DNA of 64,000 nt from Terriglobales bacterium (lineage in GTDB: Bacteria; Acidobacteriota; Terriglobia; Terriglobales; Acidobacteriaceae): positions 1-64,000 of the forward strand of contig JAATGG010000090.1 of assembly GCA_015654835.1 (NCBI GenBank). The letters are read 5' to 3'. The notes below the pieces were generated by a model. The model saw only the letters and a list, made by a program, of their open reading frames with translations. It was not told the origin of the DNA and made no database searches. The position numbers and the translations under genes are program-made. Positions 1-64,000 of this stretch are shown piece by piece (within the stretch, counting starts at the first letter, position 1; the number at the start of each line of letters is the position of its first letter).

Positions 1-516
1 GGCCCTCGCGCGCAGCCTGGCAAGCGACTCCGCGCCAGCCTGCGCATCCAGCGCCCCACCGGAGGTCAAGATCCGGTCTGCACCGCAGGCGATCACTTCT
101 TCCAGTGCGCGATCCAGGTCGTTGCAGGCATCGAAGGCACGGTGAAAGGTCACCTGCAGCGGACGCGCCAACTCAATCAGGCTTCGAGTTCGCGCGACGT
201 CAATCGTGCCTTCGGCGGTCAGCAGACCCAACACGACGCCATCGACGCCTTGCGCCTTGGCCGCGAGAATATCTTTCTGCATGACTTCGAACTCGTGGTC
301 CGTATAAACGAAGTTGCCGCCGCGCGGACGGATGATCACAAAAACTTTCATCGTCACCGCTTGGCGTACCGCACCGATCATGCCGATGCTGGGCGTAATG
401 CCCTCTTCGCTAAGGGCGCTGCATAGCTCAATGCGCTCCGCGCCTCCGCGCGATGCTGCCATGGCCGACTCCATCGAGTCGACACAAATTTCAACGTCTA
501 TCATGCCTACTTCCAT
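1..516 (-). CDS. cutC: Copper homeostasis protein CutC (3' end outside window)
   Basis: The first 172 codons run from an ATG at 516 (a second ATG, in frame, is at 504) to the window edge without a stop. The translation carries the CutC signature near the N-terminus ([10 protein letters not shown], then ERIELCSAL), followed by [18 protein letters not shown] and ILTSGG, the ordered strand-end motifs of the CutC TIM barrel. The family is normally about 240-250 residues, so roughly the last 70 are missing. CutC is a cytoplasmic protein linked to copper tolerance, though its biochemical role is unsettled. It lies downstream of the TonB-dependent receptor on the same strand, but two hairpins between them argue against one continuous transcript. 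Confidence 0.9.
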
Positions 517-538
517 CCCCGAAACGGTTAAGCCTGGA

Positions 539-566
539 TTGTCGAGAGCACCCTTGCTCTCGACAA
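539..566. terminator. Perfect 12-bp hairpin upstream of cutC
   Basis: ttgtcgagagca and its exact reverse complement are separated by the 4-nt loop ccct. The element lies between the stop of the TonB receptor gene and the start of cutC. There is no T-run on either side, so it is either a Rho-assisted stop, an RNA-processing site or a 5' structure of the cutC mRNA. Confidence 0.45.
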
Positions 567-590
567 CCCAGGGATCATAGATCCGCCTTT

Positions 591-636
591 TAGACAATTC
601 GGCTGCCGCAATCGGTCGCGGCAAACGAATTGTCTA
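591..636 (-). terminator. Two-part hairpin at the end of the TonB receptor gene
   Basis: An outer 11-bp stem (tagacaattcg at 591-601 with cgaattgtcta at 626-636) encloses an inner 6-bp stem (tgccgc 604-609 with gcggca 618-623). The stop codon of the receptor gene (634-636) is inside the outer stem. No T-run follows in the minus direction, so termination is inferred from structure and position. Confidence 0.5.
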
Positions 637-3600
637 GAAGGTGTACCGTGCCGAGAATTGCAGCCGGCGTTCTACCGACCGAATCGATGCCTGGCTGGCA
701 ATCTGGCCAAACGTCGAATCGGTAATGTTCGTGTCCGGGTTACCGTAGCTGACGATGTTGAATGCATTGAAAGCGTCGAAACGGAAGCCGATAGAATGGC
801 CTTCGATAAGGCTGAAATCCTTGAAGGCCGACAAATCGACGTTGACGTAGCCCGGCCCGCGTATCGAGCCGTTACCCGAGTTTCCGAATGTGTTGGGAGC
901 AGGTACGCCGAATGCGCAAACGCCATTGTCTACGCCCGGCGTCGTGCACGAAGCAGCGGAGGGATCGGTGCCCAGCCAGTTATTGAGACTGCGATGGACA
1001 ACCTTCAGCTTGCGGTATTGGTTGACGCGAAAACTGCCATAGCTGTTGGAGTTATTGTCCGGCCCGGTAATGGTTTCAGGAAAGCCCGAATACCCGACGC
1101 CGGCGGCCGCAACCTTCCAGCCACCGATTGCTTCATTCAACACGCGGCTCGCTTTCGGAAAATACTCTTGCCCGCGCCCTACCGGCAGGGCGTAGACCAT
1201 CGTGCCGGATACGTTATGCGTAACGTCGTATCCTGCCGGACCATCGTCTGCCGTGCTGTTGTAGTAATTCTGAAATGCGCCGCTATAGCCATTGACGTTC
1301 AGCGCATAGTTGCCCAGGCTGTTGGTCATCGCCTTGCCATACGTATAGTTCAACGTAAATTCAAGGCCATGACTCATCCGCTGGCGCAGAGTAGACTCCA
1401 GTGCATTAAAGTTCATCATGGCGCGGGATTCGGTAATCAGCAGCCGGCTCGACCCGACACCGAGGTTGGTTCCATTGCCGAGATACTGGTTGTTATAGTA
1501 CGGAGCGGACGTTGGATCGCCGTTCACTCTCCACTGATTCAGGTTGCCATAATCTTCAATGTGCTGGCCCTGCTCGCCAAGATAGCCCACCTGCAGCGAC
1601 AAGGTCTGTGTCAGGGCGTATTCAGTGGTCAAACTCCATTCCTGCACATAGGCGGGCTGAATATTCTGCGGATAAACGTTAAAGGTGCCGCCGAAACTCA
1701 ACGCGCTTTGGTTCGTAAAGGTGAAGCCTTGCTCGGCGGTACGAGGCGTCCCCCCGTTGCCTCCAGCCGGCGTCACAGCTTTGATGTCTACCGCTTGAAT
1801 AAAGGGCGTGATCGAAGTAAGCCGCTGGTTTGAAGAATTCCCCTCAAAGAAGCTGGTCGCGCCATATCCGCCGCGAATCACAACTCTTCCATTCGCCTGG
1901 TAAGCAAATCCGACGCGCGGCATGATCTGCCGGTAATTCGCCTGATAGCAGGCTCGATTGGAACAAACACCCGATCCTGCCGGAGCGCCCACCGGTACAT
2001 GATCGGCATAGATCACCTGGCCTGTGCTGATATCGATGTTGCCGGTCTTGTTATTCACTTCGGTCCATGGCTGATCGAACTCATACCGCACACCGAAATT
2101 CAATGTCAGGTCAGGCAGAACCTTGTAATCGTCTTCGACAAAACCGGCCACCCGCCATTGCCTCTGCCCTACGTTGACACTGGCTAACGTAGCGGCTGCC
2201 TCGTTGACACGGTCAAGCAAAAAGTCGGCCGCACCATATCCCTGCGCATTGGCCGCGCCCGGATTGCTGGTGAACGATCCGTCGTAAGTTAACTGCCCCA
2301 GAAACCCGTCGTTGTTGCTGGTGGGATAGTTGTTTTCATAGCGAATCGCCTGCACGCCCATACTAAAAAAGTGCAGGCCATGCTGCCAGGTCAGGTTATC
2401 GATATAGCTATACGTGTTATCGATCAGGCCGCCATTAAATGCAGGGGTACCGACGCCGGTAATTCCCCCCTTCACATTCTGAAACGAGAACCCTTCAAAG
2501 GATTGGTTCGAAAATGGAATGCCAACCTTCTGGTCTCCATCGACCCCGAACTGACCGGTCGGATCGGTGGGTACGCCGGTCATCCAATTGGTTCGTGTGT
2601 AACCGATACGTGCGGAGTTGACAAGAGAAGGCGAGAAGGTATGCACCCAGTTCGCACCCGTAACCTTGGTCGGATAGAGATTGAAGCCTGGAAAGGTAAT
2701 CCCCAGCACCGCGGTCGAGCTGTCGTACGCCGTCGACATCGAATAAAATCCAGTAACCTTGTCCGACGCGCCCCGATCATATTCGATCTTGATGTCGCCC
2801 TGGTTATTGGCTTTATAACTGCGCGTCGAACCCTGCAGATTGTTGGCCACGATTCCATCGGTGGGTGCTGCATTGGGCAGCGGATAAAGCGTCGGATTTG
2901 CGAAGAGAAATTTCGCGACCGGGTTCACGATAGGGACTCCCCGATTGTTCTGGTAAGGAGCAAAACCGTTTTCCGAGTCGTAGAGTTGGATGGGGTTCGC
3001 CGTCGTGAGCAGTGCGGAAAAATCGCCGTCGCGCATCGCTTCGGTCAGCACGCTTGCCGAACTCATTCCACCCTGATGAAAACGCGATCCCAGATAGTCC
3101 ACAAAGAAGAAGAGACGATCCCGCAAGATCGGGCCGCCAAAAGTTCCGCCGAATTGCGCCTGCGAAAACGGGTTGATCGGAATCTTCGGAAACGCCTGAT
3201 TGTTCTTCCACGTATTGGCGTTCAGCCGGTAATCCTGCACATATCCATAAGCCGAGCCGTGAAAGTGATTCGTGCCGCTCTTCAGCACGCTCACCACTCC
3301 GCCGCCATTTACGTTGCCATAGTCCGCTGGAGAGTCGGCGGTGAGAACCTTGATTTCCTGCAGAGATTCCGGCGCAGGGCTATACGAGATTACGTTGTTG
3401 AACGTCTCGTTGATATCGATGCCGTCCAGCGTGTAGTTATTCGATTGCGCGCGGTTGCCGTTCATGTTCGGCGTATCGGTGTAATAAGTAGACCGCTCGA
3501 TGTTGGTTGTGCCCGATGTGCCCACCGTGCTGACAGAGCCCGGCACATACAAAGTAAGCGCCGAAAAATCGAGACCGTTCAGCGGAAAATTCTGAATGGT

Positions 3601-4029
3601 ATTGGTAGTGAAAGTCGTGCCTAACGTGGGGTTATCCGTGTTCAGAATCGGCGCGGCCGCGGAGACGTCTACCGTCGTGGAAGCACTGCCCATAGTCAAC
3701 TTCACGTTGAACGAAGCGGTCTGAAGAACTTCAAGAGTGAACGGTGCAATGGCTCCCTTGTCGAACCCATTGGCCTCGATGGTGACCTGATAGCGTCCGA
3801 TCGGTAGAAAGTCGATGCGGTAGCGGCCGGACGAGTTCGTCGTCGTAGGCGTATCGACGCCCGTATCCAGGTTATGGGCCACAACGCGCGCGCCAGGAAT
3901 GACAGCACCGCTCGGATCCGCCACCTCTCCCGTAATCGAGCCGGTTACCGTCTGGGCCGGTGCGGAGAAAACATTCACCAGCAAAAGGAGCGCACATCCA
4001 AAAAGCAATCGCAGGAAATTAGTTCTCAT
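634..4029 (-). CDS. TonB-dependent receptor, Oar-like, with carboxypeptidase-regulatory N-domain
   Basis: A 1131-residue outer-membrane protein. Residues 1-25 form a signal peptide ending near SAPAQ. Residues about 28-113 form a carboxypeptidase-regulatory-like beta-sandwich (TGSITGEVADPSGAVIPGAR, then GRYRIDFLPIGRYQV). A plug domain follows, and then a long beta-barrel ending in the aromatic C-terminus FSARYTF typical of Bam substrates. This architecture (CarboxypepD_reg plus TBDT, 1000-1200 residues) is expanded in Acidobacteria and is thought to take up oligosaccharides or other large substrates. The substrate cannot be read from sequence. The ATG at 4029 is preceded by AAGGAAGG. No partner lipoprotein or glycosidase is adjacent. 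Confidence 0.9.
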   Translation of the reverse strand: MRTNFLRLLFGCALLLLVNVFSAPAQTVTGSITGEVADPSGAVIPGARVVAHNLDTGVDTPTTTNSSGRYRIDFLPIGRYQVTIEANGFDKGAIAPFTLEVLQTASFNVKLTMGSASTTVDVSAAAPILNTDNPTLGTTFTTNTIQNFPLNGLDFSALTLYVPGSVSTVGTSGTTNIERSTYYTDTPNMNGNRAQSNNYTLDGIDINETFNNVISYSPAPESLQEIKVLTADSPADYGNVNGGGVVSVLKSGTNHFHGSAYGYVQDYRLNANTWKNNQAFPKIPINPFSQAQFGGTFGGPILRDRLFFFVDYLGSRFHQGGMSSASVLTEAMRDGDFSALLTTANPIQLYDSENGFAPYQNNRGVPIVNPVAKFLFANPTLYPLPNAAPTDGIVANNLQGSTRSYKANNQGDIKIEYDRGASDKVTGFYSMSTAYDSSTAVLGITFPGFNLYPTKVTGANWVHTFSPSLVNSARIGYTRTNWMTGVPTDPTGQFGVDGDQKVGIPFSNQSFEGFSFQNVKGGITGVGTPAFNGGLIDNTYSYIDNLTWQHGLHFFSMGVQAIRYENNYPTSNNDGFLGQLTYDGSFTSNPGAANAQGYGAADFLLDRVNEAAATLASVNVGQRQWRVAGFVEDDYKVLPDLTLNFGVRYEFDQPWTEVNNKTGNIDISTGQVIYADHVPVGAPAGSGVCSNRACYQANYRQIMPRVGFAYQANGRVVIRGGYGATSFFEGNSSNQRLTSITPFIQAVDIKAVTPAGGNGGTPRTAEQGFTFTNQSALSFGGTFNVYPQNIQPAYVQEWSLTTEYALTQTLSLQVGYLGEQGQHIEDYGNLNQWRVNGDPTSAPYYNNQYLGNGTNLGVGSSRLLITESRAMMNFNALESTLRQRMSHGLEFTLNYTYGKAMTNSLGNYALNVNGYSGAFQNYYNSTADDGPAGYDVTHNVSGTMVYALPVGRGQEYFPKASRVLNEAIGGWKVAAAGVGYSGFPETITGPDNNSNSYGSFRVNQYRKLKVVHRSLNNWLGTDPSAASCTTPGVDNGVCAFGVPAPNTFGNSGNGSIRGPGYVNVDLSAFKDFSLIEGHSIGFRFDAFNAFNIVSYGNPDTNITDSTFGQIASQASIRSVERRLQFSARYTF

Positions 4030-4472
4030 TGGGCCTTCCTTAGTTGTTGCAACGGATCGGGATGTTGAGAGTGAAAATCACGGAGCGTCTCGGATCGGAG
4101 TTCAACCGACAACGCGAGTGCCATAGGAACCGGTTTGCCTCCGTGACCTGGGTTGGTGCCGTCATCGAGCGCGGGGGGAGAAACGCGCTCGTCCGATGGG
4201 GAATTCCGTGAGGTAAACCTTACACAAAAATGATTGAACTTGCCAGAAAAATGATTATTTGAACAAAAATATTTTAAAGATTCGTTTTTTCCTTTTAACT
4301 TGATGTCCAAAAATCGGGCAATCGCACGAAAAGCTCACAAATTATGGCACTCTACCCGGGGCACCCCGAGAGCAACCGCTCAGTTTCTGATCAAAACGAG
4401 CAAAATTAGCTGGAAGAATCCAACGCCATCAATCAAAAAGAAGGGGGAAAAGAGGAAGAAACGACCGGCGGA
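4030..4472. other. Intergenic region with an AT-rich upstream zone
   Basis: These 443 bases carry no convincing gene. About 4215-4330 is strongly AT-rich compared with the surroundings and should contain the promoter of the TonB receptor gene; no clean -35/-10 pair could be assigned. An 8-bp stem (cgagcgcg 4166-4173 with cgcgctcg 4184-4191) could form in the receptor 5' leader. Confidence 0.5.
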
Positions 4473-5216
4473 TCAGCCTTCGACCCGCACCAGCAGGCAG
4501 GTGATGTTGTCATGGCCGCCCGCCTTTTTCGCGGCTTGAACCAGGCGGCCGCAAAGGTCGTCGAGGGGCAGACCCTCCTCAAGCAGCAATTCAATCTGCT
4601 GATCTGAAAGCTCGCGCGTCAAGCCGTCGGAGCACAGCAGCAGCAGGTCGCCGGGCTCCGCCTCAAGTTGAAAAATGTCCGGCGTCACACGATTCTGGGT
4701 TCCCAGGGCTCGGGTAATGACATTGCGCAGCGGGGAGCGCATTGCGTCGGAACGGGTCATGCGGCCCAGGCGCACCTGCTCTTCCACTAGAGAATGGTCC
4801 AGGGTGATCTGTTCCAGGTTGCCATCGCGCAAGCGATAACAGCGGCTGTCTCCAATATTGAGCACCGTCAGATGACGGTCTTCGACCACCAGCATTACCA
4901 GGGTCGTGCCCATGCCGCTAAGTTGATAATTGCGTTGTGCGCGGGAGAAGATAGCCTCATTCGCAATCGTGATCGCGTCTTCGGCCACTCGGTGCACGGG
5001 GAGTGCGTCGCCTTCGGGCCGCGTGCTGACGAGGCGCAAAACCTCATCTACCGCCAACGAACTGGCGATCTCTCCCGCCGCCGCACCGCCCATGCCATCG
5101 CAAACGACATAGACTCCGTGCTCGACGGAGAAGCCAAATGCATCTTCGTTGGAAGGGCGCTTGCGTCCGCGGTCGGTAACCGCTGCAGCCGCATAGCGAA
5201 TGACAGCCGTGCCCAA
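4473..5216 (-). CDS. PP2C-family protein serine/threonine phosphatase
   Basis: A 247-residue single-domain cytoplasmic phosphatase of the bacterial Stp/PstP type, which removes phosphate from Ser/Thr in a metal-dependent reaction. All core motifs are present: RKRPSNEDAF (about 18-27), VVCDGMGG (37-44, metal-binding Asp40), NIGDSRCY (120-127), LLCSDGLT (193-200) and GGHDNITC (233-240). The start is a TTG at 5216 with GGGGGAG about 8 nt upstream; no better ATG lies nearby. It would oppose Ser/Thr kinases such as the one at 58036-60501, although the two are not linked. Confidence 0.93.
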   Translation of the reverse strand: MGTAVIRYAAAAVTDRGRKRPSNEDAFGFSVEHGVYVVCDGMGGAAAGEIASSLAVDEVLRLVSTRPEGDALPVHRVAEDAITIANEAIFSRAQRNYQLSGMGTTLVMLVVEDRHLTVLNIGDSRCYRLRDGNLEQITLDHSLVEEQVRLGRMTRSDAMRSPLRNVITRALGTQNRVTPDIFQLEAEPGDLLLLCSDGLTRELSDQQIELLLEEGLPLDDLCGRLVQAAKKAGGHDNITCLLVRVEG

Positions 5217-5281
5217 GAAAGAACTCCCCCGCTGCTCAGTTTACACGGGCCGGCAATGGTAGCACACCGGAATGTATGAAA

Positions 5282-6631
5282 TCAGCGCTTGGGCTGGTTA
5301 CCGGCGGCATCCGCCAGCGCCGGCGGCGCGGGCAACTCAAATACTTGGATGGCGCCGGCGTTCAGAACGGCCACTCGCCGCCCCGAAGGAGAAATAGCCA
5401 CGTTGCCGCCGCCATCGAGCACCGGGCTGGCAGGGGTGACCAAGGCCCGCTTGCCGGTCGCCGCGTCCAACACCTCAACCATCTGGCCTTTTACATCCTC
5501 CCGCTCAATAGGAGAGAGGGCGTTGACCGCATGATCGATCAGGAGACTTTCGCGCACCATCCGCGAGCCGTCCGGCGCCATCACCACCATCGGCCAAATC
5601 GTCGAATCGGGCGTAACCTGCTCCCAAAGCCGGTGGCCGTTGGTCCCCAGCGCCACCAGCTTATGCCCTTGCGCTCCGCAGGTGCTCACCAGCATCTCGC
5701 TTTGAGACACGAAGTCCAGTGTAGGCGAGCAACTCGACTCCACCTTCCCCAAAACCGTGCTGCCGCCATCGAAGTGGTTCAGATTCAACAGCCAGTCCTC
5801 TCCGTCGGAGCGCAAGCCCTCCAGATAGCCATCGGCGTTGACGGGCAGATGGACAGCCGAACGAACGCGGCTCACCAGCAATACCTGTGCGGAATCGCGG
5901 CGCAGGACGCGCACCACCATCTCCGGCGGGTTACCAGGCTTCCGGTCCTCCTCACTGACACTGGCAGAAGATGCCGAGGCGGCATCGCCGGGCTTGGCAT
6001 CCGGCGGCGCGGGTTCGTGAGAATTGGTGACCAGCAACTGCTGCGAAGGGTCCAGTTCAAGCCACTGCACCGGACCGGGAAAATGCAGATAAGACTTCAA
6101 GGCCAGCGAGGAATCGCCCACTTGAAGATTGTTCCGGTCTCGCAACAGAAAGTGCCCGTCTCGCATCATCCATAGATAGCGGGACCTGTCATGGACGGTC
6201 CACAAGGCTTCGGCCCGCACCGCTCCGGTCGATACCGACAGCACCACGGCCCGAATCTGGCGCTCATCGGCCTCGTAGCTTTCCCCGGCCTGAAACTGGC
6301 GATGAATGAGTCCGGGCACGCGAAAGGAAAACAGCAGATCGTTCTCGTCAAGAAAATCGAGAGACACAAGAGTGTTGCGCTGCCCCAGATAGATCGCCCC
6401 AGGCGCCGTAAAGCCCAGCGGCTCAATGGGGATTGAAAACGAGGGAGACACTGGAGTCTTGCCGCCGAGCATGCTCGGCGAAAATTGCCTGCTGCTGTCG
6501 CGGAACGCGTCCGGTCCAAACGTGTAACTCTGTGCGGAGGCTCCGGTCATCCCCGTCATAAGCCCCCAGGCCGCGGCCAGCATCAGGGCCGCGCGCCCCC
6601 ACAATCCCGTTGAAAGAACCCCTTTTGCCAT
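5282..6631 (-). CDS. Secreted protein of unknown function, possibly propeller-like
   Basis: A 449-residue protein with a typical signal peptide (hydrophobic residues about 12-33, ending in GASAQ). The mature part has repeated strand-rich units with patterns such as LLVTNSHEP, DGYLEGLRSDGEDWLL and NVAISPSGRRVAVLNAG, which suggest a WD40/YVTN-type beta-propeller. No catalytic motif is recognisable. It ends 65 bases upstream of the phosphatase start on the same strand, so the two may be co-transcribed. The ATG at 6631 has no clear ribosome-binding site. Confidence 0.7.
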   Translation of the reverse strand: MAKGVLSTGLWGRAALMLAAAWGLMTGMTGASAQSYTFGPDAFRDSSRQFSPSMLGGKTPVSPSFSIPIEPLGFTAPGAIYLGQRNTLVSLDFLDENDLLFSFRVPGLIHRQFQAGESYEADERQIRAVVLSVSTGAVRAEALWTVHDRSRYLWMMRDGHFLLRDRNNLQVGDSSLALKSYLHFPGPVQWLELDPSQQLLVTNSHEPAPPDAKPGDAASASSASVSEEDRKPGNPPEMVVRVLRRDSAQVLLVSRVRSAVHLPVNADGYLEGLRSDGEDWLLNLNHFDGGSTVLGKVESSCSPTLDFVSQSEMLVSTCGAQGHKLVALGTNGHRLWEQVTPDSTIWPMVVMAPDGSRMVRESLLIDHAVNALSPIEREDVKGQMVEVLDAATGKRALVTPASPVLDGGGNVAISPSGRRVAVLNAGAIQVFELPAPPALADAAGNQPKR

Positions 6632-6724
6632 CGAATTGTATTTTCGCCGATGTGGCAGGCTCCTGGATGCGTATTTTCAGCCTTGGCACGGTCGGCCTGC
6701 GTATGTGCGACATTAAAAGAAGGG

Positions 6725-7681
6725 ATGACAAACGATAGAAAGACTGGCCGTCGCACCCGCTTTCTGGGCTACGGCGCCTGCGCATTGGCTGGATGTTTGT
6801 GGGGTACTGGGTTTTATTTCGGCAGGCTGGCGCTGAACGAAATGAGCGTCGAATACATGGTGCTCTACCGCTTTCTCTTTGCCTGCCTGGGCATATTGCC
6901 GGTGATTTTCCTCAATCGCGTACGGCTTACCGGCAGCGAAATTCGTCTGCTGCTGATCTCTGCCTCCCTCGGCATTCCCATTCAATTTCTGATTCAATTC
7001 CACGGTCTGGCCCTGACGACCGTCAGCCATGCGTCTCTCATGGTGGGATCGATGCCGGTCTTGCTGGCCGCCGCCGCCACGCTTTTTGGCGGCGAACGTC
7101 TGGACCGCCTGGGCTGGCTTGCCCTGGCCGGTTCCACCATCGGAGTCGCTCTGATCGTGCTCGGTGGGCATCGTGGCCCGGCCACTCACGGGCAGCCGTC
7201 GCTGGTCGGCGATCTGCTGGTCGTGGGCTCGCTCTGCACCTCGCTGGCGTGGATTCTGCTCAGCAAAAAGCTGATGCTGACGCACAGCCCGTCGGTGGTA
7301 ACCGCCTACACCATTCTGGCAGGAACGGTAATGCTGGTCGCATGGATTCTCGGTCCGCGGCTTGTAAACTCCTGGCTGCCGAATCATAGTCAGCCGGTGC
7401 CTTTTCTGTATGTGAGCCGCCTTGCCTGGGCTGCCCTGGCAGCCAGCGGTCTGCTCTGCACCGCGACCACAACCTTGCTCTGGAACTGGGGCATTCACCA
7501 CGTTCCCGCTTCGCGCGCCGGAGTTTTCCTGAATATCGAACCCGCACTCGGCTCCTGGCTTGGCGTGGAGTTGCTGGGCGAGCACCTGGGTCCCCATGCC
7601 TGGGCCGGCGGCGCGCTCATCCTAGCCGCAGCCGTGGTTCTCACCAGCCGCGGCCACGAGCCATCGGCCGTCCTGGAATAG
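6725..7681 (+). CDS. EamA/DMT-family transporter
   Basis: A 318-residue inner-membrane protein with about ten transmembrane helices in two EamA halves, the usual drug/metabolite exporter layout. Typical features are GCLWGTGFYFGRLAL at the start of the first half, the fourth-helix region TTVSHASLMVGSMPVLLA, and the second-half end PASRAGVFLNIEPALGSWLG followed by LLGEHLGPHAWAGGALI. The ATG at 6725 is preferred because GAAGGG sits directly upstream; an in-frame upstream codon at 6650 would add 25 non-hydrophobic residues. The substrate is unknown. It is divergent from the secreted protein gene. Confidence 0.88.
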   Translation: MTNDRKTGRRTRFLGYGACALAGCLWGTGFYFGRLALNEMSVEYMVLYRFLFACLGILPVIFLNRVRLTGSEIRLLLISASLGIPIQFLIQFHGLALTTVSHASLMVGSMPVLLAAAATLFGGERLDRLGWLALAGSTIGVALIVLGGHRGPATHGQPSLVGDLLVVGSLCTSLAWILLSKKLMLTHSPSVVTAYTILAGTVMLVAWILGPRLVNSWLPNHSQPVPFLYVSRLAWAALAASGLLCTATTTLLWNWGIHHVPASRAGVFLNIEPALGSWLGVELLGEHLGPHAWAGGALILAAAVVLTSRGHEPSAVLE

Positions 7682-7785
7682 GAACCGGAAAATACATCCT
7701 TCAGTGCGGAACTGAACAAATGCATTGCCCTTGACGGGGAACTCGCCGATGAGCCCAGTAGCAACTCGACTCGCTAGGACCGCTC

Positions 7786-8190
7786 ATGACTCTGCTCACC
7801 TGGAATCACGCCACCACCATCGGCATTCGAGCCATGGACGATCAACATGGCGTCCTGATGGATACCATGAACGAACTTCGCTTGGCCGTGGTGCATGGCG
7901 ATCCCTGGGAGCAGGTAAACGACCTGCTGGATCGCCTGATTGCTTTCGCGCGTATGCACTTCGGGAGCGAAGAGCAGCTCATGGAACAGCATGGGTTTCC
8001 CGGCTTTGCCTCTCATCGGGCCGAGCACCGGCGCCTGCTGAAAACCCTTATCGACTCCGCTCACAAGCTGCAACGCGACGACATTCGGATGCGCCCGTTG
8101 CTCTGCAGCCTCCAATCCTATTTCGTGGACCACATCGCAGAATTTGACCGGCAATATGGCCCCTGGCTGAACGAGCGCGGCATCCATTGA
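7786..8190 (+). CDS. Bacteriohemerythrin (first of a pair)
   Basis: A 134-residue four-helix di-iron protein that reversibly binds oxygen. The family ligand set is visible in order: His21 in DDQH, the His and Glu of RMHFGSEEQ, the two His of ASHRAEH, and the His and Asp of DHIAEFD. The N-terminal TWNHATTIGI is the standard bacteriohemerythrin opening. AGGA precedes the ATG. A paralogue starts 111 bases downstream on the same strand, so the two probably form an operon for oxygen storage, sensing or delivery. Confidence 0.93.
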   Translation: MTLLTWNHATTIGIRAMDDQHGVLMDTMNELRLAVVHGDPWEQVNDLLDRLIAFARMHFGSEEQLMEQHGFPGFASHRAEHRRLLKTLIDSAHKLQRDDIRMRPLLCSLQSYFVDHIAEFDRQYGPWLNERGIH

Positions 8191-8301
8191 CGGCCTTCTT
8201 CCAGCCATAGAGCCGTGCCCGCGGCACCCTGCGAAGCGCGACCGAATCTCCGCTCAACTCCGCGGCCTGTTCTGCCGATGTTCTCGGATGGAGACAGATA
8301 A

Positions 8302-8709
8302 ATGGCCCTCATGACCTGGAACGATAGCTTCTCAGTAGGGATCAAGACCATCGACGATCAACACATCGTTCTGGTCGAAACATTGAACGACCTGCACGCG
8401 GCAATGATGAAGGGACAAGCAAAGACGCTCACCGGCCCGATGCTGACCCGGCTGGTTGCCTATACCCGCGACCACTTCAAGGCCGAAGAAGCCATGATGA
8501 TGACCACCAAATATCCCGCCTTCTCGCAGCACCAGGCCAAGCACCGCGATTTAACCAAACAGGTGGAAGAATTCGTCGAGCGGTTCGAGAGCGGCGAAAT
8601 CACGTTGAACATCCAACTGATGAATTTTCTGCGCGACTGGCTCACGACTCACATTCTCAAGGAAGATCAGGCCTACAGCCCATGGATGATTGAGCACGGA
8701 GCGCATTAG
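8302..8709 (+). CDS. Bacteriohemerythrin (second of a pair)
   Basis: A 135-residue paralogue of the preceding gene with the same ligand series: DDQH, RDHFKAEEAMM, FSQHQAKH and THILKEDQAY. GGAG lies about 8 nt before the ATG. Apart from the ligands and the N-terminal TWN...GI pattern the two differ widely, so the duplication is old and the two copies may differ in oxygen affinity or partner. Confidence 0.93.
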   Translation: MALMTWNDSFSVGIKTIDDQHIVLVETLNDLHAAMMKGQAKTLTGPMLTRLVAYTRDHFKAEEAMMMTTKYPAFSQHQAKHRDLTKQVEEFVERFESGEITLNIQLMNFLRDWLTTHILKEDQAYSPWMIEHGAH

Positions 8710-8771
8710 AAGCCTGCTCGCCCTGTGCCCTCTTTTCTGCAGTGCAAGCACGCATCTCTGCGCGCTTGCAC

Positions 8772-9938
8772 TTATCCCTCGAATGAAAGCTGAGTGGAGG
8801 CGAAAAGCGGGGAATGCGGCTTCGGTTCCGAGGCCAGGTCATAGACCAGCCGCTCCAGCACCAGGCGCTTGTCCGGTGGAGACGAACGCAATTCCATGTC
8901 GGCGCGCGCAATCAAGCGCAACGCCCGGGTAAGATCGCGGCGGCTCTTGTAGCGGCGCGCCTGCCGAATCAAATCGTCGGCGGCAAATGGCGGCATACGA
9001 AACCCCTGCCAGAGTGCCTGCCAAATCGCCCGCGAATCGCGGACATTCTTCTCCAGAATCACCAGCATCTGCCGGAAGGTGCGCGCCAGCATATAGAGAT
9101 GGCCGATAGCCGCATCCTCGCCCGCATCCGAGCTATTCAGCAGGCCGTGCAGCAAGGCCAGTGCGCGGGCCCGGTCATGGGCGCTGATAGCGTCCGTCAG
9201 TTCGTAGAGCGAGCGCTGTTTGGCTCCCAGCACCATCGTCTCCACATCGCCCAGCGTGATGCGATCGTGGCCCAGCGTATAGAGCAGCAACTTCTCCAAC
9301 TCCGAGGCAATCAGCATCATGTCGGCGCCCAGTGCGTCCACCAGTTCGCGGGCTCCGTCCTGGTCCAGGCGAACGCCCGCGTCCTGCGCGGTCGCAATAG
9401 CCCAGCGCATGGCGTCGTCCTCGTTCACATGAGCCAGTTCCACCATGCCGCAATGTTCGCCCAGCGTTTCGGTGAGCCGCTCGAAGCGATTCTTGTCGTC
9501 CATGTCCATGCGCCGCGCGTCCGCCGGAATATGCACAAAATCTGCAACAAAAATCAACAGCGCCTGTGGATTGGGGGAGCGAAAGTAGCGGTTCAGCGCC
9601 GCAAATTCCTCTTTTTTAGCGCCGCGCGTATAAAGCTGACGCACGTTGCGCACAAAAACCACCTGAAATGGCGACATCAGCGATGGCGTCTGCGCGCGAT
9701 CCAGCACTTCAAAAATCGACGTCCCGGCCAAATCCAACTCGGAGAGGCAGAACTCCCTCAATTCCGGCGGCACAAAGCCTTTCAGAACAGCGCTGCGGCA
9801 GCGGTCCAGCAAGAAAATCTCATCGCCCGCCAGCACATAGCCGGGGCGCAGCGTTCCCTTGCCACTCGCAGCAGCCTCAATTTCTTCCTCGAATCGGCTC
9901 ACGGCCGTAAAGCCGGCGCCCCAGCGTGCAGTGCTCAC
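8772..9938 (-). CDS. holA: DNA polymerase III delta subunit
   Basis: A 388-residue clamp-loader subunit that opens the beta sliding clamp. Recognisable delta features are the N-terminal RPGYVLAGDEIFLLDRCRSAV, the segment QVVFVRNVRQLY, and the middle and C-terminal helical part (GADMMLIASELEKLLLY, ARTFRQMLVILEKNV, LTRALRLIARADMELRSSP). The GTG at 9938 is chosen because GGGGG lies about 8 nt upstream and because the frame further upstream runs through a hairpin that looks non-coding. It lies downstream of lptE, a very common pairing. Confidence 0.9.
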   Translation of the reverse strand: MSTARWGAGFTAVSRFEEEIEAAASGKGTLRPGYVLAGDEIFLLDRCRSAVLKGFVPPELREFCLSELDLAGTSIFEVLDRAQTPSLMSPFQVVFVRNVRQLYTRGAKKEEFAALNRYFRSPNPQALLIFVADFVHIPADARRMDMDDKNRFERLTETLGEHCGMVELAHVNEDDAMRWAIATAQDAGVRLDQDGARELVDALGADMMLIASELEKLLLYTLGHDRITLGDVETMVLGAKQRSLYELTDAISAHDRARALALLHGLLNSSDAGEDAAIGHLYMLARTFRQMLVILEKNVRDSRAIWQALWQGFRMPPFAADDLIRQARRYKSRRDLTRALRLIARADMELRSSPPDKRLVLERLVYDLASEPKPHSPLFASTQLSFEG

Positions 9939-10024
9939 CGGTACAGCCCCCGTACATTGGATTGATCGCTCACTGTTACCAGAATATCCTTCCTGTTGCT
10001 CAGCAGCCAGCCCGGCCCCATAAA

Positions 10025-10063
10025 TGCAAGCGGCGCCGGGATTGAATCTCGGTGCCGCCTGCA
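10025..10063 (-). terminator. Hairpin between lptE and holA
   Basis: tgcaagcggcgccg and cggtgccgcctgca pair over 14 positions, with one G-T pair and one mismatch, around an 11-nt loop. On the minus strand it is followed by TTTATGG, a short T-stretch. It may attenuate read-through from lptE into holA. Confidence 0.4.
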
Positions 10064-10150
10064 ACCGAAGGCGCCTTTTACAGCGTTTTCGATTCTGCTC
10101 TTCACAGGATGCGCGATGCCAGAGATGTTAATAAGTGAATCGGCAACGCT

Positions 10151-10684
10151 CTAAAAGCCTTCCAACACATCCGCGACCAGTTGCCGCGCAAACTCTCGCG
10201 ACAGTCGTTCTAACGCCGCCGGATTCTCCTGCAAAAAAGTCGGCAGATCCGTGGTGGATTGATACTGTTGGCGGAAAACATAATTCTTGTTTTGGTAGAG
10301 CACTTTGCCATTGCGGTCATTCAGCGTCACCGAAACGACCATGGTGATGAGGAAGCTCGACGACTGCTCGGTGGCCGAGTTATAGGTCAAAGGCCCCACC
10401 AGCTCTTTCAGAATCGTTCCGTGAAGCACTGCGTCAGGATTCCCGCCCGTGTCCGGAGTCACGCGAAAACGTGTGCGCGCAGCCATTTCGCGAATGACCG
10501 CGTTGGTCATCACGACTTCGGTGTGATAGGCATCCGTCTGCGTGGCAAACACCGGCACGGACAACGTGCGCACATCGGGAGGCAGGTGTGTGGCTGCCCC
10601 CAGCGTGTGATAGCCGCATCCGGAGAGCCCCAGCAAGGCGATGACGACCGGCACCAAAGCCGGCACAAAAACAAATCGGCGCAT
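10151..10684 (-). CDS. lptE: LPS-assembly lipoprotein LptE
   Basis: A 177-residue lipoprotein. Hydrophobic residues 6-20 lead into the lipobox LSGC with the acylated Cys at 23, followed by GYHTLG, the GYxL start shared by LptE proteins. The body contains the conserved TLSVPVFATQT and EVVMTNAVIREMAARTRFRV. LptE plugs the LptD barrel and helps deliver lipopolysaccharide to the outer leaflet of the outer membrane. Position upstream of holA matches the widespread lptE-holA arrangement; 212 bases and a hairpin separate them here. Confidence 0.87.
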   Translation of the reverse strand: MRRFVFVPALVPVVIALLGLSGCGYHTLGAATHLPPDVRTLSVPVFATQTDAYHTEVVMTNAVIREMAARTRFRVTPDTGGNPDAVLHGTILKELVGPLTYNSATEQSSSFLITMVVSVTLNDRNGKVLYQNKNYVFRQQYQSTTDLPTFLQENPAALERLSREFARQLVADVLEGF

Positions 10685-10809
10685 GACTCAATCTTAGAGC
10701 CCTTCTTCAATTCATGTGCCTTTGCAAGCGCCTCGCACGGCAGTTTTTCTTGAAGAAAACTTCAGGCGTGTTCAGCTTCAGACAAAGCACAGCCGGGTAC
10801 CATATCCCC

Positions 10810-11229
10810 ATGAGTTGGATTGGATGGGCACTGCTCTCCGCGGTCTTTGCCGCCGCCACCGCCCTGCTGGCCAAAGTGGGCGTGGCGCATGTGGACTCAA
10901 ACCTGGCTACCGCCGTTCGCACCACCGTCGTGGTCATCTTTGCGTGGGGAATCGCGCTGGCTCTTGGCAAGCACGCAGAGATCCGCTCGCTCGACCGGCG
11001 TACGCTGCTCTTTCTTACGCTCTCCGGGCTGGCCACGGGGCTGTCCTGGCTGTGCTACTTTCGCGCCCTGCAGTTGGGGCCGGCGTCCCGCGTGGCCCCG
11101 CTTGACAAGCTCAGCGTCCCCCTCGTGATGCTCTTCGCCTGGCTGCTGCTGGGTGAGAAACTGACGGCCCCGGCCCTGGTGGGCGGCTTGCTCATCGCGG
11201 CCGGAGCCATCGTCATCGTGCTGGGGTAA
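10810..11229 (+). CDS. Half-size EamA-family membrane protein
   Basis: A 139-residue protein that is a single EamA unit of about five helices (MSWIGWALLSAVFAAATALL at the start, PLVMLFAWLLLGEKLTAPAL near the end) rather than the usual two-unit transporter. Such proteins are thought to function as dimers, as in small multidrug-resistance transporters. The ATG at 10810 fits where the first helix begins; upstream frame extension is Cys/Lys-rich and not membrane-like. Its stop at 11227-11229 directly abuts the stop of the convergent Hsp70 gene. Confidence 0.85.
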   Translation: MSWIGWALLSAVFAAATALLAKVGVAHVDSNLATAVRTTVVVIFAWGIALALGKHAEIRSLDRRTLLFLTLSGLATGLSWLCYFRALQLGPASRVAPLDKLSVPLVMLFAWLLLGEKLTAPALVGGLLIAAGAIVIVLG

Positions 11230-12591
11230 TTACGACGCCGTCCCCACCCCCGGCCGCCCCACTCCCGATAGATCGGAAACACCCATGGTCTCCGCCGCAC
11301 GCAGCGCCAGCCCATGCGCCACGGAAGTAAATTCGTTGCCGCTGCGAATGCGCTCCTCGCCGAACCGGGTTGCGAAAATGCGGCGCACTGCCGGTACAAA
11401 CGAAGTGCCCCCGGTCAAAAAGACACGGTCCACATCGCGTGCGTCCACACCCGAACTCTGCAGCAGCGAATCGATGCATCGCTCGATACTGGTTAGTTCT
11501 TCCTCGATCCAGCCTTCAAAATCGGCCCGCGTCACGGGAATGCGCAGATCCATTCCTCCATCGCGGAAACGGAACTCCGCCGTCTGCTTCCGCGATAACT
11601 CGAACTTGACCCGCTGCACCGCCTGGTGAAGCTGGTAGCCGAGATCTTCTTCGATGATGGCGATCAGCGCCTCGATCTTTTCCGGCTCCAGCGCGCGCAG
11701 GTGGGCGCTCCTCAATATCTCGCGCACGTTGTTGGTCCGCAGAAACGAGAGATAGTGCCAGCGCTCCAGGTTGGCATAAATCCAGGCCGGAACCGCGGGC
11801 AGCAGCTTGTTCAGCGAACGAGCTTCGGAATCGGACCCCAGCGCGGGCGAAACGAGTTTACGCACCAGGCGCGCATCGAAGGCATCGCCCGCCAGTCCCA
11901 CGCCGCTATTGCCCAGCAGGTCCTGCGGGGTCCGCCCGCGCCGCCGTATTCCCGGCCCCACCCGCAGCAGAGAAAAGTCGCTGGTGCCGCCGCCGAAATC
12001 GCCAATCAAAATCAGTTCGTCGTGATCGAGCGTCGACTCGTACGCGTAAGCGGCAGCTACCGGCTCCATCTCGAAGTCCACTCGCTCGAAGCCGGCCATT
12101 GCAAAGGCCTGCCGCAACCGCGAAAGCGCGAACTCCTCATCCTCTTGAGTGTCGGCGCCGGCAAACCGGACAGGCCGCCCCACCATGGCGGAACGAATCG
12201 GCTTCTCGAATTGCCGCTCCGCATGGCTGCGCAAATCGCCCAACATACGCGAAATAAGGTCTTCGAATTTATGGCGGCGGCCAAAAACCTCCGTGCCGGT
12301 GAGCGTGCGGCTCGGCAGGTGCGACTTGAGCGACTGGATGAGCCGCCCCTTCTCTTCCGCTTCAAGGTAGCGAGTGATCGCGGCCGGACCGGTAAGCGCG
12401 TGCGTCCGCTTCGGACCGCCTGTCGACTTCAACTGCTCGAAATAAAGCACGGAGCGAAAAGACGACGTCTCCGCTCCACCCGACAAAAATGAGGCCAGTT
12501 CAATCTGCGCATCCCCTGTCACCAGCGCCACGGAGCTGTTCGTGGTGCCAAAATCGATCCCGACAGCATCCGCGATGCCCGTAACCTTCAT
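11230..12591 (-). CDS. Hsp70-family chaperone, YegD-like
   Basis: A 453-residue actin-fold ATPase related to DnaK but lacking a substrate-binding domain, as in YegD. Visible nucleotide-binding motifs are the phosphate-1 loop GIDFGTTNSS near the N-terminus, the phosphate-2 loop LIGDFGGGTSDFSLL, and the adenosine motif VFLTGGTSFVPAV. The ATG at 12591 is preferred because AGGAA sits 7 nt upstream and because it places the phosphate-1 loop at the usual distance. It ends exactly at the base after the convergent EamA gene. Confidence 0.88.
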   Translation of the reverse strand: MKVTGIADAVGIDFGTTNSSVALVTGDAQIELASFLSGGAETSSFRSVLYFEQLKSTGGPKRTHALTGPAAITRYLEAEEKGRLIQSLKSHLPSRTLTGTEVFGRRHKFEDLISRMLGDLRSHAERQFEKPIRSAMVGRPVRFAGADTQEDEEFALSRLRQAFAMAGFERVDFEMEPVAAAYAYESTLDHDELILIGDFGGGTSDFSLLRVGPGIRRRGRTPQDLLGNSGVGLAGDAFDARLVRKLVSPALGSDSEARSLNKLLPAVPAWIYANLERWHYLSFLRTNNVREILRSAHLRALEPEKIEALIAIIEEDLGYQLHQAVQRVKFELSRKQTAEFRFRDGGMDLRIPVTRADFEGWIEEELTSIERCIDSLLQSSGVDARDVDRVFLTGGTSFVPAVRRIFATRFGEERIRSGNEFTSVAHGLALRAAETMGVSDLSGVGRPGVGTAS

Positions 12592-12769
12592 CTGATTTCC
12601 TGTTTTCAGCATTCCAACCATTATTTCGCAATTAAGTCCCTCGCATTGGATGAACCCCGAAGGCACTTCGCTCCACCTGTTGCGGACCGGGCAGAAGCTT
12701 TATGCTCTCTAGGGAGCAAGTCTCCTGAAAACCGTCCAAAATCGAAGCCTTTGCAATTCTTGAATACCC

Positions 12770-13375
12770 ATGACCGCACCGCCCTCATCCATTGACTCGT
12801 CCTCCACGCACGCTGAAGCCGCGATGCCTTTGCGCCGCATCGTTCTGACTGGATTCATGGGTTCCGGCAAGAGCACGGTCGGCCCGCTCCTGGCCCAAAG
12901 GCTGGGTTGGAACTTTTTGGACGTGGACGACGTGATCGTAGCCGAGGTCGGTATGCCCATCGCCGACTTTTTTGCCCGTCACGGCGAAGCGGCCTTCCGC
13001 ACACACGAACATGCAACCATCGCCCGTCTGGCCTCGGGAGATGCTCTGGTGCTGGCCCTGGGCGGCGGAGCGATTGAGCACGCGGCCACCCGCAATCTGC
13101 TCCTCACCGCTCCCGGCACCCTGCTCGTTCACCTTGAAGTGGAACTGGCCACAACCCTGGCCCGCTGCCGCGGCACCGAGCAGACCCGGCCCGTGCTGGC
13201 GGACCAGGCAAACCTCGCCAGCCGCTATCGGCGGCGTCTTCCGCTCTACCGCACCGCACCCGTCTCAATTTCCGTGGATGCGCTGACACCGGAACAGGTG
13301 GTAGAGGCAATCGTTCAGGCCGCCTGCAGTCACGCCTCTCCCCGTCGCGCCGGCGAGTCCGGCCTCATCGCTTAG
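12770..13375 (+). CDS. aroK: Shikimate kinase
   Basis: A 201-residue cytoplasmic kinase that phosphorylates shikimate in the pathway to chorismate and aromatic amino acids. It has the P-loop GFMGSGKST (28-36), the shikimate-binding acidic pair in FLDVDD (49-54), the Arg of FRTHE, the GGG turn (98-100) and the lid Arg in QTRPVLA. The stated start gives an 18-residue extension over typical family members; the in-frame ATG at 12824 (MPLRRIVLTGF) gives the usual N-terminus and is a realistic alternative. Confidence 0.9.
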   Translation: MTAPPSSIDSSSTHAEAAMPLRRIVLTGFMGSGKSTVGPLLAQRLGWNFLDVDDVIVAEVGMPIADFFARHGEAAFRTHEHATIARLASGDALVLALGGGAIEHAATRNLLLTAPGTLLVHLEVELATTLARCRGTEQTRPVLADQANLASRYRRRLPLYRTAPVSISVDALTPEQVVEAIVQAACSHASPRRAGESGLIA

Positions 13376-13789
13376 ACCATTCAGATTCTGGCCATCCGAA
13401 CCCAATTCGGACATTCGCCAGGAGAAAAGCCCACGCAACAATTCTTGATCGATTTGTCTTCCTGGCGCATCTCAAAAGGGCCGGATGAAATAAACTGGCC
13501 TTCCCATAACAAGTTCGGAATGGATGTAGACCGAAAGCACAGGTTTGAGTGGCTTTCCTCACAAAAAGCAACCCTTTACTGTCCACAAGAAGTCTGTATA
13601 TATTCCGAAAATGCTCTGATTCCACACCGTTGCCGGCGCTCTGGTTCAGACTTTAAGCTTCTTGAGGTCGTAACCAGGGCTTCGTGCACTCTGGCTTCGC
13701 GGGCCGCCGTAACTTCGCCGCTTGCTATCATCAACGCAGGCCCCGGTAAGCCGTCCGGGCATTCCCCCACCGAGGTATTCGCAAGCCTA
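13376..13789 (+). promoter_or_regulatory. Upstream region of ctaB with a candidate promoter
   Basis: These 414 bases hold no supported gene. The ctaB frame is open back to 13445, but that part has no resemblance to the family. A candidate plus-strand promoter is TTTACT (13575-13580) with TATATT (13599-13604), spacing 18, or TATATA at spacing 16. Assignment is by eye. Confidence 0.3.
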
Positions 13790-14788
13790 ATGGCCCCCAC
13801 TTCCCAGGCCGCAATTTCAGCGGATCTTGCCGCACCCATAGCCGAACCCCGCATTCACGGCTCGGCCTCGATTCATGCGCCACGGGCCGGGTCCACGGCG
13901 ACGCTGATTCACGATTGCCAGGAACTGTTTAAGGTCAGGGTTACGGCCATGGTGCTGGTCACCGGCTGGGCTGGCTTCTATCTGGGATCGATGCAGTCGG
14001 GCATATCGAGCGTGCAGCGCGGGCTGCTGGATACCCTGATCGGCATTGGGCTGGTCTCGGCCGGCGCCAGCGCACTGAACCAGGCAATCGAGCGCAAAAG
14101 CGATGCCCGCATGATCCGCACCGCACAGCGCCCATTGGCCACCGGACGCATCTCTCTGGCCACCGGCGTAGCAGCCGGCATCGCTTCCCTGGCGCTCGGC
14201 GGATTCTGGCTGCTCCACACCAACCTGCTCACCGTGGCCCTGGCCCTGCTCACCGCCTTCACCTACGTCGCCATTTACACCCCGCTTAAACGCCTCACCC
14301 CCTTGGCGACCTTTATTGGAGCTTTTCCCGGGGCGATGGGGCCCCTGCTCGGCTGGACCGCCGCTCGCGGACGCATCGAGTGGCCTGCGGTCGCCCTGTT
14401 CGCCATTCTTTTCGTCTGGCAGTTTCCCCATTTCATGGCCATTGCCTGGATGTACCGGGAAGACTACGCCCGTGCCGGCATTCGCATGTTGCCGGTGGTG
14501 CAGCCGGATGGTTGGTCTACGGTGGTCGAGGCCCTCTTTTACGCCGTGCTGATGATTCCCGTCAGCCTCGCTCCCTGGCGGCTCGGCATGGCCGGAAGCG
14601 CGTATGCTGGCGTGGCTACTGCCCTCGGCCTCTTCTATCTGGCGTATACCATTCGCTTTGCCCGCATTTTGCGCGCCCGCACGGAGACCGAAAGCCGTAT
14701 GCTGGCCCGCGACCTGCTCAAGGTCAGCGTCATCTACCTGCCCTTGCTGCTGACCACACTCATGCTTTGCGCCATCGCCAAACGGTAA
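13790..14788 (+). CDS. ctaB: Protoheme IX farnesyltransferase (heme O synthase)
   Basis: A 332-residue UbiA-superfamily membrane prenyltransferase that adds a farnesyl group to heme b for heme-copper oxidases. After a hydrophilic N-terminal tail it shows ELFKVRVTAMVLVTGWAG (the usual KPRV region of helix 1), the first Asp-rich loop NQAIERKSDARMIRTAQRPL, the TYVAIYTPLKR segment, and WQFPHFMAIAWMYREDYARA, a strong family marker. The first acidic position of loop 1 is Glu rather than Asp. The ATG at 13790 is a choice of convenience; the tail before the first helix is poorly conserved in general. DUF420 follows 8 bases downstream. Confidence 0.92.
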   Translation: MAPTSQAAISADLAAPIAEPRIHGSASIHAPRAGSTATLIHDCQELFKVRVTAMVLVTGWAGFYLGSMQSGISSVQRGLLDTLIGIGLVSAGASALNQAIERKSDARMIRTAQRPLATGRISLATGVAAGIASLALGGFWLLHTNLLTVALALLTAFTYVAIYTPLKRLTPLATFIGAFPGAMGPLLGWTAARGRIEWPAVALFAILFVWQFPHFMAIAWMYREDYARAGIRMLPVVQPDGWSTVVEALFYAVLMIPVSLAPWRLGMAGSAYAGVATALGLFYLAYTIRFARILRARTETESRMLARDLLKVSVIYLPLLLTTLMLCAIAKR

Positions 14789-14796
14789 AAGGAATT

Positions 14797-15345
14797 ATGA
14801 CGACTCTCGCTGCACCTTCTTCAAGCACCCGTCCCGCCATCGCCGCCATTCTTGCCATCAGTGCCGTCGCTACCTTGTTTCTTTTCTGGCTGATCTACAT
14901 TCACCCCGCGCCGGACGCCGCCAGCAAGCAGCTCACCTTTCTGCCCGCCCTCAACGCCCTGCTGAATGGCCTGAGCGCCAGCGCCCTGCTCATCGGTTTC
15001 ACGTTCATCCGGGCGCGGCGCATCTCCGCCCATCGCAAGTCGATGATCACGGCGTTCATCTTCTCTTCCCTGTTCCTGGTCTGCTACATCGCCAACTACG
15101 CCCTCCACGGTGAGAGCCACTACCCCGGCCACAGCCTCGTACGGACCATCTATCTGGGCATCCTGGTCAGCCATGTGCTGCTGTCCGTGGTCGCCCTGCC
15201 CCTGGTGTTGGTTACATTCTTCTTCGCCCTCACCCGCCGCATCCCCACCCACCGCAAAATCGCCCGCTGGACCTTCCCCATCTGGCTCTATGTCTCCGTC
15301 ACCGGGGTCATCGTGTACGCCATGCTAGCCGCAGCGCGAGCTTAG
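14797..15345 (+). CDS. DUF420 membrane protein, probable cytochrome oxidase assembly factor
   Basis: A 182-residue membrane protein with four or five helices and the DUF420 pattern: FLPALNALLNGLSASALL, FIRARRISAHRKSMITAF, HGESHYPG, YLGILVSHVLLSVVALPLVL and PTHRKIARWTFPIWLYVSV. The spaced His residues in the helices could bind heme or copper. Family members such as staphylococcal CtaM are needed for assembly of heme-copper oxidase. AAAAGGAATT precedes the ATG. Tight coupling to ctaB supports a joint role. Confidence 0.85.
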   Translation: MTTLAAPSSSTRPAIAAILAISAVATLFLFWLIYIHPAPDAASKQLTFLPALNALLNGLSASALLIGFTFIRARRISAHRKSMITAFIFSSLFLVCYIANYALHGESHYPGHSLVRTIYLGILVSHVLLSVVALPLVLVTFFFALTRRIPTHRKIARWTFPIWLYVSVTGVIVYAMLAAARA

Positions 15346-15358
15346 GGCTCAAAGACAC

Positions 15359-15619
15359 ATGCCCCCCCTCCCCCCCCCCCAACCCGACGGCACCCGCCAG
15401 CTCCTCCAATGGGGCGGGGCGATTATGGGGGCGGGGGTTCTGGCCGCTTTGCTGCTCCTCACGCTGCTCGGCGGTTTTTCGCCCACCGGAGCCAGCACCA
15501 ATGGCGGCTGGTTCGCACTGATCGTGGCGCTCATGTGCCTGCCTTTTGGCGGATTGCTGCTCACCCTCGGGGTGGCCAAATGGCTCCGCAACCGCTCTCT
15601 CGCCCGTCAGCAACTGTGA
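15359..15619 (+). CDS. Small two-helix membrane protein with a proline-rich start
   Basis: An 86-residue protein with two predicted helices (about 18-38 and 49-70), separated by a short Gly/Ser loop, and a basic C-terminus. The first ten codons are almost all Pro because they are encoded by C7-T-C11 runs. It starts 13 bases after the DUF420 gene and is probably the last gene of the ctaB operon. Function unknown. The homopolymer directly after the ATG makes the reading frame slip-prone. Confidence 0.65.
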   Translation: MPPLPPPQPDGTRQLLQWGGAIMGAGVLAALLLLTLLGGFSPTGASTNGGWFALIVALMCLPFGGLLLTLGVAKWLRNRSLARQQL

Positions 15620-15745
15620 AATTCGCTATAGCCCCGCTCCGGCTCAAGACGGACTGGGTGTGCTTTCCCGGGTTTGGACCTGTGATATCAACAGCGCTGT
15701 CGTTGGCGCGTCTGCTATTCTTTCCCCTTACTGGAGTTTAAAAAA

Positions 15746-16222
15746 ATGGCCAAAAGCGTTAACAAAGTCATCCTGCTCGGCAATGTAGGCAAAGACCCGG
15801 AAATCCGTTCCACCGCCGGTGGCACCATGGTGGCCAACTTTACCCTGGCCACGAGTGACCGCCAGAAGGATGCGCAAGGCAACTGGCAGGACCGAACCGA
15901 ATGGCACAATCTCGTCGCCTTTACTCGGACCGCCGAAATTATCCGCGATTATGTGAAAAAGGGTTCGAAGCTCTACGTCGAGGGCAAGATCCAAACCCGC
16001 AGTTGGGACGACAAGGAGTCCGGCCAGAAGAAGTACCGCACTGAGATCATCGTCAACGATCTCTCGTTGCTTTCCGGCCGCGACGAAGGCAGTTCCGGCG
16101 GCTACAGCAGCAGAGCAGCGAGTTCTTCGAGTTCGACTGCCAGCTTCGACCAGCGCCCGCCAGCCACCCAGGACACCTATGCCCAGTCCGCCGAAATCTC
16201 GGACGACGACATACCGTTCTAG
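15746..16222 (+). CDS. ssb: Single-stranded DNA-binding protein
   Basis: A 158-residue SSB. An OB-fold occupies about residues 1-112 with the family motifs NKVILLGNVGKDPEIRST, VANFTLATSD, EWHNLVAF, KGSKLYVEGKIQTRSW and YRTEIIVNDLSLL. A Ser/Gly-rich linker and the acidic tip DDDIPF follow; the tip recruits replication and repair proteins. A ribosome-binding GGAG lies about 10 nt before the ATG behind an A-rich spacer. It appears to be transcribed alone. Confidence 0.96.
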   Translation: MAKSVNKVILLGNVGKDPEIRSTAGGTMVANFTLATSDRQKDAQGNWQDRTEWHNLVAFTRTAEIIRDYVKKGSKLYVEGKIQTRSWDDKESGQKKYRTEIIVNDLSLLSGRDEGSSGGYSSRAASSSSSTASFDQRPPATQDTYAQSAEISDDDIPF

Positions 16223-16377
16223 AATTCACCTACTGGTAAGGTGCAAATAAATCCGCTTTTTGAGTGGGAAACGCGCAGTGCTTTCCAATTGCTGTGCAAA
16301 GTCTACACTCGCGTTTGGTTCGCAACTTTTTACACGCGAGCACTAGGTTTCCCTGCGAGCGCCTATTAAGACATCTC

Positions 16378-16412
16378 AACGATCCACCAGGTCATCTACT
16401 TGGCGGATCGTT
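16378..16412. terminator. 15-bp hairpin between ssb and the UPF0182 gene
   Basis: aacgatccaccaggt and acttggcggatcgtt pair over 15 positions with two imperfect pairs around the loop catct. It lies 156 bases past the ssb stop and 33 bases past the stop of the convergent UPF0182 gene. No T-run follows on either strand. Confidence 0.4.
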
Positions 16413-16444
16413 AAGACTGATAGTTTATCGCCACCGCTTTTGTG

Positions 16445-19258
16445 TCATTCTTTCTGATGCGCATTCAATTGATCGATCACGCGCTTCAGTTGATCTAATT
16501 TCTGTCCAGCCTCTCCAAGTTTGCCCGTGGCCGTCAGATGCTGGTAGTCATCGAAGTCTCGGGCGGCCTCTCCGATCAGCGCATGGATATCGGTAGAATG
16601 TTGAGGCATCCCAGCAGGAGAAGGCGTTGCTTGCGTCGATTCCGAGTTGCTTAGAGATGACTCCGTGCCACCAAATAGGGACGACAGTGCGGCCTCGAAT
16701 GTAGGTCCATACGCAAGCCGATCCTGCAAGGCGAGCACAACCAGACGCAATTCGGGCATCGGGCTGCGTTCCGCCTGCAAGTAAATTGGCTCCGCATACA
16801 AGAGCGCACGCCCCGAAGGAATAACCAGCAACGCTCCGCGCCGTACATGAGAGCCTTGTTGATTCCACAGCGTCAATTGACCCGAAAGCTGCGCATTCTG
16901 ATCGATGCGCGCCTCAATCTGCAGAGGCCCATCGACGAGCTTGGTCTTAGGAAAGTCATACACCGCCGATGTTCCATAGTGTTCCCCATCGCTACGTCCG
17001 GCAATCCATCCGATCAGGTTATTTCGATTGGCAGGCGTGAACGGAAGAATCTCGACATACTCAACGCTCGCTTCGCCTGGCAGCTTCATCAATACAAAGT
17101 TAGGTTCCATGGCCTGAGTCGCCTGCTGTCCCCCCTCGCTCATCCCGACCTCGGTGGCAACCGTCCATAAATCCTCGCGGTTATAGAACACGCCGGGGTT
17201 AGTCATGTGATAGAGGCCGTATACCTCTGCCTGTAACTTGAGCAGTAACTCCGGATAGCGCACATGCTTGCGCAGCGAAGCTGGCATTGCCGCAGCGTCT
17301 TTAAACAAGCTCGGAAAGATGCTGCGATAAGCTCCTAGAATCGGGTCTTCGTTGTCGAATACATAAAACGTCGTCGTTCCATCATATGCGTCCACGACGG
17401 CCTTCACGCTATTCCGCATGTAGTTCACGGAGTGATTATTGAGCGTGTAATGTGTCGAATAAGGATAATTGTCCGACACAGTGAAAGCATCCATGACCCA
17501 CGACAGGCGGCCATCCTCGCCCACCACCAGGTAAGGGTCCTGATCGAAGCTGAGAAACGGCGCCAGGGTAGCTACGCGTTCCCGCACATTGCGCCGCATC
17601 AATAGTCGGCTTTGTGCATTCACGTCATCGCTGAAAGGCAGTTTCCCCAGGTCGCCCCGATCGAACGCCAGCAGGATACGGCGCAGGAACCCGCCCACTG
17701 GAACACCGCCGTTGCCCTCGTACGAAGTAACGCTGTTGGTCTGGCCTTGCGGATAGTTGAACTCCTGCTGCCGCGTCTTCACATAGACATCGGTATTGGT
17801 CAGTTCTCCAAAATAAATCTCCGGCCGCGTCACGTTAAGCCCATGTACTGTGCTCTGGACCGGCATATTGCTTAACATCAGCGTGGGCAATCCTTCTGCA
17901 GTGAATCCGTTCACCGGATTCATGGTGACACCGTAGCCATGGGTATAAATCAATTTTTCATTGATCCAATTGCGACTGCTTTCCGGAAGTTTGTCTACAT
18001 TCAATTCGCGTGCAGCAAGCATCACCTGCCGCATCGATCCGTCGATTTCATAACGGTCGATATCAATATCAGGGAAATCGTAGTAAGTGCGGATCTCCTG
18101 AATTTGACGTAATGTATCTTGCAGCGCCTGCCAATCCCACAATCGAATATTCTGCAGCGTAGGCTGATTATTAGCCGGATCGGTCGCCTCCACCGTCGTC
18201 TCCGCAGGAAACTCGTGTCGCTGAAAACGATCGAGTCCATAAGCTCGCCGGGTGAACTCGATGTTCCGAGCAATATAAGGTTGCTCTCGAACCAGTTCGT
18301 TGGGTTTGACCAAGAAGCTGCTTACATACCAGCCCACCAAACCCAGTCCGGCATAACAAACCACTGCCGGAATGATCGATGCCAGGAGTAAGAAGCCGCC
18401 GGACCTGCGCATCGCATTGATCGCAGCGATTACTGCTCCCAGCACAAGTGCCGCTGATACCAGAAGCAAGCCCGTAATCGTTACGTGAGCATCGGTGTAA
18501 GTGACGCCGTCAAAGATCGTATGATGATCGAGCAAATGGTCAAATCGACCGACATATACATTCGCCGCCGTAACTAGCAAGAGAAATGCGACAGAGATAG
18601 AGAGCCCACGCCACTGCAGCCGCGTACCATCGTTTCCCTCACCGGTTAATGCACGCGATCCACCTGTAACGGCGATGAACAAAACAGCGAGGATGCATAA
18701 TAAGATGGCCAGCATAAGCAACCAGCCGATAATCAAATGCCACGCCGGCAAAGTGAAGAGATAGAAATTCAGCGGCCGGTCAAAAATTGGATCGACGACA
18801 TTTCCTGTAGAACGCGGCGCATACCAAAGAAGGGCTAGCGCCGGCCAATCCGATGACATCGCTGCGCCTGCACCGACCGCAACAACCAACGAAACGCCTG
18901 CCGCCGCTGCGCGCAGAACAGGCTCAATGGGTAGATTCACCGACCGTCCCGCAACGAAGATCGTATGATTGCTGGGCAACTCTCCGGCGTGAGACCACTT
19001 GAGGCCAGAAAACGCGCCATATAAAATGGCAAACGTCGCCACTGCAAAGACCACAAAGATGCCCCACTGCAGGCCCCGGGCTCTCCAAAACACGTCGCTG
19101 TAGCCGACCGATTGAAACCAAAGCAAATCAACCCAATAAGACAGGGCTGTTCGGCTTCCAATCACGACAACGGCAATCACAATGAAAAAGAGAAGAAGTC
19201 CTCGGCGGCCACGACCCTGCGGGCGCACTGGCTTCGGCCGAATAATGGAATCATGCAA
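16445..19258 (-). CDS. UPF0182-family large membrane protein
   Basis: A 937-residue protein of the UPF0182/COG1615 family, function unknown. About seven transmembrane helices fill residues 20-330 (for example GLLLFFIVIAVVVIGSRTAL and WQGIFVVFAVATFAIL-like segments). A large extracytoplasmic domain then begins near the family motif QPYIARNIEFTRRAYGLDRF and runs through ELNVDKLPESSRNWINEKL, YTHGYGVTMNP and RSIFPSLFKDAAAMP. Family proteins are 900-1000 residues, so it is complete. The start appears to be a TTG at 19258 next to GGAG; the spacing is short, and a GTG about nine codons further in is an alternative. Confidence 0.88.
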   Translation of the reverse strand: MHDSIIRPKPVRPQGRGRRGLLLFFIVIAVVVIGSRTALSYWVDLLWFQSVGYSDVFWRARGLQWGIFVVFAVATFAILYGAFSGLKWSHAGELPSNHTIFVAGRSVNLPIEPVLRAAAAGVSLVVAVGAGAAMSSDWPALALLWYAPRSTGNVVDPIFDRPLNFYLFTLPAWHLIIGWLLMLAILLCILAVLFIAVTGGSRALTGEGNDGTRLQWRGLSISVAFLLLVTAANVYVGRFDHLLDHHTIFDGVTYTDAHVTITGLLLVSAALVLGAVIAAINAMRRSGGFLLLASIIPAVVCYAGLGLVGWYVSSFLVKPNELVREQPYIARNIEFTRRAYGLDRFQRHEFPAETTVEATDPANNQPTLQNIRLWDWQALQDTLRQIQEIRTYYDFPDIDIDRYEIDGSMRQVMLAARELNVDKLPESSRNWINEKLIYTHGYGVTMNPVNGFTAEGLPTLMLSNMPVQSTVHGLNVTRPEIYFGELTNTDVYVKTRQQEFNYPQGQTNSVTSYEGNGGVPVGGFLRRILLAFDRGDLGKLPFSDDVNAQSRLLMRRNVRERVATLAPFLSFDQDPYLVVGEDGRLSWVMDAFTVSDNYPYSTHYTLNNHSVNYMRNSVKAVVDAYDGTTTFYVFDNEDPILGAYRSIFPSLFKDAAAMPASLRKHVRYPELLLKLQAEVYGLYHMTNPGVFYNREDLWTVATEVGMSEGGQQATQAMEPNFVLMKLPGEASVEYVEILPFTPANRNNLIGWIAGRSDGEHYGTSAVYDFPKTKLVDGPLQIEARIDQNAQLSGQLTLWNQQGSHVRRGALLVIPSGRALLYAEPIYLQAERSPMPELRLVVLALQDRLAYGPTFEAALSSLFGGTESSLSNSESTQATPSPAGMPQHSTDIHALIGEAARDFDDYQHLTATGKLGEAGQKLDQLKRVIDQLNAHQKE

Positions 19259-19515
19259 ATCTCCACCCCAGCTAGACCGATTCTTCTATCTGCGAGTGGA
19301 CTGCACCGCAATGGGCGGCACTCATGCAGTTCCTGGACTCAAGATTGAATGGTCTCAGCAACTCCATCCTAGTCTTCTTCACGCCTCTGCGCAGAGGAAA
19401 TGCCCCCGCAAGTTGAACACTGGGTTACAGGGCGACTCGGAGGCACGATATTACGGTCGTTCCAGTCGGAACGGCCTATCTTGTAATCATTTTCGCTGGC
19501 ACAGGCCCATCGGCA

Positions 19516-20664
19516 TTACCATTCAGCCACACTGCCATCCTTGTGCCGCCAAACGGGATTGCGCCAGCGATGACCCACTGCAGCACGCTCTCGCACATAC
19601 TCTTCGTTCACCTCAATCCCCAACCCGGGACCGCGAGGAATCGTCACATAGCCATCTTGATACAAAAAAACACCGCGATCCTTCACATAATCGAGTAAAT
19701 CGTTTTCCCGGTTATAGTGGATTCCAAGACTCTGCTCTTGAATAAATGCGTTGTAACATACTGCATCTAATTGCAGGCAGGCAGCGAGCGCAATCGGGCC
19801 GAGAGGACAATGCAACGCCAATGCAACATCGTATGCCTCTGCCATGGTAGCAATCTTCCGTACTTCCGTAATACCTCCGGCGTGCGATGCATCTGGCTGG
19901 ATAATGTCCACGAAGCCCTCGCTGAGAATACGCTTGAAATCCCAGCGAGAATACAATCTCTCTCCCAATGCAATAGGAGCGCTGCAAAGTGCGGCGATCT
20001 CCCTCAGTGCCTCAGCATTCTCGCTCAGTACCGGTTCTTCGATAAACATCAATTTGAACGGCTCAAGCTCTTTCACCAAAACTTTTGCCATTGCCTTGTG
20101 TACTCTGCCATGGAAATCGATCCCTATGCCTCTGTCCGGTCCTAACACGCCGCGAACAGCAGCCACATTGGCAAGCACACCATCAACCTTGGCGTGCGTA
20201 TCCACATACTGCAATTCTTCGGTGGCGTTCATCTTGACTGCGGTAAACCCAGCACCCACCGCGCTCCGAGCCGCTTCTGCTGTGTCCGCCGGTCTATCCC
20301 CGCCAATCCACGAGTAAACGCGAATCTTATCCCGTACTGGACCGCCGAGTAGCTCACTCACTGGAACAGAAAGAGCTTTTCCTTTGATATCCCACAGTGC
20401 CTGGTCGATCCCTGCAATCGCACTCATGTGAGTGCCACCGCCGCGATAAAACCCGCCACGATACATCACTGTCCACAAATCTTCGATGTTGCGAGGGTCT
20501 TTGCCGATAAGATAATCGGATAACTCATCGACCATGGCAGCAACACTCTGCGCCCGTCCTTCGAGAACTGGCTCACCCCAACCGGAGATGCCTTCATCGG
20601 TTTCAATCTTGAGAAATAGCCACCGAGGCGGAACTGCGAAGGTTGAAAGCTGTGTGATTTTCAT
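19516..20664 (-). CDS. dgoD: D-galactonate dehydratase
   Basis: A 382-residue enolase-superfamily enzyme, identical in length to E. coli DgoD, that converts D-galactonate to 2-keto-3-deoxygalactonate. Family marks are the start [19 protein letters not shown], the catalytic and metal-binding segment [13 protein letters not shown], the metal-binding Glu of LMFIEEPV and [18 protein letters not shown], the catalytic His of [12 protein letters not shown], and EQSLGIHYN. It is the last gene of a five-gene minus-strand run, 24 bases after dgoA. Confidence 0.95.
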
Positions 20665-20688
20665 CGATTATGTTTCTCTCTCAGTTCC

Positions 20689-21315
20689 TTATTGCGCTGT
20701 GGCCAAGCACCATGCCCGTACCAATGCCTGTGCACGCTGTGCAACTTCTTCGACGCTCATGCCCGGCTTATAAAGTGCAGATCCTACACCAAACCCGACC
20801 GCTCCGGCACGGACAAAACCATCGATATTCTCCGGCGAAATTCCGCCTACCGGAATAAGTCCAACCGAACGCGGCAAAACAGACAACCATGCCCTCAGAG
20901 TCGCTGGCCCAAGTAGATCCGCCGGAAAGATCTTCAAGAAGTTTGCTCCCGCCGCAAACGCGGCAAACGCTTCCGTCGCTGTAGCCACGCCGGGCAGTAC
21001 GTCGAGGCCCGCGGCCTTGGCAGCATCAATTACTTTGACATCTCCATGAGGCATCACGATCAGCGAGCCTCCCACGGCCCGAACCGCATCGACCTGCGCA
21101 GGAAGATAGACTGTTCCGGCACCTACCACGCAGTCGGCTGGAAGCTTCTGCCGGATGAGATTGATACTCTCGATCGGCTCTGGAGAGTTGAGAGGGACCT
21201 CGATGACCCGAAAGCCAGCGCGGTATAATCCATCGGCGATCGGCTGTGCCTGCTTCGGTTCAATCCCCCGCAGGATAGCAATAAGTCCGCAATGCCGCAA
21301 CGCTTCATTTAACAT
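20689..21315 (-). CDS. dgoA: 2-dehydro-3-deoxy-6-phosphogalactonate aldolase
   Basis: A 208-residue class I aldolase of the KDPG family that cleaves the phosphorylated keto-deoxy sugar acid to pyruvate and glyceraldehyde 3-phosphate. The catalytic Glu is in GFRVIEVPLNSPEP and the Schiff-base Lys in NFLKIFPADLLGPA; GAGTVY and PVGGISPEN complete the barrel signature. The PLNSPEP and ADLLGP wording matches galactonate-pathway aldolases rather than KDPG aldolases. The ATG at 21315 overlaps the end of dgoK by 11 bases, indicating translational coupling; an in-frame upstream codon exists at 21333. Confidence 0.93.
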   Translation of the reverse strand: MLNEALRHCGLIAILRGIEPKQAQPIADGLYRAGFRVIEVPLNSPEPIESINLIRQKLPADCVVGAGTVYLPAQVDAVRAVGGSLIVMPHGDVKVIDAAKAAGLDVLPGVATATEAFAAFAAGANFLKIFPADLLGPATLRAWLSVLPRSVGLIPVGGISPENIDGFVRAGAVGFGVGSALYKPGMSVEEVAQRAQALVRAWCLATAQ

Positions 21316-22360
21316 GATATGGCTCTCTCGCAATCATATCGTCCGCGATCGTTAAGGGTGAAATGAGACCAGCCTGCGTGGCCACTTGCCACAAACCACG
21401 CGCGGCAGCCTGCACGATCGTTGTGACGCCATCCTTGTCATTCAATTCGAGCGCGCGCCGATAGCGGGCACATAGTGCCGAATCCCCAACTAATACGATA
21501 GAATCGTCTGTCTGCTTCGGCGAAATGTGAAAATGAGAGTGAAGACTTGCGAGTGCACGAATCTCGTGTCCGATCAAAATTCCAGAGAGAAAATCCGGCT
21601 GTTCTTCTGGATCAAGATTCCCTATGAGTCCCAGGGTGCGGACGCTAAAGATATTTGACAATACGCCCAGAGAACCTGCTTCACTCAGTGCAATCTTTAC
21701 CCCGCGATCAAATGCCTCGCCCATACGGCCGGAACCCACACTATATTTCATCGTGAGGCCAAGAACCGTGTGAGTGCGGAGTGCAGCATAGACCTCCCCG
21801 GTCATAAATGTCTCGAAGTCCTCGACAGTACGGCCACTTACGTAGGCCCATTTCGAGTGCGTGCCGGGCATCCCAATCAGAACTCTCCCTGTGAAGGCTG
21901 CGGAGTCTCTCATAGCAAGCGCGCCGGCAATTTCAGTTTCCTCGCCACGCATCACATTCACTAATCCGGTGCGTCGAATGAGTCCGGGCACAATATAGAT
22001 TGCGCGCCCATAAGCATTCGGTACTTGCGTGAGATGGCCTCCTAAACTGCCGATATCGAATGGAACCTCAAGATAGGGTGCTTCGCACCATCCCTGTGCA
22101 CTCCCGATCATGCCCGAAGCAAGAATAGGCAGCAACGGCGCTCCCGCTTTCCAGTCTCCACAAGCCTGTTCGAATGCAGCCTCAAACGCCGCGCGCAGCC
22201 CCACACCGGTTTCTTCCGATGCCCTTTGCACATGCATAATGCCTAGTTCGAGTGATCGTTCCTCAAGAATGCTTCCGGAGGTTCCAAGAAGATACGCCCT
22301 GAGCGATGAGGTTCCCCAATCTAGGGCAATTAATTGTGCTTTATTTAGGTTGTACTCCAT
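21305..22360 (-). CDS. dgoK: 2-dehydro-3-deoxygalactonokinase
   Basis: A 351-residue sugar-acid kinase that phosphorylates 2-keto-3-deoxygalactonate at C6. Visible features are IALDWGTSSLRAYLL near the N-terminus (phosphate-binding loop), LASGMIGSAQGWCEAPYLEVP, VLIGMPGTHSKWA with the substrate and phosphate contacts, TFMTGEVYAAL and ILIGHEIRAL. These define the DgoK family. The ATG at 22360 opens the conserved region; the frame continues upstream without similarity. It is preceded by the transporter gene (95-base gap) and overlaps dgoA. Confidence 0.93.
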   Translation of the reverse strand: MEYNLNKAQLIALDWGTSSLRAYLLGTSGSILEERSLELGIMHVQRASEETGVGLRAAFEAAFEQACGDWKAGAPLLPILASGMIGSAQGWCEAPYLEVPFDIGSLGGHLTQVPNAYGRAIYIVPGLIRRTGLVNVMRGEETEIAGALAMRDSAAFTGRVLIGMPGTHSKWAYVSGRTVEDFETFMTGEVYAALRTHTVLGLTMKYSVGSGRMGEAFDRGVKIALSEAGSLGVLSNIFSVRTLGLIGNLDPEEQPDFLSGILIGHEIRALASLHSHFHISPKQTDDSIVLVGDSALCARYRRALELNDKDGVTTIVQAAARGLWQVATQAGLISPLTIADDMIAREPYHVK

Positions 22361-22455
22361 TCGATTTTCTCGCTTCCCTTTTGTTAACGACTCTCGGCAA
22401 GCTGAAAATGAGCCGCTCATTCACCTTCCGTGCACATCGAAGCATATACCAAACC

Positions 22456-23754
22456 TCAGCATTCAGCCATCCTCTCGATCTTCCCCAGCAGGCATATATA
22501 CCCAACGATCCCAATGACCAGATAGATCGCCGATACACCGAAAGCCCACGCAAAGGATCGATGGGCCGTTACTAAATATCCAGTAATAACGGGCGCCGCA
22601 ATCCCCGATATCTGGTTTGAGAAATTGATGATGCCGCCAACCTTGCCCACATTCTCCCTGCTCGCAATGAGAGAGGGAATCGACCATCCGACTGGTGAAG
22701 CCGCGGCCAGTCCACCAATGGAGATGCTAATCCAGATCAACGCACGCGAGGCACTATGCGCATTGGCAGCTCCCAAAATGCCAAGTCCACAAGCAGTTCC
22801 ACCTATGAGGATGACCTTCCTGACGCGGTTTGCATTCCAACCCCGTCGAATCAACGTGTCTACCAGCCAACCGCCAATTACAACATCGGTGGCGGTCGCA
22901 AAGAGCCATGGCGCACTGGTGTATAAAAATGAATGAAGCAGATCGATATGCAGAGCAAAGGACAAGTAACTGGGCAGCCATGTGAGGAGTAGATAGAACA
23001 CGTAGTTATATGCGCCGAACCCCAGAGCAAGGCCTAATACCTTACGTTGTCTTAGAAGGTTCCCCAGCGAAGTCCTTACGGGCGATTGAATATCCGCCGT
23101 CTCAGCGGGACTGGTTTTTTCGGCGATATATCGCCGCTCGCATTCGGTCAACTTAAGATCTTCATCAGGATCTCGATAGGTGTGCCAGAAAAGGATAAAG
23201 TACAAAAGACTAATGACTCCAGTGATGGCAAAGCTCCAGCGCCAGCCTGCCTTGAGTAGGATAATGCCGATAATTGGCACACCAATTCCCGACGCGAATT
23301 TTGCCGCGGCGTCGAATATCGCAGTAGCAAGACTGCGCTCCTTTGAGACAAACCAGCTACCCACCGCTTTCGCATTTGCGGGGAAGGTCGGTGCTTCTCC
23401 CACTCCAAGCAGTAGCCTGGCCGCAAATAAGCCATTTAGCCCCGTAGAAACTGCAGCGCCGAACGAGGCAATGCTCCACAAAAACGAACTAACTCGCCCT
23501 ATGCGGCGAACACCGAACTTATCAAGCAGGACGCCGACTGGCAACTGGCATAAAGCATAGGTCCAGTTATAGGCACCTGAAAGATAGCCGAAGGTGATGT
23601 CCGACATTCCAAAGGCGGCATATAAGGACGCGTGCGAGACCGATAGGTTCACTCTGTCGAAGTAGTTGACAAGAACGCCGAATCCCAGCAGCCAGGCGAT
23701 TCGCCATCGGCGGCGCGGTACCCTCACATGCCTGTCGGTTTTCAGAGCGATCAT
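22456..23754 (-). CDS. MFS sugar-acid transporter (ACS family, galactonate type)
   Basis: A 432-residue inner-membrane symporter with twelve helices of the anion:cation symporter family, which includes DgoT and ExuT. Supporting motifs are GFGVLVNYFDRVNLSVS in helix 1, YNWTYALCQLPVGVLLDKFGVRRIG (the loop 2-3 signature), GVGEAPTFPANAKAVGSWF, and LLTWLPSYL in the second half. Its place among dgo genes makes D-galactonate the likely substrate, taken up with protons. The ATG at 23754 lies two bases after the stop of the VOC gene, implying co-translation. Confidence 0.9.
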   Translation of the reverse strand: MIALKTDRHVRVPRRRWRIAWLLGFGVLVNYFDRVNLSVSHASLYAAFGMSDITFGYLSGAYNWTYALCQLPVGVLLDKFGVRRIGRVSSFLWSIASFGAAVSTGLNGLFAARLLLGVGEAPTFPANAKAVGSWFVSKERSLATAIFDAAAKFASGIGVPIIGIILLKAGWRWSFAITGVISLLYFILFWHTYRDPDEDLKLTECERRYIAEKTSPAETADIQSPVRTSLGNLLRQRKVLGLALGFGAYNYVFYLLLTWLPSYLSFALHIDLLHSFLYTSAPWLFATATDVVIGGWLVDTLIRRGWNANRVRKVILIGGTACGLGILGAANAHSASRALIWISISIGGLAAASPVGWSIPSLIASRENVGKVGGIINFSNQISGIAAPVITGYLVTAHRSFAWAFGVSAIYLVIGIVGYICLLGKIERMAEC

Positions 23755-23756
23755 CT

Positions 23757-24686
23757 TTACCAGTTTGTCGATGGCCCAGGCTGAGGTCCGCTATAAGGCG
23801 TGCAGCACGGCTCTTTCGCCGGCTGAAATTCCATGATCTCTGCCCTGGTTCCGTCTGGATCGCGGAGGCTAAGCTGCCACTTGCCATCTACTCCAAGCAG
23901 AGGGGATGGTCCTTGCGCAGAAGGAGCCCATCCCTTCAGCCTCAATTGCTTCTCCAGTTCCGCAATGCTCACCACGCCCGGCGCAAAGTGATTCGCGCTC
24001 CCCAATTGCTCGCGGGAGGGAGCGGCCGGCAGATAGAGCATATATTCCAGCCAGTCGGTTCCATTAGGAACCTGCATCATGACCCAGTCGATATGGCTTG
24101 CATTCATGCCGCCCTGCCAATACAAATGAAATCCGAGAATATCTTGATAGAAATGATCGGCTTTCGCGCGGTCCCGAATGACAAACCCCACGTGAATGAT
24201 ATGTGAACTTAGCTGTGTCGAAGCATCAAGCGGAGCCTTCGGCCCATGCCCATCTTCCTGAATGAACTGAATCCTGTTTCCTTCTGGGTCATCTACTTGA
24301 AAGAACCGGATTCCATCCGGCTTAACAGTAATTGCGTCAGGAATGGTAACTCCATTCGCAGCGAGAAATCGGCGAAGAGACTCTGCGTCGCTTGTAGAAA
24401 AGCCTATATTATAAAGGCGATTGACTAGATTCTTGCTTGGCGGCGATAGTAACTCGATATACTGCAGATGATTGGCATAGAAGCGAACGCCGGACTGCGT
24501 ACTTTCTGCCGGTACTTGTTCCCATCCCAGAATGGAATGATAAAATTGCTGCGATTTGGCCAAGTCATCTGCATAAAGAGTCATATGCGAGATGCCCGTA
24601 ATGGCAGGTCTAGTTCCTTTCACCTGCTGGCAATAAGCGGCACAGGGCAAGACGAACGCAAAAAGCAAGATTAGTGAGCGCGGCAT
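23757..24686 (-). CDS. Secreted two-domain VOC (glyoxalase-fold) protein
   Basis: A 309-residue protein with a signal peptide (about 1-19, ending CAAYCQ) and four beta-alpha-beta modules, making two vicinal-oxygen-chelate domains. Candidate metal ligands are His of GISHMTLYADDL, Glu of QYIELL, His of IIHVGFVIRD and Glu of RAEIMEF. The fold supports metal-dependent lyase, isomerase, dioxygenase or hydrolase chemistry; which one is not evident. GGAGAAATGAAG precedes the ATG at 24686. It is the first gene of the dgo run, so its activity should concern the same substrate, outside the cytoplasm. Confidence 0.8.
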   Translation of the reverse strand: MPRSLILLFAFVLPCAAYCQQVKGTRPAITGISHMTLYADDLAKSQQFYHSILGWEQVPAESTQSGVRFYANHLQYIELLSPPSKNLVNRLYNIGFSTSDAESLRRFLAANGVTIPDAITVKPDGIRFFQVDDPEGNRIQFIQEDGHGPKAPLDASTQLSSHIIHVGFVIRDRAKADHFYQDILGFHLYWQGGMNASHIDWVMMQVPNGTDWLEYMLYLPAAPSREQLGSANHFAPGVVSIAELEKQLRLKGWAPSAQGPSPLLGVDGKWQLSLRDPDGTRAEIMEFQPAKEPCCTPYSGPQPGPSTNW

Positions 24687-24867
24687 AAAGACTTCATTTC
24701 TCCGATGAACTTTGTAAACATTCAGGACACCCGGCGAACTGCAAGTGCATCCGCACAAATACTACATGCTTTTCTCAGACACTGTAGTCAAAATAAGAAG
24801 CCTTCACCTGTAATCCAGGATGCAAATGCTTAGCCTTCAGGCGCACATGCGGTTCGTTCCATTCAAC

Positions 24868-24882
24868 GTAAGATTTTCTTAC
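24868..24882 (-). other. Short perfect dyad after the GH-A gene
   Basis: gtaaga and tcttac flank three bases, 10 bases beyond the stop of the GH-A glycosidase gene. The stem is too short and lacks a T-run for a confident terminator; it could also be an operator for the dgo operon, whose promoter must lie between here and 24686. Confidence 0.25.
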
Positions 24883-24891
24883 AGCTACCTG

Positions 24892-27045
24892 CTATCTGTC
24901 GACCTCAACCTCGTACCAGGTAGTCGTAACGTCGCCCAAGGGGAGTTGCCAATCATTGGCCATACTCTTCGCCTTGATCGCAAAACCAAGAGGCTGCCCC
25001 GCGCCGTCAATTGGCTGCAGGCGAACAGCCCGTGCGCTGTCAAGTCCGTGCAACACGAGAGTTCCCTTTACCTGTTCGATCAGGGTCGGGGATTCTCCCC
25101 AATTCGTCACATCGGTGCCTGCCGTATTCCACCGCTGATTGGTGTTTTCAACTCGTCCAGCCGCCACCAGCAGCAGTTTGGAGGCTTGGGCAATGGGCTT
25201 TTGATCGAGAGAACTTAATATGATTGAGCAAAAGGAATTCTCCACTTCTGCCGTAAAGTTTGTCACCGACTTACCATTCGAGCGAACAAAGCCGACCATC
25301 GCTTGCGTCCGTGGAGCGTCGATCGTGACGAGGCCCACTCTCTGCGGAGAATGATACCAAGCGAGTTGCCGCGTGTCAGAAACGATAGGCTCTGAAATAG
25401 AAGTTGCAGAAAAAGCCTCCGTAGCAGGACCGGGGAAAGACGAAATTCGCACCTCGTGCTCAAGCGGAAGATCGGGCGGAAATCCCGGCGTGTAGTAGGG
25501 CCGCTCGGTCGGCGGAATCAACATGCTGTCGAATACCTGCTTCTCCGTGTAAGAGCGCTCTGCAACACTCTTTGCCTTGGCAACGTCGCCACGGAGAAAC
25601 ATCAGTGCCGCAGCGGCAAGCTCCGGCATCTTGACCGGATCGAGTGACATATCAAAGGCGTCTCCGACATAAGACTTCCATGCAAGATCGGATTTGGGCT
25701 CAAAGGTATACCACATGATGGCGTCCCAATCCTGCAGTGCTCCGTAGGCGGCAAGAATCGGAATCCCCTCGCCGTCAAAGTCATTAGGGAAAGGATTATT
25801 AACCTCACTGACCGTATAAGGCTTTCCGGCGATAGCGGAACGGGAAAGCTCTACCACCGTGGAGTTGAAAGGATCGTTCACCATCGGCGACTTGCGCACA
25901 TACATTTCCGGATGCTGCCAATAGGTGTGCCCGTCGATCACATCCGACGACGAAGTTGCTAACAGAATAGGATAGCCGCTGGCTGAGTGGCTGTGGTCCG
26001 CAGTCGCAATCACCAGGGAACGCGATCCGAGCGTGTGCTTCAAATAGCCTTCTATGTCTGCAAAGTAATCGTGCTGTGTGTCGTTATAGAATTCAGCTTC
26101 CGCATAAAAACGTTCTGGCGGCGCCGTCGCCGTCTCTCCTCTCCCTTCCATCAGCGGCACCGAAGCACCGCTCTCCTTCGCACTAGCAATGCTGCGCAAT
26201 TCGGCAATCTGACTCGGTGTACGATGCATCGAGAGCCACTTGTTATACAGTTCAGTGAGTTCCTGCTTGTAAAACGGCGATGGGGCGTGGAACCCGATAT
26301 TGAGCGCATTCTCGTTGTTAATTTCCACAATGGCCACGGCCGGATCCTCAGTATATCTGTGGGCCGTATAAGGATTTCGGTGAGACAGCAATTGCTGCGC
26401 ATATTCCTTCTGCAATTCGATCATGCGGCGATCAAAGAGCGAGAGGCCTTTAGCTCCTTCTCGCAATAGATTTGCGTCCTGCACACCATCGCCGGCTTTG
26501 AAAGGGCGCCCGACCAGTAGATTAAAGTCAATGTAAATGCCGCGCTTCTCAAGTTCGGCAATGAAGAAATCCTCTCTGTCGAATTGCTCTGCGTCTAAGC
26601 TGCGCGTATCTTGCCGAGCACTCTCGATCAGTCCGCGTGGCGCCTCAAGATCGAGGAATTGGAAGCGGACACAGTTCACGCCAAAACGCGCCAGCGTCGC
26701 CGCCCACAGCGGTGCATCGGCCTTGGATGGAACCTGCCGCGACCCCTTGCTCCAATCGGTAATGTTCACGCCCCAGAACCGGATACGCTGGCCGTCACCC
26801 GTAGCTAGATGCCCATCTGCTACCTTGATAAATCCGTGCTTGCCTGCCGGGGCATCCAGAAGGAACGAGACATCGACCGGCGAGTGAGTCTGCATGGCGC
26901 GCCGGTGATCCAGCACAAAGGGAACTAACCCTTCGGTCGACTGTGCGTAAAGCGAAGGAGCAAAAGCAGCAATCGAGAGAGCGAACACAATGACGGTCGG
27001 CCAAGGCCGCAACCGTTTATCTTTCTGTCGGCGAGCCAAACTCAT
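24892..27045 (-). CDS. Secreted glycoside hydrolase of clan GH-A (GH5/GH42-like)
   Basis: A 717-residue protein with a signal peptide (RRQKDKRLRPWPTVIVFALS core, ending SLYAQS). The N-terminal TIM barrel shows RIRFWGVNITDW and FGVNCVRFQFLD, the probable acid/base in VAIVEINNENALN (about residue 245) and the probable nucleophile in YTVSEVNNPFPNDF (about 415), both at strand ends as in clan A. About 250 residues of beta-rich C-terminal domain follow. The exact family and substrate cannot be fixed; context suggests galactosides. The ATG at 27045 is immediately preceded by GGAGG, spacing shorter than usual. Confidence 0.8.
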   Translation of the reverse strand: MSLARRQKDKRLRPWPTVIVFALSIAAFAPSLYAQSTEGLVPFVLDHRRAMQTHSPVDVSFLLDAPAGKHGFIKVADGHLATGDGQRIRFWGVNITDWSKGSRQVPSKADAPLWAATLARFGVNCVRFQFLDLEAPRGLIESARQDTRSLDAEQFDREDFFIAELEKRGIYIDFNLLVGRPFKAGDGVQDANLLREGAKGLSLFDRRMIELQKEYAQQLLSHRNPYTAHRYTEDPAVAIVEINNENALNIGFHAPSPFYKQELTELYNKWLSMHRTPSQIAELRSIASAKESGASVPLMEGRGETATAPPERFYAEAEFYNDTQHDYFADIEGYLKHTLGSRSLVIATADHSHSASGYPILLATSSSDVIDGHTYWQHPEMYVRKSPMVNDPFNSTVVELSRSAIAGKPYTVSEVNNPFPNDFDGEGIPILAAYGALQDWDAIMWYTFEPKSDLAWKSYVGDAFDMSLDPVKMPELAAAALMFLRGDVAKAKSVAERSYTEKQVFDSMLIPPTERPYYTPGFPPDLPLEHEVRISSFPGPATEAFSATSISEPIVSDTRQLAWYHSPQRVGLVTIDAPRTQAMVGFVRSNGKSVTNFTAEVENSFCSIILSSLDQKPIAQASKLLLVAAGRVENTNQRWNTAGTDVTNWGESPTLIEQVKGTLVLHGLDSARAVRLQPIDGAGQPLGFAIKAKSMANDWQLPLGDVTTTWYEVEVDR

Positions 27046-27294
27046 ACCTCCGCGCACATCTTCTCGCACAAGGACAAAAGAGTCTTCCTCATGACGCTGC
27101 AACTATATTCTCTCGACGTAGCCACATGAATCAGACAAAAGTCGGATTCCACATGGAGGCACAGTGTGCTGCAATGCATGAGTACTCAAATGGCTATTCT
27201 GCGCACGAGTAGGCCAGGGTCCGGACATCCCGCATATCATCATTCTGATCACAGTGGATCTTGGACCAAACTCTAACTGTCGGGAGTCATTCAG
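27046..27294. promoter_or_regulatory. Divergent promoter region of the GH-A and GH2 genes
   Basis: These 249 bases separate two divergently read glycosidase genes and must carry both promoters. A perfect 10-bp palindrome, tgagtactca (27179-27188), lies near the middle and is a candidate regulator site. No confident -35/-10 pair was identified. Confidence 0.4.
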
Positions 27295-29847
27295 ATGCTT
27301 CAAGAGAAACAAGATTCAAGTTCACTGCTTACCAGGCGCGAATTATTGACACAAGCCACTGCAGGCGTAGTACTCGTGTCGGCGTCATCTTATCTTGGCC
27401 ATGCTCAGACACTCCTCTCATCGAGCAGCCCTGCGACGAGAACCCGAGATAGCTTCGACTTCGGATGGAAGTTTCTGAAGGGCGATATACCCGGGGCACA
27501 CAGGCCGGAATTCTCCGATGCCCACTGGCGTGAGCTTGACTTGCCTCACGACTGGAGTATTGAAGGAGCGTTCGGGGAGTGGGAACCGTCGAGTGGGCCC
27601 GGCGCTTATCTACCAACTGGCCTGGGTTGGTATAGAAAGAGATTTCGCCTGCCCCAATCTTATCGCGATAGGGCCGTTGTGCTCGAGTTCGACGGCGTCT
27701 ATCAAAACAGTGAGGTCTGGATCAACGGCCATTATCTGGGCCTGCGCCCTTATGGCTACATTCCGTTCGCCTATGAGTTGACGCCCTATCTCGACTTCGA
27801 CAAAGACAACGTGCTTGCAGTGCGCGTCGATAACTCGAAGCAGACAAATTGCCGATGGTATTCGGGTTCTGGAATTTATAGACACACTTGGCTCCTTGCC
27901 ACCAATCCCCTGCACATTGCCTATTGGGGGACGTTCGTCACTTTTCCGCGCATCTCGAAAGAATCCGCAACCATTGAAGTCAAGACCACAGTCGCCAATA
28001 ACCTCAAAATAAGCGCTCAATGCTCACTAATAACGGCGATTGTGGACAAAGACGACAAGATAGTCCAAACCAAACAGACAGCTCAGGAAATATCGGCGAA
28101 TGACAAGTGCGAGTTCGTGCAACAGATCGTGATCGACAGCCCTCACCTCTGGTCACCAGCTAGTCCTTATCTTTATACAGTTCGAAGCACAGTGCGCAGA
28201 TCGGAGCACATTGTTGATGAATACGTTACTCCGATCGGAATACGCGAGGCCGTTTTTGACGCCAACCGGGGTTTCGTGCTCAATGGAGAGCATATCAAGC
28301 TGAACGGAGTATGCATTCATCATGAAGCTGGCAGCGTGGGAGCAGCCGTTCCCGAGCGCGTATGGGAACGACGGTTCGAAGTTCTGCGCGAAATGGGGTG
28401 TAATGCAATACGAACCAGCCATAATCCCTACGCCGCGGAGTTCCTCGATATGTGTGACCGAATGGGATTTCTCGTGATGGCTGAGGCGTTCGATGAATGG
28501 AAGATATCAAAGAACCAGATCCATAATGGCTACAGTCTTTATTTCGACGAGTGGTACAAGCGCGATCTGACCGATTTTCTTCATCGCGACCGGAACCATC
28601 CTTCCATTGTGCTATGGAGCGCAGGCAATGAAATTGGCGACCAGTCCGCCCCGAACGGAACAGAAACCTTGCGCAAACTGCTCGACGTATTTCACGCGGA
28701 AGATCCGACACGACCTGTAACGGCCGGATGCGACCGAATTGCCTCCGATCCATCCTCAAACACCGCGAAACCTGAATTCTTGGCATTACTTGACATTGTT
28801 GGATATAACTATGTGGATCGCTGGCACGATCGTGCACAGAAGTATTACAGCATTGACCGCGAAGCATTCCCGCAGCGGCGTTTTATTGGAACCGAAAGCA
28901 GTGGCATGGGAACCATTCGCGGCGACTATCGAAGCTTGTTCCCGGACGAAGGGCCCGCCAGTCGCCGGCGATTTCTGTTCGAAGGAAATATCGACATCAA
29001 CGTCGAGCAACAGTGGCAGTTCGTCCGCACCTATGACTATGTTGCCGGCGATTTCATGTGGACAGGCATCGACTATCTTGGTGAATCCTCCTGGCCCATG
29101 AAAAGTTCTTTCGCGGGAGTAATCGACACCTGTGGCTTCAAAAAAGATGGCTTCTATTTCTATCAGAGCCAATGGACACAGGCGCCCATGCTTCACCTAT
29201 TTCCACATTGGAATTGGAAAGGCAAGGAAGGGCAGATTATCCCCATAACTTGCTATACCAACTGCGATACCGTAGAACTTTTCTTGAATGGCAAGTCACT
29301 CGGAGTCAAGGGATACGAGTTTCCGCGCTCGGGAATGGAAGGAACCTATGGAAATTTTCCGCCGCGTGCGCAGGCACTGAGAACAACCTCCGATCTGCAT
29401 CTATCATGGGACGTTCCATACCAGGCCGGAACACTCAAAGCTATCGGGAACAAAGATGGCAAAATTGCCAATACAATCGAAATCTCGACAACCGGAGACC
29501 CGGCGGCTCTCTCTCTTTCCGTCGATCGAAAAACTCTTATCGCCGATCGCCGCGATGTAGCGCACATCATGGTCGAGATCCGAGACAGCCAGAATCGGAT
29601 GGTTCCAGTTGCAGACAACGAGGTAGTGTTTGAGATTCAAGGCGAAGGTAAGCTAATTGGTGTCGATAATGGAGATCCGGCAAGTCACGATGCTTACAAA
29701 ATCAATCGCCGCAAAGCTTTCAATGGATTGTGCCTTGCCATCGTTCAAACAACTTCAAAGTCCGGTAAGATCACAATAACCGCCACGTCTACAGCGCTTC
29801 GCTCCGATAGTTTGACAATCGAGACTAAGGCCGCAGAAAGAACATAA
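27295..29847 (+). CDS. Glycoside hydrolase family 2, probable beta-galactosidase
   Basis: An 850-residue enzyme. The N-terminus carries a Tat-type signal (LLTRRELLTQATAGVVLVSA, residues 11-30). Then come the GH2 sugar-binding domain (LDLPHDWSIEGAF, GVYQNSEVWINGHYLG), an Ig-like domain, and the TIM barrel with GVCIHHEAGSVGAA, IRTSHNPYAAEFLDMCDRMG, the acid/base Glu of LWSAGNEIGD (about 446) and the nucleophile Glu of FIGTESSG (about 533). C-terminal beta domains follow. A Tat signal suggests export in folded form. The convergent GH35 gene shares a hairpin terminator with it. Confidence 0.92.
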   Translation: MLQEKQDSSSLLTRRELLTQATAGVVLVSASSYLGHAQTLLSSSSPATRTRDSFDFGWKFLKGDIPGAHRPEFSDAHWRELDLPHDWSIEGAFGEWEPSSGPGAYLPTGLGWYRKRFRLPQSYRDRAVVLEFDGVYQNSEVWINGHYLGLRPYGYIPFAYELTPYLDFDKDNVLAVRVDNSKQTNCRWYSGSGIYRHTWLLATNPLHIAYWGTFVTFPRISKESATIEVKTTVANNLKISAQCSLITAIVDKDDKIVQTKQTAQEISANDKCEFVQQIVIDSPHLWSPASPYLYTVRSTVRRSEHIVDEYVTPIGIREAVFDANRGFVLNGEHIKLNGVCIHHEAGSVGAAVPERVWERRFEVLREMGCNAIRTSHNPYAAEFLDMCDRMGFLVMAEAFDEWKISKNQIHNGYSLYFDEWYKRDLTDFLHRDRNHPSIVLWSAGNEIGDQSAPNGTETLRKLLDVFHAEDPTRPVTAGCDRIASDPSSNTAKPEFLALLDIVGYNYVDRWHDRAQKYYSIDREAFPQRRFIGTESSGMGTIRGDYRSLFPDEGPASRRRFLFEGNIDINVEQQWQFVRTYDYVAGDFMWTGIDYLGESSWPMKSSFAGVIDTCGFKKDGFYFYQSQWTQAPMLHLFPHWNWKGKEGQIIPITCYTNCDTVELFLNGKSLGVKGYEFPRSGMEGTYGNFPPRAQALRTTSDLHLSWDVPYQAGTLKAIGNKDGKIANTIEISTTGDPAALSLSVDRKTLIADRRDVAHIMVEIRDSQNRMVPVADNEVVFEIQGEGKLIGVDNGDPASHDAYKINRRKAFNGLCLAIVQTTSKSGKITITATSTALRSDSLTIETKAAERT

Positions 29848-29912
29848 TATTGGCAACGCCCTCTCCATAAGCGGTAAATCGGAAAAGCTAAAGTCAATGC
29901 TCGTTGGCTTCA

Positions 29913-29945
29913 TGATGGCTGGATGGTCAATTCATCCAGCCATCA
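29913..29945. terminator. Shared convergent hairpin between GH2 and GH35 genes
   Basis: tgatggctggatg and catccagccatca form a perfect 13-bp stem with a 7-nt loop, 66 bases after the GH2 stop and 13 bases after the GH35 stop. It can act on both strands; flanking T-runs are absent. Confidence 0.6.
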
Positions 29946-29957
29946 CCATTCCTAGTG

Positions 29958-32459
29958 CTACTGCTTAGATTTAAAAGTGAAGGCTGCCTCATACTCAGGA
30001 ACCACTGTTGCACTCTCGATGTGCGCAATCGCTTTGTCACGTGGGATTCGTGCCCATGCTCTTTGATCCAGATAAATAGGAGAGCCCCCCTTCAGGGGAA
30101 GAACCCTTACTTGAACTAACATTGCGGCGCCTCGTGGCAAAAAGCGTCTCAGACCGATCTCCCATTCGGCGCCATTATAGAAGTTATCGTCAATTAACTC
30201 ATCCGCGACATAGGCGCGGCCAACATCGCCAACATAGTCCAAGCGCAAATAGAGTTCACTAATCCCCGCAAGGGATTGGCTTGGCATGTTCAACTCCCAT
30301 TGTGCTGCATCGTTAAACGCGCCGTCCTGCGGAGCCTCCGCGACTCCTTGCTGACGCCAACTGAAGCGTGTACCAATTTTCATAGGAGAGGTTGGGCCCG
30401 CATCGTGCACTTTCTTCCATGTGTACTGAATAGGAGCTGCCGAAAATTCCAGTGAATATAGCTTCCAGATGCCATCTTGTTTTGCGGCAAGATGGAGATC
30501 ATCTTTCCCCAACAAGGTTGCGTCTGTTGCGGGATAGATCGAGAACCGCATTGCTTCCCGGTCGGTAGAACGCATATCCAGTTGCTCTCCGTCGTTATAG
30601 ATATTCGCCCTGGAGAGTAGCAGATGCTCTTTTCCGTGGAGGTTCACTTTCCATAGTCCTTCCGCCTCACCTTCTGTGAGTAGTAACACTCGGTTACTAC
30701 GATGATCACGGCCTATAACATCGAATATTGCATCTCTGCCTGGCTTGAGGTCACGTACGTAGATTTTGCCGCCGATATTTTTTACGCTTCCATGCATGGA
30801 GCGAACATCTTCCGTATCCTTCGCGTCGAAGAGAAATTCGGGAGTAATACCCGGCACCGCAAAGAACACGTAGGTAGTTTGCCCTCGCTCTTCCAGCTTC
30901 GTGACGAGTTGCGCCGTGCTACAGCGCAGAGTTGCAGTACCAATAGCAAGATTAAAAGGCCAAATAAAATAGGCATTGGGAGGCACAGCAACAGGTTGTT
31001 GCGGCATCATGATAACGCCGTCGCGCGTACGGATTGAAACCTGAAAGCCATGTCTCTCCGGCATCTCCAGTTTGCGCGAGTAGTTACTCACGAAGAGGAA
31101 TCCGCGGCCATCCTTAGCGCGTACTGAGAGGCGCGGCACACTGGCATCTGCCGCATTTTCCGGAATCTTGTTTGGAGGTAACACGACCATGGGTGCGAGA
31201 TCAACGCCGAAAGCATTCAGAAAGAGATGCATCTTTTTGAGCTTTCGAAACGATTCCCGCATTTGGCCGAATTCTCCCAACGGCGCTTGAAAGTCATAGG
31301 ATCGAACCGGCAAGTCATTGGGATATCCGGTCGCTTGTGATTCCTGCAAGGTCGTCAACTTTCCAGCAGGATTCGCTCCGCCGTGAAACATGTAATAGCC
31401 ATAAAGATTCACGCCCGAACCTATACCGATAAGGGATAAGTCGGCCACGTCATCCGCATCGATCAAAGGGCGCCGATGATATGAAGTTTCCATGCCTCCG
31501 CCCGCTTCAGCCTCGAAATAAGGATAGTGCTGCATATTAATGTTGCCCATCACCGCAGTACCCGCAATTGCTCCCATATCTCCGGTTGCTCGGCGATAGT
31601 TAAACATATATACATAGCTGGGAGGCTGGTCTTTCAGCGACCCATCCCAGAATCCATCGGGATATCCGCCTAGCATCGGCACAACTTCCCGGGGAGGAAA
31701 ATCCTGGTTGGGCCATCCCGTCACCGAGTAGAGTGGCACTTGAATACCGTTGTGCAGTGCTAATTCTTTGAGCTTCGCAATATGCGCAGCGCCCGCTTCT
31801 GGACCCGTTTCTCCATATTCATTTTCAAGCTGAACGCCCACGATCGGGCCGCCATCTCCCCACAGCTCACCCTGGAGTTGCTTGCCGATCTCTCCGTAAA
31901 AGCGGTCTACATAACGAAGGTACACAGGATCATTCTGGCGAAGTAACTTCGTCTTGATAGCCAGCCAATCCGGAAAACCGCCATTGCGCACTTCCCCGTG
32001 ATTCCAGGGGCCGATGCGCAGGTAGACATACATGCCATGTCTGGCGCAAAGTTGCACGAATCGTCGCAGATCGCGCTGGCCCGACCAGTCAAACTGACCT
32101 TCGATTTCTTCGTGGTGAATCCAGAAAACATAGGTCGCGACTATCTGTATACCGCCTGCCTTCATCTTCGAAATCTCGGTTTCCCAAGCGCTCTCGGGAT
32201 AACGGGAAAAGTGAAACTCGCCCATGACGGGCAGCCATGGCTTTCCGTCCAGCAGAAGATATCGATTATTGATGACTAATTCATGGCCATTCGTCGACCT
32301 GCCGCCCAAATAAAGATAGCCATTCTCGGGCGCCTCGACGGGCTGGCTAGCATCGAATGTAAAATGATTGAGATCATCCGCAGATGTTTTCGCTTCCTGG
32401 GCCTCACAGCAGGTGATGATTGTGACTAAGGTGAGAACCGCAATCGAGGCAACTCGCAT
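29958..32459 (-). CDS. Glycoside hydrolase family 35 beta-galactosidase
   Basis: An 833-residue secreted enzyme that releases terminal beta-galactose. The signal peptide is MRVASIAVLTLVTIITCCEA. The GH35 barrel has the family sequence FHFSRYPESAWETEISKMKA, FVQLCARHGMYVYLRIGPW, the acid/base Glu in GVQLENEYGETG (about 211) and the nucleophile in YFEAEAGGGMET (about 316). The second half contains beta-jelly-roll domains. The ATG at 32459 is chosen because it gives a clean signal peptide; the open frame extends 47 codons upstream without one. Confidence 0.92.
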   Translation of the reverse strand: MRVASIAVLTLVTIITCCEAQEAKTSADDLNHFTFDASQPVEAPENGYLYLGGRSTNGHELVINNRYLLLDGKPWLPVMGEFHFSRYPESAWETEISKMKAGGIQIVATYVFWIHHEEIEGQFDWSGQRDLRRFVQLCARHGMYVYLRIGPWNHGEVRNGGFPDWLAIKTKLLRQNDPVYLRYVDRFYGEIGKQLQGELWGDGGPIVGVQLENEYGETGPEAGAAHIAKLKELALHNGIQVPLYSVTGWPNQDFPPREVVPMLGGYPDGFWDGSLKDQPPSYVYMFNYRRATGDMGAIAGTAVMGNINMQHYPYFEAEAGGGMETSYHRRPLIDADDVADLSLIGIGSGVNLYGYYMFHGGANPAGKLTTLQESQATGYPNDLPVRSYDFQAPLGEFGQMRESFRKLKKMHLFLNAFGVDLAPMVVLPPNKIPENAADASVPRLSVRAKDGRGFLFVSNYSRKLEMPERHGFQVSIRTRDGVIMMPQQPVAVPPNAYFIWPFNLAIGTATLRCSTAQLVTKLEERGQTTYVFFAVPGITPEFLFDAKDTEDVRSMHGSVKNIGGKIYVRDLKPGRDAIFDVIGRDHRSNRVLLLTEGEAEGLWKVNLHGKEHLLLSRANIYNDGEQLDMRSTDREAMRFSIYPATDATLLGKDDLHLAAKQDGIWKLYSLEFSAAPIQYTWKKVHDAGPTSPMKIGTRFSWRQQGVAEAPQDGAFNDAAQWELNMPSQSLAGISELYLRLDYVGDVGRAYVADELIDDNFYNGAEWEIGLRRFLPRGAAMLVQVRVLPLKGGSPIYLDQRAWARIPRDKAIAHIESATVVPEYEAAFTFKSKQ

Positions 32460-32742
32460 TGCCCTGAAGATAACCGTTGCGAGGCATACTTGAGACGTGA
32501 CATGCGTCGTTTGAGAAAACAGGATGTCGCGATAACGACGCATATTCTTTTGTTTCGTAATTCGGCCGACCAGCATTTCCGCAGCCCTCCGGACATTCAT
32601 GGAAGCTTCACCAATGCGTCAGTCTACGCGCAGGGGTCAACCGATAGATCCAACGAAAGTCGGAGTCACTAAAGCTTTCTTCAGCCGGCTGGCTAAATCG
32701 AAAAGGCGGCGATCAAGATACTCAGTCCATCCGCATAACCAG

Positions 32743-33378
32743 CTACAGATGGACCAAACCACGCTGCAATGCGGCAACCACGGCTTGGGTGCGGTCAGCT
32801 ACCTGCAACCGCATGAGAATCACGCTCACGTGGCACTTCACAGTCGCCTCTGTAATCCCCAGATGTGCCGCAATCCCCTTGTTGCTTTCGCCTTTGGCAA
32901 GCAAGCGCAACACCTCTCTTTCGCGCGAACTGAGATCGGCGTCCGGAGTTCGCGATGCCAATGCACGCGATACGAGGGTTGGCAGAAAACGTCCGCCAGA
33001 GTGAACTCGTCGGAGCGCATCGATCAAGGCGTCGTGAGGCATACCCTTGATGATGTATCCGCTGGCACCCGCCTCCAACGCCTGGTAGATATCCTCATCC
33101 CCCTCATAGGTTGTCAACACGACGAAGCAGGCTGGTGGATAACGCGTACGAATGGCCCGGATGGCATCCACGCCACTCATACCCGGCAGGCGTAGATCCA
33201 TAAGGGTAATATCGGGCCGGTACTGCTCGAACAGTTTAATAGCTTCTTCGCCGGTCCCTGCCTGAGCCACTGTAACCATGTCTGGACGTGCATTGATGAT
33301 CGCCGAGATCCCGACACGCATGATCGGATGGTCGTCTACGACAAGCACTTTGATCTTTTCTTGGTTCTCCATCATCAT
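32743..33378 (-). CDS. NarL/FixJ-family response regulator
   Basis: A 211-residue transcription factor. The receiver domain (about 10-125) has acidic VVDDHP (14-18), phospho-acceptor Asp61 in ITLMDLRLPGM, Thr of VVLTTYEG and the switch Lys of YIIKGM. A LuxR-type HTH (about 145-205) follows: LSSREREVLRLLAKGESNKG and ITEATVKCHVSVILMRL. The ATG overlaps the stop of the upstream kinase gene by four bases (ATGA), so kinase and regulator are translationally coupled partners. Likely targets are the surrounding glycosidase and dgo genes. Confidence 0.95.
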   Translation of the reverse strand: MMMENQEKIKVLVVDDHPIMRVGISAIINARPDMVTVAQAGTGEEAIKLFEQYRPDITLMDLRLPGMSGVDAIRAIRTRYPPACFVVLTTYEGDEDIYQALEAGASGYIIKGMPHDALIDALRRVHSGGRFLPTLVSRALASRTPDADLSSREREVLRLLAKGESNKGIAAHLGITEATVKCHVSVILMRLQVADRTQAVVAALQRGLVHL

Positions 33379-36317
33379 GCACTCAACATTGCAGTCTGCG
33401 CGGCCGAGACTTTCCGCGGAATCTTGATCTGCAACCTGGTCCCTTTCCCCGCCGCACTTTCTAACTTGAATCGTCCGCCCACAGCCTGAACCCTTTCCCG
33501 CATTCCCACTAGGCCATAATGGCGATCGTCATGGGAGCGAATAGTGCCTGGATCAAAACCCAGACCGTCATCTTGAACTTCAAGCGTCAGATCGTTCTTG
33601 GCAAAACACACTCTGATTTCTATCTTGTTCGGCTGGGCATGAATCACCGCGTTGTGCACAGCCTCACGCGTCATCATCATAAGCTCATGCGTCGCAAACT
33701 GGTTGAGCGCGAACGGCCGCCCTGTCAATTCGCAGCCGACAGGAATTCCCGATTCTTTACCGATCTGCTCAATCATCCTCTGTAATGCCGGTCCCAGCAT
33801 ACTCTCCGACGGCTTTTGCTGGCGAAGATTCCAAACTGCCTGCCGCGCCTCGTCGATTGTGCAGCGCGCCTGGGTGCGTGCATGATCCAGCAAGTCTGCG
33901 GCCAGCCGGTCGCCCAGAGAGTCGAGGCTTGAAAGCGCTTCTAGAAGTGCCGAGACGCTGGCACACCCCTGAATGACGGTGTCATGCATTTCTCGCGCAA
34001 GGCGGCCCCGCTCATCCAGGACCGCTTCGAACTTCATCTTGATCTGCCACAGGCGAAAACGACAAATTGCGAGAATGATAGCAACGATAAGTACGGCGCA
34101 GCATGCAAGAAACCAGAATGTCCGATAGAAGTGAGGCCTTTGCACAACAGAAAGAGTCGATTCGGAAATTGCCTGCGGATTATTTACCTCGAACGCAGCT
34201 ACATGAAACGTGTATTTTCCAGGAGGCAGATTGGTGTAGGAGGCGACTCTCCGCGAAGTAGCATCGGTCCAGTCCTTGTCGAATCCATCAAGGCGATATC
34301 GAAACCTCACGCCGTCCTGCGAGTGCAGAAGAATCGGCGCATAAGAAACCTCGAGCCTCCCACTATTCGGCCTCATCACAACGGGGCCATTGACCGCGAT
34401 ACTACGCCCGTCCACCATCACTTCGTTGATGACTACCGGAGGCAGAGGCAACGGAGAAACAGCCCCCCGTACAATATGAATCGGCCCTTTATTGCTTGGG
34501 AACCAGGCATCCCCATGTGCGTCGAGACAACCGGAGGGTTGCCTGCCGCCATAAATCTGCGTGGTCTCCACTTCGGCGGATATTCCATAGAGAGTCAGTG
34601 AAAGTCTCTGTTGTTGCGTCGGATTCTCCGCGACAACGTCCAGTTCATTTCGATTGAGAAGCGAAATGCCATTGGGACCACTTATCCAAAAATTTCGCTT
34701 CTGATCTTCAAGTATCTGGTAGATGCTATTGCTGGCCAGCCCCTGCGCCGTGGTGTAGTGCGTTAACTTATTCTGCTTCCACCGATATAATCCGTTATTT
34801 CTGGTTCCAAGCCAAAGTCCTCCGTCACTGTCCTCATGGATGGCCCATATCTTCTCTTGACTCAGTGCATCCGTCGCTCCGTCGTGGAAAAGCTTGCCTC
34901 CATGGATATGGTTCAATCCTTGGTCTGTCCCGGCCCAGATATCACCAAGGTGGTCTTCAAGCAGCGCGCGTGTGCTGAAATAAGAGAGCCCGTCGCGCAT
35001 CTGGTAATTTGTAAATCCGTGGTTGCTCCAGTGGCTCACGCCTTCATCAGTCGCAATCCACATGCTTCCATCGCGGCCTTGTAGCAAGGCACGAACAAAG
35101 TTGTTGACTAAGCCTTCCCGGGTCGTCATCTGCAAGATATGTCTGCCGTCCATGCGGACAACGCCGTCTCCATCCGTTCCAATCCACAAAGCTCCCGCGC
35201 GGTCACGGAATACATTCCGAACCGACACGTGCCCAAGGCCGTCGAAGCTATAAGGCTTGACTACTCCGTCGCGAATGCGAAAGACATTCGTCGAAACCAC
35301 CCAGAGCGTTCCATCGCGGTCGGCATAGATGGTACCGAAATCCGAATCGGCAGACTGCGGCAGCGGCACAATCTTCACCGGGGTTCGCGTGAAACGCAGC
35401 AACCCCGCCTGCGTGCCGATCCAGACATTCCGCTCGTCATCCTCGAAAATGTTCAATACCGTATTACTGGGCAGAGCCTCGGGAGCCGTGATGGACGAAA
35501 AGTCTTTGCCATTTATGCTACGTATGCCCTGTCCAATCGTGCCGATCCACAGGGTGCTGTCAGAGGTTTGCCGCAGCACCCTGACCGTGGCCTTGATCTC
35601 TTTGACTCTCTCAAATACCGCCGCAGCGGGCCTTAAGCGGTGCAGCCCCGATACGGTGCCCACCCATACCGTGTGATCGGCTGTTTCCAAGATTGACTTC
35701 ACCCGATTCTGACTGCTGCCGCCTTCCAAGCGATACTCATGCGCAGTTCCGTGATCGAGATGCAACAACCGCGAACCGCCGACCCATAACCCGCCGAGAT
35801 GATCTTCGGCAATGGCGTGAACTGCAATCGCGGGTCTGCCGTCAACACCATCGATGCGCTGCAGTCCATCGCCTACGAACCGCAGCAATCCGTTGTCCGT
35901 CCCCACCCAGATGGTTCCACCGCGGTCTTCGTAGAGAGCTCGCACAAAACCATCGCTCAGTCCCTGCTGCGGCCCGTAGGTACGAAATTCTCCTGATCGA
36001 TACCGCACCAGGCCGCCGCCTTCGGTACCAATCCATAAGCTGCCATCCCGCGAAGAGAGCAGGCTGAAGACGCTATTTTCTTTGAGCGCGGGCGTATTCT
36101 CGTGATCGAAGAGAGTGAATCGTGCACCATCGAATCGCAACAAGCCGCCTGTGGTGCCAACCCATAGATAGCGGTCCGGCGTTTGCGCGAAGGCCTGCAC
36201 GGTCTGCTCGGGAAGACCGTCTTGGGTCTGCCACAATTTCCGTGTGAACCCCAACGGAGTTGCCGCGGCTGCCGCTACACATGCCAGCCACGCAAGCGCG
36301 AGCAAACATCCACTCAT
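33375..36317 (-). CDS. Two-component-propeller sensor histidine kinase
   Basis: A 980-residue sensor. A signal peptide (ALAWLACVAAAAAT) leads into about 14 repeats of the type LWVGTxxGL (YLWVGTTGGLLRF, SLWIGTEGGGLVRY, TIWVGTDNGLLRF, and so on to DAWFPSNKGPIHI), enough for two seven-bladed propellers. A Y_Y_Y domain (VRFRYRLDGFDKDW, YTNLPPGKYTFHV), a transmembrane helix (FWFLACCAVLIVAIILAI), a HisKA_3 domain with phospho-His in LAREMHDTVIQG (about 778) and an HATPase domain (DDGLGFDPG, YGLVGMRERV) follow. The periplasmic part resembles sugar-sensing hybrid kinases of Bacteroides, but the regulator is a separate gene. An ATG at 36392 is an alternative start. Confidence 0.93.
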   Translation of the reverse strand: MSGCLLALAWLACVAAAAATPLGFTRKLWQTQDGLPEQTVQAFAQTPDRYLWVGTTGGLLRFDGARFTLFDHENTPALKENSVFSLLSSRDGSLWIGTEGGGLVRYRSGEFRTYGPQQGLSDGFVRALYEDRGGTIWVGTDNGLLRFVGDGLQRIDGVDGRPAIAVHAIAEDHLGGLWVGGSRLLHLDHGTAHEYRLEGGSSQNRVKSILETADHTVWVGTVSGLHRLRPAAAVFERVKEIKATVRVLRQTSDSTLWIGTIGQGIRSINGKDFSSITAPEALPSNTVLNIFEDDERNVWIGTQAGLLRFTRTPVKIVPLPQSADSDFGTIYADRDGTLWVVSTNVFRIRDGVVKPYSFDGLGHVSVRNVFRDRAGALWIGTDGDGVVRMDGRHILQMTTREGLVNNFVRALLQGRDGSMWIATDEGVSHWSNHGFTNYQMRDGLSYFSTRALLEDHLGDIWAGTDQGLNHIHGGKLFHDGATDALSQEKIWAIHEDSDGGLWLGTRNNGLYRWKQNKLTHYTTAQGLASNSIYQILEDQKRNFWISGPNGISLLNRNELDVVAENPTQQQRLSLTLYGISAEVETTQIYGGRQPSGCLDAHGDAWFPSNKGPIHIVRGAVSPLPLPPVVINEVMVDGRSIAVNGPVVMRPNSGRLEVSYAPILLHSQDGVRFRYRLDGFDKDWTDATSRRVASYTNLPPGKYTFHVAAFEVNNPQAISESTLSVVQRPHFYRTFWFLACCAVLIVAIILAICRFRLWQIKMKFEAVLDERGRLAREMHDTVIQGCASVSALLEALSSLDSLGDRLAADLLDHARTQARCTIDEARQAVWNLRQQKPSESMLGPALQRMIEQIGKESGIPVGCELTGRPFALNQFATHELMMMTREAVHNAVIHAQPNKIEIRVCFAKNDLTLEVQDDGLGFDPGTIRSHDDRHYGLVGMRERVQAVGGRFKLESAAGKGTRLQIKIPRKVSAAQTAMLSA

Positions 36318-36837
36318 CCGCACCTTGAGACAAGGGCTGCAATTTCCAACCCCATCCCTGCGCCGTTGAAATAGCCACCACGCCTGAAGCATGTTGATTA
36401 CATCCCGTCATCCGCTCGCATCAAGATTACCTCTTTTCATCAGGCACGTGGTTATCCTGAACTTCCGATCGTCGCGGCACCCCTGATTTCGCCAAAGTTC
36501 GATTTGGCCTCTGAACACGGTACTCCATGGTCAATTCAAAGATCCTCAAAAGTACGGCGGTTCCTCTAAAATGTATTCGCTTTTATTACGTATGAGTCTT
36601 TATCCAACAAGTTGGACACGCCGAAGAGATTAGTGACCGTGCACGCCACTTGCATCCTACTTTAGTAGGATCTGGGGATTTTTCTACGCTCGGCTGACGA
36701 AAGCGGCCTGTACGAGTACACTTCTGCCAGCTCTATAGCGTGAAAATCTAGGTAGGTGTTCCTTGGCGCCGATTGATGATTCGCGCGGCAAAGTGCCATG
36801 ATGGAAAGCGCATCGATGCAGAGCGGAGAGAACGGCC
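36318..36837. promoter_or_regulatory. Divergent region upstream of the sensor kinase and esterase genes
   Basis: About 445-520 bases without a supported gene, depending on the kinase start. Two clear dyads are present: tccaac-aa-gttgga at 36603-36616 and tcctac-ttta-gtagga at 36655-36670. Either may bind a regulator of the flanking genes. A ribosome-binding GGAGAG lies just before the esterase ATG. Confidence 0.4.
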
Positions 36838-37713
36838 ATGTTGAAAATCAGTCGAATGTATTTGGCAATTTGCCTGGTACTTGTAGGCGCCGCTGTTTCA
36901 GGTAGCGCCCAAACGCTGCAGGCCGTCTATCTGTGGGCTCATGATGCTCCCGGCTCCGAAGGCAAGACAGCAACGGAGATCGTCCGGCTCAGTGAAGACG
37001 GTGAGCACATTATCTCCGGCATCCATCGCCCCTCCATCCTCCCCTATCTTCCGGCAAAGAAGATAGCCACCGGTGCCGCCGTATTGGTTATCCCGGGCGG
37101 AGGCCACCGCGAGTTATGGATGGATCATGAAGGATATAACGTTGCAGACTGGCTGAGTCGTCATGGGGTAGCCACATTCGTACTGAAATACCGTCTGGCC
37201 CGAGAGCCAGGTTCTGCGTATACCGTCGAAGGCACCGAGCTTGCCGATACGCAGCGCGCTCTTCGCCTGATACGCAGCCGCGCGCCCGAGTGGGGCATCG
37301 ATCCAGATCGGCTTGGCGTCATGGGCTTTTCTGCTGGAGGAGAGTTAGCGGCGTTGGCTGGTTCGCGTTACGATATGGGCAATCCTGCTGCGGCTGAACT
37401 TATCGACCGCGAGTCCTCGCGCCCCGCATTTCAAGCGCTGATCTATCCTGCAATTCCCCACGACATGAAGCTATCGAAGGAGACGCCGCCCGCGTTTCTT
37501 GCCTGCGGTGAATCTGATCGGCAAGATATCGCCGTCGGCGTTCCTGAGTTATATCTTGCTTTGCGCAAAGTAGGTGTATCTGCAGAGCTTCATGTATATG
37601 CCAGGACAGGCCATGGTTTTGGGCTCCGTACCAGCAACCGCGGCCCTGTCGCAAACTGGCTTTCCCTCTTTTATGGATGGCTTGATATCCAGAATCTTCT
37701 CAAGCATCCATAA
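36838..37713 (+). CDS. Secreted alpha/beta-hydrolase, probable carbohydrate esterase
   Basis: A 291-residue protein with a signal peptide (MYLAICLVLVGAAVSGSAQ). The alpha/beta-hydrolase core has the oxyanion motif VLVIPGGGHRELWMDHEGY, the nucleophile elbow GVMGFSAGGELA, an acid in CGESDRQDI and the catalytic His in RTGHGFGL. The PGGGH...GY pattern belongs to the acetyl-xylan-esterase/BD-FAE group, which removes acetyl or other acyl groups from plant polysaccharides. Location beside the glycosidase locus agrees with a side-chain-removing role. Confidence 0.87.
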   Translation: MLKISRMYLAICLVLVGAAVSGSAQTLQAVYLWAHDAPGSEGKTATEIVRLSEDGEHIISGIHRPSILPYLPAKKIATGAAVLVIPGGGHRELWMDHEGYNVADWLSRHGVATFVLKYRLAREPGSAYTVEGTELADTQRALRLIRSRAPEWGIDPDRLGVMGFSAGGELAALAGSRYDMGNPAAAELIDRESSRPAFQALIYPAIPHDMKLSKETPPAFLACGESDRQDIAVGVPELYLALRKVGVSAELHVYARTGHGFGLRTSNRGPVANWLSLFYGWLDIQNLLKHP

Positions 37714-37742
37714 GTCAAGCCCCGCCATGCGTGCCGTTGAAC

Positions 37743-38717
37743 TTAGGCCCGAACCACGACTCCGCCGACAATCTGATCGATGCGGTCGAGTACCTCGGCG
37801 GACAATTTCACTCCGACCGCCTTGACGTTGTCAGCGATCTGCTCTGGGCGCGAAGCGCCGATAATCGCCGACGCGACCTCGGGCCGGCGCAGCACCCAGG
37901 CCAAGGCCATCTGTGGCATGGTCAACCCAAGGTCCATGGCGATCGGCTTGAGTTGTGCAACAGCCTCAAGCAAATAATCCGACCGATAATGCCGGCCTGC
38001 GGTCTCCATGAAAACGTTCATTTCCTCGCTGGCTGCTCGGCTTCCCGGCGGCGGCGCCTGGCCCGCTACGTATTTGCCACTCAACACCCCGTGTGCCAGT
38101 GGAGAAAAAACCAGGTTCCCGATGCCATGCCGAGCGCACGCCGCAAAAACCGTTGCCTCCGGCTTGCGCCATAACATCGAATATTGAGGCTGACTCGAAG
38201 TAAACGGCGTCAACCCACCAGCACTGGTAAGTTCTGCAGCCGCATCAATCTGTTCTGCGGTCCACTCACTGAAGCCGAGGGTTCGCACTTTGCCGGATTG
38301 CACAGCTTTGTCCAATGCCCCGAGCGTCTCTTCAAGCGGCGTTTCGGCATCGTAGCGATGACACTGATAAAGGTCGATGGTGTCCACGCCAAGCCGCTCC
38401 AACGACCGGTTTAACTGTTTCTCGATCTGTGCTGCGGAAAGTCCTCTATCGGGCTCATCACCGACAGGGAAAAAGAGCTTGGTGGCGATAAGATAGCGAT
38501 CCCGCGAAAAGGATTTGAGCGCCTCGCCAAGCACAAGCTCCGCCTGACCTGCGCCATATTGGTTCGCCGTATCGAACAGCGTGATCCCGTACTCCAGCGC
38601 CGCATGAATGCATCGAATAGCCTGTTCGCGGCCAACACCTCCAGCCACCGTTAACCAGGTACCAAAGCTCAACTCCGAAACTTCCAAAGGCCCCGCGCCC
38701 AACTGTCGCTTCTGCAT
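37743..38717 (-). CDS. Aldo/keto reductase
   Basis: A 324-residue NADPH-dependent oxidoreductase of the YghZ/Kv-beta-like branch. The tetrad is visible: Asp and Tyr in LFDTANQYGAGQAE, Lys in LIATKLFF and His in LYQCHRYD. The C-terminal cofactor-binding stretch SAIIGASRPEQIADNVKA is intact. AGAAGGG lies about 8 nt before the ATG at 38717. It ends 29 bases after the convergent esterase. A role in sugar or aldehyde reduction near the galactoside locus is possible but not shown. Confidence 0.9.
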   Translation of the reverse strand: MQKRQLGAGPLEVSELSFGTWLTVAGGVGREQAIRCIHAALEYGITLFDTANQYGAGQAELVLGEALKSFSRDRYLIATKLFFPVGDEPDRGLSAAQIEKQLNRSLERLGVDTIDLYQCHRYDAETPLEETLGALDKAVQSGKVRTLGFSEWTAEQIDAAAELTSAGGLTPFTSSQPQYSMLWRKPEATVFAACARHGIGNLVFSPLAHGVLSGKYVAGQAPPPGSRAASEEMNVFMETAGRHYRSDYLLEAVAQLKPIAMDLGLTMPQMALAWVLRRPEVASAIIGASRPEQIADNVKAVGVKLSAEVLDRIDQIVGGVVVRA

Positions 38718-39057
38718 GATCTGTACCCTTCTTCGGCACCAATAGCCATCCCACTGGTTGGTGTATTCATCCTGCTTTAACTGCATAGGATTCTAAAATG
38801 GCGCCGCGCAAAACCGCTCGCCAGGTCTCCGAATGTTTGTGTTGTGCTTAGTGTGGAATCGCACCAGCTTCAACCGGAACAACATCGCGTACTCCGAAAC
38901 TCAAGAATACGCGTAGCCGTGAAGAATGACCAAGCTCCGCATCGCACTGCAAAGATATATGCACGATCCGTCTTTCGTCGGATTCGTTTTCCCCCATGTA
39001 GCGATACCATTTGATCATTTGGGTAGGTGCAGTCGTTTTCAAGGAAGAGGGCTCTTG
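38718..39057. other. Divergent intergenic region
   Basis: These 340 bases lie between the aldo/keto reductase and the receiver-like gene and should hold both promoters. The frame of the latter is open back to 38926, but the added residues lack the features of a folded domain. No clear dyad or promoter was seen. Confidence 0.4.
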
Positions 39058-39525
39058 ATGCCGTCACTTGATTCTTCGCAACAGGCGTCAACTCTGGCTT
39101 CCGCGCCTGCAAATGGCCCCGCCACAACGCCGTCTGCAGACGAACAGGTTCCAATCCGTGTCGTAATTGCCATGCCCACCGAATTCGAACGCATGGCGTG
39201 GGCCATCACCGTCAGCAGCCAGGCGGATATGCAGTTAGTTGCCCAGGTAGCCTCCTGCGAGGAGGCGCTGGCCGTTCTTAACACGCATCGTTCCGACGTG
39301 ACTTTGATCGATCAGGCAATCTTGGATGCCGGGCGGTACGAGATGTTGCAGACGTACGCGCATCATCCATTGTCGACCCGTTTTGTGCTCATCGCTCCAC
39401 ACCAGATCGACTACTCTCTGGAGCCATCGAGATATGCGCTTGCCCATGCTTACTTGCTGAAGGGCGTCTCAGCGGAAGAGCTTCTAAAAGCCATTCGCAG
39501 CGCCGCCGGAGAGCACAGGTCCTGA
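39058..39525 (+). CDS. Degenerate stand-alone receiver-like protein
   Basis: A 155-residue protein with a Ser/Ala/Pro-rich leader of about 30 residues followed by a CheY-like fold without an output domain. Strand 1 is IRVVIAMPTEFERM, where the usual acidic pair is replaced by Met-Pro; the phospho-acceptor position is kept (SDVTLIDQAIL); strand 4 is TRFVLIAPHQ without the conserved Thr/Ser; the switch Lys is present (AYLLKGVSAEELL). The loss of the metal-binding acids suggests a phosphorylation-independent adaptor. AGGAAGAGG precedes the ATG at 39058. Confidence 0.65.
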   Translation: MPSLDSSQQASTLASAPANGPATTPSADEQVPIRVVIAMPTEFERMAWAITVSSQADMQLVAQVASCEEALAVLNTHRSDVTLIDQAILDAGRYEMLQTYAHHPLSTRFVLIAPHQIDYSLEPSRYALAHAYLLKGVSAEELLKAIRSAAGEHRS

Positions 39526-39635
39526 TCCAGCGATCATCACACCATATTCTTTCATGTCTCAGTTATGCTGGATTGAATTACCGGCGCGCGGCAAGCGCAC
39601 CAGCTTCGCGAACAGAGCGATAGGGAGACGATACC

Positions 39636-40406
39636 TTGCAACAAAGAAAGAACCGGATCCGCCAATCAGTCTGTCGATGGTGCTATCCCACCATTCCCCT
39701 GCAGCAGCTATGCGCATTCGCAGCAGAAATCGGTCTGCGGGGCGTTGATCTGCTGGAGCCGACAGACTATGAGGTACCGCGAGAATATGGACTGATCTGC
39801 ACCATGGGCTACGCTGGCGGAGGAGAGATCGTCGCCGGGCTTAACCGGCCGGAAAATCATGCGGCCATTGAAGCGGGCTTTCTCAAAAGCATTCCCCTCG
39901 CGGCAAAGGCTGGCGTCCCGAACGTCATCACGTTTTCTGGAAATCGGTACGGCATAACGGATGAAGAAGGCGCGCGCAACACGGTGGCAGGCTTGAACCG
40001 CGTGAAGAAGATCGCCGAAGACCACGGAGTAACGATCTGCCTGGAATTGCTAAACAGCAAGGTGGACCATCCCGACTACATGGCGGACCACACAGCCTGG
40101 GGAGTGCGCGTCATGCAGGAGGTGAACTCTCCGAATGTAAAGCTGCTCTATGACATCTACCATATGCAGATTATGGAAGGGGACGTTATCGCCACCATTC
40201 GCAAAAGCCTGCCTTGGATCGGTCACTTTCACACCGGAGGTGTGCCGGGACGGCACGAGTTGGACGGCACACAGGAAATCCTCTGGGACGGCGTGATGCG
40301 GGCGATTGTGGATGCCGGTTTTGAAGGCTACGTCGCGCAAGAGTTCGAACCCGTGCACGATCCGCTGAGCAGTCTGCGCGCGGCTGCCGACTTATGTGAT
40401 GTATAA
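39636..40406 (+). CDS. TIM-barrel sugar isomerase, hydroxypyruvate-isomerase-like
   Basis: A 256-residue xylose-isomerase-like barrel. Metal-binding residues appear at the expected strand ends: Glu in TICLELLNSK, Asp and His in LLYDIYHMQIMEGD, His of IGHFHTGGVPGRHEL and Glu of VAQEFEP. The GVPGRHEL wording is typical of the hydroxypyruvate isomerase/OtnI family, which interconverts small keto acids or sugar derivatives. The start is a TTG at 39636 with AGGGAG eight bases upstream; no ATG in frame gives a complete barrel. The N-terminal residues lack a signal peptide. Confidence 0.85.
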   Translation: MQQRKNRIRQSVCRWCYPTIPLQQLCAFAAEIGLRGVDLLEPTDYEVPREYGLICTMGYAGGGEIVAGLNRPENHAAIEAGFLKSIPLAAKAGVPNVITFSGNRYGITDEEGARNTVAGLNRVKKIAEDHGVTICLELLNSKVDHPDYMADHTAWGVRVMQEVNSPNVKLLYDIYHMQIMEGDVIATIRKSLPWIGHFHTGGVPGRHELDGTQEILWDGVMRAIVDAGFEGYVAQEFEPVHDPLSSLRAAADLCDV

Positions 40407-40604
40407 GGAGCCGTACTCCGGCATCTTCTATATACAATAAACGGCCAGAATCATGCAGGCATGGCGCACCCTCGGATTCGTCATGCCTGCGATTGATTAG
40501 CGGCATCAGTCGCCGCAAACACACGCTACGCACAGTCCAAATCAACCAAACGTTCATAATTGCATCCGCCGCATCCAACTACGATTAGAGCGGTTTCGAT
40601 GAAT

Positions 40605-40877
40605 TCATTTAAGATAGGCCCGGACCAGATCGATCAGATCTTCGGCCAATTCCGGAGCAATCTGCTCCTTCACGCCGTCAACCAGATGGAAGCGGATGTG
40701 CGTCTCCAACACCTCTCCCATCAGGCCATTTACCCCGCCGCGCACGGCGGCCAGCAGCATCAATTGGCCGCCACAGTCTTCGTCGGCTGTCAGAGACCGC
40801 TCGACGGCATCCAACTGTCCGCGGAGTTTACGCACGCGCTGCAGCAGTTTCATTTTTTCCCGCTCGTGGTGGGACAT
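40605..40877 (-). CDS. CsoR/RcnR/FrmR-family metal-responsive repressor
   Basis: A 90-residue all-helical repressor. Numbered from the ATG at 40877, His3, Cys35, His60 and His64 occupy exactly the Ni/Co-ligand positions of E. coli RcnR. The surrounding sequence (RVRKLRGQLDAVERSL, EVLETHIR, LIDLVRAYLK) reads more like the formaldehyde sensor FrmR. AGGAGA lies before the ATG. Two inverted repeats of the TACCC-GGGTA type lie directly upstream, so it should repress its own gene and the divergent porin gene. Confidence 0.9.
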   Translation of the reverse strand: MSHHEREKMKLLQRVRKLRGQLDAVERSLTADEDCGGQLMLLAAVRGGVNGLMGEVLETHIRFHLVDGVKEQIAPELAEDLIDLVRAYLK

Positions 40878-40890
40878 CAAGGTTCTCCTC

Positions 40891-40896
40891 TTGACA
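40891..40896 (+). promoter_or_regulatory. Candidate -35 element of the porin gene
   Basis: A consensus TTGACA on the plus strand, directly followed by the first operator-like dyad. The -10 is uncertain (GGTATC at 17-bp spacing). Repressor binding to the dyad would block polymerase here. Confidence 0.4.
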
Positions 40897-40913
40897 ATAC
40901 CCATGCCGGGTAT
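40897..40913. promoter_or_regulatory. Operator-like dyad 1 for the CsoR-type repressor
   Basis: ataccc and gggtat flank atgcc in a 17-bp inverted repeat, the G/C-tract layout bound by CsoR-family repressors. It lies 20 bases upstream of the repressor ATG. Confidence 0.6.
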
Positions 40914-40919
40914 GGTATC

Positions 40920-40934
40920 TACCCAGTGGGGGTA
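40920..40934. promoter_or_regulatory. Operator-like dyad 2 for the CsoR-type repressor
   Basis: taccc-agtgg-gggta, a 15-bp inverted repeat close in form to known CsoR operators. Together with dyad 1 it fills the space between the two divergent genes. Confidence 0.6.
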
Positions 40935-40996
40935 TAGTTGCGTTTCTATTGTATGCTCGCCCCTCGCATTCCGCTCCTGCCCTGAAAGGTTCCTTC

Positions 40997-42583
40997 ATGC
41001 ACCGAACTTGCGTCCACCTCTCGCTGCTCCGCCTGTCCCGCGCAGGCCGCGCATTCGCCGGTCTGACGGTGGGGTGGGTGCTGTACGCGGGGCTTGCCTC
41101 AGCACAGGTTCCCGAGACTCCCTACGAGCAAAGTGCAACCGGCGAGCCTGTCATTCAACTTCCCTCCGCTCCCCTGCCCCAAAAACTCTCGGCCCGAATT
41201 TGTCCGCCTCAGTTTCTGCTGATGTCGGTCCAAGACGGGTCAGTCGTCCAGGCAGCGGACACAAGCTCCGCGAGCAGTGAGCCGCACGATCCGCCTATCG
41301 TCACCATGATTCCCCATCCCGGCGACAGCCTTTATTGGATTTCAGGGCAGGCGAACATCATCTTCCAGGGCCGACTGCCATTTCATTCGCCGTATGAGGG
41401 GAAAAACAGCTTCCGGAACAGTGCCGAGTACAAGACCTCCATGGTCGGCACACTCTATACCGCAGTGCGGCCCACGCATTCCATTCGCTACGCCACCGAC
41501 GGAATTGTGGATGTGGAAAGTGCCGCCGGCCGCGGGCTGAGCGAGGCGCTTGGACTCGCAGGCTTCACCAATCTGGACGTCGTCCGCAATCCGAACTTGG
41601 GGTCCTCACCCTACCTGGCCCGCTACGAGGTTCATCAGGTCATCGGGCTCACCGACCGCACCACCGGCCAGGAGCCGGGGCCTTTCGCGCTGGCTCCAAG
41701 CGTACCTTTGCGCCGCCTTGAGTTTCGCATCGGCAAAATGACGCTGCCGGACTTCTTCGACGCCAATGCAGTCGGCTCGGACAGCCATCTGCACTTCATG
41801 AACTGGACAGTGGACAACAACGGCGCATGGGATTACGCCGCCGACACGCGCGGCTACACCGTGGGAGCCATGGCCGAATATGACGACCGGCAGTGGAGCA
41901 TTCGTTATGGCCTCTTCGCTATGCCCACCGTGGCCAACGGCATTGACATGGACTGGGCCTTCAGCCGCGCCCACAGCCAAAATGGCGAATTCGAACTGCG
42001 TCACAGCTTTGTGCATGACCGCAAGGGCGTAACGCGTCTGCTCTTCTATGCCAACCGCGCCCACATGGGCACTTACCGCGAGGCCGTGGACGCTTTTCTC
42101 GCTGGAGTCGACAGCACGCCCACGATCGCATTGCATGAACACTTCGGAGCACTCAAGTATGGTTTCGGCTACAACACCGAGCAGGAACTGACGGCGAATC
42201 TGCGGATCTTCGGCCGCTTTGGATGGAACGAAGGCCAGCATGAATCGTTCGCGTATACCGAAGTAGACCAGACGATAGAAGCCGGCGGCGATTATGCCGG
42301 AAACCGCTGGCACCGCCCTGTGGACCAGATCGGACTGGCCGTGGTGTCCAACGCGATCAAGCGCGACCACCAGAATTATCTGCGGCTAGGCGGCCTCGGC
42401 TTTTTGTTAGGCGATGGAAACCTCAACTATGGCCGCGAAACCATTGTCGAGAGCTACTACACATGGCACGCCTGGCGGGGCCTGTTCTACTCGCTCGACG
42501 TGCAGCACGTCGACAATCCAGGCTACAACCGCGACCGTGGACCTGCCTGGGTGGGTTCCGTTCGCGCTCACATAGATTTTTAG
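40997..42583 (+). CDS. OprB-like carbohydrate porin
   Basis: A 528-residue outer-membrane protein. A signal peptide (residues about 15-36, ending GLASAQ) is followed by a short linker with two Cys-free Ser/Pro stretches, then a barrel rich in aromatic girdle pairs: LYWISGQANIIFQGR, FRIGKMTLPDFFDAN, FMNWTVDNNGAWDYAADTRG, LRIFGRFGWNEGQHE and VGSVRAHIDF ending in Phe. NNGAWDYAADTRGYT is characteristic of the OprB group. GAAAGG precedes the ATG at 40997. It is divergent from the metal sensor, so its expression may answer to metal rather than sugar. Confidence 0.8.
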   Translation: MHRTCVHLSLLRLSRAGRAFAGLTVGWVLYAGLASAQVPETPYEQSATGEPVIQLPSAPLPQKLSARICPPQFLLMSVQDGSVVQAADTSSASSEPHDPPIVTMIPHPGDSLYWISGQANIIFQGRLPFHSPYEGKNSFRNSAEYKTSMVGTLYTAVRPTHSIRYATDGIVDVESAAGRGLSEALGLAGFTNLDVVRNPNLGSSPYLARYEVHQVIGLTDRTTGQEPGPFALAPSVPLRRLEFRIGKMTLPDFFDANAVGSDSHLHFMNWTVDNNGAWDYAADTRGYTVGAMAEYDDRQWSIRYGLFAMPTVANGIDMDWAFSRAHSQNGEFELRHSFVHDRKGVTRLLFYANRAHMGTYREAVDAFLAGVDSTPTIALHEHFGALKYGFGYNTEQELTANLRIFGRFGWNEGQHESFAYTEVDQTIEAGGDYAGNRWHRPVDQIGLAVVSNAIKRDHQNYLRLGGLGFLLGDGNLNYGRETIVESYYTWHAWRGLFYSLDVQHVDNPGYNRDRGPAWVGSVRAHIDF

Positions 42584-42591
42584 AAATGGTT

Positions 42592-42626
42592 GCAAGTAGG
42601 CGGCTGAGAACCAGCCGCCTACTTGC
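42592..42626. terminator. Perfect 14-bp shared convergent terminator hairpin
   Basis: gcaagtaggcggct pairs exactly with agccgcctacttgc around a 7-nt loop. It begins 9 bases after the porin stop and includes the stop codon region of the convergent FtsB-like gene. Confidence 0.7.
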
Positions 42627-43023
42627 CTGCCCCAGCCGGTTGCGCCTGCAGGGTGGGTTGTGCCGGCAGCGTATAGATCACCTCGCCGGGTTTGGCATAA
42701 TGCAGTTTTTCGCGGGCCTCGTGCTCAATGGCATCGGGGTCGGACTTGAGCCGTTCGACATGCTGGCGCAAACGGCCGTTTTCCTGCTGCAGTTCATCGA
42801 TTTCCTTGCGCAACTGCTGATCTTCAAGCCGCTTCTGTTGCCAGACGGACAGCCCGTTCTTCCCGTTGATCACATGCCAGGTGAGCAGCAGTGCAAGCCC
42901 GATAGCCACAATGGTGCCCGCTGGACGCCACACACGCAACGTCCAGTCCAGCGCCCGCTTGGGCATGGGGCCCGGAGCGGCTTTCGCCCCGGACTTCCCG
43001 GTTTGCACTTTCTCGTCCAGCAT
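42619..43023 (-). CDS. FtsB/DivIC-family septum protein
   Basis: A 134-residue bitopic membrane protein. A basic N-terminal segment precedes one transmembrane helix (about 38-52, TIVAIGLALLLTWHVI), then a coiled coil (about 60-95, QKRLEDQQLRKEIDELQQEN), then the DivIC signature DPDAIEHEAREKLHYAKPGE, which is highly diagnostic. Such proteins bridge early and late cell-division proteins at the septum. A Pro/Gln/Ala-rich tail ends the protein. GAGG precedes the ATG. The phosphohexomutase gene lies just upstream on the same strand (35-base gap). Confidence 0.87.
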   Translation of the reverse strand: MLDEKVQTGKSGAKAAPGPMPKRALDWTLRVWRPAGTIVAIGLALLLTWHVINGKNGLSVWQQKRLEDQQLRKEIDELQQENGRLRQHVERLKSDPDAIEHEAREKLHYAKPGEVIYTLPAQPTLQAQPAGAGK

Positions 43024-43058
43024 TCGGCCTCGGTTGGTTGTTGCAACAGCAGGAATAG

Positions 43059-44462
43059 TTAAGACAGCACAAACTTCTTGGCGGCAGTTCTCAGCGCTTC
43101 CATATCCTGTTCGCTACGCGCCTCGGTATAGGCTCGCACCACCGGCTCGGTCCCCGAGAGCCGATAGCACACCCACGACCCATCCTCAAGAATCAGCTTC
43201 AAACCATCGGTGCGCACCACCCCAGTCACCTTGCGCCCGCTGAGTTCCGTAGGATCTGCCTTCAATTTCTCAGTGAACGCGGCTTTTGCCTCCTGGGTCA
43301 AGCGGAAGTTTTCACGAACAGGGTAAAAGGAACCAACCTTAGCAAACAATTCCCGTAATTGAACACCCAGGCTCTTGCCGCGCGTCGCAACCATCTCCGC
43401 CACCAACAGCCCGGCCAGCACACCATCCTTCTCCGGGACGTGCCCGCGAATCGTCAATCCAGCCGACTCTTCGCCGCCAATCGCGATCTTGTCGGCAATA
43501 ATCAGTTCCCCAATGTATTTGAAGCCCACGGGAGTCTCGAACAACGGCACCTTGTGATGCTCGGCCAGCGCGTTGATCAGGTTGGTGGTCGCCACGCTCT
43601 TGGCTACGCCGTTTTTCCAGCCGCGCGTCTCCACCAGATAGTCGAACAGGAGCGCGATGATGTAGTTCGGTTGGATAAAGGTCCCATCCTGATCGACAAT
43701 GCCGAAACGGTCCGCGTCGCCGTCGGTCGCAATGCCGATGGCCGCGCCAATCTCTTTCATCTTGGCCTTGGCATCGCCCAGTAGATGATCGTCCGGTTCT
43801 GGCGCATGACCGCCGAAAAGCACGTCGCGATAGTCGTGAACCGTCTCGACCGTAACACCAGCTTCGCGCAGGATGTGGCAACTGTAACCGCGTCCTGCCC
43901 CCCAAAAGGGATCGTAGACGACCTTGATGCCCGACTTGGCGATGGCCTTCAGATCGACCAACTCGGCAAGGCGCTTCAGGAACTCCGGTTTCACGTCGAC
44001 CGTCTCAAAACCACCCTCAGGCGGGTTGGCGCTGGGAATGGAGGCACTGCCGATTCCCGCAATCGCCGCCTCGATCTGCCTGGTCACTTCGGGCAAAGCC
44101 GGAGCGCCATCGTGGGTTGAAAACTTGATGCCGTTATATTCCGGCGGATTGTGCGAAGCCGTAAAGTTGATAGCTCCCGAGGTCTTGAGAGTGCGCACCG
44201 CATAGGCAATGGCTGGCGTGGGTGCGGGCTTTGAAATCACGATCGGCGTGATACCGGCGCCAGATAGCACCTTGGCCGCCTCATCCACAAAGCTCTCCCC
44301 GAGAAAGCGCGGATCGCGGCCGATCAGCACTGGGTGCGGCTCCGGCTGCGTCTTCACATAGGCGGCAATTCCCGCTACAGCCAGCCGGATGTTGGCCAAG
44401 GTAAAGTCTTCGGCTACAATGGCCCTCCAACCCGAGGTGCCAAACTTAATCGCTGTGCTCAT
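43059..44462 (-). CDS. Phosphoglucomutase/phosphomannomutase family protein
   Basis: A 467-residue alpha-D-phosphohexomutase with the four usual sites: catalytic Ser in NFTASHNPPEYNG, metal loop GIATDGDADRFGI, sugar-binding GGEESAGL, and phosphate-binding RLSGTEPVVRAY. The N-terminus IKFGTSGWRAIVAEDFT is typical. It interconverts hexose 1- and 6-phosphates for glycan or trehalose synthesis. The ATG at 44462 is taken because the upstream open frame has no similarity; GGAAAGACA is directly upstream. Substrate preference cannot be read from the sugar loop alone. Confidence 0.93.
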   Translation of the reverse strand: MSTAIKFGTSGWRAIVAEDFTLANIRLAVAGIAAYVKTQPEPHPVLIGRDPRFLGESFVDEAAKVLSGAGITPIVISKPAPTPAIAYAVRTLKTSGAINFTASHNPPEYNGIKFSTHDGAPALPEVTRQIEAAIAGIGSASIPSANPPEGGFETVDVKPEFLKRLAELVDLKAIAKSGIKVVYDPFWGAGRGYSCHILREAGVTVETVHDYRDVLFGGHAPEPDDHLLGDAKAKMKEIGAAIGIATDGDADRFGIVDQDGTFIQPNYIIALLFDYLVETRGWKNGVAKSVATTNLINALAEHHKVPLFETPVGFKYIGELIIADKIAIGGEESAGLTIRGHVPEKDGVLAGLLVAEMVATRGKSLGVQLRELFAKVGSFYPVRENFRLTQEAKAAFTEKLKADPTELSGRKVTGVVRTDGLKLILEDGSWVCYRLSGTEPVVRAYTEARSEQDMEALRTAAKKFVLS

Positions 44463-44621
44463 TGTCTTTCCATCTCCCCACGCACCGTGCTCGCGGCACT
44501 GACGTTCATCATAACTTTGATGCACACGGCCTTGGAACGGGCGAAAGCCGGGTCCTGGAATGACAAAATGAATATGCGATAGCGGACACTTATTTACGTA
44601 CACTGTCCAGGGAAGTGCACG

Positions 44622-44957
44622 ATGCCCGATAACAACCCATCCGCCCGAATCGTTTTGACGACCACGGCCAATCCGGAAGAAGCGAGCCGCCTGGGCCGCA
44701 CGCTGGTGGAAGAGCGACTGGCCGCTTGCGCCACGGTGATTCCATCGGTACAGTCGATCTACCATTGGCAAGGCGAGGTCGAGTCATCCACCGAAGCCTT
44801 GCTGCTGCTCAAAACGGCTCTCGATCAAGTGGCCGCTCTCGAAGCCCGGCTACATGCGCTGCACAGCTACCAGACGCCTGAGTTTCTGGTGCTGCGGGTC
44901 GAAGCTGGAAGCCAGCCTTACCTGGAGTGGATGCATGCCAGCCTTCTCCGCTCCTGA
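44622..44957 (+). CDS. cutA: Divalent-cation tolerance protein CutA
   Basis: A 111-residue trimeric ferredoxin-like protein. The family pattern is complete: IVLTTTANPEEASRLGRTLV, ERLAACATVIPSVQSIYHWQ, VESSTEALLLLKT, HSYQTPEFLVL and YLEWM. AGGGAAG precedes the ATG. The physiological role of CutA is debated; copper tolerance was the original phenotype. Confidence 0.94.
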   Translation: MPDNNPSARIVLTTTANPEEASRLGRTLVEERLAACATVIPSVQSIYHWQGEVESSTEALLLLKTALDQVAALEARLHALHSYQTPEFLVLRVEAGSQPYLEWMHASLLRS

Positions 44958-45010
44958 GTCTCAGAAAGCGGAGGCCCGCACGTCTGGTATCCTTGGCCTA
45001 GTTTGTTAAG

Positions 45011-45196
45011 ATGCGCTGGTTAATGCTTGGCCTACTTGTCTCGCTTGGGGCGCTTTTGATTGCGTCTGCGGGCGTGGCACGTCACATTTGGCTTCATCAC
45101 GCAAAGCACAACCGCAAGCCGGGCAAAGGCGCCGCCCAAGCCTCTGGCGAGACCTCTGGGTCTGCCAAGGAAACTGACATAGAAACAGAGGTTTAA
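45011..45196 (+). CDS. Small single-helix membrane protein, unknown
   Basis: A 61-residue protein with one transmembrane helix (about 4-22, LMLGLLVSLGALLIASAGVA), then a His/Lys-rich segment and an acidic end. It ends five bases before the bioY start, so coupled expression is likely. No family recognised. A ribosome-binding site is not evident, which lowers confidence. Confidence 0.5.
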   Translation: MRWLMLGLLVSLGALLIASAGVARHIWLHHAKHNRKPGKGAAQASGETSGSAKETDIETEV

Positions 45197-45201
45197 CTAC
45201 C

Positions 45202-45795
45202 GTGAGCAAAGAATTCTCAGCCTCGTTGAGCCCCACGGCAATTCCCGCATCCGGCGCGTCGGTATGGCTGCGCAATACCGGCCTTGTAGTGGCGGGCAGC
45301 GCCGTCGTCGCTGTCTGCGCCCATGTTTCCATTCCTCTTTATTTCACTCCCGTGCCGCTGACCCTGCAGCCGTTCGCCGTACTTCTGTTAGGGCTGTTGC
45401 TCGCGCCCGAGGTAGCCGCGGGCGCGCTTGCAGCCTACCTGGCCGAAGGTGCCATGGGACTGCCGGTCTTTACGCCCCATCCGCTGGGCGGCCTGGCTCA
45501 ATTGCTGGGGCCCACGGGAGGCTATTTGCTCTCCTATCCGCCCGTGGCGGCGCTCATTTCGTTTCTCTGGCGCCGTTCTCGCCGCGGATTTTCCACCGCC
45601 CTGGCCAGCGCGGCTCTCGGCAATCTCACAATCCTCGCTGCCGGCTCGCTTTGGCTGGGATTGGTCACCCACGCCTCGGCGCAGATCGTTCTGACCCAGG
45701 CAGTCATTCCGTTTTTACCCGGAGATGCACTTAAAGTTGCTGCTGCCGCAGCCCTCGCCTCCGGCGCCCAGCGCCTGCGTCGCAGGGTTGCTTAG
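45202..45795 (+). CDS. bioY: Biotin transporter BioY
   Basis: A 197-residue S-component with six helices. Family marks are IPLYFTPVPLTLQPFAVLLLG and AAYLAEGAMGLPVF in the first half, then LGPTGGYLLSYPP and FLPGDALKVAAAA near the C-terminus. It imports biotin, alone or with an ECF module. No ATPase or EcfT gene is nearby, and no biotin operator was seen. The start is a GTG at 45202. Confidence 0.93.
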   Translation: MSKEFSASLSPTAIPASGASVWLRNTGLVVAGSAVVAVCAHVSIPLYFTPVPLTLQPFAVLLLGLLLAPEVAAGALAAYLAEGAMGLPVFTPHPLGGLAQLLGPTGGYLLSYPPVAALISFLWRRSRRGFSTALASAALGNLTILAAGSLWLGLVTHASAQIVLTQAVIPFLPGDALKVAAAAALASGAQRLRRRVA

Positions 45796-45849
45796 CAGCA
45801 TCCAACAGACGCTACAGCTTTTGTTCCTTGGAAAGGAAGTTTGTACACC

Positions 45850-46722
45850 GTGAGTACCCAGCAATCTGCAGAAGCCAATCCTCCCGGCATAGTCGATATC
45901 TCAATCGCGCACAGCCCCGATTCCGATGATGCCTTTATGTTCTACGGCCTTGCCACCGGCAAGGTTCGCGTTCCCGGCTACCGGTTTACCCACACACTCT
46001 GCGATATCGAGACGCTCAATCGCCGCGCCCTGGACGAAGCTTTCTACGACGTCACTGCGATCAGTTTCCATGCTTATCCTTATCTCCAGAACAACTACAC
46101 ACTGATGGGTTGTGGCGGCAGCGTAGGAGAAGGCTATGGCCCCATGGTCGTGTCCAGCCGTCCGCTCACGCAAGAAGACATGGGTCGCATCAAGATCGCC
46201 GTTCCGGGTACCCTGACCACGGCCTATCTGGCGCTCAAGATCTTCAATCCGAACATCGAGACGGAAACAGTTCCCTTCGACCAGATCATTCCAGCGATTC
46301 TGGCGGGCAAGTACGACGCCGGCCTCATCATCCATGAGGGCCAGCTAACCTACTCCGCAAGTGGACTTTACAAGGTTCTCGATCTGGGAGTTTGGTGGCG
46401 AGAAACGACCGGACTGGTGCTCCCCTTGGGCGGCAATGCGATCCGCCGTTCCCTCGGTGCCGAATCGCTGAAGATCATCTCGAAAGCGGTGCATGACAGC
46501 ATTCAACATGCCCTCGATCACCGGGAACAGGCTCTTGAATATGCCATGCAGTTCGCGCGAGACCTGGACACCACCCTGGCCAACCGGTTCGTGAGCATGT
46601 ATGTAAACGACCGGACCCTGGACTACGGCGCGGACGGACGGCAGGCGATCCGGAAGCTGCTCGACCTCGGACACGAGCGCGGCATCATTCCCGTCGCTCC
46701 GCTGGTGGACTTCGTCGACTGA
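45850..46722 (+). CDS. mqnD: 1,4-dihydroxy-6-naphthoate synthase (futalosine pathway)
   Basis: A 290-residue protein of the periplasmic-binding fold used as a cytoplasmic enzyme. It converts the cyclic dehypoxanthine futalosine product to dihydroxy-naphthoate in menaquinone synthesis. MqnD marks are AHSPDSDDAFMFYGLATG, DIETLNRRALDEAFYDVTAI, VPGTLTTAYLALK, AGLIIHEGQLTYSASG, and DLGVWWRETTGLVLPLG. The GTG at 45850 is preferred over the TTG at 45841 because GGAAAGGAAG sits ten bases before it. Other mqn genes are not in the window. Confidence 0.87.
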   Translation: MSTQQSAEANPPGIVDISIAHSPDSDDAFMFYGLATGKVRVPGYRFTHTLCDIETLNRRALDEAFYDVTAISFHAYPYLQNNYTLMGCGGSVGEGYGPMVVSSRPLTQEDMGRIKIAVPGTLTTAYLALKIFNPNIETETVPFDQIIPAILAGKYDAGLIIHEGQLTYSASGLYKVLDLGVWWRETTGLVLPLGGNAIRRSLGAESLKIISKAVHDSIQHALDHREQALEYAMQFARDLDTTLANRFVSMYVNDRTLDYGADGRQAIRKLLDLGHERGIIPVAPLVDFVD

Positions 46723-46745
46723 TCGAACTGAGTAAGAATTACAAC

Positions 46746-46797
46746 GTCGGCCGCGGTCCTGAGAGCAAGATTGAGAGCTCACATGGCCGCGGTCGAC
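46746..46797 (+). terminator. Possible terminator after mqnD
   Basis: gtcggccgcgg (46746-46756) and ccgcggtcgac (46787-46797) can pair over 11 positions with one G-T pair around a 30-nt loop, 24 bases past the mqnD stop. The long loop makes this uncertain. Confidence 0.3.
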
Positions 46798-46923
46798 ATA
46801 GTTTGTTATCTAAATACTCGAAATCCGTTTCGTGGATCATTACGAATGGCCTAAAAATCTTGGATAGATTCCTAAATCATTTCTAATGTTGGCCGATGCA
46901 TCTGCTATTGAGGTTGTTATCGG

Positions 46924-47913
46924 ATGCTCGCCAAGACTACCCCTTCGTTCCTGCTCGCGTCGCCCGATCCTGCAATTCTGGCAACCCTTCAGCCGGTGCT
47001 TGAGGCCATGGCCGTGCCAGTCGAGGTCGTTCTCTCTTCCGAAGCCGCTCTGGCAGCCATGACCGGCCCCGATGTACCGGGACTGGTATTGCTCGACGTT
47101 ACCCTGCCCGGCATGGAGATCAACCAGTTGCTGGCAAGCGCGAATTCCGGTGAAAGCCGCAAATCGTTCCCGATTGTCCTGATTTCGGACACTCTCGCCC
47201 CGGAATGGGGCGACCGGCTTGCCGAAGGTCTGATCGACGACCTGGTTCCACGCACAGCCGAGTCCGCCTATTGGAAAATCCGGATCGACGCGGTGCTGCG
47301 CAACTGCCGGGGAGCCCGCGAACTGGAGCTGCTGCGTCAGGCAACAGCCCTGAACGCGCAGACGGATCGCCTCACAGGCGTCTACAACCGCGAAGCGATC
47401 TTGTCGATGCTCTTCCGCGAAACCGACCGCATCCAGCGCATGAAAGGCTCTTTGTGCATGATTCTGTTCGACATCGACGACTTTGGCCATTGGAACTCGC
47501 GGCTGGGTGGAGACACCTGCGACGAATTGCTTTGCCAAGTCGTGTCGCGCACAATGCGGCTGCTGCGCAGCTATGACCTGCTGGGCAGGGTGGGCAAGGA
47601 CGAGTTTTTGGTCGCGCTGCCGGGCTGCAGCAGTGTGAATGCGATGATGCTGGCGGAACGGCTTCGGCTGGATGTGTTCTCCTCGCCGTTTCGTGCCGGG
47701 GGAGAGTGCATCCGCCTCTCGGCCTGTTTTGGACTCGCCGGCAGCAACGGCCGCTCTCCGCTGGTCGTGCTGCGCGAGGCGGAGCAGGCGTTGCTCCTGG
47801 CCAAGAAAACCGGTCCGGAAACCATTCAATGCTTCGACCGGAGCCCCGACCGTGTGGCCCCGCCCGTCACCTTCCTCTTGCCCACGTCAGGGGACCAGTT
47901 GCTTGCCTGGTAA
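46924..47913 (+). CDS. Receiver-GGDEF protein with degenerate active site
   Basis: A 329-residue protein. Residues about 1-125 resemble a receiver domain with the phospho-acceptor Asp58 in LVLLDVTLPGM. The GGDEF domain follows (from about 145, TDRLTGVYNREAIL). The signature motif reads GKDEF (224-228) instead of GGDEF, the usual DxDxFKxxND reads DIDDFGHWNS, but the inhibitory site RxxD is intact as RSYD (215-218), five residues ahead as in active enzymes. It is therefore more likely a c-di-GMP-binding effector than a cyclase. No clear ribosome-binding site is seen before the ATG. Confidence 0.87.
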   Translation: MLAKTTPSFLLASPDPAILATLQPVLEAMAVPVEVVLSSEAALAAMTGPDVPGLVLLDVTLPGMEINQLLASANSGESRKSFPIVLISDTLAPEWGDRLAEGLIDDLVPRTAESAYWKIRIDAVLRNCRGARELELLRQATALNAQTDRLTGVYNREAILSMLFRETDRIQRMKGSLCMILFDIDDFGHWNSRLGGDTCDELLCQVVSRTMRLLRSYDLLGRVGKDEFLVALPGCSSVNAMMLAERLRLDVFSSPFRAGGECIRLSACFGLAGSNGRSPLVVLREAEQALLLAKKTGPETIQCFDRSPDRVAPPVTFLLPTSGDQLLAW

Positions 47914-47950
47914 CAAGGATGTAAGCGCCCATAAACATTGAATGACCACA

Positions 47951-47988
47951 TTTCCGGCTCTGGCGAATCGACTCGCCGGGGCCGGAAA
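47951..47988. terminator. Shared convergent terminator of the GGDEF gene and hemW
   Basis: A 16-bp stem with two G-T pairs (tttccggctctggcga with tcgccggggccggaaa) and a 6-nt loop, 37 bases after one stop and 17 after the other. TGTTTG follows on the plus strand. Confidence 0.65.
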
Positions 47989-48005
47989 TGTTTGTGAAAA
48001 ACGGA

Positions 48006-49241
48006 CTAGCCTCTGGCCCGGAGGTCTCCGTCGGCTGCCAGTTCGAGGAACTCTTGAAATACCTCGTTTGAGAGCAGCCGCCCTTGCGGGGTGAGACGAA
48101 CAGCTTGGCCGTCGGAGACGAGCAGACCGTCTGCTGCCAAGCGCTCTACAACAGTGCGAGCAGGCGCTGCCATTTTGGAGCCGAATTCAGCCTCAACCTC
48201 AGCCAGATTGACGCCGGCGTTGAGACGCAAGCCAAGAAACCACGCTTCTTCATGCTGGCGCTGAGGAGAGAGCCAGGCCGTTTCGGCAGGTTCCGAGGCC
48301 TTGAGAAAGGCCTTGAGATCATCCGTAGCCGAGGTCCTCAGCACGAAGCCGGGCTCGCCTGCCTCCGGCGCTGCATCGCGCAGCATCGACGAAGCGTCGA
48401 GTCCGAGGCCCAGGTAAGGCCGCCGCTGCCAATAGCGCAGATTGTGCCGCGAGGCAAAACCGGGACGGCCAAAGTTTGAAATCTCATATTGCTCAAGACC
48501 GGCTTCGGCCAGGCTTTCGATGGCCGTCTCATACATTTGCGCGATGGCGTCGTCGGACGGAACCAGTTCCGCATGATAACGCGCACCGCCAGCCAGCATT
48601 TCGCGGCCAAGGCGGGAATCCTCATCCACCTCAAGCATGTAAACGCTGGCATGAGGAACGCCGGACTCGGCCAACACCGCGAGCGACTCCTGCCACGATG
48701 CAAAGGTCTGCCCGGCAAGGCCGGCAATCAGATCCACATTGAGGTTGGCGATGCCGGCTGCGCGGAGCCGGCGCAGGTCGTCCAGAACCATGGCGCGGGT
48801 GTGAAGACGGCCGCTGACCTGAGCCTCGCGGTCGATGAAGGATTGAACGCCGAGGCTGACACGGTTCACGCCCACGGCGGCAAGCGCATCGAGGGTCTCA
48901 TCGGCAAGCTGTCCGGGGGCACACTCCACGGTGATTTCCGCAGCCGGGTCGAGAGCAAATTCCGCCCGAATGGCGTCGAAGAGGCGGGCAAAGAGTTCGG
49001 GCGCCAAAAGGCTGGGGGTCCCCCCCCCCACGTAAATGGAGTCCACCGTGTGCGGCAGCTCGACGCCCATTTGATCGGCCCAGGCCCGGGACGCAGCCAT
49101 ATCCTCAATAAGCCGGTCGACATAGCGAGCGTGATCGCTGGCCGGATAAACTCCCGACGCAAAATTGCAATATGTGCACTTCGACCGGCAAAAAGGAACG
49201 GAAATATAGAGGCCGAGCGCGTTGTTCCGCATCCATACCAT
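48006..49241 (-). CDS. hemW: Radical SAM heme chaperone HemW
   Basis: A 411-residue protein of the coproporphyrinogen-oxidase-like group. The iron-sulfur triad is Cys18, Cys22, Cys25 (PFCRSKCTYCNF). SAM-binding motif GGGTPS is at 72-77, with ITVECAPGQL and GVNRVSLGVQSF following. The C-terminal HemN domain includes LGLRLNAGVNLAEVE. It lacks the extra N-terminal Cys region of true HemN oxidases, favouring a heme-chaperone role. The three Gly codons of GGGTP form part of a run of ten G residues (49020-49029). Confidence 0.92.
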   Translation of the reverse strand: MVWMRNNALGLYISVPFCRSKCTYCNFASGVYPASDHARYVDRLIEDMAASRAWADQMGVELPHTVDSIYVGGGTPSLLAPELFARLFDAIRAEFALDPAAEITVECAPGQLADETLDALAAVGVNRVSLGVQSFIDREAQVSGRLHTRAMVLDDLRRLRAAGIANLNVDLIAGLAGQTFASWQESLAVLAESGVPHASVYMLEVDEDSRLGREMLAGGARYHAELVPSDDAIAQMYETAIESLAEAGLEQYEISNFGRPGFASRHNLRYWQRRPYLGLGLDASSMLRDAAPEAGEPGFVLRTSATDDLKAFLKASEPAETAWLSPQRQHEEAWFLGLRLNAGVNLAEVEAEFGSKMAAPARTVVERLAADGLLVSDGQAVRLTPQGRLLSNEVFQEFLELAADGDLRARG

Positions 49242-49346
49242 GGAATCCTATTGTTTCATGCATGTCTTACCTTTGCGACTGCGCCGGCACTTTGCCGGTC
49301 GTGCAATCATGAACTAAGATCTGCTCATCCCTGAAGGAGTCGCGGT

Positions 49347-50468
49347 TTGAAAGCTTGGCCAATCCTGGGCATCACCCTGATACAGGCGATTCTGTTCCTA
49401 GCGCATTGGTTCCTTTTCCATACCTGGATCGTCTTTTGGGGGCCGCTGAGCCCGGCGGCAACACATGCGCTGGGAATCACCCTACTGCTGCTATCGATCA
49501 GCTTTACAGCAACGGCGTTGATCGGCCACGGCATGTCGAACTGGCTGGTCTCGGGCATTTATCGGCTCGCATCGGTGTGGTTGGGACTGCTCAACTTTCT
49601 GGTTTGGGCAGCCGGCCTCTGCTGGCTGCTGGACCTGGCAGTGAGAGTATCGGGCTTGCCCGTAAATCCAGCGGAGGCGCGGCGTGTAATCGCCGGCACC
49701 CTGCTGGGGCTGACGGTGTTATGCGGTGTCTATGGCTTGGCGAATGCGGCATGGACCCGCACCCGGCGAGTCACGGTGGCGCTGCCCAACCTGCCGGAAA
49801 GTTGGCGCGGGCGGACGGCGTTGCTGCTCAGCGACCTGCATCTAGGTAATCTGAACGGGTTGCGATTCAGCCGGCGCATTGCCACGCTGGCGAGAGAACT
49901 GAATCCCGACATCATCTTCATCGCCGGCGATCTGTTCGATGGCACCAAGGTCGATGCGGAGCGGCTGGTCGCTCCACTGGGACAGCTCACTACGCCTTTC
50001 GGCTCGTATTTCGTCACCGGCAATCATGACGAATATGGCGACGTAAAACATTATCTATCGGCGGTCGCAGGCGCAGGCATACGAGTGCTGGCAAATGAAA
50101 AAGTCACCCTCGATGGCCTGCATGTGGCCGGGGTCAGCTACGGCGACACCACTTATCCGATCCGGCTGCGAACGATTCTGGAGGGGCTACACCTGAAGGA
50201 CACTGGTGCCTCGATTCTGCTGAACCATGTGCCCAACCGCCTGCCGACGGTGGAGCAGGCGGGCGTCAGCCTGCAACTCTCCGGACACACCCACGGGGGA
50301 CAGATGTTCCCTTTTACCTGGGTGACGCGACGGGCATTCGGCAAATTCACATACGGGTTGCAGCAGTTTGGCGCTCTCCAGGTCTATACGTCAACCGGCG
50401 TTGGAACCTGGGGACCACCGATGCGCGTGGGCACTCATCCTGAAATCGTGTTGATCACCTTCGCATAG
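49347..50468 (+). CDS. Membrane-anchored metallophosphoesterase
   Basis: A 373-residue protein. Four transmembrane helices occupy residues 5-135. A calcineurin-like phosphoesterase domain follows with all metal motifs: LLSDLHLGN (Asp163, His165), IAGDLFDG (194-199), VTGNHDEYG (224-231), a His in LLNHVPN and LSGHTHGGQM near 312. This matches the YkuE/YaeI-type membrane phosphoesterases. The domain topology places the active site most likely on the cytoplasmic side. The start is a TTG at 49347 with AAGGAG eight bases upstream. It is divergent from hemW. Confidence 0.9.
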   Translation: MKAWPILGITLIQAILFLAHWFLFHTWIVFWGPLSPAATHALGITLLLLSISFTATALIGHGMSNWLVSGIYRLASVWLGLLNFLVWAAGLCWLLDLAVRVSGLPVNPAEARRVIAGTLLGLTVLCGVYGLANAAWTRTRRVTVALPNLPESWRGRTALLLSDLHLGNLNGLRFSRRIATLARELNPDIIFIAGDLFDGTKVDAERLVAPLGQLTTPFGSYFVTGNHDEYGDVKHYLSAVAGAGIRVLANEKVTLDGLHVAGVSYGDTTYPIRLRTILEGLHLKDTGASILLNHVPNRLPTVEQAGVSLQLSGHTHGGQMFPFTWVTRRAFGKFTYGLQQFGALQVYTSTGVGTWGPPMRVGTHPEIVLITFA

Positions 50469-50519
50469 AAGTGTTTACATGGTTCTTCCGTTTTTTCACG
50501 ACGGACAAGAGGATGAACC

Positions 50520-52718
50520 ATGGGCGATTGGTGCAAGGGCTTCTGGAGCTTGCTGACAGCCGTTGTTTTGCTGGCAGGCGGGGCGGCAGGCGCGCAGCAA
50601 GCAGAGCCGGGTGTTTCGGCGCCATCGGGCAGCGGCAGCCCGGCGTTGGACTTCCCTACCGTGCTCTACGGCGCCGCCTACTATCACGAGTACATGCCTT
50701 ACGAACGGCTGGATAAGGACGTAGCCTTGATGAAGGCCGCGGGCCTGAATGTGGTCCGGATGGGCGAATCTACCTGGAGCCTGTGGGAGCCGGAAGACGG
50801 CCAGTTCGAATATGCGTGGATGGACCGCGTGGTCCAGGCGATGGGCAAGGCAGGCATCAAGGTAATCTTGGGGACGCCCACCTATTCCATTCCCGCCTGG
50901 ATGGCCCACCAGCACCCTGAGATTCTTGCCCGCCGCATGAACGACAGCCGATTTGGCGGCCCCGGCATCGACAACAGCTACGGCATGAGGCAGAACATGG
51001 ATACCGATTCGCCTGCCTACCGTTTCTATGCCGAACGGCTCATCCGTCATATCGTAGCCCACTACAAAGACAACCCCACGGTCATTGGATGGCAACTCGA
51101 CAATGAGACGTCGAGTTACGACGCGGCCAATCCTGATGTATTTATCGGATTCCAGCATCATCTCGAAAAAAAGTTTGGCACCCCGGAAGCGCTGAGCAAG
51201 ACTTGGTTCCTGAATTACTGGGGCGAGAACCTGCATACCTGGGAAGACCTGCCCACCCGCGATGGCGCGCAGAGCACCGGCTACAAGCTGGAGTGGAGCC
51301 GCTGGAGCCAGATGCGGGTGACGGACTTTCTGCACTGGCAAGCCGGACTCGTGCGTGAGGCTGCCGGACCGAACCAGTTTGTGACTACTGACTTCGGCGG
51401 CATGATGCGGCGCGACGTGAACGAAGAAGCCATCGCGCAAGACCTCGGCATTCCGGCGGACAACATCTATCACTGGGCGGCGCAGGAGCACTTCGATGGC
51501 GCAACGCAATCGGCGCAGGCGGACTTTGCGCGGTCGCTGAAACACTCGAATTTTCTGGTCACAGAAACCAATGCGCAGAGCACGGACTGGACCTCTGCCC
51601 ACCAGTATCCACCCTATGACGGGCAGCTCCGAGAAGACGTCTACACCCATCTCGCGAACGGCGCCAACATGGTGGAGTATTGGCACTGGGCCTCGATTCC
51701 AGCCAATCAGGAGACCTATTGGAAAGGTATTTTGTCGCACGATCTGGAGCCCAACCGCGCATACGCCGAGATGAGCCGGACAGCGCATGAATTGCAGAGG
51801 ATCGGCCCGCATCTTGTGGGCTTGCAGATTCACAATCAGGTAGCTATTCTGTGGAGCCGCGACTCCTTGAACGCCATCGGATTCATGCCGTTCACTTCCT
51901 CAGGGCCGCAGTGGAGCTTTGCGCCGCCAACCGGCGACTATGCCTCATTGGTGAACCAGATTCACAAATCGCTCTATAGCCTGAATGTGGGCTGCGACTT
52001 TGTGTTTCCAACCACACAGGATTTTTCCGCCTACAAGCTTCTGATTGTGCCGGCGCTCTATATTGCCGACGATGCGTTGCTGCAGCGAATCGCCGATTAC
52101 GTGAAGAACGGCGGCCACGTGGTGATGACGTTCAAAAGCGGCTTTGCCAACGAGAACTCAGCAGTGCGCTGGGTGCGCGCTCCGGGACCGCTGCGCGAGG
52201 CCGCGGGTTTCAGCTATCAGGAGTTCTCTAACCTGGAGCATCCGCTGGCGCTCAAGGGCGATCCTTTCCACGTCGGCACAGCAGATCCAACGGCGAATCA
52301 GGTGCAGTATTGGGCCGAGTTTCTGATGCCCGAGCACGCCAGGACGCTCGCTTCCTATGATCATCCGTTCTTTGGACGCTGGCCGGCGATTACGGAAAAC
52401 GAGTATGGCGCGGGCACGCTGCTGTATGAGGGCACCTATCTTTCGAGTGAGTTGCAGACGGCGGTGCTGAGACGAACTCTGGAGCAAATCGGTTTGGCAG
52501 GTCCAGACCAGCAACTGCCCGCAGCCGTGCATGTGACTCACGGCGTCAATCGACTCGGCAGACGCGTGCACTACTACTTCAACTATTCCGGAGGCGAGGT
52601 AAAGGCCAGCTACGCGTATGCCGCAGGAACCAACCTGCTGGATGGAAAGGCCGTTGGCATGAATGGAGCGCTGACGCTGGCGCCTTGGGACGTGGCAATC
52701 GTGGAAGAATCTCGGTAG
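50520..52718 (+). CDS. Glycoside hydrolase family 42 beta-galactosidase
   Basis: A 732-residue enzyme with a signal peptide (FWSLLTAVVLLAGGAAGAQQ). The GH42 barrel begins YGAAYYHEYMPYERLDKD and shows VVRMGESTWSLWEPEDG, the acid/base Glu in GWQLDNETSSYD (about 195) and the nucleophile Glu in FLVTETNAQST (about 348). The middle trimerisation domain (LLIVPALYIADDALLQRI) and a short C-terminal beta domain follow. It cleaves terminal beta-galactose. A signal peptide is unusual in this mostly cytoplasmic family. AGAGGA precedes the ATG. GH3 follows 195 bases downstream. Confidence 0.92.
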   Translation: MGDWCKGFWSLLTAVVLLAGGAAGAQQAEPGVSAPSGSGSPALDFPTVLYGAAYYHEYMPYERLDKDVALMKAAGLNVVRMGESTWSLWEPEDGQFEYAWMDRVVQAMGKAGIKVILGTPTYSIPAWMAHQHPEILARRMNDSRFGGPGIDNSYGMRQNMDTDSPAYRFYAERLIRHIVAHYKDNPTVIGWQLDNETSSYDAANPDVFIGFQHHLEKKFGTPEALSKTWFLNYWGENLHTWEDLPTRDGAQSTGYKLEWSRWSQMRVTDFLHWQAGLVREAAGPNQFVTTDFGGMMRRDVNEEAIAQDLGIPADNIYHWAAQEHFDGATQSAQADFARSLKHSNFLVTETNAQSTDWTSAHQYPPYDGQLREDVYTHLANGANMVEYWHWASIPANQETYWKGILSHDLEPNRAYAEMSRTAHELQRIGPHLVGLQIHNQVAILWSRDSLNAIGFMPFTSSGPQWSFAPPTGDYASLVNQIHKSLYSLNVGCDFVFPTTQDFSAYKLLIVPALYIADDALLQRIADYVKNGGHVVMTFKSGFANENSAVRWVRAPGPLREAAGFSYQEFSNLEHPLALKGDPFHVGTADPTANQVQYWAEFLMPEHARTLASYDHPFFGRWPAITENEYGAGTLLYEGTYLSSELQTAVLRRTLEQIGLAGPDQQLPAAVHVTHGVNRLGRRVHYYFNYSGGEVKASYAYAAGTNLLDGKAVGMNGALTLAPWDVAIVEESR

Positions 52719-52721
52719 ACA

Positions 52722-52752
52722 GGACGATACTGGCCTGAGATGGGCATCGTCC
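52722..52752 (+). terminator. Weak hairpin after the GH42 gene
   Basis: ggacgat and atcgtcc can pair over 7 bp around a 17-nt loop immediately after the GH42 stop. The stem is short and no T-run follows. Confidence 0.25.
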
Positions 52753-52913
52753 GCCTGAACGGAAGAACTTCCCCAACGATAGATGGCCATCTGCGACTGT
52801 CTCAGTATTTTCCCGACCTCGCCGACCGGACAAAACGAGCCAGTCCCGCCGCTTGGTTGATAGTATGAGAGCGGCTCAATCAAACGGTTTATTCGGTTTA
52901 TCAAGGGGGATTC

Positions 52914-55160
52914 ATGAAACACTCTCGACGCGGTGCCGGATTGGGACTTTCGGTCCTGGCGCTCTGGTCATTTTCTTTGCTGACAACTTCTGTTTCTGCA
53001 CAGCACCACAAGGCGCCGGCACCCACCGGGCCGTGGATGAACACCAGCCTTTCGCCGGACGAGCGGGCCGACCTGGTGTTGAAGGAGATGACCCTCGACG
53101 AGAAAATTGCATTGCTGCACGGGGTGGGTATGCCCACGGACGACCCGGTGACGCCGGAGAATGCCGACTCGAACCGTGGCGTGGGCTATGCGGTGGGCGT
53201 GCCCCGGCTGGGCATCCCGGGCATCGATATGGGCGACGCGGCCTATGGCGTGCGGTCGAGCGGAGCCAACGGGCGCTACTCGACAGCGTTGCCGGCCAAT
53301 GTGGCGGCGGCGGCAAGCTGGGACCCCAATGCGGCCTACGAATATGGCGCACTGATCGGGCGCGAACTGCGGGCGCAAGGCTTCAACATGTCGCTCGGCG
53401 GCGGCGTAGACATTACACGGGAGCCGCGCAATGGACGCACGTTCGAGTACCTGGGCGAGGACCCGGTGCTAGCCGGAACGCTGGTGGCCAAGCTGATCCA
53501 GGGAACGCAGTCGGCGCATGTGATCGGCGACATCAAGCACTACGCGTTCAACGACCAGGAGAGCGGCCGGAACTCAGTAAACGCCAACATCAGCAAGCGG
53601 GCGGCGCGTGAGTCGGACCTGCTGGCGTTTGAGATCGGCGTGGCCGAAGGACAACCGGCAGCGGTGATGTGCTCGTATAACCGCGTGAACGGCGACTTTG
53701 CCTGCGAGAACCAATACCTGCTGAATGAAGTGCTGAAGAAGGATTGGAAGTTCCCCGGATTCGTGCTGTCGGATTGGGGCGGCACGCACAGCACGGAGAA
53801 GGCTTCCGCCGCGGGCCTCGACAACGAGCAGCCCGACAGCGTGTTTTATGGCGAACTCTATAAGGAAGCCGTGCAGGCCGGCAGAATTTCGACAGCCGAG
53901 TTGGACGACCATATCCACCGGATTCTGCGCTCGATGTTTGCGGCGGGCGTGATCGACTATCCTCGCCAGCGCAGCGTCGTAGACCCCTTCGCGGGCATGG
54001 AAACCGCGCGCAAGATCGAGGAAGGCAGCATTGTTCTGCTGAAAAATACACATGCGGTGCTGCCGCTGGAGGCGGGGAGGGTGCATACGATTGCGGTGAT
54101 CGGGGGGCACTCGGATGTGGGCATGATCTCGGGGGGCGGTTCGGCCCAGGTGGACCCGATCGGTGGGAATGCCATCATGCCTCCAGGCAAGGGCGCGACG
54201 CATTGGCAGGAGCATATCTGGTTCCCGACCTCGCCGATGAAGGCGATCCAGGCGCGGGCCCCGAAGGCTACGGTGAGGTATGACGCCGGGACAGATGCGG
54301 CCTCGGCAGCAGCGGCGGCCAAGGGCGCGGATGTGGCCATCGTGTTCGCCTACCAGTGGGAGAGCGAGGGCATGGATCTGCCGTCGCTGTCACTGCCCGA
54401 TCATCAGGACAACGTGATTGCGACCGTGGCGGCGGCCAATCCGCACACCATCGTGGTGTTGGAGACGGGCAGCCCGGTGACGATGCCGTGGGTGGATGCT
54501 CCGGCGGCAATCCTGGAGGCGTGGTTCGCGGGTAGCGACGGCGCCAACGCGGTAGGCAACATCCTGTTCGGCTCGGTGAACCCCAGCGGCAAGCTGCCGA
54601 ACACGTTCCCCCGGAGCGAAGCCGATTTGCCGCATCCGACCGTGGTGCAACCGCCGCCGGAGTCGGAGCACTTCTCCGGGCCGGTTTCGCCGGTGGTGCG
54701 GGGCAAAGGGTTGCCGCCGTTCCAGGTGCAGTATGACGAAGGCGTCAAGGTCGGCTATAAGTGGTACGACGCGGAGAACAAGCCAGTGCTGTTCCCGTTC
54801 GGCTTCGGTCTCTCGTATACGACCTACAGTTACTCGGGGCTGACGGTCACGCCGGGAGACAAGATCAAGGCTACGTTCACGGTGGCCAATACCGGCACAC
54901 GCTCAGGCGCAGAGATCGCGGAAGTCTATGCCGCGCTGCCGGCGCAGGCCGGCGAGCCGCCCAAGCGTTTGGTGGGCTGGAGCAAGGTTGCCATCGACGC
55001 CAAGGGCAAACAGACGGTGACGGTGGAAATCGATCCCAAGTACCTGTCGATCTTCGACGAGCAGAAGGATGGATGGACGCTGGTTCCAGGCGACTACACG
55101 ATCATGGTCGGCGGCTCTTCACAGAGCTTGCCGCTGAAGGCAACCATTCACCTCAAGTAA
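52914..55160 (+). CDS. Secreted glycoside hydrolase family 3, probable beta-glucosidase
   Basis: A 748-residue enzyme with a signal peptide ending SVSAQ. The N-terminal barrel contains LKEMTLDEKIALLHG, GYAVGVPRLGIPGIDMGDA, VIGDIKHYAFNDQE, VMCSYNRVNGDFACEN and the nucleophile Asp in GFVLSDWGGTHS (about 287). The alpha/beta domain (EEGSIVLLKNTHAVLPL) and a fibronectin-III-like C-terminus (GLSYTTYSYSGL, KRLVGWSKVA) complete the common three-domain architecture. AAGGGGGA precedes the ATG. It acts on beta-linked glucosides or related sugars, and likely continues degradation begun by GH42. Confidence 0.94.
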   Translation: MKHSRRGAGLGLSVLALWSFSLLTTSVSAQHHKAPAPTGPWMNTSLSPDERADLVLKEMTLDEKIALLHGVGMPTDDPVTPENADSNRGVGYAVGVPRLGIPGIDMGDAAYGVRSSGANGRYSTALPANVAAAASWDPNAAYEYGALIGRELRAQGFNMSLGGGVDITREPRNGRTFEYLGEDPVLAGTLVAKLIQGTQSAHVIGDIKHYAFNDQESGRNSVNANISKRAARESDLLAFEIGVAEGQPAAVMCSYNRVNGDFACENQYLLNEVLKKDWKFPGFVLSDWGGTHSTEKASAAGLDNEQPDSVFYGELYKEAVQAGRISTAELDDHIHRILRSMFAAGVIDYPRQRSVVDPFAGMETARKIEEGSIVLLKNTHAVLPLEAGRVHTIAVIGGHSDVGMISGGGSAQVDPIGGNAIMPPGKGATHWQEHIWFPTSPMKAIQARAPKATVRYDAGTDAASAAAAAKGADVAIVFAYQWESEGMDLPSLSLPDHQDNVIATVAAANPHTIVVLETGSPVTMPWVDAPAAILEAWFAGSDGANAVGNILFGSVNPSGKLPNTFPRSEADLPHPTVVQPPPESEHFSGPVSPVVRGKGLPPFQVQYDEGVKVGYKWYDAENKPVLFPFGFGLSYTTYSYSGLTVTPGDKIKATFTVANTGTRSGAEIAEVYAALPAQAGEPPKRLVGWSKVAIDAKGKQTVTVEIDPKYLSIFDEQKDGWTLVPGDYTIMVGGSSQSLPLKATIHLK

Positions 55161-55197
55161 CTCGTAGTCTCAAGTAACTCGCGGTTTGTGACTCAGC

Positions 55198-55239
55198 TAT
55201 TTCCATCTCTGCGTCCTCTCGGACGCAGAGATGGAAATA
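55198..55239 (+). terminator. Perfect 19-bp hairpin after the GH3 gene
   Basis: tatttccatctctgcgtcc pairs exactly with its reverse complement around the loop tctc, 38 bases past the GH3 stop. There is no T-run after it. The perfection of the stem would also suit an RNA-processing site. Confidence 0.65.
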
Positions 55240-55370
55240 CACCTACGCTTAGAGAACTTATTTGTAGTGGCAAAAATTGTACGGAAAATAAAGTAGCGAT
55301 CAAGTTGACGGGCTCGCGGATTTGTTTCGTGGTAATAGTCTGATAGATAGAACTTCCCGAGGCACCCTCT

Positions 55371-56516
55371 TTGACACAATCGGCCCCGCGCGCCCCCGGC
55401 CTGGACACGCTGCGCAGTCTGGCAATCGTTTCCGTTATCGTTTTTCACGTCTATGGATTTCATGGTCCCGACACCTTGCCGCAGATGTTGCAGCCGGCAG
55501 CAAGGCTAGGATGGATGGGCGTGGATCTGTTCTTCGTTCTCAGCGGATACCTGATCGGCTCTCAGTTGATGCGGCCCTATGTTGCCGGGGAACGGCCGCA
55601 GTTGTGGGCGTTCTATCGCAACCGACTGTACAGGGTGTTGCCGGCTTACCTGGCGGTGCTGGCACTCTATTATGTTTTGCCGGTGTGGCGCGAGGAGACG
55701 AGGCTTTCGCCGCTGTGGGAGTATCTTACCTTCACCGTAAATCTGTTTATCGACTATAGCGCCAATGGAGCCTTTTCGCATGTGTGGTCGCTGTGCGTGG
55801 AGGAACACTTCTATCTGCTGCTGCCGCTGATTTTGTTGCTCATGATGCGCAGGCCGTCGCTGCGCAGAACGGTTGCGGTGCTGGCAGGGCTGGTGCTGTT
55901 CGGCATTTGCTTGCGGTCGTTCATTCTGTTTCATTGGCTGAGGCCTCTGGAGACAGCGGGGCATGGCTTTGCGATTCCCTACCTCGAGCGCATCTATTAC
56001 CCGACCTATAGCCGCCTGGATGGGTTGCTGGCCGGCATCACGCTGGCGCTGGTGAAGACGTTTCGACCGCTGTGGTGGAGTGCGTTGGCCAAGCGGGGAC
56101 ACCTGCTGCTGGTTATGGGCGTCGGGCTGACCGGTGCGGCGATCTGGCTGTTCAAGGACCGCTGGCAATCGGTGTTCGGCGTGCAGGCATGGGGCGTGGC
56201 GGTTGGGTTTCCCCTGCTGTCGGCCGGGCTGGGACTGGTGGTGGCTTCGGCGCTGAGCGACAACTGCGTGTTGAGCCGCTACAAGGTGCCGGGAGCAAAG
56301 CTGATCGCCACGCTGGCCTACAGCCTCTATCTCACGCATAAAGAGCTGATTCATTTGATGGACCTTTGCTTTCCGGCTTTGGCGCGGGCCGGGATGTATC
56401 CATGGCTGGGCGCGTTTGCGGCGTGTTGCCTAGTTGTGTCGGGCGTTCTGTACGTATGCGTGGAGCGGCCGTTCCTGTTGTTGCGGGATCGGCGGCGCGT
56501 GCGGTCCACGGTGTAG
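55371..56516 (+). CDS. Acyltransferase family 3 membrane protein
   Basis: A 381-residue integral membrane O-acyltransferase with about ten helices. The catalytic His is in SVIVFHVYGF, the R/K-x10-H region is followed by WMGVDLFFVLSGYLIG, RNRLYRVLPAYLAVLALYY, FSHVWSLCVEEHFYLLLPL, and LAYSLYLTHKELIHL. These proteins acetylate or succinylate surface glycans. The start is a TTG at 55371 preceded by GAGG. It is separated from GH3 by a strong hairpin and therefore probably has its own promoter. Confidence 0.9.
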   Translation: MTQSAPRAPGLDTLRSLAIVSVIVFHVYGFHGPDTLPQMLQPAARLGWMGVDLFFVLSGYLIGSQLMRPYVAGERPQLWAFYRNRLYRVLPAYLAVLALYYVLPVWREETRLSPLWEYLTFTVNLFIDYSANGAFSHVWSLCVEEHFYLLLPLILLLMMRRPSLRRTVAVLAGLVLFGICLRSFILFHWLRPLETAGHGFAIPYLERIYYPTYSRLDGLLAGITLALVKTFRPLWWSALAKRGHLLLVMGVGLTGAAIWLFKDRWQSVFGVQAWGVAVGFPLLSAGLGLVVASALSDNCVLSRYKVPGAKLIATLAYSLYLTHKELIHLMDLCFPALARAGMYPWLGAFAACCLVVSGVLYVCVERPFLLLRDRRRVRSTV

Positions 56517-56856
56517 TTTCTGCCACGAAAAACGAACAAAAGGAGAATCGCCCTCCCCCGGGGGGGGGGGCTGAATCATGCCCTGCTACAAGACTCTTTG
56601 TGCTGTGGCCGTCCAAAAACACTGATCTATGCGATCAGTTCCAGTGTGTGCTGATGAGGCGGTATTTTGTGCAATGCGCACCGCGGTTGTGCGCGGATCG
56701 GGGAGGTGTGGATGGACAGCGGAGGACCGATGGAGCCGGTGCATTGGGGTTCGTGCTCTCCCAGGTTATGCGCAAAAACGCGCCGAACCTGGGGCACCCG
56801 GTCGGTGTGCTGGAAGGAGTTTTTGAAACATGGAGCACGCTGGTCCACTGGCGAAT
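56517..56856. other. Intergenic region holding G/C run and repeat copy 1
   Basis: About 340 bases without a supported gene. It contains C5 followed by G11 (56555-56570) and the first copy of the long direct repeat (56721-56836). Open frames passing through it are due to the repeat and resemble no protein family. Confidence 0.6.
56721..56836 (+). repeat. Direct repeat copy 1 with internal hairpin
   Basis: A 116-base segment nearly identical to 57881-57998. Its core (56753-56797) is an imperfect palindrome: gtgc, then cccaggtt (56760-56767) pairing with aacctggg (56786-56793), with inner gcgc pairs, and gcac at the end. This resembles a REP-type dispersed element. Confidence 0.85.
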
Positions 56857-57657
56857 TTACTTTACCAACTCAAGTGCTTCTTTCAGTACATCGATGGTAT
56901 TTTGATCTGGTTGGCCATCCTCAAAATTCGAAATCACACGGAGCGCATCCTCAATTTGAGAGCGTGCATCGTCCAAACTGACATAGCACTTCCTTTTCAC
57001 TGATTCAAGGATGGCTATTGCCGCCTGATAAAACACGAATGGCTGAGATTCTGTCTTTATACGTTCGATCAACCACTTGAAGTATCTAGCCCTAGGTTCG
57101 ACTTGGAGCATACAGATGGCAGCGAGTCGCCTTCCCACAGAATCAGACCGGGTAAGTTCTGTCCGAAGTCCTAAGCCCGCAATGGCTAAAGTTCGCATTC
57201 CGGCTGCAATTTCGTTCATCTTTCGGGTTCGAAGACCACTGGGAGGAATGTTCGCACGGACAATTTCGTACTCTCTTGCCAACTCATAAATCTCACGCCG
57301 AACAGTATCCCGAACCGTTGACTCTGGAATCCCTGCCCTATAAACCTTAGTGCGCAAGGTCTCAGCTGCTCGTACTTGATTCGGCGGGACCGATTTCGGC
57401 GGGTCGCTGTCGCTTATCTGAGTGCTCGCTTCAATGACGGCCTCTTTTACTTCGTCTTCGAAAGCTTCTAATTCGAGCTGACCAACTTTAACCTTCTTGG
57501 CCAGGGAAACTTTACGCCCACAAACTTTTAGTAGAAATGCGATTCTCACTCTATGCACAAACAAAAACCATAGAGCAACTGCAGGCCACGCAACCGCATT
57601 CAATATGGCGGCGATACTTGAAAGTAACGCCGCCCACGATGCAGGCTGATCAGTCAA
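56857..57657 (-). CDS. Orphan membrane-anchored protein between direct repeats
   Basis: A 266-residue protein. One or two hydrophobic stretches (residues about 8-36, WAALLSSIAAILNAVAWPAV and WFLFVHRVRIAFLL) are followed by a long helical cytoplasmic part rich in charged residues (for example QLELEAFEDEVKEAVIEA and ESTVRDTVRREIYELAREYE). No known family recognised. The start is a TTG at 57657 with a strong GGAGG about 5 bases upstream, which supports real translation. Base composition is clearly lower in G+C than both neighbours. It fills most of the 1-kb space between two direct repeats, which suggests transfer as a unit. Confidence 0.7.
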   Translation of the reverse strand: MTDQPASWAALLSSIAAILNAVAWPAVALWFLFVHRVRIAFLLKVCGRKVSLAKKVKVGQLELEAFEDEVKEAVIEASTQISDSDPPKSVPPNQVRAAETLRTKVYRAGIPESTVRDTVRREIYELAREYEIVRANIPPSGLRTRKMNEIAAGMRTLAIAGLGLRTELTRSDSVGRRLAAICMLQVEPRARYFKWLIERIKTESQPFVFYQAAIAILESVKRKCYVSLDDARSQIEDALRVISNFEDGQPDQNTIDVLKEALELVK

Positions 57658-58035
57658 CTGAGCCTCCGAAATATAGAGCGCGAAATAATCCCTGAATTGA
57701 GTTTAGACATATAGTATATGATCCGCTTCCTTGCCCCGCGAGAGAACGAACATCTGAGGTCTAGATTTTACACAGAGTAATCCGTAGCACGGTTAAGAAA
57801 CATAAGTTGCTTGCAACAGGCGATACCTTCGGGGACCGGAACTGGTAATCCTGACAGACCGCTTGTGCAAAGCAGATCTCGGAGGCCTGATGGAGCCGGC
57901 GCATTGGGGTTCGTGTTCTCCCAGGTTATGCGCAAAAAACGCGCCGAACCTGGGGCACCCGGTCGGTGTGCTGGATGGAGTTTTTTAAGGCATGGAGCGT
58001 GCATCTCGATCAGCGGCCAAGGTAGAGATTGCCAG
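57658..58035. other. Intergenic region holding orphan-gene promoter and repeat copy 2
   Basis: About 378 bases. A 13-bp palindrome catatagtatatg (57708-57720) lies just upstream of the orphan gene and could be its operator or -10 region. Repeat copy 2 fills 57881-57998. The rest shows nothing recognisable. Confidence 0.5.
57881..57998 (+). repeat. Direct repeat copy 2 with internal hairpin
   Basis: Same orientation as copy 1 and about 1.05 kb downstream of its end. It differs by scattered substitutions and one or two extra bases in A- and T-runs. The palindrome core (cccaggtt 57920-57927 with aacctggg 57947-57954) is conserved. Confidence 0.85.
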
Positions 58036-60501
58036 TTACTCGCTGTCGGGGGGGACTTGCTCCAGGAGGCGGCTCCAGGTTTTTTGGTTTTTGCGGAAGC
58101 CTTTTTTCAGGTCCTCCAAGATGCGCTCGAAGTCTGTATTGGTGCGGAGATTGTTCCAGGCGGGGTTTTTCTGGAACCAGGGGTAGTTCTCGTTGCCTAG
58201 ATAGATGGCGCGGCGGAGCCAGTGGAGGGCTTCGCTGGAGTCGCCTTCGACGGCGAAGTAGGTAGCGAGGCGGTAGGCCATTTCGCTATCGGCTTCGGCG
58301 GCGGCCAGGGTGTCGTCTTTGAGCAGGGCGGCGGCGCGCTCACGGTCGCCTGCCTGCACGTAGCAGAGGGCGAGGGTGGGCACGGCGATGCGCAACCACT
58401 GGTCGTCGCGGATGACGCCTTCCAAGATCTCGATGGCTGCGGACAGATTGCCGAGGCGCATCTGCTGATATCCAGCCGAGGTGCGGAGCAGGGGATGGCG
58501 CGGCTCAAGGGCCAGACCTTTTTCCAACTCGTCGCCGGCCAGCTCGATCTGATTTTGATAGTGGTAGACGCGGGCGCGGTGGTTGTAAAGGATGGCCGCG
58601 TTGGCGGGGTTGAGCTTGAGGGCGCGATTGAACTGATGGAGCGCTTCCTCGTACATGCCGTCGCCGCGCAGGGCCATGCCAGCGACCATGTGAACGTTCC
58701 AGTCGTTGCTGGCTCCCGAGAGAAGATTGGCGATGCCGTGACGGGCCGACTCTTTTTCACCACGGGAGAGCAGCATGTAAATGCGGTAGAGGTTGGCCTC
58801 GGTGGAGGCGGGGTCGAGCTTGAGGGCCTCGTCGAAGGCGCGGCGGGCGCGCATGACGTGGATCTGGCCGCCGAAGCCGTGGCGCACGTATTGAAGCTCG
58901 GCGATGCCGAGGCCGCTCCAGCCGGCGGAAAACCTGGCATCGGTGGCGGTGACGCTGGAAAAGAGCGCGTGGGCGCGGTCGAGGTCGGCGCGGGCGCCGG
59001 TGCGGACCATGAAGGAGCTGAGCAGGGCGCGGGCCTGGAGATACTCCTCACTGACGGGGCCTGGAAGCGAGCCGTCGCGAGCGGCGGGGCGCTGGATATC
59101 GATTTGATCGCCGGCGCTGAGGCCGTGCAGGGCGGCGAAAACCTCATTGGAGATTTCGGTCTGGACGGCGATGAGGTCGAGCGAGGCGACGCGGATGGCT
59201 CCGCCGGAGCGGACGCTGAGAGAGGCGACGTCGAGCAGTTGCCAGTTGAGGTCGAAGCCGTTTTCAGAGCGCAGGAAGCTGCCGGCGAGGACAAAGGACA
59301 CGAGCAGGCGCTGGCCGACGGAGAGCGGGTCCATCTGCGCGATGGGCAGGGACATGAGGGTGCTGGAGGGGCGGACGACGAGAGCGGGAATACGGGCCAG
59401 GCGGGCGGCGATGGCGTCGGCCAGGGCGAATCCATAGAGGGGCGCGACCTCGGTAGCGCCGAGATTGGCGAAGGGCAGAACCACAAGGGAATTCTGCTTG
59501 GCGCGGTCGCCGGCGGACTCACGGAAACGCTCGGCGAGCATGGAGAGGAAACCGGTGGTGCGCTTTTCCGCCTCGGCACCGGTGGTGGGCAGGTTAGCCG
59601 CGGCGTCGCCGGGAATAATGCCGGTCTCGATCTGCAGGGCCTTCATGATGGTCTTGAGGGCCTCGCGGACTTCGGCGGCGGAGGCGTAGCGGGCGCCAGG
59701 ATTCTTTTCAAGGCAGGCGCCGATGACGCTTTTTAGCTCGACGGCGATGCCGGGAACGGTTTCACTGAGGTCGGGCGGATCGGAGAACTGGATGGCGCGG
59801 ATGGCCTGGAAATCCTCAGCATCGGGGCGGGAAAAGGGGTGGCGTCCGCTGGCCAGCTCATAGAGGATGACGCCGAGAGCCCAGATATCGGACTGGACGC
59901 TGGACTGGCCGGTGACGAACTGCTCGGGGGCCATGTAGCGGATGGTGCCGCCGCGGGCGGTGTAGGTAGCCGCCATGGAAGCATCTTTGGCGAGCGCGGG
60001 CTTGGCCGGGTCGAAGGTGGCGTCTTCGGGGCTGAGGCGGCGGGCGAGGCCGAAGTCAAGAATCTTGACGAGGCCGCCGTCGGTCAGCATGACATTTTGG
60101 GGCTTGAGGTCGCGATGGAAGATGCCCAGAGCGTGCGCGGCCTGGAGACCGTCGGCGATCTGGATGCCGACCGAGAGGACGAGCTGGAGGCTGGCGGGGC
60201 CGCGGGCGATCAGCGTATCCAGCGACTGGCCGGGCACGTATTGCATGACGATGTAGCCCTCGTCGCCGCTTTCGCCGACTTCATAGATGGCGCAGACGTT
60301 GGGGTGCTCGATGGCCGAGGCCATGCGGGCTTCACGCAGCACGGTGGAGCGCAATTGCTGGGCCGAGAGCAGGCCGGTGCGCAGAATCTTCAAGACCACC
60401 GGGCGTTGCAGCAATGTGTCGTTGGCGAGGTAGACGACCCCGCTGCCGCCGGCACCTAGTTTGCGAAGAATTTCGTAATGTTCGATCGTCCTACGCTTCA
60501 T
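58036..60501 (-). CDS. Serine/threonine protein kinase with TolB-like and TPR regions
   Basis: An 821-residue protein. The kinase domain (about 9-275) has the glycine loop [12 protein letters not shown], Lys38 in VVLKIL, the catalytic loop [10 protein letters not shown], the DFG motif in ILDFGLARR and RYMAPEQF. A TolB/FlgO-like module follows ([14 protein letters not shown], about 345-460). The C-terminal third holds TPRs (for example [20 protein letters not shown]). This kinase-TolB-TPR arrangement is common in Acidobacteria. No transmembrane helix was seen, so a cytoplasmic location is likely. The substrate is unknown. Confidence 0.93.
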
Positions 60502-60708
60502 TTCTACCTAACAGTGTAACGGGACCCCTATGGGGTTTGTTTCAATCCGTCCCACTGTGCAGATAAGTTTCCCAGATTGAGCCTGTTGGGGGTGGGGTGT
60601 GCCGCAGGCCGGGGCGGGAGGGGCGCTGGGGAGAGGAAATGGGCGGGTGGGGACGGGAGAAATGGCGGAGCGGAGGGGCGGTCCGCATCTGCTAACTTCG
60701 TACTAAGA

Positions 60709-62241
60709 ATGCAGGGGTTGAGCAGAGTGGAAATCGGTAGGCCGGCGGGGAGATTTGCGGCTTGCGGGCTGGTTTGCGAGCTAGTCTGCGGCTTGGCTTG
60801 CGGGCTGGGGGCGCCTGGCCCGGCGGGGCTGGCGGCGCAGGAGATTCCGGCTGGCTCGGCGGCTTCGCAGCAGACGGCTCCGGCGGGGCCGGTTTCGCAG
60901 CAGGGGGTCTCGCAACAGACGGGGGCGGGGGCAGAGGTGCATACCGGGACGCGCAGTGGGCTGGACGGCGATGGGCTCATGCAGAATTTGCTGGCGGACC
61001 ACCAGTTTTTCAGGCTGGCTACGGAGTTGGACCAGTTGCCGCCGGAGCAGGCGCAGTTTTACCGCGGGATTCTGGCCAATCGCAACAACGATTCGAAGGC
61101 ATCGATCGAGCTGCTGGAGCCGCTGGTGGAGAAGGTGGCGGCGAGCGGGGATGCGGCGCATGAAAAGCTGCTGCGCAAGGCTCTGGGCGAGGACTATCTG
61201 CGGCTGGGCGACTGGGCGAAGGCGGCCAAGGCCTACGAGGCGCTGGGGACACGGCTCAAGGACAAGCTGAGCGCCGATGAGCAGGACGAGATCGAGTTGC
61301 CGCTGAAGCTGCTGCCACTGGCGGCGGCCAATCCACCGATGACGGTGGAGGCTTGCGACCCGTTCAAGCTGCAGGTGAGCAAGAATCCGCTGGGTCTGGT
61401 GGATATTCCGGTATTTGTGGATGCACGGCCGCATACGTGGATGCTGGACCCGACGGCTCCATTCAACATGATTGCGCGGTCGCTGGCGAAAGAGGCGGGG
61501 CTCAAGGTTTCAGAGGAGGCGGCGACGATCCACACGCTGACCGGGCGACCGATGGTGGTGCACATGACGGTGATTCCGCGGTTCACGCTGGGCGGGCGGC
61601 TCACCTTTCATCAGATGACGGCATTTGTGTTCGACGACGCGGACTATGCGTTTCCTCGCTCGCATTATGAGGTGGAGGGGGTGCTCGGGTATCCCGCGCT
61701 GGAAGCTTTGGGGAGCCTGACGATCACCGGCGATGCCACGATCGAGGTGCGTCCAGCGAAACAGATTCAGGCAGAGGAGAAGACGGTACCGGCTGGGGCT
61801 GGACAGGCAGAGACGGGGCAGGCGGCGGCTGGGGCGCGTTTTTTTCTGGATGGCGACCGGGTAATTGTGGCGCTGGGGCGGGACTTCGAAGAGCGCATGT
61901 TCGCGATTGACGCGGGCGGGCAGCAGACGTATCTGACTTCGCGCTACTACGACGAGCACGCGAATGACTTTGCCAATCTCAAGATGCAATTGTTTACGCT
62001 GCCGGGCTCGCTGTCGCGGCCTCCGCAACCGGCGTATGTGGCCGAGACGGTGCCGCTGGCGGTGGGGGGAACGACGGTGAACGTGCACTTTGTGCAGGTG
62101 CTGACGCAGCCGCTCGGCTCGGCGGCACTGGACGATGTGTACGGCGTGCTGGGGACCGACGCGCTGGACCAGTTGCGGGCGTATACGTTCGACTATCGGA
62201 CGATGCGGTTTAGCGTGAGGACGGAAAGCAGAGAACAGTAG
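60709..62241 (+). CDS. Retropepsin-like aspartic-protease-fold protein, degenerate sites
   Basis: A 510-residue protein. A Cys/Gly-rich hydrophobic N-terminus (RFAACGLVCELVCGLACGLG) may be a signal peptide. A Gln/Ala/Gly linker, a TPR-like helical region (ADHQFFRLATELDQLPPEQA to AKAAKAYEALGTRL) and two retropepsin-type halves follow. The first active-site loop reads WMLDPTAPFN where DTGA is expected, and the second reads FAIDAGGQQT. The conserved GVLG turns are present (VEGVLGYPALE, VYGVLGTDAL). Catalysis is doubtful because of the first motif. The ATG at 60709 gives the signal-like start. Confidence 0.75.
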   Translation: MQGLSRVEIGRPAGRFAACGLVCELVCGLACGLGAPGPAGLAAQEIPAGSAASQQTAPAGPVSQQGVSQQTGAGAEVHTGTRSGLDGDGLMQNLLADHQFFRLATELDQLPPEQAQFYRGILANRNNDSKASIELLEPLVEKVAASGDAAHEKLLRKALGEDYLRLGDWAKAAKAYEALGTRLKDKLSADEQDEIELPLKLLPLAAANPPMTVEACDPFKLQVSKNPLGLVDIPVFVDARPHTWMLDPTAPFNMIARSLAKEAGLKVSEEAATIHTLTGRPMVVHMTVIPRFTLGGRLTFHQMTAFVFDDADYAFPRSHYEVEGVLGYPALEALGSLTITGDATIEVRPAKQIQAEEKTVPAGAGQAETGQAAAGARFFLDGDRVIVALGRDFEERMFAIDAGGQQTYLTSRYYDEHANDFANLKMQLFTLPGSLSRPPQPAYVAETVPLAVGGTTVNVHFVQVLTQPLGSAALDDVYGVLGTDALDQLRAYTFDYRTMRFSVRTESREQ

Positions 62242-62295
62242 GCAGAGAACAGTCAACAGGGAGCAGAGGACAGTAGACGGGGGACAGTTGGCCTG
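62228..62295 (+). repeat. Degenerate purine-rich short repeats
   Basis: gcagagaacagt occurs at 62228-62239 and 62242-62253, with a variant gcagaggacagt at 62263-62274 and ggggacagt after it. The first copy overlaps the end of the retropepsin-like gene. Confidence 0.7.
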
Positions 62296-62297
62296 AG

Positions 62298-62630
62298 CTA
62301 CTTTTTGGCGCTGGTGGATTTGGGCAGGCGGGGCTTGGTCTTTCCGTTGGCGCTTCCCTCGCCTTTGCTAGCTGTTCCCTGATCTCTGTCGGCCGATCTC
62401 TGGCCCCTGTCGGCTGCGCTCTGGGCGGGGCGTAGCTTGTCGCGGCGGCTCAGCAGAAACAGGGTCATGCCGAAGGCCAGCAGGACGAGGCCCCACCAGA
62501 GATTTACGTTGAGGCCCTGGGTCTTGGCGTAGGCGGCTACGTTGCTGCTGGTGGAGTAGCCGAAGACACTGAGAATGAGTCCGGTGAAAGTGAACATCAT
62601 GCCGATGGGTGTGCGCAGATCCAGATTCAT
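62298..62630 (-). CDS. Small two-helix membrane protein with repetitive tail
   Basis: A 110-residue protein with two transmembrane helices (about 8-24, GMMFTFTGLILSVFGY, and about 44-60, LWWGLVLLAFGMTLFLLS), then a hydrophilic basic tail of repeated A-D-R-G/D-Q-R/G units (SAADRGQRSADRDQGT). The tail is encoded by DNA related to the short repeats next to it. It starts 16 bases after the symporter gene on the same strand and probably shares its operon. Function unknown. Confidence 0.65.
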   Translation of the reverse strand: MNLDLRTPIGMMFTFTGLILSVFGYSTSSNVAAYAKTQGLNVNLWWGLVLLAFGMTLFLLSRRDKLRPAQSAADRGQRSADRDQGTASKGEGSANGKTKPRLPKSTSAKK

Positions 62631-62646
62631 GGTGAATTTCCTTTCC

Positions 62647-64000
62647 TCAGGCTAAAACGATATTGAGTATGACGGCTACGGCCAGGATGACGACGGCGAG
62701 ACCTTCGGGGCGCTTCCACCAGGGGAGGGGCGCTGACTTGGATTTTGGCGTGAGGGAGCGGACCAGCCCTGCCAGTTCGGAGTCTGGCCGGGGCTTGGTC
62801 GCAAGGCTCACCAGGGCGGCGACTAGCAAGCCGGCGATGAAGGCGAAGGTGGCTCCGCAAAGATTTTGCGCCAGGCTGTTGGGATAGCGATGGAGCGGGC
62901 CGAGCCAGCCGCCCTGGATGCCGCGGGTTGCGTCGAGCGGCAGGGTGAGGCCGTGGTGCAGAGTAGCTGCTACGGTTCCGGCGAGAAGCCCGGCAAAGGC
63001 GCCGTGGCCGGTGGTACGCTTCCAGAACATGCCCAGCAACAGAGCGGCCAGCAGCGGCGCATTGACCAGCGAGAACAAGAGTAGCAGCGCGTCCAGAATG
63101 TTATCGACGCGCAGGACGGCGCAGGCAGCGGCGATGGACAGCAGGACGGCTGCGACGGTGGCGTAGCGGCCCACGGCGAGGTAGTGGCCGTCGCCTGCGT
63201 CTTTGCGGATGTAGGGCCGATAAAGATCGCAGGTGAAGACGGTGTTGAAGGCTGCAACATTGGCGGCCACTCCGGCCATCAAGCTGGCCAGCAGCGCGGC
63301 CAGACCCAGGCCCAACATGCCGGTGGGCAAAAAGTGGATGAGGACCGTAGGCGTGGCCATGCCGTAGTTCAATTGCGTCTGGCCGGCAGCGGTGAGGACG
63401 GGCTTGCCGGTGGCCGCAATCATTTTGGCGGGGATGAGGCCTTTGCCCAGTTCCGCCTCAAGAGGAACGACGGTGGTGTTGCGGTAGATGACTCCCGCAT
63501 CTTCCCGGGTGACGGTGGAGGTGTGCGGGGTGGGAAGCGCGACGGCGAGCAGGCCGGGCAAGACGATGAGGAACGGCAGCAGCATTTTGGGAAGGGCGGC
63601 GATGACGGGAGCGCGGCGGGCGGAGTCCACGTCTTTGGCCGCCATGGCGGCCTGAAGTACGCGCTGATCGGTGCACCAGTAGCCGGCGCCAAGCACCAGG
63701 CCGAGTCCGATGCCGAGGGCCGCCACGTTAAGGCCCATGGGATTGGCGCCGGCGTGAAAGACGCCTGTCCACTCATGCAACAAGGCAGCGGGCAATGAGG
63801 CTTTGAGGCCGGCCCATCCACCTACGTTTTTGAGGCCCAGCAGGACGAGGGGCAGAAACGCGGCTACGATGATGAGGAACTGGAGCACCTGGTTATAGAG
63901 GGCCGCGGCGAGGCCGCCAAGAACGATGTAGGCCATGACCAGAAAGGCCGAGATCAGGAGGGCACAGGCAAAGATAGCTTGCGGGGGCTGGCCGATGGTG
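62647..64000 (-). CDS. Sodium:solute symporter (5' end outside window)
   Basis: At least 451 codons of an SSF-family membrane transporter; the reading frame stays open to the window edge, so the start is missing. Diagnostic parts are YIVLGGLAAALYNQVLQF, GAGYWCTDQRVLQAAMAAKD (the SSF signature region), TGMLGLGLAALLASLMAGVAANVAAFNTVFTCDLYRPY and VNAPLLAALLLGMFWKRTT. About ten helices are present here. The TDQRVLQAA wording is typical of sugar- or inositol-type transporters in this family, so it imports a sugar with sodium. Confidence 0.92.
   Translation of the reverse strand, partial: TIGQPPQAIFACALLISAFLVMAYIVLGGLAAALYNQVLQFLIIVAAFLPLVLLGLKNVGGWAGLKASLPAALLHEWTGVFHAGANPMGLNVAALGIGLGLVLGAGYWCTDQRVLQAAMAAKDVDSARRAPVIAALPKMLLPFLIVLPGLLAVALPTPHTSTVTREDAGVIYRNTTVVPLEAELGKGLIPAKMIAATGKPVLTAAGQTQLNYGMATPTVLIHFLPTGMLGLGLAALLASLMAGVAANVAAFNTVFTCDLYRPYIRKDAGDGHYLAVGRYATVAAVLLSIAAACAVLRVDNILDALLLLFSLVNAPLLAALLLGMFWKRTTGHGAFAGLLAGTVAATLHHGLTLPLDATRGIQGGWLGPLHRYPNSLAQNLCGATFAFIAGLLVAALVSLATKPRPDSELAGLVRSLTPKSKSAPLPWWKRPEGLAVVILAVAVILNIVLA

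Follow-up and report, generated by a model that had tools for sequence, protein, structure and literature searches.

A single gene enclosed by two direct copies of a long repeat raises the question of whether it is the cargo of an insertion cassette or a gene that has come to lie beside elements with a separate history. Such an arrangement occurs in the window, that is, the whole 64,000-nucleotide stretch of DNA that was analysed, which belongs to a draft genome of Terracidiphilus (in GTDB terms; 4.71 Mb in 280 contigs, 92% complete). The locus as a whole is probably best read as an acquired gene, itself probably of defence or signalling function, that sits beside two resident REP-like, RAYT-linked elements.

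Both repeat copies are REP-like hairpin elements on the plus strand. Copy 1 spans positions 56720-56837 with a hairpin core at 56759-56798, and copy 2 spans positions 57880-57998 with a hairpin core at 57919-57959. They measure ~118 bases each, share the same orientation, and are identical in 109/120 aligned columns (91-92%), so the near-identical direct repeats that the preliminary description had placed around one gene are real. Measured from the stop codons, the near end of copy 1 lies 19 bp beyond the 266-aa gene and that of copy 2 lies 37 bp beyond a gene for a TPR-repeat Ser/Thr kinase (58036-60501, minus strand), in both cases antisense to the gene, and each of these two tandem minus-strand genes is thus equipped with one element at its 3′ end. 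The pair is spaced at 1.16 kb and accounts for two of only five core copies in the genome, for which number the chance of two random copies lying ≤1.2 kb apart is estimated at ~0.5% (10 pairs × 2 × 1200 / 4.7 Mb). The window copies are also the closest in the genome (91% to each other vs 78% to the copy on contig C142). A run of ~11 G residues at positions 56550-56575, between an acyltransferase gene and repeat copy 1, represents either a hypervariable tract or an assembly error.

The gene between the repeats (56857-57657, minus strand) encodes a membrane-anchored protein of 266 codons with a TTG start, preceded five bases upstream by the GGAGG that had been taken as the mark of a strong start. 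The DNA that separates the two copies (56838-57879) is taken as the acquired segment and has a G+C content of 48.1%, the second lowest among 1260 windows of the same size (mean 57.3%, s.d. 4.2). Third-position G+C is 0.45 for the 266-aa gene vs 0.83 for the kinase and 0.76 for the Acyltransferase_3 neighbour (55371-56516, plus strand), and the AT-richness relative to both flanks, noted at first sight, is therefore borne out. The kinase is a genus-conserved neighbour, found in 30/36 same-genus genomes searched, while the acyltransferase is accessory (3/80 genomes of the genus). The 266-aa gene lies beside the kinase in none of 20 congeners. Composition and distribution together show that the gene is foreign, recently acquired, and absent at this position in relatives.

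The repeats belong to a family of short hairpin elements that is found throughout Terracidiphilus and is associated with Y1 transposases of the RAYT/TIRYT type. In the hairpin core, a frame of constant sequence encloses the stem (TTCGTGCTATCCCA - stem - TGGGGCACCC). In a set of 86 distinct stems, none of 1000 shuffles reached the pairing frequency seen at the first nine opposed positions, where several pair types occur, which indicates that compensatory changes maintain the stem. The pattern TCCCAN{16,46}TGGGGCACC is present in 79/79 Terracidiphilus genomes with up to 225 copies each, compared to 0-2 matches per strand for a reversed-pattern control. Copy number has a median of 46 (59 genus genomes) and spreads ~hundredfold between congeners. 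The five core copies of the source genome comprise the window pair, similar copies on contigs C142 and C11, and a core-pattern match on C225. The supposition that the repeats are dispersed is supported. A window copy used as the query found no match in 40 genomes outside the genus, and one clear copy occurs in the genome of an “Acidobacteria bacterium” (L119), next to a homologue of the window's 266-aa gene. An Rfam search returned no match.

Two further arrangements of the repeats are of note. Genome G008 harbors head-to-tail arrays of ~9 copies (L081:8008-8851) and ~12 copies (L082:8419-9478). On contig C1 of genome G055, repeat orientation differs between the contig halves (17:9 vs 2:14; Fisher p 0.0012, with break points chosen post hoc), a switch that an element tied to replication direction would show.

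The link to RAYT-type transposases is apparent around the genes for a 193-aa, RAYT-type Y1 protein, present in 39/59 genus genomes. At 30 such loci the repeat scores 47 hits over 93 kb, vs 2 hits over 239 kb at 20 kinase loci; the comparison relies on a profile built from genus copies, and its background is a single type of locus, the kinase region, instead of random DNA. Hits are found at 21/30 of the RAYT loci, and the usual layout is one copy directly before and one directly after the gene, facing outward. Repeat copies per genome increase with RAYT gene number (Spearman 0.37, p=0.004). The source genome has no match to a RAYT of this class at E≤1e-20 in its 92% complete draft of 280 contigs, consistent with its low repeat copy number.

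Like RAYT-associated REPs and TIRYT-associated repeats, the elements of this family are short imperfect palindromes with many intergenic copies, form clusters and arrays, often lie beyond stop codons, and flank Y1 (HUH) tyrosine transposase genes. The same transposase-flanking arrangement has been published for REPtrons and TIRtrons, including an acidobacterial TIRYT group (PMC3733652) with members in Koribacter, Granulicella, Terriglobus, and Acidobacterium (PMC3733652; PMC6006769), and the class distribution of RAYTs is given in PMC6006769. Published REPs are likewise placed 3′ of genes, and REP families without a resident RAYT are known (PMC3733652). Unlike RAYT-associated REPs, the window family combines the constant frame with a freely varying, compensated stem, lacks the exact GGGGWSAS motif, and has few copies and no RAYT match of that class in the source genome. 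The GTAG or CGTC tag is also absent from the hairpin foot, with 81 copies showing feet of the TATCCCA/TGGGGCACCC type. As both tags are missing, the family is termed REP-like and stands outside those superfamilies.

Relatives with one repeat and no gene, the comparison proposed in the preliminary description, do exist at the kinase 3′ end. A single repeat without an insert is found there in G005 (L069:10369-10431) in the same orientation and in G034 (L058:3087-3154) in the opposite orientation. The exact empty site, i.e., the acyltransferase-kinase junction without the gene, was found in none of the genomes searched. Elsewhere in Terracidiphilus, it is common for two co-oriented copies at a distance of 0.6-3 kb to enclose one ordinary gene whose G+C is normal. 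The survey behind this statement covers 19 regions, 18 from four congeners and one from the source genome, two of which hold RAYT genes; the regions were picked for close pairs and thus establish that such pairs occur commonly but give no measure of their frequency. The genes between the copies in these 19 regions are mostly ordinary and of normal G+C, by which direct repeats are rejected as a general sign of a cassette. The repeat pair alone is hence no evidence of one, and the earlier suggestion that direct repeats around a cargo gene point to a mobile cassette is not supported; the repeats behave as REP-like, RAYT-linked elements.

A cassette at this particular locus is nevertheless possible, albeit not favoured. 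It would consist of a circle or fragment that carried the gene with one repeat, integrated at a resident repeat through a RecA-type crossover or by a RAYT that took the co-oriented hairpins for a left and a right end, and could be lost in the same way. The mutual closeness of the window copies, their 1.16 kb spacing in a genome with five core copies, the counterparts of the kinase 3′-end copy in relatives that lack the gene, and a repeat copy ~90 bp upstream of the L119 homologue all argue for such an event. Set against them are the co-oriented pairs around single housekeeping genes of normal G+C in the genus, the outward rather than co-oriented bracketing of RAYT genes, the lack of a match to a RAYT of this class in the draft source genome, and the homologues in L119, L120, G005, and G158, none of which has flanking direct repeats, so that the cassette is judged unlikely. 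A further reading, judged very unlikely, is that two co-oriented RAYT-type hairpins can delimit a compound single-strand element with an unrelated gene as its cargo, which would make REP-like repeats vehicles of defence genes between Acidobacteria. An integron-type gene cassette with attC-like recombination sites is suggested by the occurrence of a single gene between similar hairpin-bearing sites. By inspection, however, the repeats offer GTTATGC and GCCGAAC in place of an RYYYAAC/GTTRRRY core pair, and copies elsewhere adjoin ordinary genes and RAYTs with no cassette array, which makes this origin extremely improbable.

The repeats may instead be selected 3′-end elements that serve as bidirectional terminators or mRNA stabilisers, in which case the pair would mark the ends of two genes. 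This function, which would be compatible with the acquired-gene reading rather than exclusive of it, agrees with the position of both copies 19-37 bp beyond a stop codon, the frequent occurrence of copies near gene ends elsewhere, the same 3′ placement of published REPs (PMC3733652), and the conservation of the stem by compensation. The RAYT linkage and the 9-12-copy head-to-tail arrays of G008, on the other hand, look like proliferation, and copy number differs ~hundredfold between congeners, on account of which selection for a 3′-end role appears somewhat doubtful.

Under the preferred reading of an acquired gene beside resident REP-like elements, the hairpins would have been placed in trans by a RAYT via single-strand, IS200/IS605-like mobilisation. 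The kinase-proximal element would have been resident first, the foreign gene would then have entered the spacer, and the second copy may have arisen with the gene, either through a local duplication event or when an incoming element recombined there. As the window pair is the closest in the genome (91% vs 78%), it may stem from a duplication in place, or the gene may have come in with one copy that recombined with the resident one. Points that weigh against the preferred reading are the lack of a RAYT match of this class in the draft source genome, the absent GTAG and CGTC tags, and the lack of an exact empty site among the genomes searched.

The 266-aa protein was initially described as an orphan, which it is not: homologues over most of its length occur in 9/300 Acidobacteriaceae genomes. 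Near full-length homologues are present in dw_441 (L116/L118), L119, L120, G427, G477, G596, T. gabretensis (L121), and G430; a first scan of contigs gave no match, and a profile scan of contigs gave four homologue loci. The family is uncharacterised, rare, and patchily distributed in Acidobacteriaceae. The low-G+C singleton copies are those of L119, L120, and G430 besides the window gene. Several homologues have native G+C, including an efp-like locus and that of G158, and three of the native-G+C homologues have common neighbours resembling trpE and efp, which indicates that the family is not purely mobile. In the G430 homologue (L135:5540-7718), a gene similar to IS256-type transposases (5873-7090) interrupts the sequence. 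In L119, a near-perfect 21-base palindrome lies ~90 bp beyond the homologue stop (8909-8956), and its ends resemble the GGCACCC foot of the repeat family.

In the family alignment, the membrane anchor precedes a conserved core marked by EYE..R, RT..M, and G.RL.A motifs, and full-length homologues share both this anchor and the HEAT-like helical domain. The protein layout consists of one N-terminal membrane helix, a long helix, and a HEAT-like helical C-terminal domain, and the AlphaFold2 model is all helical with a mean pLDDT of 80. As in HEAT/armadillo domains, a paired-helix solenoid is predicted for residues ~76-266, and a Rhizobium relative has a weak HEAT_2 match (E 0.0011). The best structural neighbours of the C-terminal solenoid are HEAT/ARM proteins with Z ~10, which is below the tool's meaningful level for helical repeats and could reflect a common helical arrangement; the window protein itself has no Pfam HEAT match, and the modelled HEAT/ARM likeness is only suggestive. 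Searches of the protein against Pfam, PADLOC, NCBIfam, and PHROGs returned nothing significant, those against PDB sequences nothing convincing, Foldseek against the PDB no match at E≤0.001, and viral and phage collections no relatives. A PHROG holin match (E 0.25) was disregarded, and an ATP synthase b match in the PDB (E 0.0012) spans the anchor and long helix only. The earlier statement that the protein belongs to no described family thus stands for the named databases and falls in that a real family exists, part of which is fused to a phage-defence candidate.

The link of the domain to defence comes from one such fusion, encoded on a Rhizobium leguminosarum plasmid (CP050566.1), in which the domain of the window protein recurs with 43% identity over 96 residues (E 2e-13). 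The N-terminal domain of the fusion matches PDC-S60, a phage-defence candidate (E 1.9e-41), and weakly DUF4062 (E 0.18). DUF4062 proteins are described in a preprint as antiphage TIR-like NADases (Swarozyc; PMC13174449). The island around the fusion (L113; CP050566.1, 32929-49219) also encodes SLATT, patatin, TPR-S, and two TIR-TPR proteins. In Rhizobium, the helical domain shared with the window protein lies C-terminal to a PDC-S60/DUF4062-like domain; the window protein has a membrane helix in place of the latter and no partner gene. Neither Pfam nor PADLOC matches a DUF4062-like NADase domain in the window protein, which has only the C-terminal domain in common with the fusion. At the membrane, the cytoplasmic HEAT-like part would serve to bind a ligand or a partner, and the Rhizobium version would have the same domain joined instead to a DUF4062/PDC-S60-type, putatively TIR-like NADase, domain. 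Tentatively, the window protein may act in a conflict or signalling pathway as a helical adaptor or effector tethered to the membrane; of the toxin, signalling, or defence role proposed at the outset, signalling or defence gains only circumstantial support.

Contig C142 of the source genome (L078:11654-13459) carries a GmrSD_N-type gene of low G+C (40-49%) that adjoins the third full repeat copy and matches NsnA and PD-T4-2_A in PADLOC. This is one case of a repeat beside a low-G+C GmrSD-type gene and not a pattern.

A common soil genus thus harbors a large, RAYT-tied family of hairpin repeats in which a constant frame encloses a fast-changing, compensated stem, and which is a natural set of variants well suited to tests of RAYT recognition. 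The membrane-anchored, patchily distributed protein family, with its domain fused to an antiphage candidate, is testable for a role in defence.
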